Position numbers and translations under genes: made by a program
Assembly: GCA_003220855.1 (NCBI GenBank)
Contig: QHTP01000018.1
Span: 1 to 32,700 of the forward strand
From: Gemmatimonadota bacterium
GTDB taxonomy: Bacteria; Gemmatimonadota; Gemmatimonadetes; Gemmatimonadales; GWC2-71-9
Direction: 5' to 3'
Length of the DNA stretch: 32,700 nucleotides
The notes under the pieces: model-generated
Databases searched by the model: none
What the model was told of the DNA's origin: nothing
Seen by the model: only the letters and a program-made list of their open reading frames with translations
Part shown: in pieces, positions 1-32,700 of the stretch
Position numbering within the stretch: position 1 is the stretch's first letter
Layout of the letters: each line of letters begins with the position of its first letter

Positions 1-115
1 ATGAGGACGACCGCAGCCGCAGCGACGAGCGACGCCGCGCTACGTGTGAGCCAAGTGCGATGCATAGTGCTCCCTGCGGATTTCGAAGAGAATGTATTCG
101 GTCCAGCACATACTA

Positions 116-152
116 CACCCGGCGCCGAAGCGCGTTCGCCCGGCGCCGGGTG
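116..152 (-). terminator. Strong inverted repeat downstream of xoxF; candidate terminator
   Basis: Perfect 11-bp arms CACCCGGCGCC (116-126) / GGCGCCGGGTG (142-152), 15-nt loop, 37-73 nt past the xoxF stop; no clear U-tract on the minus-strand side. Confidence 0.5.
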
Positions 153-189
153 CACCTTCCTTTTGCGACGATGCTACGCCGTCACAACC

Positions 190-1965
190 TTACGGCAGGG
201 CGAACACCATGAGCGTGCCGCCCGCGTTGCTGATATTCGTATAGTCGCCGAAGGCGCCAATCGCGCCGAGCGCGGCGGTCGGATCCTCCGGGCTGATCCC
301 CAGAGCGACGCCCGCTCCCGCCCAGCCGCCCACCCCCGAGAGCACGGCGACGTACTGCTTGCCGTCGGGCCCCAGGTACGTCATCGGGTTGCCGATGATG
401 CCGGACGGCGTCTTGAACTTCCACAGCTCGGTGCCGGTCGTGGCGTCGACCGCCTTGAGCCAGCCTTCCATCGTGCCGTAGAACACGATACCGCTGGCCG
501 TCGCCAGCGCGCCGCCGTAGGCCGCGAGGTTCTCCTTGATCTCCCACTTCTTGGTCCCCGTGGTCGGGTCCCACGCGACGAACGCGCCCCGGATTTCATC
601 GGGCCCGGGGTACATCCGCACGATCGCGCCCACGTACCACTGGCCGGCCGAGTACTTCACGTCCACGCCCTCATAGTCCATACAGATGTTGTTCGTGGGA
701 ACGTAAAAGAGCTTGGTCTGCGGCGAGTACGCGGACGGCTGTTGATCCTTGAAGCCGATCGCTGCGGGGCAAATATGCTCGGTGTTCTTCTTCGAGGTCG
801 TCCCGTACTGCGGATTGCGGACCGGGACACCCGTCGTGAGATCGATCTTCGACGCCCAGTTCGGTGCCGCGTGCGCGTACGGCTGCGCGATGAGCACCTT
901 GCCGTTGGTCCGGTCGACCACGTACCCGAAGCCGTTGCGGTCGAAGTGCGCCAGCGCCTTCACCGGCTTCCCGCCGATCGTGGCGTCGAACAGCACCATC
1001 TCGTTGACGCCATCATAGTCCCACTCGTCGTGCGGCGTCATCTGATAGACCCACTTGACCTCCCCGTTGTCGGGGTTGCGGGCCCAGATGGACATCGACC
1101 ACTTGTTGTCGCCCGGGCGCTGATCGGGATTCCACGACCCCGGGTTGCCCGAGCCATAGTAGAACAGGTTCAGCTGCGGATCGTAGGAGTACCAGCCCCA
1201 CGTGGTGCCGCCGCCGCGCTGCCACTCGTCCCCCTGCCACGTCGACACGCCGAGGTCCTTGCCGCGGTGCGAGGGGTAGTTGGGGTTCGCGTCACCGACG
1301 ATCTTCACGTCGGCGTCGGGGCCCGTGGAGTATCCGCGCCACACTTCCTTGCCGGTGTTGACGTCATACGCCGTCACGCGGCCGCGCACACCGAACTCGC
1401 CGCCCGAAATGCCCGCGATCACGAGATCCTTGATCACGATGGGGGCGTTCGTCATGGTCGAGCCGGTCTTGTAGTCCGCGTTCGGCACCCGCCAGACCTG
1501 CTTCCCGGTCTTCGCGTCGAGCGCGAGCAGGTCGCCCTGCAGCAGCTCGATGAACAACCGGTTGGTGCCGGCATGGTAGGCGAGGCCGCGGTTCACGAGG
1601 TCGCAGCAGGCGATCGCCTTGGCCTCGGGCGGCTGGGCGGGCTGGTTCCGCCAGATCATCGGCGCGCCCGGCTTCGTCAGATCGAGCGCGAACACGATGT
1701 TCGGGAACGCGCTGTGCACGTACATCACCGTGCCAATCACCAGCGGGTTGCCCTCATGGCCGCTGAGCACTCCCGTGGAGAACGACCACGCGGCCTTGAG
1801 GTTCTTCACGTTTGTTTTGTTGATCGCCGTGAGCGGGCTGTAACGCTGCAGGTCGTACGTCCGACCCGCCATCGTCCACTGGCCCGCCTCCTGGGCGGCG
1901 GCGGACGCGGCGACGAGCATCAGACTCGTCACGAGTCCACCGGACCACAGCTTGAAGCTTTTCAT
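190..1965 (-). CDS. xoxF: XoxF-type PQQ-dependent (lanthanide) methanol dehydrogenase
   Basis: Full-length PQQ-MDH; adjacent Cys pair (ACCDLVNRG); TPHDEWDYDGVNEM carries the extra Asp (DYD) diagnostic of lanthanide coordination; N-terminal signal peptide; start ATG at 1965 with GAGGT SD (ORF track starts further upstream). Confidence 0.95.
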   Translation of the reverse strand: MKSFKLWSGGLVTSLMLVAASAAAQEAGQWTMAGRTYDLQRYSPLTAINKTNVKNLKAAWSFSTGVLSGHEGNPLVIGTVMYVHSAFPNIVFALDLTKPGAPMIWRNQPAQPPEAKAIACCDLVNRGLAYHAGTNRLFIELLQGDLLALDAKTGKQVWRVPNADYKTGSTMTNAPIVIKDLVIAGISGGEFGVRGRVTAYDVNTGKEVWRGYSTGPDADVKIVGDANPNYPSHRGKDLGVSTWQGDEWQRGGGTTWGWYSYDPQLNLFYYGSGNPGSWNPDQRPGDNKWSMSIWARNPDNGEVKWVYQMTPHDEWDYDGVNEMVLFDATIGGKPVKALAHFDRNGFGYVVDRTNGKVLIAQPYAHAAPNWASKIDLTTGVPVRNPQYGTTSKKNTEHICPAAIGFKDQQPSAYSPQTKLFYVPTNNICMDYEGVDVKYSAGQWYVGAIVRMYPGPDEIRGAFVAWDPTTGTKKWEIKENLAAYGGALATASGIVFYGTMEGWLKAVDATTGTELWKFKTPSGIIGNPMTYLGPDGKQYVAVLSGVGGWAGAGVALGISPEDPTAALGAIGAFGDYTNISNAGGTLMVFALP

Positions 1966-1971
1966 AGCTGA

Positions 1972-1990
1972 CCTCATGTTGAGGATGAGG
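1972..1990 (-). promoter_or_regulatory. Possible SD-sequestering hairpin in xoxF leader
   Basis: mRNA-sense CCTCATCCTCAACATGAGG immediately 5' of the ATG: TGAGG (SD) can pair with either of two upstream CCTCA copies. Confidence 0.4.
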
Positions 1991-2121
1991 ATGGGGAAAA
2001 ACGATCTACGCCAACATGCCCATCGGTCGCCCAACGCTCCGCACGAGCGGCGGGCCACGCTCCCAACGGGCCACAGCCAACGTCCAATTCGTCCGCACTG
2101 GATTGCTGACTAGGGATAGGG

Positions 2122-2150
2122 GTTATATCCCCTGGTCCCGCCACTGTCAA
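2122..2150 (-). promoter_or_regulatory. Consensus sigma70-type promoter for xoxF
   Basis: Minus strand TTGACA (2145-2150) - 17 nt - TATAAC (2122-2127), in the intergenic region upstream of xoxF. Confidence 0.7.
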
Positions 2151-2173
2151 TCAGCCCGGGAAAGGCCGACCGT

Positions 2174-3148
2174 TCAGCCTGAAACGGATGGGTCGCCCCG
2201 CCATACCCGGGCGCCGCTCGGACTGAAGCCCCCTTCATAAACCGCCCCGCCCGGCCCCAGCGCGCCCCGCACCCGCCCCGCCAGCACACGCGCCCCGGCC
2301 GCATCCCCCACGATCCCATAGACGGCGGGTCCCCACGAGCTCTGCCCTACCCCCACGGCCCCCCACTCCCGCAGCCGCTCCACCAGCTCCCGCGTCTCGC
2401 CGGGCGCGAACACCCCCCCCTGGGCCGGCGCGAACCAGCCGCCCGTGATGCGCTGCACGTCCCCGAGGGCGGCCCCGAACCCCATCAGGTCCGCTTCGGC
2501 GAGCGCCGGGAGCAGCTGCATCAGCACGAGGTGGGCGACCCGCTCTACCTCGCGCGCGTCCGGCGCGGGGAGTCGCGCGAACGCAGCCGCCTCCTGGTCG
2601 CCCGCGAGCCCGGGCTTGCCCCGCGGCACCGCCACGATGCAGCGCCACGCGGCCGGGATCGTCAGGCGCGCGAGCAACGGGGCGACACCGTCGGCGTGAT
2701 CGGCCCGCCCGCCCTCGAGCACGAAGCCGCCGTGGGCGAACGTCCAGGTTCCGACCCCCGAGCGCAGGCCCCGGTCGACCGCGCGGGCGAGCGCGGTGAC
2801 CTCCGTCGGCAGGCCGGCCAGCTCGGCGGCGGCGCGCGCCACGGCGAGCGCGAGCTGGGTGCCCGAGCCGAGGCCGGCGTGCGCCGGAATGGCGCGATGG
2901 ACCCGAAAATCTGTCCGCAGCTCGACCGCGTGGTGCGTGGCGAAGCGGCGGGCGAACTCGAGCACCCGCGGCGCGTCGGGCCCGTCGGCCGCGAGACGCG
3001 TGGCGGGGCGGGCTTCGAGCAGCAGCGACGGCGCCGGGACCGCGGCCCCGATCCCGCCGAAGCGGCGACCCAGGTCGCCCCGCAGGTCGAGCACGCCGAA
3101 ATGAAGCCGCGCGGGCGCCTCGACGAACAGGGCCGGCTCTCCCGTCAT
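2174..3148 (-). CDS. mptG: Beta-ribofuranosylaminobenzene 5'-phosphate (RFAP) synthase, GHMP family
   Basis: EAPARLHFGVLDLRGDLGRRFGGIG N-terminus, HAGLGSGTQLALAVA GHMP motif, GQSSWGPAVYG C-terminal motif; H4MPT cluster context. Confidence 0.92.
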   Translation of the reverse strand: MTGEPALFVEAPARLHFGVLDLRGDLGRRFGGIGAAVPAPSLLLEARPATRLAADGPDAPRVLEFARRFATHHAVELRTDFRVHRAIPAHAGLGSGTQLALAVARAAAELAGLPTEVTALARAVDRGLRSGVGTWTFAHGGFVLEGGRADHADGVAPLLARLTIPAAWRCIVAVPRGKPGLAGDQEAAAFARLPAPDAREVERVAHLVLMQLLPALAEADLMGFGAALGDVQRITGGWFAPAQGGVFAPGETRELVERLREWGAVGVGQSSWGPAVYGIVGDAAGARVLAGRVRGALGPGGAVYEGGFSPSGARVWRGDPSVSG

Positions 3149-3717
3149 CGCGCGGCGGACTGTTCGGGGCGTGGCGCCCGGCGCACGTAGTCGGTGAGCA
3201 AGGCCATCGCGTCCCGCTCGCGCGGGCCGGCGGTCTTATCGACGATCACCTGGAGTCGCGCGAGCTCGTCGCGAATCTGTTCGGGCGGGAGGAGGTGGAT
3301 GCGGGTGGCGAGGATCGCGGCCTCGAGCACGGCATGCCGGGCCCGGTTGAAGCCAAGGAATTCGCGCTGGAACCCGCGATGCACCACGCGGCTCACGATG
3401 CGCGCACGCGGCGGCGTCGCGTCCAGCGCCGCGACGCGGACTTCGCGCCAGGAGCAGGCGGCGTCGAGCACGACCCCGCGCACCACGGTCGCCGGCTTGG
3501 CCGGGAACGCGACGTTGGAAATCGCGCCCTGTGCGAACAGTAAGACGTCGTCCGTGAGGTTCACGACGGCGGCGCCCGTCGCCTCGAGGTTCTTGAACGT
3601 CGTCGTCTCGAGGAACGGCTTGATGACGATCTCGTCCTCCGCCCACTCGACGCCCATGGGGGCGAAGTTCACCGCCCCGCGCGCGTCCATGGTGGTGAGA
3701 ATGGACTCGATGATCAC
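3145..3717 (-). CDS. DUF447-family protein
   Basis: IIESILTTMDARGAVNFAPMGVEW...KPFLETTTFKNLEATGAAVVNLTDD; GTG start at 3717 overlaps pabA stop. The ORF-track start at 4194 is not supported. Confidence 0.85.
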   Translation of the reverse strand: MIIESILTTMDARGAVNFAPMGVEWAEDEIVIKPFLETTTFKNLEATGAAVVNLTDDVLLFAQGAISNVAFPAKPATVVRGVVLDAACSWREVRVAALDATPPRARIVSRVVHRGFQREFLGFNRARHAVLEAAILATRIHLLPPEQIRDELARLQVIVDKTAGPRERDAMALLTDYVRRAPRPEQSAAR

Positions 3718-4352
3718 CGCGCCGACGCCATCGCGGCCGCCGGGCGCGCGCCGTCGGCGTGGTCGGGGAGCGCGTCCCGGGAGGAGGCGGCCCCGTGCAG
3801 GAAGCGGTCCAACAGCACGTAGCCGTGCTCCGTGAGCACGGACTCGGGGTGGAATTGCACGCCGACCACCGGATGGCGCACGTGCTCCACGGCCATGATC
3901 TCCCCGTCGTCCGCGGTCGCCGTGACGCGAAGCTCGGCGGGCAGACCGGCGCGGGCGATGACGAGCGAATGGTAGCGCGCCGCCAGGAACGGGGTGGGGA
4001 GTCCCGCGAACAGGCCACGCCCGTCGTGCCGGATCCGCGCCGCCTTGCCGTGCACGGGCCGCCCGGCGCGCACGATCGCGGCGCCGTACGCGGCGCCGAC
4101 GCACTGATGACCCAGACAGACGCCCAGGATCGGGATCGTCGGCCCGAACCGACGCACGACGTCCGTGGAGATCCCCGCTTCGCCGGGAGAACAAGGTCCC
4201 GGAGAGATGATGATGCGCGAGGGCTGGAGTCGCTCGATCTCCTCGAGCGTCGTGGCGTCGTGGCGTCGTACGACGGCGTCCTCGCCGAGCTCGCGCACGT
4301 AGCGCGCCAGGTTGAAGACGAAGGAGTCGTAGTTGTCGATCAACAGGATCAT
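3714..4352 (-). CDS. pabA: Aminodeoxychorismate/anthranilate synthase glutamine amidotransferase subunit
   Basis: MILLIDNYDSFVFNLARYV, GVCLGHQ, VGVQFHPESVLTEHG class-I GATase motifs; ATG at 4352. Confidence 0.93.
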   Translation of the reverse strand: MILLIDNYDSFVFNLARYVRELGEDAVVRRHDATTLEEIERLQPSRIIISPGPCSPGEAGISTDVVRRFGPTIPILGVCLGHQCVGAAYGAAIVRAGRPVHGKAARIRHDGRGLFAGLPTPFLAARYHSLVIARAGLPAELRVTATADDGEIMAVEHVRHPVVGVQFHPESVLTEHGYVLLDRFLHGAASSRDALPDHADGARPAAAMASAR

Positions 4353-5824
4353 GGTGCCAGTGCGGCGATAAGCCCGCGCGCCTTGTCGAGGGTCTCCCGA
4401 TACTCCTGCTCGGGATCGGAGTCGGCCACGATGCCGCCGCCGACCTGAAAATACACGTCGCGCCCCCGCACCAGATAGGTTCGGATCACGATGCTCGCGT
4501 CCAGCGCGCCGCTCGTGCTCAGGTAGCCGATCGCGCCGCAGTACACGCCTCGCGCGGTCGGCTCGAGCTCCGCGATGATCTGCATCGCGCGGACTTTCGG
4601 AGCGCCGGTGATCGAGCCGCCGGGAAAAGCAGCGCGCAGCAGGTCCACCGCATCGTGCCCGGGCGCGAGGTCGCCAACGACCGTCGACACGAGGTGGTGC
4701 ACGGTCGCATAGTGCTCGAGCGCGAACAGTTCGGGGACCCGCACCGTGCCGGGCCGACACACCCGCGACAGATCGTTGCGCAGGAGGTCGACGATCATCA
4801 CGTTCTCCGCGCGGTCCTTCTCGCTTTCGGCGAGCGCGAGCGCGAGGGCCGCGTCGTGCTCCGGGCCCACCCCGCGGGGCCGGGTGCCCTTGATGGGGCG
4901 CGTCTCCACCCGGCCGTCCGGCTGCGCGCGCAGGAAGCGCTCCGGCGACGAGCTCGCCACCACCAGGTCGCCGAACTCCAGGAAGGCGGCGAAGGGCGCC
5001 GGGTTGCGGCGCCGCAGCCGGTCGTACAGCGCGAGCGGCGTGCCCATGAGCGGTGCCTCGAGCCGCTGCGACAGGTTCGCCTGGAAAATGTCGCCGGCGC
5101 GGATGTACTCGATCACGCGGGCGACGGCGTCGAGGTATCCGGCACGCGTGAAGTTCGAGCGCACGCCGGGAATGTCGGGGACCGGGTAGGATGGTGCGGC
5201 CGAGCCCCGGGCCAACCGCGCGGGGTCTCCCTGCGCGACAAAACGACACAGTCGCTCCGGGAGACTCCGCGCGTCCGGCCCGACCGAGAGCCGATCCTGC
5301 ACGAATTCCAGCCGTCTCGCAGCGCGCGCACTGCCGGCGCGCCCCCGCTCCGGCATCCCCGTCGAGACCACCCACGCCCGCCCGGCCTGGTGATCCCACG
5401 CGATCACCCAGTCGTACAGCCCGAGCAGCAGGTCGGGTACGGCCAGATCGTCGTACCGCGCCCGCGGGACCCGCTCGAGTGCAGCCCCCCAGTCGTAGCC
5501 TACGTATCCGGCCGCGCCGCCCTGGAACGGCGGGAGAGCCGCCACCGCCGGCCGGCCGTGCGGCGCGAGCAGCGCCCGCACATGCGCGAGGGGATCCGCG
5601 TCGACCCGGATCCAGGTTCCGTCCACGAGTTGCTGCGTGAGCAGACCCTTCGCCCGCACGGCCGTGAACGGATCGGCGGCGAGGAACGAGTGGCGCCCGA
5701 GATGCTCGGGGTCGCTCGCGCTGTCCAGAAACACGAGGTCCGGCACCCCGGCGAGGCGCGCGCAGCAGTCGAGGGGGTCGGGAGCGGGGACGAGCTCTGC
5801 GACGAGCGGTGCCGCGTCGCTCAC
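4349..5824 (-). CDS. pabB: Aminodeoxychorismate synthase component I
   Basis: Chorismate-binding fold; PIKGTRPRG (Lys typical of PabB; TrpE has PIAGT); SITGAPKVRAM; GTG start at 5824. Confidence 0.92.
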   Translation of the reverse strand: MSDAAPLVAELVPAPDPLDCCARLAGVPDLVFLDSASDPEHLGRHSFLAADPFTAVRAKGLLTQQLVDGTWIRVDADPLAHVRALLAPHGRPAVAALPPFQGGAAGYVGYDWGAALERVPRARYDDLAVPDLLLGLYDWVIAWDHQAGRAWVVSTGMPERGRAGSARAARRLEFVQDRLSVGPDARSLPERLCRFVAQGDPARLARGSAAPSYPVPDIPGVRSNFTRAGYLDAVARVIEYIRAGDIFQANLSQRLEAPLMGTPLALYDRLRRRNPAPFAAFLEFGDLVVASSSPERFLRAQPDGRVETRPIKGTRPRGVGPEHDAALALALAESEKDRAENVMIVDLLRNDLSRVCRPGTVRVPELFALEHYATVHHLVSTVVGDLAPGHDAVDLLRAAFPGGSITGAPKVRAMQIIAELEPTARGVYCGAIGYLSTSGALDASIVIRTYLVRGRDVYFQVGGGIVADSDPEQEYRETLDKARGLIAALAP

Positions 5825-7272
5825 CGGCGGCTTTTGGTGCGGGGCGTGCCCCGGGCGCGCGAGCGCGTCGAGCGTTGCGTCAGCTTCACGTGGTCGGGGC
5901 CGCGGTCGTCCGGGGGCGTGAGGTACCCCCATTGCAGCGCCCCTTCCTGGCGATAGGTCTTCCCGAGGGTGACGGCGAGCTGCGCTTTCGCGAGCTCGCG
6001 ACCGAGGTAGAAGGCGTGCGTCGGCTCGTCCACGTCGAGCTGCGCGAAGATCTCGTGGATGTCCGTACCACGCACGAACTTCTCGCTGTTGAACACGGTG
6101 ATCGCGTCGCGATCGGTGAAAATGCGGAAGTTCGGATCCGTCACGGCGCGCTGCAGCTCGCGCAGCTCCGCCTCGCTGTAGGCGAGGAGCGCCGGGTCCT
6201 TCACCGTGACGAGCCGATCGTCCACGCCCTTGGGGAGCGTGTGCTGCGTCACGGCGTGGTACATCAATCGCCGGCCGATGTCGATCTCACGCACGGCGCC
6301 GCGGGCCCAAGGAATGACCTCGGTCGTGAGCACGATGCGGACGCCGAGCTCCTGGCAGATCGCCAGCAGCAGGGCGTTCACACCGGTCGTGTCGGCGGCG
6401 GTGAGCTCGGTGATGTTGCCGATCCCCATGAACAACGGCGCGTCCGGGTAGCGCCGCCGCGTCTCCGCATAGCGCTCCAGCGAGCGCATGAACCCGAAGC
6501 CGATCGGCTCGATGATGGGGTCGATCAGGTACGACACGCCCCAGCGGTCCAATGTCGCGATACTCGATTCGAGGCTCTCCGGTCCCCGGCCGGCGTCGGG
6601 AATCACCACCACCCGCGTCCTGGTAGCGGCGAAGTCGCGCGCGACCTCGAGATTGGAGCCGTTCACGCTCAGCACGAGCTCGGCTCCGGCCCGCACGGCG
6701 GTGCCGATCTCGCCGGGGTCGAGCGAGTCGATGCTCACCCGCAACCCGGCCGCGACCAGCTCGCTCACCACCGCGGCCAGATCGGGGAACTCCCGGCCGG
6801 GGGTACAGCCGATGTCGATCAGGTCGGCGCCGCTTGCTCGGTAATGCTCCGCCTCGCGACGGATCGCCTCCCGCGCGAGCCGCGGTGCGTTGTTCACCTC
6901 GGCCGCGATCTCGATGTCGTACGCCCCGTAGTCGCGCGCCGCCGCGGCCCGCCCGAAGTATTCGGGGATCTGCCGCAGATCTTTGGGGCCCTTCTCCACG
7001 GGTACGCCGAGTTTCTGCGCGACCACCGTCGGATCGCCCTCGCACAAGCCGGGGAGCACGACGAGGTCCGTGTCGGGGAAGGGGGGAGCGTCGAGGAAAC
7101 GCGCGATCCACGGCGTGGTCATGAGCGCGGCCACCGTGATCTTCATGACCGCCACGTCCCAGGCGAACGCCGGCGTCATGCCGGCCACGACCCGGCGCAG
7201 CGCGGGCTCCGCGAGCTTCCCGGTGACGAACAGGACGCGGCGCGGGGCGCGCGGCGCCGGCACCGCCGTCAC
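5821..7272 (-). CDS. Dihydropteroate synthase-like protein of H4MPT biosynthesis
   Basis: VLFVTGKLAEPALRRVV N-terminus, DLIDIGCTPGREFPDL, VSIDSLDPGEI, VLSVNGSN, DPIIEPIGFGF; GTG start at 7272. Confidence 0.88.
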   Translation of the reverse strand: MTAVPAPRAPRRVLFVTGKLAEPALRRVVAGMTPAFAWDVAVMKITVAALMTTPWIARFLDAPPFPDTDLVVLPGLCEGDPTVVAQKLGVPVEKGPKDLRQIPEYFGRAAAARDYGAYDIEIAAEVNNAPRLAREAIRREAEHYRASGADLIDIGCTPGREFPDLAAVVSELVAAGLRVSIDSLDPGEIGTAVRAGAELVLSVNGSNLEVARDFAATRTRVVVIPDAGRGPESLESSIATLDRWGVSYLIDPIIEPIGFGFMRSLERYAETRRRYPDAPLFMGIGNITELTAADTTGVNALLLAICQELGVRIVLTTEVIPWARGAVREIDIGRRLMYHAVTQHTLPKGVDDRLVTVKDPALLAYSEAELRELQRAVTDPNFRIFTDRDAITVFNSEKFVRGTDIHEIFAQLDVDEPTHAFYLGRELAKAQLAVTLGKTYRQEGALQWGYLTPPDDRGPDHVKLTQRSTRSRARGTPRTKSRR

Positions 7273-7628
7273 CGCGGATCGCCCGCGCGCACGAACTTGT
7301 TGGGCGTCCCTTCGAGCGCGCCGCCCTTGGGGCGCCACAGGACCGTCTCTTCGAGCTGGCGCGCCAGCTCGAAGTCCTTGTCGGTGATCCCGCCCGCCGC
7401 GTGGTTCTGGAGTTTCACGATCACGCGTCCCCAGGTGACCGACAGATCGGGGTGATGGTAGGCCGCTTCGGCGACGTACCCGATGGCGTTGACGAGCATG
7501 AGCGTGGTGGGCCAGCCGTCCGTCTTGTAATTGCGGCGGATCCAGCCGTCCTCGTACCACCAGCCGGGAAAGTCCTTTAGCTTGGCTTCGATCTGGGCGT
7601 CGGTATACGTCGGCTCTTTCGCTGCCAT
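7269..7628 (-). CDS. pcd: Pterin-4a-carbinolamine dehydratase
   Basis: FPGWWYEDGWIRRNYKTDGWPTTLMLVNAIGYVAEAAYHHPDLSVTWGRVIVKLQNHAAGGITDKDFELA. Confidence 0.93.
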   Translation of the reverse strand: MAAKEPTYTDAQIEAKLKDFPGWWYEDGWIRRNYKTDGWPTTLMLVNAIGYVAEAAYHHPDLSVTWGRVIVKLQNHAAGGITDKDFELARQLEETVLWRPKGGALEGTPNKFVRAGDPR

Positions 7629-7648
7629 GGCGGCTCCTTGGTCCGGGG

Positions 7649-8476
7649 CTAGACGACGCTCCCGCCATTGACCGACAGCATCTGGCCGGTCACGTAGCGC
7701 GCCGCGTCGGAAGCGAGGTAGACGGCCGCGTGGGCGATGTCTTCCGGCGTGCCCCAGCGGCCCAGCGGAATGGACTTCGTGATGCGCTGTTTGACGCCCT
7801 CATCGAGCCCGCTGCCATATGCGGTCTCGATCCAGCCGGGGCCCAGCACGTTGACGCGGATGTGCGGCGCGGCGGCCTGGGCGAGCGCGCGGCTGAACGA
7901 GTACACGCCGCCCTTCGCGGCGCAAAACACCTGGGCGTACTCGCCTTTCATCCCGCCGGCGAGTACGTGGTCCCACGACATGTTCAGGATGACGCCGCCG
8001 GGCGGTTGCGCGCGCATCAGCTCGAGCGCCTTCCACGAGGCGAGCACCGTGCCCCGCAAGTCGACCGCGAGCAGGCGGTCGAGCTTCTCCGTCCAGGAGA
8101 GGCGCGATGCCGCGCCGGTGAGAATGTCGGCGCCCGCGTTGTTCACCCACACGTCCACGCGACCGAACGCCCGGCGTACCGCGTCCGCCAGGGCGTCGAC
8201 ATCGCGACTCTCCGCGATGTCGGCCTGGAGCGGCTCCGCCCGGCGCCCCGCGGCGCGCGCCTGCTCCGCGGTTTCCTCGGCGCCGCGCCGGTTGCCGCGG
8301 TAGGTGAGCGCCACATCGGCACCTGCCGCCGCGTACGCCAACGCAATGGCGCGGCCGATACCGCTCGACGCGCCCGTGACCACCGCCACTCTGCCGCTGA
8401 GCGAGAGCGTCGGGACGGCCGCGTCCTGGCCGCCGGGCGCCGCCTGCAGCACTTCACCCGATTGTCGTTTTGACAT
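7649..8476 (-). CDS. Short-chain dehydrogenase/reductase-like protein
   Basis: VTGASSGIGRAIA nucleotide-binding motif, VNNAGA, VNVLGPGWIETAYG; expected YxxxK reads FCAAK (see finding). Confidence 0.9.
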   Translation of the reverse strand: MSKRQSGEVLQAAPGGQDAAVPTLSLSGRVAVVTGASSGIGRAIALAYAAAGADVALTYRGNRRGAEETAEQARAAGRRAEPLQADIAESRDVDALADAVRRAFGRVDVWVNNAGADILTGAASRLSWTEKLDRLLAVDLRGTVLASWKALELMRAQPPGGVILNMSWDHVLAGGMKGEYAQVFCAAKGGVYSFSRALAQAAAPHIRVNVLGPGWIETAYGSGLDEGVKQRITKSIPLGRWGTPEDIAHAAVYLASDAARYVTGQMLSVNGGSVV

Positions 8477-8537
8477 CGCGTCTCCGGAAGCCTAACCTAC
8501 CGGCGGCTTCACGATAGCCACAAGGGAGCGCGCGGAA

Positions 8538-9251
8538 ATGCGTCTGTTGGTGAGCGTCCGAGGGCCCGTCGAAGCGCGCGCCGCCGTCGCGGGTGGTGCA
8601 GACGTGATCGACGCGAAGGACCCGGATCGCGGGGCCCTGGGCGCCGTGCGGGCGGACCGGCTCGCGGCGATCCGGCGCGAGGTGGGCGCGGCACGTCCCG
8701 TGAGCGCGGCCCTGGGAGACGTCCGTGATGACGCGATGGTGGCAGCCGCGGCGGCCGCGGCCCCGGGGCTCGCGTTCGTGAAGCTCGGCTTCGCCGGCGT
8801 GACGGGCGAGGCCCAGGCGCAGCGCCTGGCGCGCGCCGTGCGGCGCGCCGTTCCGGCGGCGACGCGCATGGTCCTCGTGGCGTACGCCGACTGGCGCCGG
8901 GCGGACAGCCTCGCGCCGGCGCGCGTGGTGGCCGTGGCCGCGGAGACGGGTGCCGCGGGCCTGCTGCTCGACACGGCCTGGAAAGACGCCCCGCTCTTCG
9001 CCCTCGAGTCGCCGCATGCGGTCGCAGCGTGGGTCGACGCCGCGCGCGCGGCGGGGCTGTTCGCGGCGCTGGCCGGAAGTCTCTCGGGAGGGGACTTCGC
9101 GACGGCGCGTGCCGTCGGCGCGGAGCTCATCGGGGTGCGGGGCGCCGCGTGCATCGGGGGCCGCCGGGGCCGCGTGTCGCGGGCCCGGGTCGCGGCCCTA
9201 CAGCGCCTGGTCCGCGCGGCGCCCGCGGTCCCCCTCGGGGCCCTCCCGTAG
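8538..9251 (+). CDS. mfnB: (5-formylfuran-3-yl)methyl phosphate synthase
   Basis: MRLLVSVRGPVEARAAVAGGADVIDAKDPDRGALGA, FVKLGFAG, LLLDTAWKD: conserved Lys/Asp set of MfnB; SD GGGAG upstream. Confidence 0.93.
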   Translation: MRLLVSVRGPVEARAAVAGGADVIDAKDPDRGALGAVRADRLAAIRREVGAARPVSAALGDVRDDAMVAAAAAAAPGLAFVKLGFAGVTGEAQAQRLARAVRRAVPAATRMVLVAYADWRRADSLAPARVVAVAAETGAAGLLLDTAWKDAPLFALESPHAVAAWVDAARAAGLFAALAGSLSGGDFATARAVGAELIGVRGAACIGGRRGRVSRARVAALQRLVRAAPAVPLGALP

Positions 9252-9818
9252 CGCCACGTCCAGCTGCCCCAGGTCATCGGCGGTCACGATGAGGTGCTCC
9301 ACGCCCGACGGGAGCGTGCGGAGGAAATGCGAGTCGACGAGCTTCTTGTGTCCTCCCTCCGCCGGCTTGATGAGCACCACACGACGCGCCCCCAGCGCAC
9401 CGGCGAACCACGCGGCAATGCTGTCGCTCGTGACGTCCCACGAGTGGGGCACCGGATCGGCGGCGCGGAGCCAGCGATAGGGCGCGAGCACCGGCAGGTG
9501 TCCGGCTTGCAAGGCCGCGGCGACGCCGCCCACGCCGTCGACGAGCGCGGCATCGGGGATGCGCGCGGCCAGGGCATGTGCGTATTGATCCATCCCCAAC
9601 ACCGCCATCCAGTGCGCCGCATCCTCGCCGATCCTCGCGCGCTTGAACATCTCGCGCACCGCGTCGGCGAACGGCCCGCCACCCGGGACGACGACCAGGC
9701 GGCGGCCCGGCCGGAAGGCGGTGACCGCCTCGATGGTGAGCTCGAAGGCGCCCGCCTTGCCGAGCAATCCCCCACCGATCTTGAGCACCGTGTGAACGCC
9801 ATCGCGGGTGCTCCTCAT
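9198..9818 (-). CDS. Amino acid kinase family protein, MfnE-like
   Basis: TVLKIGGGLLGKAGAFE, LVVVPGGGPFADAVREMF, WDVTSDSIAAWFAGALGARRVVLIKPAEGG; ATG at 9818. Confidence 0.85.
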   Translation of the reverse strand: MRSTRDGVHTVLKIGGGLLGKAGAFELTIEAVTAFRPGRRLVVVPGGGPFADAVREMFKRARIGEDAAHWMAVLGMDQYAHALAARIPDAALVDGVGGVAAALQAGHLPVLAPYRWLRAADPVPHSWDVTSDSIAAWFAGALGARRVVLIKPAEGGHKKLVDSHFLRTLPSGVEHLIVTADDLGQLDVALREGPEGDRGRRADQAL

Positions 9819-10819
9819 GAGGGAAACATCAGCGCCACGGCCGCGGCGGGGGCGTGGCGCGCCGCAGGGCCCAGGCGGTCCGACAGCAGGATCACCTGAA
9901 GCCCGGCGCGCCGCGCGGCTTCGGCTGCGAGAAACTCTCCCAGCCCCGTCACGACCGCGCGGGTGAGCGCGGGGCAGCGGGCGCGCGCCCGCACCACGGC
10001 GTCGCGCAGTCGCGTCGCCTGCGCGTCCCACAAGGCGTCCGCGATGCCGCTGACGCCCTCGTCATCGAGCAGTTCGCGGTCGGCGCACACCACGCGCGCG
10101 AGCCGCTCGCCGGCGAAGACGCGCGTGGCCGGACGACCGTCGGGCGTGGGAACCGAGTAATCCTCCGGGGCCAGTTCGCCGCGCCAGAGGTGGACATCGC
10201 CGGCGAGCGCGAACCCTTCCGCCGAGACGCCGGTCGCCCGGCCGCGCACCGGCACAGTCGCGGCGATCGCCTCGGCCGGCGTGCGCAGCGCCCCCGTGTA
10301 GACCAGCTCGCCCTCGCGCAAGCGTTCGGTATCCGTCCTGCCCGCGGCCCGCGGCACGCCGCCGGCGATGGGAACGATGTCGGTCGTGGTCGAGCCCACG
10401 TCGATGAGCACGCAATCGGGAACGAAGCGCGCCACGAGGTGCGCGGTAGCGGCCCAGTTCGCCGCCGCGACCGCATGTGGGTCGCGCCGTGCTTGAGCGG
10501 GTGTGAGCCAGCGCGCATCGACCGTCCACACCCGCACGCACGCGTCCGCAAAGGCCGCGGTCACGGCGTCGAGCACGAACCCCACGCCCTCCCGCTTGGT
10601 GCGGAACAGCTGCGACAGCTCGGCCGTCATCGTGACGGCGTGCCGGTCTCCCGGCGCGGCGCCGACGTCGCGCGCCAGCCGGCGGAGCAACGGCGCGAGT
10701 GCCGCGGGATCGCGTTGCAGCTCGTAGGGCACCGCCCGCGCCGCGACCACGCGGGCCTCCGCCACCCGCGTGCCCTTGGTGTTCACACCGCCGATATCCC
10801 AGCCGAGGACTGCCGTCAT
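9815..10819 (-). CDS. mfnF: Hydantoinase/oxoprolinase-fold C1-transfer pathway protein (MfnF family)
   Basis: MTAVLGWDIGGVNTKGTRV, TMTAELSQLFRTKREGV, LIDVGSTTTDIVPI, ELVYTGALRTP. Confidence 0.88.
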   Translation of the reverse strand: MTAVLGWDIGGVNTKGTRVAEARVVAARAVPYELQRDPAALAPLLRRLARDVGAAPGDRHAVTMTAELSQLFRTKREGVGFVLDAVTAAFADACVRVWTVDARWLTPAQARRDPHAVAAANWAATAHLVARFVPDCVLIDVGSTTTDIVPIAGGVPRAAGRTDTERLREGELVYTGALRTPAEAIAATVPVRGRATGVSAEGFALAGDVHLWRGELAPEDYSVPTPDGRPATRVFAGERLARVVCADRELLDDEGVSGIADALWDAQATRLRDAVVRARARCPALTRAVVTGLGEFLAAEAARRAGLQVILLSDRLGPAARHAPAAAVALMFPS

Positions 10820-11580
10820 TGCGCGTGATCCCGGTGCTCGACCTGCGCGCGGGGCGCGCCGTGTTGGCGCGGGGAGGCCGGCGCGAGAGCTACGCGGCCG
10901 TGCGATCGGTCCTGACCGGAGGGGGTGGGGAGGGCGATCCTGTCCCGTTGGCGCGCGCCTTTCACGAGGACTTGGGTTGCGACGAGTGCTACGTCGCCGA
11001 CCTGGACGCCATCGCCGGGGCCCGCGTGCAGGGCGCCCTGCTGGGCCGGCTCGCCGGTCTGGGTGCCGCCCTCTGGATCGATGCCGCCGTCACCGACCCT
11101 GCGCGAGCGTGGGGGCTCATCCGCCTCGGCGCCGCGCGGGTCGTAGTGGGCCTCGAGACGTTGTCGTCCTTGCGGTCCCTCGCCGCGGTGGTCGAGGCGA
11201 CCGGACCAGAGCGCGTCGTGTTCTCGCTCGATCTGCGGGATGGCGCGCCCGTCGTCCGCTCGGGCGTCGCGGCTCGCGCCACGCCGCTCGACCTGGCGCG
11301 CGCCGCCCTCGACGCCGGAGTGACCAGCCTGCTGGTGCTCGATGTGGCGCGCGTCGGGAGCGGGCGCGGCGTGGACGACCGGCTGGTGAGCGCGCTCCGC
11401 GCCGCCCATCCGGGCGTGCAGTTGTTCGCGGGGGGCGGGATAGCGAGCGTGCCGGACATCGAGCGGCTCGCCGACCTCGGGCTCGACGGCGTGCTGCTGG
11501 CGACGGCCCTGCACGATGGCCGCCTGGGGCGCGCCGACCTCGAGGCCGTGCGGCGTCGTCACCCGAGGGACTCGCGGTAG
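10819..11580 (+). CDS. HisA/HisF-like TIM-barrel protein of the H4MPT cluster
   Basis: RVIPVLDLRAGRAVLARGGRRESYAAVRS, CYVADLDAIAG, LFAGGGIAS, GVLLATALHDGRL; probable TTG (10819) or GTG (10825) start. Confidence 0.82.
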   Translation: MRVIPVLDLRAGRAVLARGGRRESYAAVRSVLTGGGGEGDPVPLARAFHEDLGCDECYVADLDAIAGARVQGALLGRLAGLGAALWIDAAVTDPARAWGLIRLGAARVVVGLETLSSLRSLAAVVEATGPERVVFSLDLRDGAPVVRSGVAARATPLDLARAALDAGVTSLLVLDVARVGSGRGVDDRLVSALRAAHPGVQLFAGGGIASVPDIERLADLGLDGVLLATALHDGRLGRADLEAVRRRHPRDSR

Positions 11581-12062
11581 GTCGCCGACTGCCCGACCGT
11601 CTCCTCTACTTCCACTTCTACGGCCGTGAGGTCCACGCCGCCCAACCCGGCGAGCTCTTGGAGCACCCGGCTCGCGAGATATTGCGCCAGCATTTCCACG
11701 GTGGTGTTGGGCACGGGGAGGAGCGCGCAGTCGTCGCGGGGAAACATGTAGCAGGGCCTTCCCACGACGGTCACGCTCACCCTGTCGCCCTCCTCACGCA
11801 GCTGGATCTTCGGGTTCTGGAGCGGGAGCAGCACCTTGTGATCGATCTCGTCGGTGAGCCGCTTCATGAGCTTTTTCAGCTCGGCGAAATCGACGACGTA
11901 GTGCGCTTCGGGGTTGAGTCCGCCCTCCACGACGACGCGGGTCCGGTAGTTGTGGCCGTGTAGCCGCTCGCAGCGGTGCCCGGGGAAGGTGATGAAATGG
12001 GCCGAGGCGAAGACGAGGTTGTCCTTCGTGACGGCGACCTTGAAATTCTTATGGGCGGGCAC
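11559..12062 (-). CDS. 6-pyruvoyl-tetrahydropterin synthase / QueD / PTPS-III family (COG0720)
   Basis: FASAHFITFPGHRCERLHGHNYRTRV; PNTTVEMLAQYL; VEVEETVGQSATY; GTG start at 12062. Confidence 0.9.
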   Translation of the reverse strand: MPAHKNFKVAVTKDNLVFASAHFITFPGHRCERLHGHNYRTRVVVEGGLNPEAHYVVDFAELKKLMKRLTDEIDHKVLLPLQNPKIQLREEGDRVSVTVVGRPCYMFPRDDCALLPVPNTTVEMLAQYLASRVLQELAGLGGVDLTAVEVEVEETVGQSATYRESLG

Positions 12063-12915
12063 GCCAGCCCCCTTCGAGCAGCACGACGTAGATCGCCGCG
12101 CCGGTCAAGTCCGCCGTAGCGCCGGGATTCAACGTGTTGGCTTCGTCTCGCAGCTCGCGGTCGAGGGCGGCGATCCCTTCCCGCCCCGCGGCCGTGCGCA
12201 CGCCCCCGGCGTCGAGCACGCTGCGTCCCCCCTGCTGCACCGTGGTCGCGGCCGGCAGACCGAGCTTGCGCGCGATGTGGCTGTCGGGCGCGGCGGCGAG
12301 GAGCGTCAAGTACGCCTCAACCACGGCGTCCCGCCAGGGGAGGCGATCGGCGAGCGCGGCCCGGATGGCCGGGGCGCCCAGCTCGAACGTGCTGCGGAAG
12401 TCGTTCGCGTATTCGCGGCCGATCGCGTCGCGCTCGACCGCGAGGGCCATCACGTCGCGCAGCGTCGCGGTGGGCGTGCCACCCACGTCCTGGTCGGGCG
12501 TCCGGCCCAGTCCGCCCGGAGCGGCCAGGCGGATCGCCGCATAGGTGTCACGCGCGTCCGCCACCGTGGTCGCGGCCAGGGTGGCGGCGAGCTGGGCGCG
12601 CAGCGAGGCCCCGCCGGGCGTCAGCGCCGCCCGGGCGAGTGGGGCGAGCAGCAGGACCAGGCCGAGGTTCGTATTGGACGGCGCCCAGCGGGCCGTGGCT
12701 TCGACGGCGGCGCGGATGGTGGTGCCGAGCGGCCGCTCCCCGGCTGCGGCCAGCGCGGGCCCGATGGCCGCGGCGCTCGCAAGGAAGTCCTCGTAGCGCA
12801 CGTCACGGAAACTCGCAAACGGGGACACGTTGCCGGGTTTAGGGGCACTCACCTCGAGCAGGCAGGCGAGCTGCGCGGCGGCCGCCACCTGGGCCGCCTG
12901 CGGCGTGCCGCTCAC
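12049..12915 (-). CDS. CitG-like (triphosphoribosyl-dephospho-CoA synthase family) protein
   Basis: LLEVSAPKPGNVSPFASFRDVRYEDFLASAAAIGPAL, WAPSNTNLGLVLLLAPLA, ATADLTGAAIYVVLLEGGW; GTG at 12915. Confidence 0.85.
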   Translation of the reverse strand: MSGTPQAAQVAAAAQLACLLEVSAPKPGNVSPFASFRDVRYEDFLASAAAIGPALAAAGERPLGTTIRAAVEATARWAPSNTNLGLVLLLAPLARAALTPGGASLRAQLAATLAATTVADARDTYAAIRLAAPGGLGRTPDQDVGGTPTATLRDVMALAVERDAIGREYANDFRSTFELGAPAIRAALADRLPWRDAVVEAYLTLLAAAPDSHIARKLGLPAATTVQQGGRSVLDAGGVRTAAGREGIAALDRELRDEANTLNPGATADLTGAAIYVVLLEGGWRARP

Positions 12916-13790
12916 TGCTGCGCCACGCGCCCGATGAGCAACTCGACGATCGCCGCGGCGACGTCGAGCGACGTCGCTTCCTGAAGGCCGCGCCATCCGG
13001 GAATCCCGTTCACCTCCACGACGTACACGGTGCCGTCGCGCGCGGGCAGGAGATCGACGCCCGCGTAGTCCGCACCCACCGCGCGGGCTGCGGCCAGGGC
13101 CAGCTCCGTGCGCTCGGGCTCGAGCGTCACGGCCCGCGCGCGCCCGCCGCGCGCGAGGTTGGTCTTCCAGCCGGGCGCGCTCCGCTCGATCGCGCCGATC
13201 ACCCGGCCGCCCACCACGAAGGCCCGCACGTCGCAGCCGGCGTGATCGATCGTGCGCTGGACATAATATACGCCCCGCAGCGTTTCCAGCGTGCGGAACA
13301 CGCGGAACGCCATCTCCTCGTCGGTCACCCGCACCATGCCGAGCCCCATCGAGCCGAACAGGGGCTTCACGATCACGTCGCCCAGCGCGCGAAACGCCGC
13401 CAGCGCCGCGTCCGCACGCTCGCACACCACCGTCTCAGGCACCCGCAGTCCCGCCTGCTCGAGCAGCGCCGTGGTCCACAGCTTGTCGACGGTGCGCTCG
13501 ATGGTGCGCGGGGGATTGATGACCGGGATGCCGCGCTCTTCCAGCGTGTGCAGCACATCCACCCGGAACACGATCTGCTCGAGCGAGCCGGCGGGGATGA
13601 TGCGCGCCAGCACCGCGCCGCACGCACCGATATCCTCGTCGCCCGCCGCCACCCCGGCCGCCGCCCCTCCCAGGTGTGCCGCCAGCGCCTCGTACGGCAC
13701 CACCCGCCCTTCGTGCCCCCGCTCGGCGAGGGCGCGGCAGAGCTGGTCGGTATGCCACCCCTGCCGCGCCGACAGGATCGCGACGCGCAC
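12912..13790 (-). CDS. RimK/MptN-like ATP-grasp ligase
   Basis: VINPPRTIERTVDKLWTTALLEQAGLRVPETVV, VIVKPLFGSMGLGMVRV, YAGVDLLPARDGTVYVVEVNGIPGWRGLQ; GTG start at 13790. Confidence 0.9.
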   Translation of the reverse strand: MRVAILSARQGWHTDQLCRALAERGHEGRVVPYEALAAHLGGAAAGVAAGDEDIGACGAVLARIIPAGSLEQIVFRVDVLHTLEERGIPVINPPRTIERTVDKLWTTALLEQAGLRVPETVVCERADAALAAFRALGDVIVKPLFGSMGLGMVRVTDEEMAFRVFRTLETLRGVYYVQRTIDHAGCDVRAFVVGGRVIGAIERSAPGWKTNLARGGRARAVTLEPERTELALAAARAVGADYAGVDLLPARDGTVYVVEVNGIPGWRGLQEATSLDVAAAIVELLIGRVAQQ

Positions 13791-13878
13791 CGCCGTCAGG
13801 TCGCCTGCTGCCCGAGCAGCACGGCCCTGAGGGCACGGTTCCAGGACGGACGCGGCATGTCGGGCTCCGGTCTGAAGT

Positions 13879-14844
13879 TCACGTCTCGAGCAACGATGCG
13901 CGCAACACGTCGGGGTTCACGCGTCCCGCGTGGTACGTCTTCCCGCTCTGCACACTCGTGAGCCACACTTCGGCGGGGCTGAAGAGCAGCGGATCGATCT
14001 TGTAGAAGTCACCCTCGTAGCGCTTGAAGACGTCATAGAACGGCGTCCCATAGTCCTTGGACGCCGAAGCCGGAATCTTGGGCGCGAGCGCGGCGAGCTC
14101 GGCGTCCTCGGCGTTCACCGTGTAGCGCGCCTGGCCGCCGTACAGGATGCAGTCGTTGGTGCGGCCGATGGCCCGGAGGTCGTTCTTCGCGACGGGCGGG
14201 AGCGGCGCCGTACCGATGCCACTCACGACCTTCGTGACGTCGAACCCGAGCGTGTCCATCTTGTGTAGCCCGGTCTCGAGGATGCGGGCAACGACCTGTA
14301 CACCGCCGGCGAGGCTCGCCGTGGGCGCGACCAGGCAAGTCAGCTGCGCCGGTGCGAGCCCCGCCTTCTGCCCGACCCAGGCGGCCACCTCGTCCGTGGG
14401 CGCGGCTCGGGTCTCGAGTACCAGCACGCCGCGCTGTGCCTGCTCCGCATACCGGAGCCTCGCAAACAGGTCCTTCTCGACCCGCGCATGCGCCCGCAGC
14501 GGCCCCGACCCCATCGCGAAGTACTTCCCCACCTGGATCGCCCACCCGGCGTATTGGGATGCCATACAGCTGACCGCGGGATGGTCCGTCCACACGCGGA
14601 CCCCGGGCCACGGGTCGCCCCCGATCACGACCGGCGGGTACGCCACGTCGGCGAGCCCCCCCATGCAGATCTCCGACAGGGCCCGCCCCGCGCCGTAGCC
14701 GCCCGGCGTGTCGATGCCGGCGTCGATCACCCGAGCACCCCCCGGGAGCGTGCGCGCAGTGATGCGCAGCTCGCCGGCGTTCGCCACCATGGTGTCGGCG
14801 ATGCGCCAGGCCCGCTCGTTGAGGCCTAGTCCGGTCACGCTCAC
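13879..14844 (-). CDS. mch: Methenyl-H4MPT cyclohydrolase
   Basis: LNERAWRIADTMVANAGELRI, DTPGGYGAGRALSEICMGGLADV, PAVSCMASQYAGWAI, RTNDCILYGGQARY, DYGTPFYDVFKRYEGDFYKIDPLLFSPAEV. Confidence 0.96.
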   Translation of the reverse strand: MSVTGLGLNERAWRIADTMVANAGELRITARTLPGGARVIDAGIDTPGGYGAGRALSEICMGGLADVAYPPVVIGGDPWPGVRVWTDHPAVSCMASQYAGWAIQVGKYFAMGSGPLRAHARVEKDLFARLRYAEQAQRGVLVLETRAAPTDEVAAWVGQKAGLAPAQLTCLVAPTASLAGGVQVVARILETGLHKMDTLGFDVTKVVSGIGTAPLPPVAKNDLRAIGRTNDCILYGGQARYTVNAEDAELAALAPKIPASASKDYGTPFYDVFKRYEGDFYKIDPLLFSPAEVWLTSVQSGKTYHAGRVNPDVLRASLLET

Positions 14845-15605
14845 GCCCCCACCCATCGCAGCAGCTCTCCTTTTCCGAGTTCGGCGAGGTCGCCCGAGTA
14901 GCGCTCGTAGCGTCCAGTTACCTGGGCGGCGGCTACGTCGAGCCGGCAGCGGGACCCCAGGTAGCGCAGCAGCAGCGCGACATGGGGTGGTCGGTAGGTG
15001 CAGGCGTAGCGGAACGTGGCCGGGCGCTCGACCTCACCGAGCGCGACGATCGATCCCCGTTTCAGGAATCGCCCCGTGCCCGGCCCCGCGTTCCCGAACA
15101 GGACCACCGTCCCGGCGATCATGCCCTTGCCCATCCCTCGTCCCCCGTCCCCCGTCACGACCAGCAGTCCCCGCCGCATGCGGGCGCCCGCCTCGTCCCC
15201 GACGCTGCCCCGCACGACGATCTCGCCACCGGTCATGCCGCGCGCGGCGCCTGCCGGCGCGCCACCGGCGTTAGCGCCCGCGTTGCCACGCACGTCGATC
15301 CGCCCGCCCGACATGGCGAGCCCCAAATCGCGCCCCACGCTGCCGTCGATCATCAGCTCGCCTTCCACCATGCCGGTCCCGATCCCGTCGATCCGCGTGC
15401 AATCCCCCTCGATCCGGACGACGCTCGCTCGCTCGCCCCGGACTCGGAAGAACTCGCCGAGCGTGGCCGGGCGGCCGCCGTGCACCACCGGCAGCGCCGC
15501 GATGGCGGTGGCGCCGAGCCCGGCAAACCGGTCCGCGGCGATGCAGTCGGCGACGAGCGTGTGCGTCGGCTGGGTGGCCAGGGTGAGGGTGACGGCGTCG
15601 CTCAT
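14841..15605 (-). CDS. fhcC: Formyltransferase/hydrolase complex subunit C
   Basis: GXXMXXG-type beta-helix repeats (GMVEGELMIDGSVGRDLGLAMSGGRIDVRGNAG...GMTGGEIVVRGSVGDEAGARM...), FwdC-like. Confidence 0.93.
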   Translation of the reverse strand: MSDAVTLTLATQPTHTLVADCIAADRFAGLGATAIAALPVVHGGRPATLGEFFRVRGERASVVRIEGDCTRIDGIGTGMVEGELMIDGSVGRDLGLAMSGGRIDVRGNAGANAGGAPAGAARGMTGGEIVVRGSVGDEAGARMRRGLLVVTGDGGRGMGKGMIAGTVVLFGNAGPGTGRFLKRGSIVALGEVERPATFRYACTYRPPHVALLLRYLGSRCRLDVAAAQVTGRYERYSGDLAELGKGELLRWVGA

Positions 15606-16492
15606 CCCAGAATCTTTCGCAGGTAAAAGTGGTGGGGCCCGAGCTTCCCCCCGTAGTTCCCCGCGGTGATCGTGAGCACACCGGGCCGGCACGCAGCGCG
15701 AATCCCGGCTCGCATCGCCGCCTCGATCGACGGGCCGTCGGTGCCGTCCAGCACGATCTCGAGCACACTGTTCACAACCTCCGGGAGCTGCGACTGGGTG
15801 ACGGCTTTCAGAGTAGGGTCGAAGGCGTCGTTCGTCGTGGCGATCATGTTGCTGTAGCGCTTCGACCCGACCTTGCTCCCGCTCCGCACCACCCCGCCCG
15901 GGAACGGCAGGATCACGCCCGGCGCGCCGGTCATGGCGGCGACGGCGGCCTCGGCGGCGGCCAGCGCGGCGTCCGCATCTCGCGCGAGGATGAGGAAATT
16001 CCCACCGCCCACGCCCTTCAACATCCCAAACGTCTCTTCGATCAGGAACTCCCCTTCCATGACGGGGATGCGCCAGTAGCGCTTGCCGCCGATCACCTTG
16101 CTCGCCTGGAACCCGTCCCCGAACACCCGCAACGCTTTCCCAACGGGCAGCCGGTCCGGCGCATCGGGGAGGCCGTCGAAGCAGGCCGTCGTGGGGCAGG
16201 TGAGCACCGTCTGACCGACCCGCACGATCAGCTGCTCGGGAAGGCTCGCTTTATCCATGGTCAGAAACAGCACGCTCACCCCGGGCCGGCCGTCGGGCGT
16301 CTCGCCGTCCGGGAGCTCGCGTTCGATGCCCGCCTCGCATTTGCACCCGATCACCGACGTGGCGAAGCCGGTCAGTTTGACGGCCGCCTCTTTGGCCCAC
16401 CCGAGCGTCTGCCCCGTGATCAACAGGCGGGCGACCCGCATCGTGAACGCCTCGGCGAACGTGTCCTCGATCGCGACGCCGTTGATCTTCAC
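15602..16492 (-). CDS. fhcD: Formylmethanofuran:H4MPT formyltransferase
   Basis: INGVAIEDTFAEAFTMRVARLLITGQTLGWAKEAAVKLTGFATSVIGCKCEAGIE; ends GNYGGKLGPHHFYLRKILG; GTG at 16492. Confidence 0.95.
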   Translation of the reverse strand: MKINGVAIEDTFAEAFTMRVARLLITGQTLGWAKEAAVKLTGFATSVIGCKCEAGIERELPDGETPDGRPGVSVLFLTMDKASLPEQLIVRVGQTVLTCPTTACFDGLPDAPDRLPVGKALRVFGDGFQASKVIGGKRYWRIPVMEGEFLIEETFGMLKGVGGGNFLILARDADAALAAAEAAVAAMTGAPGVILPFPGGVVRSGSKVGSKRYSNMIATTNDAFDPTLKAVTQSQLPEVVNSVLEIVLDGTDGPSIEAAMRAGIRAACRPGVLTITAGNYGGKLGPHHFYLRKILG

Positions 16493-18123
16493 GGCTCCGC
16501 CCCGTAATTCTCGAACGCGACCGTGGCGTAGTCGTCGAAGAAGCGCCTCACATCCTTCTTCACCGCCACGTCGTAGTCCGGGCGCACGGCGAGCCGCGCT
16601 CCCGCAGGCGCACGCCGCAGCTGGCCTTCCTCGACCACGATGGCCCCGCCTTTGATTACGTAGCGCGGCGCCGCGAACATCTTCGCCCGGTCGGCATCCG
16701 GTGCGTACACGGTCACGTCGGCGTCCGCGCCCGGGCCGAGATGTCCCTTGTGCGAGAGACCGAGCAGCCGGGCGGGGCCGGCGCGCGTGACGATCGCGAT
16801 CTCGCCCAGGGTGTATTCGCGAGCCAACCCGTCCAGCAGCGCGCTCCCGGCCAACAGCTTCTGGTTCACGGCTTTCAGGCGGTCGTCGCGGTAGGCGCGG
16901 TCCATCAGGAGGCGGATCAGCTCCGGATACGAAAGGAACGTCGCCCCGTTGGGATGGTCGGTCGAAAGCACCACGCGCCAGGGGTCCTGGGCCAGCAGGA
17001 ACAGCTCGAGCCCTACCGCCCACTGGAGCGCCGAAACCGCGGCCTTCTCCCGGTAGGAATAGGGAACGATGCCGCACCCCGTCTCGAGCTCGATGTCCAC
17101 GTTGACCCACTTCCGGCCGCTGCTCGCGTACAGCAGGTGTTCGACGGGGCCGTCCGCCGTGACAGTCGTGGCGGACCCGAACATCACCTGGCCCACGTCC
17201 ACGCTCACCTGGGCGTGGCCGTTCACGTACTCGATCACGTCTTTGGCGGCCGACTTCCACCCCTTCCCCCGCTCGCCCCCGTAGCTGTGAAACTGGAGAT
17301 GGGTGAAGTGCGCGCGCTGACCCGCGAGCGCCCGCATCGACTCGAGCGTGGTCGCGGCGTTGCCGGGCTGGCCCAGGTTGTTACAGTGAATGTGGACCGG
17401 GTGAGGCAGGGCGAGCGCGTTCGCCGCCCCCGCCAAGGTCTCGAGGATCTTTCGGGGCGTGACCGCGCTCGACCCGACCGCGTCGTCCAGCCCGCTCACG
17501 TTGCGGCCGCCGCCCGCCCCACCGCTCTTCCATACCGCCACGCCGCCCGGGTTCACGATCTTGATGGCGTACGCGCGGGTGACGCCCAGCAGCCAGCCCG
17601 CGTAATCGCGCGCCCGCGCCGTCTCCCCCGCGGCGATCTGGCGCAGCAGGTAATCGTCGTTGCCGAGCAGCACGAAAAAGCCTGAATCGATGAGCGGTGT
17701 GTCGTCGAGCTCGGCGTGTGCATGCCGCGCCGCAAGCGGCGCCACCGCCGCTTCCATCGCCGTGGTGTAGCCGAGTCCGGCATAGCGATACCCGGTGGCG
17801 AACGTGCTCGGTACCGTCCCGCCTGTTCCGGAGCGTGGCGGCGGGCCGTCCACCAGCCGCGGCGCCGGCGCGGGATCGGCGGCGTGCTCCTCCGGCAGCA
17901 AGCGCCGCGCGTGATTCACGCTCGACCCGGCGACGTGCGCGTGGATGTCCACCCCGCCGGGCATCACCACCATCCCGCGGACGTCGAGGCGCGGCGCGCC
18001 GGCCGGCAACTCCGCCACGATGCCGCCGCCCTCGATGCATACGTCTCGCACCACCCCGTCCACCCCATGCGCGGGGTCGTACACGGTGCCACCGGCGATC
18101 CGCAGCCGGGCGGGTGTCGTCAC
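16489..18123 (-). CDS. fhcA: Formyltransferase/hydrolase complex subunit A (metal-dependent amidohydrolase)
   Basis: GGVDIHAHVAGSSVN (HxH), KIVNPGG (candidate carboxylated Lys), HPVHIHCNNLG, THLQFHSYGG, LSTDHPNGA (Asp); GTG at 18123. Confidence 0.95.
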   Translation of the reverse strand: MTTPARLRIAGGTVYDPAHGVDGVVRDVCIEGGGIVAELPAGAPRLDVRGMVVMPGGVDIHAHVAGSSVNHARRLLPEEHAADPAPAPRLVDGPPPRSGTGGTVPSTFATGYRYAGLGYTTAMEAAVAPLAARHAHAELDDTPLIDSGFFVLLGNDDYLLRQIAAGETARARDYAGWLLGVTRAYAIKIVNPGGVAVWKSGGAGGGRNVSGLDDAVGSSAVTPRKILETLAGAANALALPHPVHIHCNNLGQPGNAATTLESMRALAGQRAHFTHLQFHSYGGERGKGWKSAAKDVIEYVNGHAQVSVDVGQVMFGSATTVTADGPVEHLLYASSGRKWVNVDIELETGCGIVPYSYREKAAVSALQWAVGLELFLLAQDPWRVVLSTDHPNGATFLSYPELIRLLMDRAYRDDRLKAVNQKLLAGSALLDGLAREYTLGEIAIVTRAGPARLLGLSHKGHLGPGADADVTVYAPDADRAKMFAAPRYVIKGGAIVVEEGQLRRAPAGARLAVRPDYDVAVKKDVRRFFDDYATVAFENYGAEP

Positions 18124-19370
18124 GCGCCACCCTCCAGTCGCTCGCGCAGCGCCCGCACCGTGGCCGTCGCGCTGCGCACGTCCTCCCCCTCCAACGCCGG
18201 CCGGAGCGGCAACGGCACGTCGTCCATGCGGAACGCCGTGCCACCCTCGTGGATGCCTGCCACCCCCGTGTCCACCGCGACGACGGGGTTCCAACCCGCG
18301 GCGCTCGCCCGCGGCCCGATCGCGACCGTGGCGACACCGGCGAGCCCCCGGGCCACGGAATCGGGCAGTGTCGCCGGCGCGCCGATCACGAGCGCCGCGT
18401 CCACCTCACCACCCGCGAGCCGTTCGGCCGCGCCGGCGTGTGGCCGGTACGTCGGGTACCCGCGCCCGAAGTCCACTGCGAACGGGAACCCCGTCTGCCA
18501 CGTGAGCACGGCGTCGGCCCCCGAGCGGTTCCCGCCGCCACGGAGCGTTGAGAGGGCACAGCGCGTGCGGCCGTTGAGGGCCTGCGCGAGCGCGATCAGG
18601 GCCTCCGCGCGGTCCGGGTCCAGGGGGATCGGGCCCGGCTCCGCGTCGGCGACCAGCGCCACATATCGCGCTTGGGTCATCTCGTGGACCAGTGCGATCG
18701 CTGGCGCGAGCGCCGCGTTGGTCCCGGCAACCCGCCCCTGGACGGTCGCGCGCATGGTGCCGAGTGCGTCGACCTCGGCATCCGGCCGGATCGCCACCCG
18801 GCCGTCCGCGTCCGCCGGCCCGCGCGCCTCGCCCAGGTCCACCGCGATGACTCGGCGGCTGCTTCTTCCCGCTGGCGCGGCGAGGCCCACGGCGTCGACG
18901 GCGTAGCGCGCGCTGTAGCGCGGATAGCGCGCGCCAGGGTCGACGCCCCAGAACACCACGAGGTCGGCGCGCTGACGCAGCTCGCCGAGGGTTGCGCCCG
19001 CGCGTCCCCGGCGCTGCGCGGCGAGCACACCCGCTCCGGCCGTACCCGCCAGGCTGTCGATCGCGCCCTGGAGGCGATCGGCGATCGCGACGGCGTCGCG
19101 CTGCACTTCGCAGGAAATGTCCCCCGCGAGATAGACGAGCGGGCGCTGCGCGTCCGTCAGAACCTTCGCCGCCTCGGCGATGGCGCGCTCGAGGGTGCCG
19201 GCGCGGCCACGTATCCGGATCTCCTGTGGGACCTGCCCGTCCCCGAACCACGCAGTGCCCAGCACGCACGCCCGTTGCGCCTCGGTGAGCCGACCGCGCT
19301 CGACCACGACCGTGATGTCGTCGCAGGCGCAGCCGCAGCCGAGGCACGTGACGTGCTCGACGGCGCTCAC
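18120..19370 (-). CDS. fhcB: Formyltransferase/hydrolase complex subunit B (FwdB-like)
   Basis: VTCLGCGCACDDITVV, RACVLGTAWFG, NGRTRCALSTLRGGGNRSGADAVLTWQTGFPFAVDFGRGYPTYRP; GTG at 19370. Confidence 0.93.
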   Translation of the reverse strand: MSAVEHVTCLGCGCACDDITVVVERGRLTEAQRACVLGTAWFGDGQVPQEIRIRGRAGTLERAIAEAAKVLTDAQRPLVYLAGDISCEVQRDAVAIADRLQGAIDSLAGTAGAGVLAAQRRGRAGATLGELRQRADLVVFWGVDPGARYPRYSARYAVDAVGLAAPAGRSSRRVIAVDLGEARGPADADGRVAIRPDAEVDALGTMRATVQGRVAGTNAALAPAIALVHEMTQARYVALVADAEPGPIPLDPDRAEALIALAQALNGRTRCALSTLRGGGNRSGADAVLTWQTGFPFAVDFGRGYPTYRPHAGAAERLAGGEVDAALVIGAPATLPDSVARGLAGVATVAIGPRASAAGWNPVVAVDTGVAGIHEGGTAFRMDDVPLPLRPALEGEDVRSATATVRALRERLEGGA

Positions 19371-20387
19371 GCGATCCTCGCGCGCTGCGCTTCCAGGGAC
19401 AGGTACAGAGTGCGGGCTCGGGCGGCGAGCGCCGCGCCGCACGCGGCCACCGTGCCCCCGCGCGCGAACAACGTGCAGATGGGATGGCCCCGCTCGATGC
19501 GTTCCCCCGGCGGAGGCACGTCGCGCACGTCGTCGTCTTCCAGCCAGCGCGCCGTCCCCTCCGGGACCAGGTCGTGTCGGGCGTAGAGGATCGCTTTCCC
19601 CACCACATCGGCCGGGCCAGGCCCGGTAAGGGCCACCTCGGGGAGGTGCCCGGCGCAGGCGCGAGCGTGCAGCTGGAAGATCGAAATCCCCCGCGCCCGC
19701 TCGACGAGCTCCATCGACGCGCAATAGCGCGGGTTCACTTCCACGGTGTAGGGCACGCCGCTGCGAGCGACGAAATCGATGCCGTTGACGCCCACGAGCC
19801 CGAACGCTTCGGTAACGGCGGTGGCGAGGCGGCACGCGTTGCCGAACAGCGGCTCATCGGGGCCGACGAGCATGCTGCCGCAGTAGCGGAAGCCGCCGGC
19901 CCCGAAACGCGGATCCCCCGCGAGGGCCTGCGACACGCCCAACGGCACCGCGCGGTGCCCGTCCGCGGCGAACACGATCGACCCCGGAGTGCCCGCCACC
20001 CGTTGCTGTAGATAGCTGCCGCGTGGCAGCGCGCCGCCCCGCCACGGCGCCACGCCGCCGCCGCCTCCCGATGCCCGCGGTTTTACGAGCCAGCGTCCCC
20101 TCGCCGCGTTGCCGCCCGGCGCCGTGGCGCGGACGGCCGGCGCAGGGAGCCCCCGCGTTTTCCAAGCTGCCCACATAGCACACCACGTCCACTCGCAGCC
20201 GGCGCGCGGCGGCGACGGCGGCGCGGATGCTGAACCGCCCGGCGCTGCGCGCCACGCTGACCGACTGCGCCCGAGCGCGCAGGTCCAGGTCGCCGAAGCC
20301 ATCCACGGCGAGCACGTCGTATCCTGCCCGCGCGGCCGATTCCGCGAACCCTCGCGTGGAGACGCCCGCGATGAGCACGCGCGTCAC
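19367..20387 (-). pseudogene. ATP-grasp protein of the H4MPT cluster, split by an apparent frameshift
   Basis: N-terminal part (MTRVLIAGVSTRGFAESAARAGYDVLAVDGFGDLDL...VVCYVGSLENAG) in one frame from GTG 20387; C-terminal ATP-grasp part (GLPAPAVRATAPGGNAARGRWLVKPRASGGGGGV...VNGIDFVARSGVPYTVEVNPRYCASMELVERARG) in another frame ending 19367. Frame switch near 20150-20154. Confidence 0.8.
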
Positions 20388-21475
20388 GCGGGCCCCCCCT
20401 CCAGCCGGCGACGTGCTCGCTCGCGCGGGATGACGTAGAGATGGTCGAGCACCGTGCCCCGCGCCTCACGAATCGCGAGGAGCTCGACGAGCTCCCGGTT
20501 GGCACCGCCGGCGAGCCCGTCGGCCAGGAGTGCCGCTCCCTGGGCGCCCTCTTTGGCGGTCCGGGCGAATCCCTCGAGCAGCCGGGTGGGCGCGAACGAG
20601 CTGAGCCGCTGACGGATCGCGTGGCTGACGCCCTCGACCTGCGCGAGCCGACCGGACAGCACGAATTCTTTCGGGGAGGGGACCGATGCGGCCAGCGCCA
20701 CCGCCGTCTTTACGGCGCCCTCGACGAAGGCCTCCCATGCGGTCTGCTCGGCCGGCGTCGCCGGATGCGCCAGCCGTTCGGGGGACGTGCTCGCCTCGTC
20801 CCACCCGGCGACGGCCGCGGCGCCGCCCTGGAACAGGAGCGCCTTGGACACCTCTCCCGCGAGGTACGCGACTTCGCCGTCGAGCGCGCCTGCGGCGCGA
20901 AAGCCGAGCGGCCCGGCCGTGCCTCCCACCCCATCCACGATCCGACCTCCCGCCACCGCGACGGCAGCGGTGAACGCGCCGCCCAGCTCGAGCAGCACGA
21001 GCGACACCGTAGCGAGCGGTCGCCCGGACTGCCGAGCCTGCTGTGTGATCGCCAGCGCCACGGCGCAGACCTTGTCGGCCGTGCCCATGTCGACCCGGTT
21101 CACCTTGCGATGCACCGCCACGGTGGGGAGGTGCACCACCCCCGGCGTGAGGACCACCGGCAGCCGGGAGCGCGCCAGGGCGCGCACGAGGGCACGGAGC
21201 CCGCCGATGCCCCCGCGCTCGTGGGGAGCGGCGAGGAACGCGAGACGCAGATCTTCGTCCGTGGCGTCCTGCGCGCGGGTCAGGGGGAGGCCGTACCCGG
21301 ACGGTCCCGCCACGAGGTCGAGGGGGCCGGCTGCCTCGAGCTCGAGGATGAAGCGCGCCGGATCGGCCAAGGCCTCCGCGGTCGGCCAGGAGCGGTCGAG
21401 AAACACGCGACCCTGGTCCAGCCCGCAGAGATCGATGCTCACCGTCCCCGGGTCGATACCGATGACGCGGGGCAT
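20384..21475 (-). CDS. DUF1464-family (ASKHA-like) protein
   Basis: MPRVIGIDPGTVSIDLCGLDQGRVFLDRS, DLVAGPSGYGLPLT, VHLPTVAVHRKVNRVDMGTADKVCAVALAI, EFVLSGRLAQ. Confidence 0.82.
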   Translation of the reverse strand: MPRVIGIDPGTVSIDLCGLDQGRVFLDRSWPTAEALADPARFILELEAAGPLDLVAGPSGYGLPLTRAQDATDEDLRLAFLAAPHERGGIGGLRALVRALARSRLPVVLTPGVVHLPTVAVHRKVNRVDMGTADKVCAVALAITQQARQSGRPLATVSLVLLELGGAFTAAVAVAGGRIVDGVGGTAGPLGFRAAGALDGEVAYLAGEVSKALLFQGGAAAVAGWDEASTSPERLAHPATPAEQTAWEAFVEGAVKTAVALAASVPSPKEFVLSGRLAQVEGVSHAIRQRLSSFAPTRLLEGFARTAKEGAQGAALLADGLAGGANRELVELLAIREARGTVLDHLYVIPRERARRRLEGGPA

Positions 21476-21479
21476 CGGA

Positions 21480-22358
21480 TCACTGCTTCGGCGCCATCAA
21501 CTCCCGCGCGACGTCGGCGATGGTCTCCGCGTCCAGCACGAGGTCGTTGCGCTCGAACAGGCGGGCGATGCACGCCTTGTGCACCTTCATCTTGAGGTTT
21601 CCGATGGCGAGTGCACCCAGGCACACCACGCCGTCTTTCGTCACGCCATCGTCCATCACCTCCACCCCCTCGATGCCGAGCGGGGGAACCGCGTTCACGT
21701 CCGCCACCACCTTGAGTCCGGGCCGGTTGGCCCACGCCCGCTTCGGGACCAGCATCACTCCCGCGGGGCCGGCGTTGAGCAGCAGCTCCGCGCGCTCGCA
21801 CGCGCGGACGGCCTCGCTCGCGTCCGCCATCGCGATGGCGCGCACCTTCCCGCCGAACCGCTTGAGCACGAGATCGCGGGCCCGCTCTCCCGCGTCGGCC
21901 TTGCGCGACGTGATGCACACGTCCGCGCCCGCCTTGGCGAACAGCCCGGCGGCGCGAATCCCCACCGGCCCGGTGCCCGCGACGATCAGGACCCGCGTGC
22001 CGCGCACCTCACCTCCCCCGGCCGCCTGCACCATCTTCGCCACCGCGGCGACCGCTGTCGTGTTGGACCCGTTCGAATCCAGCATCGCGGACACCGTGAA
22101 GGGCTTGAACATCGCTTTCGTCGCGGCGGCGAGCAGCTGCTCACCCACGGCGATGTCCGCGCCTCCGACGAACACGGCGGAGCTCTTCAAGTCCTTGGGA
22201 CCGCGTGTGAAGATGCAGCCGTGGATCAGGTCGCGGACGTCGGCGTCGGTCACGCCGCCGTAGCTCATCACCTCATCGGCGCCGCCGTCGTACGCGACCA
22301 CCCGATCGAACACGCTCGGCAGCCTGGAGCTGACGAGCTGCAGCAGCAGCTTACGCAT
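21480..22358 (-). CDS. mtdB: NAD(P)-dependent methylene-H4MPT dehydrogenase
   Basis: KLLLQLVSSRLPSVFDRVVAYDGGADEVMSYGGVT, SAMLDSNGSNTTAVAAV, VLIVAGTGPVGIRAAGLFAKAGADVCITSRK; ATG at 22358. Confidence 0.95.
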   Translation of the reverse strand: MRKLLLQLVSSRLPSVFDRVVAYDGGADEVMSYGGVTDADVRDLIHGCIFTRGPKDLKSSAVFVGGADIAVGEQLLAAATKAMFKPFTVSAMLDSNGSNTTAVAAVAKMVQAAGGGEVRGTRVLIVAGTGPVGIRAAGLFAKAGADVCITSRKADAGERARDLVLKRFGGKVRAIAMADASEAVRACERAELLLNAGPAGVMLVPKRAWANRPGLKVVADVNAVPPLGIEGVEVMDDGVTKDGVVCLGALAIGNLKMKVHKACIARLFERNDLVLDAETIADVARELMAPKQ

Positions 22359-22403
22359 CAGGACGCACGCTCCACGGTGAGTCGGCGTAGGGTTCGAAAC
22401 GCA

Positions 22404-22432
22404 GTCGAGGGGCGGCAGCCCCGCCCCTCGAC
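22404..22432 (-). terminator. Perfect 12-bp hairpin between fae and mtdB; candidate attenuator or mRNA-stability element
   Basis: GTCGAGGGGCGG (22404-22415) - CAGCC - CCGCCCCTCGAC (22421-22432), about 26 nt after the fae stop; followed on minus by TGCGTTTCG. Confidence 0.65.
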
Positions 22433-22458
22433 GTGGACTCGCGGGACTCCCGGAGCGA

Positions 22459-22974
22459 TCAGCCCTTGTCCGCGCCACCCGCGAATGGATGTGTCGCCGT
22501 CTTCGCCTGGGAGATCACCTGGTCGATCTTCGGCTGCCCCTTGAGGGCGCGCTCGATGGACTCCTTCACCGCCCGATAGTTGAAGTCGTAGATTTTCTTG
22601 TCGTTCTTCGCCTCCCAGTGGATGAACACCCCCACCAGGATGCAATAGTCGTCCACTTTGTCCCGCGGGATGATCCCGGACGACACGCTGTCCACCACCG
22701 CGCGCGCCACCGCCGCCTGCGCCGGGCCGAACATCTGCACGGCCTGCGTGGCGTTCTTGATGGTGACCTTGTTGAAGAGGAGCGTGTCGGGCTTGGCCGG
22801 CAGGTTGGGCGTGACGACGGCGAGGAGCTTGGTGAAACCGTCGGTGTTGTTCGCCAACGTGCTGACGAAGGCGTGCCCCGCGTGGCCCGACTTCGACCCG
22901 ATGATCAGGTCGATGTGGGCGACCTCATTCCCGTCGCCTACCAGAGACTCGCCAAGGAAGAAATCCGCTGCCAT
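22459..22974 (-). CDS. fae: Formaldehyde-activating enzyme
   Basis: [97 protein letters not shown]. Confidence 0.97.
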
Positions 22975-23128
22975 AACTACCTCCCGATTCGGATGGGGTC
23001 CACGAGTTCACTGCCGGCCGTCACGAATGCGGTGTTGAGAGCAGCGTGGCCAGAGGGGTGTGGAGAGCCACGCCGTCCCGCGTCTGCGGGTAGCTCCTAC
23101 TGAACCGTATCGATGGAGTGCTAACCTG

Positions 23129-23145
23129 CCCGCCGCTCCGGCGGG
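23129..23145 (-). terminator. GC-rich hairpin downstream of the 66-aa gene; possible terminator
   Basis: CCCGCCG-CTC-CGGCGGG, 7-bp perfect stem, 3-nt loop; no U-tract. Confidence 0.35.
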
Positions 23146-23191
23146 TGTCAAGGCCGCGCAGCGGGGCCGCCAAATGGAACTCTTTCGGGTG

Positions 23192-23392
23192 TTATGGCGG
23201 CGCCGCGCCCCCGGTGGCGACGCGCCACACCTCGTCCGCCAGCCATTCCAGGCGCTGCTGCGCGTAGTCGAGCTCGGCGGGCGTCATCTCCTTCGCGCGC
23301 CGCACGAGCGCGCGCGTGTGGGCGAGCAGATCGTCCAGCACTTCGCGCAGCGGCCGGTTGTGGCGCCGCTCCGCCCGCGGCCGCGGACTCAT
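23192..23392 (-). CDS. Small hypothetical protein (66 aa)
   Basis: MSPRPRAERRHNRPLREVLDDLLAHTRALVRRAKEMTPAELDYAQQRLEWLADEVWRVATGGAAPP; ATG at 23392 overlaps the stop of the zincin gene by 4 nt. Confidence 0.65.
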   Translation of the reverse strand: MSPRPRAERRHNRPLREVLDDLLAHTRALVRRAKEMTPAELDYAQQRLEWLADEVWRVATGGAAPP

Positions 23393-24333
23393 GCGCTCTG
23401 CATGCCCAACGCGCGCTCCTCCGACTTGCGCAGCTCCGCCGTCGCGGCGCGCAGTGCCGACGCGATGCCCCGTTCGGCGAGGTAGCTCTCCACCAGCCGC
23501 AGGCCGAGATAGTAGCCCGCCCGCTCCGGCAGCATGCGACCGCCCATCATCCGGGCCGCCGGGCTCATGCCCCCCGACAGGAAACGCAGCCGCAGGCCCA
23601 GCCCCGACTCGTCGAGCAGCGGCGCGGCCGCGCGCCGCAGGAAGGCGTCGAGCTCGCGGGTGCGCCGGTACTGGCGTCGCGTGTAGCCGAAGTACTCCCA
23701 CGGCTCGAACCCGGGCGCGACCGCCTGCGCCCCGGCCACTGCCAGCCCCTCGTTCACGAGCAGCTCGCGCAAGCTCGCCCGGCTCCCAGTGTCCCAGAAG
23801 TCGTAATGCCCGCGCAGGTCCGCCACCAGGCGCCGCAGGTCGGCGCGGCTCGACGGCGACGTGTAGCGCACCGCGTGCGCCACCTCGTGCGCGATCCAGA
23901 GCGGCAACAGGTGCGGCGCGAGTCCCATGCCGTAGGTCTGCGGGTTGGCGCGGCCGGTGAAGTGTTCGAGGCAGACGAACGCGATGCCACGCCCCCCCAC
24001 CACCAGCTCCCCCGCGTTGGCTGCCCCGACGCCGACCATCAGGTAGAGGTCGACGGGGCAGTCCGCTTCGAACTGCTCGAGCGCGCGGCTGAGCGCCTCG
24101 TCGGCGATGGCAGCGACGTCCACGTCCTCGAGCAGCCGCTCGAGATCGGCGCGCTCCGCGCGCAGCGCCGCCGCGATCACCCGCTCCGCGTGGGGCGAGG
24201 TCGGATCGAGGACGTAGTTGTGCCAGTAGCTCTGCAGTACGGGCTTGTGCCGGTCGAGATAGTCGTGATAGGCCGCAGGGGGGTCGGGCGCGGCGAGCAC
24301 CGCGAGGAACTCCGGCACGAGGTTGACGAGCAT
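23389..24333 (-). CDS. Predicted zinc-dependent protease-like protein (HExxH, possibly DUF2268-like)
   Basis: LPLWIAHEVAHAVRYTSPSS (HEVAH) plus downstream LRELLVNEGLAVAGA glutamate motif (gluzincin-like). Confidence 0.75.
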   Translation of the reverse strand: MLVNLVPEFLAVLAAPDPPAAYHDYLDRHKPVLQSYWHNYVLDPTSPHAERVIAAALRAERADLERLLEDVDVAAIADEALSRALEQFEADCPVDLYLMVGVGAANAGELVVGGRGIAFVCLEHFTGRANPQTYGMGLAPHLLPLWIAHEVAHAVRYTSPSSRADLRRLVADLRGHYDFWDTGSRASLRELLVNEGLAVAGAQAVAPGFEPWEYFGYTRRQYRRTRELDAFLRRAAAPLLDESGLGLRLRFLSGGMSPAARMMGGRMLPERAGYYLGLRLVESYLAERGIASALRAATAELRKSEERALGMQSA

Positions 24334-24415
24334 GGAGCGGCCGGCCCCAATTTGGGAATCGGCCCCGCCGGAGACAAGCGCGCGCCCGTTGCAGGGCGCC
24401 TTGACTTTTCCCGGT

Positions 24416-24430
24416 CCGGCTCTCAGCCGG
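24416..24430 (-). terminator. Hairpin just after the rhomboid gene; weak terminator candidate
   Basis: CCGGCT-CTC-AGCCGG, followed on the minus strand by ACCGGGAAAAG. Confidence 0.4.
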
Positions 24431-24436
24431 TGTCGC

Positions 24437-25264
24437 TCAAGAGCGGCCGCGCATCTTGCGGCTCATCTCGGTGAGAAAGCGCCGCTCCGCGGGTGTGAGG
24501 CTCTCGATCCCGCGCGCCGAAATCTTGTCGAGCACGCGGTCGATTTCCGCCTGCGACGGATCGCGCTCCGCCCGGCGCGGCTTGGGGGCCGCGCTGGCAC
24601 GCACCGCGCGGGCGGGATGCACCAGCACGCTCGGCTCGCTGGCGCGGCGCAGGTGGCGCTCCGCGCGCGCCAGGCGCCAGTCCGCCACCTTCAAGTACAA
24701 CAGACCCGTCGCAAATCCGCCCAAATGGGCCAGGTGCGCCACGCCGTCGCTCGCCGCGAACAGGGCGAGCAACAACGAGATCGCCACCGCGAATGTCACC
24801 AGCCATTTCGCGGCGATCGGCTCGGGGAGTGGAAACACGGAAATCGGCTGATCGGGCCAGGCCCACGCGAAGGCCAACATCACGCCGTACACCGCCGCCG
24901 AAGCGCCCACCACGAGCTGCACCTGCTGAAACGTCATCGCGAGCGCGAACGACAGGGCCGCGCCTCCCAGACCGCACAGCCCGTAGTACGCGAGGAACGG
25001 CCCCCCGCCCATCCGCTCTTCCACGGGCGGCCCGAACACGAACAGCGCCAGCAGGTTGAACGCGAGATGCAGGAAGTTGGCGTGGATGAACGTGTATGTG
25101 ACGAACGTCCAAGGCCGCGCCAGCGCGTCGAGCGGGGCGAACCCGAACGTGGCCACGAACCATGGGTTGACGAAGATCGTCATCTGGAGCAGGAAGACGA
25201 CCAGGTTGGCGACGATCAGCCGCCGCACCCATGGTGTCATACCGAACATCCGCTGCGGGACCAT
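24437..25264 (-). CDS. Rhomboid family intramembrane serine protease
   Basis: FVTYTFIHANFLHLAFNLLALFVFG, VVGASAAVYGVMLAFA (catalytic Ser region), VAHLAHLGGFATGLLYL; ATG at 25264. Confidence 0.9.
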   Translation of the reverse strand: MVPQRMFGMTPWVRRLIVANLVVFLLQMTIFVNPWFVATFGFAPLDALARPWTFVTYTFIHANFLHLAFNLLALFVFGPPVEERMGGGPFLAYYGLCGLGGAALSFALAMTFQQVQLVVGASAAVYGVMLAFAWAWPDQPISVFPLPEPIAAKWLVTFAVAISLLLALFAASDGVAHLAHLGGFATGLLYLKVADWRLARAERHLRRASEPSVLVHPARAVRASAAPKPRRAERDPSQAEIDRVLDKISARGIESLTPAERRFLTEMSRKMRGRS

Positions 25265-25271
25265 CCTGTAA

Positions 25272-26303
25272 TTATCCCCCGCGCGCGCTCCCCGAGTTCC
25301 CCCCGCCCGCAAGACGGCAGATCCGCTCGCACAGCTCGGGGAACTCGATCCCCGCCGCCCGGGCCGCCTGGGGCAGGAGGCTCGTTCGCGTCATGCCGGG
25401 AAGCGTGTTGGCCTCGAGACAAAAGATGTCGCCCTCGGGGCTCAACCGGAAGTCAACGCGCGAATATCCCCCGAGCTTGAGCGCCCGGTGCGCCGTGAGC
25501 GCCAGCTCCTGCAGCTGACGCGCCAGCGTCGTGTCGAGCTTGGCGGGGAAGATCTCCTCCGACATGCCCGGCGTATACTTGCACTCGTAGTCGAACAGCT
25601 CGTGCTTCGGGATGATCTCTCCCACCGGGAGCGGCACGTCGCCCAGCACCGCGACGGTCAGCTCCCGCCCCGGCACGAACTGCTCGGCCATGACCTCGGC
25701 GTCGTACGTCCGCGCCAGGGTGACCGCGGTGTCCAACCCCTCGGCGTTGCGCACCAGCGACATCCCCACCGACGAGCCCATTTTCGAGGGCTTCACGATC
25801 ACCGGCCAGCCGAGGGCGGTGGTCACGTCCTCGGGTGCCACCGGGGGGGGCGCCATGAACCAGGCGGGCACGGGCACGCCCGCCGCGCGGAACAGCCGCT
25901 TGGCGAGGTCCTTGTCCATCGCGAGCGCGCTCCCAAGCGCGCCGCTGCCGGTATACGGAACGCCGATGACATCGAGCACCGCCTGGAGCGTCCCGCCCTC
26001 TCCGCGGCCGGCGTGCAGGCAGAGGAACAGCACGTCCGCGTCCCGTACCGCCGGCAGGGACGCGAGGCCGTTCGACAGCATCGCGCGCTCGCGCTCGTCG
26101 AGCTCGGCCACCGCCGGCGGCTCGCGTCCGACCGCCGTCGTGAGCAGGCGCCGCTCGTCGGCGGGGCCGAGCAGGCCGGTCACCGTATCCACGGCCGTCA
26201 CGCCGTGCCCCCGCCCCCGCAACGCCTCGACGATCTGCGCCGCTCCGGCGAAGGCGACGGTGCGCTCGGCGGACGCACCGCCCGTGAGCACCGTGACGCG
26301 CAT
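25272..26303 (-). CDS. ddl: D-alanine--D-alanine ligase
   Basis: LTGGASAERTVAFAGA, LCLHAGRGEGGTLQAVLDVIGVPYTGSGALGSALAMDK, VKPSKMGSSVGMSLV, RVDFRLSPEGDIFCLEANTLPGMTRTSLLP. Confidence 0.96.
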   Translation of the reverse strand: MRVTVLTGGASAERTVAFAGAAQIVEALRGRGHGVTAVDTVTGLLGPADERRLLTTAVGREPPAVAELDERERAMLSNGLASLPAVRDADVLFLCLHAGRGEGGTLQAVLDVIGVPYTGSGALGSALAMDKDLAKRLFRAAGVPVPAWFMAPPPVAPEDVTTALGWPVIVKPSKMGSSVGMSLVRNAEGLDTAVTLARTYDAEVMAEQFVPGRELTVAVLGDVPLPVGEIIPKHELFDYECKYTPGMSEEIFPAKLDTTLARQLQELALTAHRALKLGGYSRVDFRLSPEGDIFCLEANTLPGMTRTSLLPQAARAAGIEFPELCERICRLAGGGNSGSARGG

Positions 26304-27688
26304 CAGCGGATTCCGGCCAGCTGGTGCAGCACGTCGTACCGCGTGACGATCCCCACGATCTTGCCCTCGCGTCGGACCAGCGCCGCCGGCGTTTCGCGCG
26401 AGAGCAGCGTGGTGAGCCGCTCCACGGGGAGATCGGCATCGACCACCGGGAAGGGCGCGTCCATCACGTCCTGGACCGGCTGGTCCAGCGTCGCGGGATG
26501 CTCGAGCGCCCGGGCCATGAGCATCTGCTCAGAGACCGCGCCCACGCCGTCGCCGCCGTCCAGCACCGGCAGCTGCGACACGTTGTACGTGCTGATGAGG
26601 TTCAACGCCTGGCGCACCGTGGCGGTGGGCGGGACCGAGATCAGCGGAGGAGCCCCCGAGTTGCGCGCTTCGAGCAGCTGCGCCACGGACACGCGTTCGG
26701 CATCGAGGATCTGGTTCTCGCGCAACCATTCGTCGTTGAACACTTTCGAGAGATAGCGCTCTCCGGTGTCCGCGAGCACGGTGACCACGAGCGCCTGCGG
26801 GTCGTTCACCCGACGCGCCACCTCCAGCGCGGCCACGAGGTTGACCCCGGTCGACCCGCCGGCGAACAGGCCTTCCTCCTTGGCCAGGCGTCGCACCAGC
26901 AGCATCGCGTCCTTGTCCGACACCGTGATCCACTCGTCGATCACGTCCCAGTGCAGCGAGGTCGGAATCTTGTCGCCGCCGATGCCCTCCACCTTGTAGG
27001 GGCGGCCGTCGGTCTGGCGACGCGTCCGGGCATAGTCCGCATAGATCGAGCCGACGGGATCGCCGGCGATCACGCGGATGGTCGCGCGCTGCTCCTTGAG
27101 ATAGCGCCCGGCCCCGCTCACGGTGCCCCCCGTCCCCGGCGCGCACACGAAGTGCGTGATCCGGCCTTCGGTCTGCTGCCAGATCTCGGGGCCGGTCGTG
27201 CGGTAGTGCACCTCGGGGTTCACCGGGTTGTAATGCTGGTCGGCGAAGATCGCGTTCGGGTGCGCGGCCGCGATGGCGCGGCCCTTCATGATGTAGTTGT
27301 CCGGGTGGTCGGCCGGGACCGCCGTCGGCGTGATGATCACCTCGGCCCCGAGCGCGCGGAGCAGGCGCGCCTTTTCCTGCGACATCTTGTCGGGCATCGT
27401 GAAGATGCAGCGATAGCCTTTTACCGCGGCGGCCAACGCCAGCCCGACGCCGGTGTTGCCCGACGTCGCTTCGACCACCAGCCCGCCCGGTTTGAGCCGT
27501 CCCTCGCGCTCCGCCGCCTCGATCATCGCGACGCCGATGCGGTCCTTCACCGAGCCCCCGGGATTGAAAAATTCCGCTTTGGCGTAGACGGGCGTGCGGA
27601 TGCCTTGGGTGACCCGGTTCAGCCGGATCAGCGGTGTCCAGCCGATCGTCTCGAGAACGTTGCCATACGGCTTAGTGTGGTGCGGCAT
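26303..27688 (-). CDS. Cystathionine beta-synthase (PLP domain plus C-terminal CBS pair)
   Basis: FFNPGGSVKDRIGVAMI, EATSGNTGVGLALAAAVKGY, GTGGTVSGAGRYLKE; C-terminal CBS domains. Confidence 0.93.
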   Translation of the reverse strand: MPHHTKPYGNVLETIGWTPLIRLNRVTQGIRTPVYAKAEFFNPGGSVKDRIGVAMIEAAEREGRLKPGGLVVEATSGNTGVGLALAAAVKGYRCIFTMPDKMSQEKARLLRALGAEVIITPTAVPADHPDNYIMKGRAIAAAHPNAIFADQHYNPVNPEVHYRTTGPEIWQQTEGRITHFVCAPGTGGTVSGAGRYLKEQRATIRVIAGDPVGSIYADYARTRRQTDGRPYKVEGIGGDKIPTSLHWDVIDEWITVSDKDAMLLVRRLAKEEGLFAGGSTGVNLVAALEVARRVNDPQALVVTVLADTGERYLSKVFNDEWLRENQILDAERVSVAQLLEARNSGAPPLISVPPTATVRQALNLISTYNVSQLPVLDGGDGVGAVSEQMLMARALEHPATLDQPVQDVMDAPFPVVDADLPVERLTTLLSRETPAALVRREGKIVGIVTRYDVLHQLAGIR

Positions 27689-28282
27689 TCGTGTCCGGCT
27701 TCACACGCGTGCTGTCCGGGACGACGCGCGTGGTGTCGGCGGGAGGGTGAGGCGGGGACGAGTCGCGCCGCACCGCCGTGGTGTCGCGTCGCGGCACGCG
27801 CGCGGGCGCGACCGGAGCGGTCGGGACCGGCGCGCGCACCGGCGGTGGCTTCACGGTGTCCGGCTCGCCCTTGCGCACCGATCCGCCGGCCTGCGGGTGG
27901 TGGAACTCGATCGGCTGGAGGAACGCGGTCGCGATCGACAGGCCGTGACGCCGTGCCGGGGTGAACCGCAGCCGGCGCGACCCCGAGAGCGCCGCCGAGT
28001 CAAGCGCGGGGTAGCCGCTCGATTCGGCGACGCGACTCGACTCCGCGGCGAGCCGCCCGGTCGAGTCCACGAACAATCGGAGCACCACGTCGCCTTCCAC
28101 CTTCTGGTCGTACAGCCGGGGGGGATACTGGATGGGCGAGTCGCCGTTGAGCGCCACGGGAGGCTCCTGATCGGGCGGCCCGCCCGAGGGCTCCCCGCCC
28201 CCCGCCTGGTCCCCCGACCGCGACTTGCCACACGTCGCCACCGCCAGCGCCACCGCGCCGGCGAGCGCGTTGCGCCACGCCC

Positions 28283-28286
<4 letters not shown>
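27672..28286 (-). CDS. TonB_C-domain protein with N-terminal signal/possible lipobox and Pro/Thr-rich tail
   Basis: ALAGAVALAVATCGKS signal; PIQYPPRLYDQKVEGDVVLRLFVDSTGRLAAESSRVAESSGYPALDSAALSGSRRLRFTPARRHGLSIATAFLQPIEF; GTG at 28286. Confidence 0.8.
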
Positions 28287-30891
<2,605 letters not shown>

Positions 30892-30895
<4 letters not shown>

Positions 30896-31749
30896 GGCTC
30901 CTCCACCACGAACGGCTGCCCTCCCAGGCGGGTCTTCAGGCGGCGCTGCACCTGCGCCGCTTCGTCGTGCGTCGCGTAGCGCCCCACCCGGACCTTGAAG
31001 AGACCGCTCGTGTCGCGCACCACGCGGGCGTCGAAGCCCATGACCTTGAGACGCGTGAGCATCTCGTCGACCTGCGACGCGCTCTTCACTGCGAGGACCT
31101 GCACGGCGTAGGTCGTCGCGGGCGTCGCGGGCTTCGCCTGGCTGTCGCCCGTCGTCGCGGGCGTACCGGCCGCCGGGACGCCCGGGATGGCGGCGCAGCG
31201 CGGGGCGTAGAAGGAGACCTGATTCCGGAACTCGACGTCGGCGCCCGCCCCGTCCAGCGCCTCACGGATGAGCGCACAGCCGTGCACGTCGTCCTTCATG
31301 TCGAAGTAGGCGCGCGCACCCGTGAAGTCGGCACGGGGCTTGAGCGGCGAGTCCGGATAATCGCGCCGCAACCGCTCCGCCGCCTGGGACGTCGCGGCCA
31401 GGTCCCCCTGGGCGAAGTAGAGCTTCGCGAGGGCGACGAGGGCCGAGTCCGCCCACACCGACCGTCCGTACTCCACCACCACCCGCTGCAGGTTGGTGGC
31501 GATGAGGCCGGCGTCGGGCGCCAGCATCCCGGCCGTGAAGAGCGCGCCCGGGTAGAGCGAATCCTGCGGCGACAGGCTCGCGAGCAGGCGACGCATCATG
31601 GCGCGCCCCGAATCGGGCCGGGTCTGGGCGACGCGTAGCGCGACGGCGCGGACGCTGTCGCTTTGGGCGGCCAGACGGGAAGGCGCGTAGACGGGTAGCA
31701 GGAGCAGCACGCAGACCGTCCAACCGCCTAGCCGTCGAGCCGCGGTCAC
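30892..31749 (-). CDS. Secreted/periplasmic TPR-like protein with C-terminal SPOR domain
   Basis: Signal VCVLLLLPVYAPSRLAAQ; C-terminal TYAVQVLAVKSASQVDEMLTRLKVMGFDARVVRDTSGLFKVRVGRYATHDEAAQVQRRLK; GTG at 31749. Confidence 0.85.
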
Positions 31750-32700
31750 GCCACCTCCCGCCCGAGCACGGCGAACGACAAGACGAGTTGGACCATCGTT
31801 CCCGCCGCGTCGCTCAACGTGCTCGACTTCAGGGACCGGTCCGCGTCGAGTGCGAGCCGCAGGGCCTGCTCGAGCTCGTGCGCGCTCCACCGCGCGGCCC
31901 AGCGGGCCCAGCGCGCCGCCGTTCCCTCCCAGCTCCCGAGGCCGTAAGGGCGGGCCGCCCGGAGGTGCGACAGGAGCAGCGCTTCGAGCCGGGCCGGTGG
32001 CGAGCCCTGATCGAGCTCGGCACGGGCCAGCGCCGTGCCGACGAGGTGCGTACCCAGCGCGGTCAGCATGCGGACACCGCTCATGCCGGCCTGCTCGAGA
32101 ATGGGGGCCACCAGCCGCGCGGCCTCCGCTGCCCGCCGCTCGAGGGTCGCGTCCACCAGGTCCTGAAGCGTCTCGCCCCGGCGCACCCCGACCAGCGCCG
32201 CGACGTCCTCCCGGGTCGCGGGCCGCGACGCGCCGCCTGCGAGCGCCGCCAGCTTCTCGAGTTCGCGCGCGAGCGTGGCGAGATCGCTCCCGACGGCGTC
32301 GAGCAGCAGGGCTCCGGCCTCCGGCGCGAGGGTGAGGGCCAGCTGCCGGGCGCGGTGGGCCATCCAGCGCTCCACCCGCGCCGGCGGCAGCGGCTCGACG
32401 GCCACGGCCGTAGTGCGGCGCACGAGCTCGGCGTCGGGCGGCTCGCCGGCCGCCTGTACCAGCACCAGCACCGTGGTGGGATTGGGGGAGGCGAGGTAGC
32501 GCAACAGCTCCTGGCGCAGCTTGGCGGTCTTCCTGAGCTGCTCGAGCCCGCGGACGACCACGGCCCGGGTGGCGGCGAGCATGGGGGGCGTGTTCACGAG
32601 GGCGTGGAACGCCTCCGCATCGAGCTCTGGGGCGCTTCGCTGATCGACGTTAAAATCGCGGGCGGCGGGATCCACGGCGCGATCGACGAGGGCGCGCACC
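31746..32700 (-). CDS. holA: DNA polymerase III subunit delta (5' end beyond the window)
   Basis: ATRAVVVRGLEQLRK, ARQLALTLAPEAGALLLDAVGSDLATLARELEKLA, VRRGETLQDLVDATLER; ORF open at the right edge. Confidence 0.87.
   Translation of the reverse strand, partial: VRALVDRAVDPAARDFNVDQRSAPELDAEAFHALVNTPPMLAATRAVVVRGLEQLRKTAKLRQELLRYLASPNPTTVLVLVQAAGEPPDAELVRRTTAVAVEPLPPARVERWMAHRARQLALTLAPEAGALLLDAVGSDLATLARELEKLAALAGGASRPATREDVAALVGVRRGETLQDLVDATLERRAAEAARLVAPILEQAGMSGVRMLTALGTHLVGTALARAELDQGSPPARLEALLLSHLRAARPYGLGSWEGTAARWARWAARWSAHELEQALRLALDADRSLKSSTLSDAAGTMVQLVLSFAVLGREVA

Follow-up and report, generated by a model that had tools for sequence, protein, structure and literature searches.

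In a one-carbon operon of an uncultured soil bacterium of the Gemmatimonadota, an ATP-grasp gene is broken by the absence of 110 nt that are present in both of its closest relatives. The break is real in the assembled sequence, and we regard the gene as an ordinary one of which a piece is absent, probably from the assembly alone; an assembly error is the most likely cause, a loss of very recent date the next, and neither involves a new genetic mechanism. The stretch analysed (32,700 nt; hereafter, the window) is from contig 22 of a MAG of 2.96 Mb, which is divided among 365 contigs and is 76% complete. Our closest comparators, G001 and G009, are of the same genus and align collinearly with the window, with identities of about 82–90% (~87%). 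The window is 71.5% GC, contains no N, and is otherwise clean across ~26 kb.

The broken gene (19367–20387; all genes named here for the window are on the minus strand) has intact neighbours throughout its operon, in the order fae-mtdB-DUF1464-ATP-grasp-fhcBAD. To its 5' side are fae, for formaldehyde-activating enzyme (22462–22974; PF08714 and TIGR03126), an mtdB-like gene for methylene-H4MPT dehydrogenase (21483–22430; PF09176), and a gene for a DUF1464 protein (20384–21475; PF07318), which has a 4-nt overlap with the ATP-grasp start. To its 3' side, an fhcB-like gene for subunit B of formylmethanofuran dehydrogenase (18120–19370), whose GTG start overlaps the ATP-grasp stop, was named from its sequence and from a TIGR03129 match (E=4e-86, 289 bits) that is below the model cutoff of 328; it is followed by fhcA (16492–18117; TIGR03121) and the formyltransferase gene fhcD (15605–16501; TIGR03119), both scoring above cutoff. 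Synonymous divergence of the DUF1464 gene from G001 and G009 was 0.72–0.83, or about twice that of the neighbouring genes (0.3–0.45), which suggests a recombined segment.

The orthologues of the broken gene in G001 and G009 are each a single ORF of 377–380 amino acids. Against a PF02655 gathering score of 23.2, the C-terminal part of the window gene scored 62.2 bits and the intact G009 orthologue 68.9 bits. With an AF2 model of the intact orthologue (pLDDT 92.4), the best Foldseek matches were biotin carboxylases (E 1e-20, TMq ~0.7), as expected of an ATP-grasp fold. NCBIfam has no model that names MyfA or OrfY; by this fold and by its context, an H4MPT/methylofuran fhc cluster with fae, mtdB-like, DUF1464 and fhcBAD genes around it, the gene is an ordinary putative ATP-grasp ligase of the OrfY/MyfA type. 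In methylotrophs, orfY (myfA), the ATP-grasp gene of the cluster, is required to add glutamates to methylofuran, and in Methylorubrum extorquens a myfA deletion was not obtainable and appeared lethal (PMC8141765). The window gene shares with the MyfA described there the ATP-grasp fold and a place in the fhc/H4MPT operon alongside fae, mtdB-like and fhcBAD genes, and the likeness is drawn from that gene cluster and fold; unlike MyfA, it is 37 codons short and its reading frame is disrupted. Adjoining fae, mtdB and fhc genes are also described for soil Gemmatimonadetes (PMC5103831), where the available part of the report makes no mention of a broken ATP-grasp gene such as the one in the window.

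The 2 parts of the gene lie in different frames, as the first-pass annotation had stated. The ORF from GTG 20387 makes ATP-grasp sense until ...VVCYVGSLENAG (...CYVGSLENAG) and then runs out of frame to a stop at 19854, and the C-terminal ATP-grasp part occupies another frame at 19370–20149, with a TGA stop at 19369–19367. The in-frame N-terminal part, of ~78 amino acids (20154–20387), aligns with residues 1–77 of the G009 protein, and the C-terminal part matches PF02655 profile positions 31–159. Ends of blastn HSPs and a MAFFT alignment placed the junction at 20156–20157, with a 1-nt overlap; both relatives align cleanly on each side of 20157, and both contain the 110 nt that the window lacks there. 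An internal deletion not divisible by three had been offered as a second option in that annotation, with roughly 40 residues absent; the orthologue alignment bears this out at 110 nt or 36.7 codons, that is, a 37-codon block minus one base.

We observed that this block is exactly 111 nt in nearly all of the homologues measured, which are from Gemmatimonadota, Acidobacteriota, Methylomirabilota and Chloroflexota; in 3 it is longer and in frame, and none of those measured is without it. It corresponds to residues 78–114 of the G009 protein, which in an alignment of 24 sequences include the invariant G93 and R103 and the nearly invariant N94 and P105, and which in the AlphaFold model form three confidently predicted helices that connect the N-terminal and ATP-grasp domains. 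At the nucleotide level the block is 81–84% GC and can fold back upon itself. In G009 a 110-nt interval starting within the block was the most stable foldback of 796 such intervals in 20 kb, in G001 the foldback of the block was in the top 0.8%, and the foot of a long hairpin lies only a few bases from the two ends of the deletion. Synonymous-shuffle z scores for the foldback were about -2 to -2.9 in G009, G001, G024 and 2 other genomes, and near 0 in most genomes. We considered and rejected the idea that the block contains a conserved RNA or DNA structure, since an Rfam search of the block gave no match and the foldback is unusually strong in some genomes only; it looks incidental to GC-rich coding.

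Relaxed selection following the lesion was sought by dN/dS on the C-terminal part of the gene and was not found, the value being 0.27 relative to the relatives and 0.26 between the intact genes of G001 and G009. The N-terminal part gave 0.17–0.22, and changes private to the window in the C-terminal part favour third codon positions. The damage is therefore recent or is not in the organism, and a decaying pseudogene with an old lesion, though only that, is ruled out by these values.

We also compared the 163.6 kb of the MAG that is covered by both G001 and G009, and found three other clean coding losses private to the MAG, of 102, 113 and 130 nt, and no loss of comparable size specific to G001 or to G009. 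The first (L127:3139, in G000:C10) removes 34 codons in frame, relative to G009, from a Y-family polymerase-like gene; comparison with G001 is complicated at this position by a further difference nearby. The second (L127:9374, in the same contig) removes 113 nt, relative to both relatives, from the start of a DUF47/PhoU-like gene, with a junction overlap of 2–3 nt, and the third (L210:17807, in G000:C50) is a blunt loss of 130 nt, also relative to both, close to where a histidine-kinase-like gene begins; the 3 genes were named from their translations. Larger losses in repeat-rich intergenic sequence (L180:2827, L180:13018, L171:923 and L214:6973) and a whole-gene difference of 926 nt (L175:1945) look like ordinary variation and were left uncounted. 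Hairpins as a general cause of the private losses found no support, the other three segments not being extreme foldbacks. From pairwise dS, we estimate that the MAG branch makes up ~60% of the three-genome tree, and the chance that all 4 coding losses would fall on it is ~0.13 from branch length alone, so that their count is not in itself strong evidence. An assembly origin gains weight because the sizes cluster at 102–130 nt, because 3 of the 4 losses disrupt a reading frame or gene start, and because selection on the ATP-grasp gene is unrelaxed. A different frame-breaking loss, of ~34 nt, was seen inside the same 111-nt block in G008 (L014:395–483), another MAG of the genus, whose contig ends within the ATP-grasp gene.

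Taking these observations together, we infer that the 110-nt gap probably arose in sequencing or assembly (library preparation included) rather than in the chromosome, and that the gene is most likely intact in the organism. A block of ~84% GC with a very strong hairpin could have been poorly covered or skipped in sequencing, as its composition and foldback make plausible, and the 2 flanks would then have been joined directly in a fragmented MAG. This interpretation is favoured by conservation of the block and its presence in both collinear relatives, by the unrelaxed selection, by the extreme foldback, by the other coding losses of comparable size that are private to this MAG, by junction overlaps of only 0–3 nt at these losses, and by the G008 loss in the same block near a contig end. 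Against it are the long MAG branch, the ordinary hairpin potential of the other three segments, and the cleanness of a window without N. Many apparent pseudogenes in draft genomes are assembly errors (PMC11017572), and the present case is like those in that a conserved gene appears disrupted in a fragmented assembly while close relatives have it intact; the defects described there are internal stops or single-base indels, whereas here the assembled sequence shows a loss of ~110 nt. Also, scaffolding errors needed correction in the grassland-soil MAG set that is the apparent source of the AG-named relatives (PMC6784897).

A real and recent 110-nt deletion at the hairpin, affecting the sampled strain or a fraction of its population, is possible, and we give it a lesser though appreciable probability. 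Such a deletion would inactivate the ligase and with it methylofuran-dependent formaldehyde oxidation, and would mean that a gene believed to be essential for methylofuran-dependent methylotrophy was lost very recently. It is consistent with the position of the deletion ends at the hairpin foot, with variable presence of the gene among relatives (a strong match in ~14 of the 61 searched), and with the overlapping G008 loss, which could be a second real event. Yet the C-terminal part shows no decay, the gene has intact neighbours in its operon, a myfA deletion appeared lethal in M. extorquens, the 1-nt junction overlap is unlike typical replication slippage, and the MAG has its other losses of similar size. 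An extension of this idea, in which the GC-rich foldback truly acts as a hotspot for deletions in this genus and independent losses of part of the same block in the window genome and in G008 repeatedly switch off methylofuran synthesis in soil Gemmatimonadota, we consider unlikely.

That the gene is complete but for a single-base sequencing error or slip at the C5/G5 run, as the first-pass annotation had proposed, is highly improbable. The run was correctly located at 20150–20154 (C5 on the plus strand), and skipping one base there does bring both parts into one frame. However, the run adjoins the junction without being its cause: the relatives have G4 preceded by A at this point (CAGGGGC as compared with CGGGGGC in the window), the alignments with both refute the slip by the 110 nt missing at 20157, and a one-base change would not supply the conserved 37-codon block. 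Runs of C or G of at least 5 number 96 in the window, and the C5 run therefore carries no signal. Programmed +1 frameshifting, or an enzyme naturally encoded by two ORFs, as also raised in the annotation, has nothing beyond the adjoining G run in its favour and is effectively excluded, since nearly all homologues examined are single, unbroken ORFs through the region, no two-frame arrangement retaining all domains was found in the relatives, and a fused product would still omit 37 conserved residues, among them the invariant G93 and R103 and the three predicted helices, so that a frameshift could not restore a normal enzyme. The exceptions to a single ORF among the homologues are the window, G008, whose deletion is not the same, and one distant homologue, which carries a TAG near its N-terminus; an in-frame TAG in this position is present in the gammaproteobacterial ATP-grasp homologue at L086:2677–3744.

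These results caution against inferring loss of a pathway from a single MAG, in that this lineage would be scored as defective in formaldehyde oxidation, which it probably is not. Clean coding losses of 100–130 nt private to one MAG, combined with unrelaxed selection, constitute a simple check that could be used on other MAGs.

Two further differences between the genomes were observed. Relative to G009, the window lacks 4248 nt at 4346–4354 and 1676 nt at 23170–23202, and the latter segment, which is absent from G003 as well, looks like an insertion in G009. Also, an 85-nt palindromic element (L127:2858–2942) occurs in dozens of copies in G009 and in fewer copies in G001, and may represent a mobile or REP-like repeat family.
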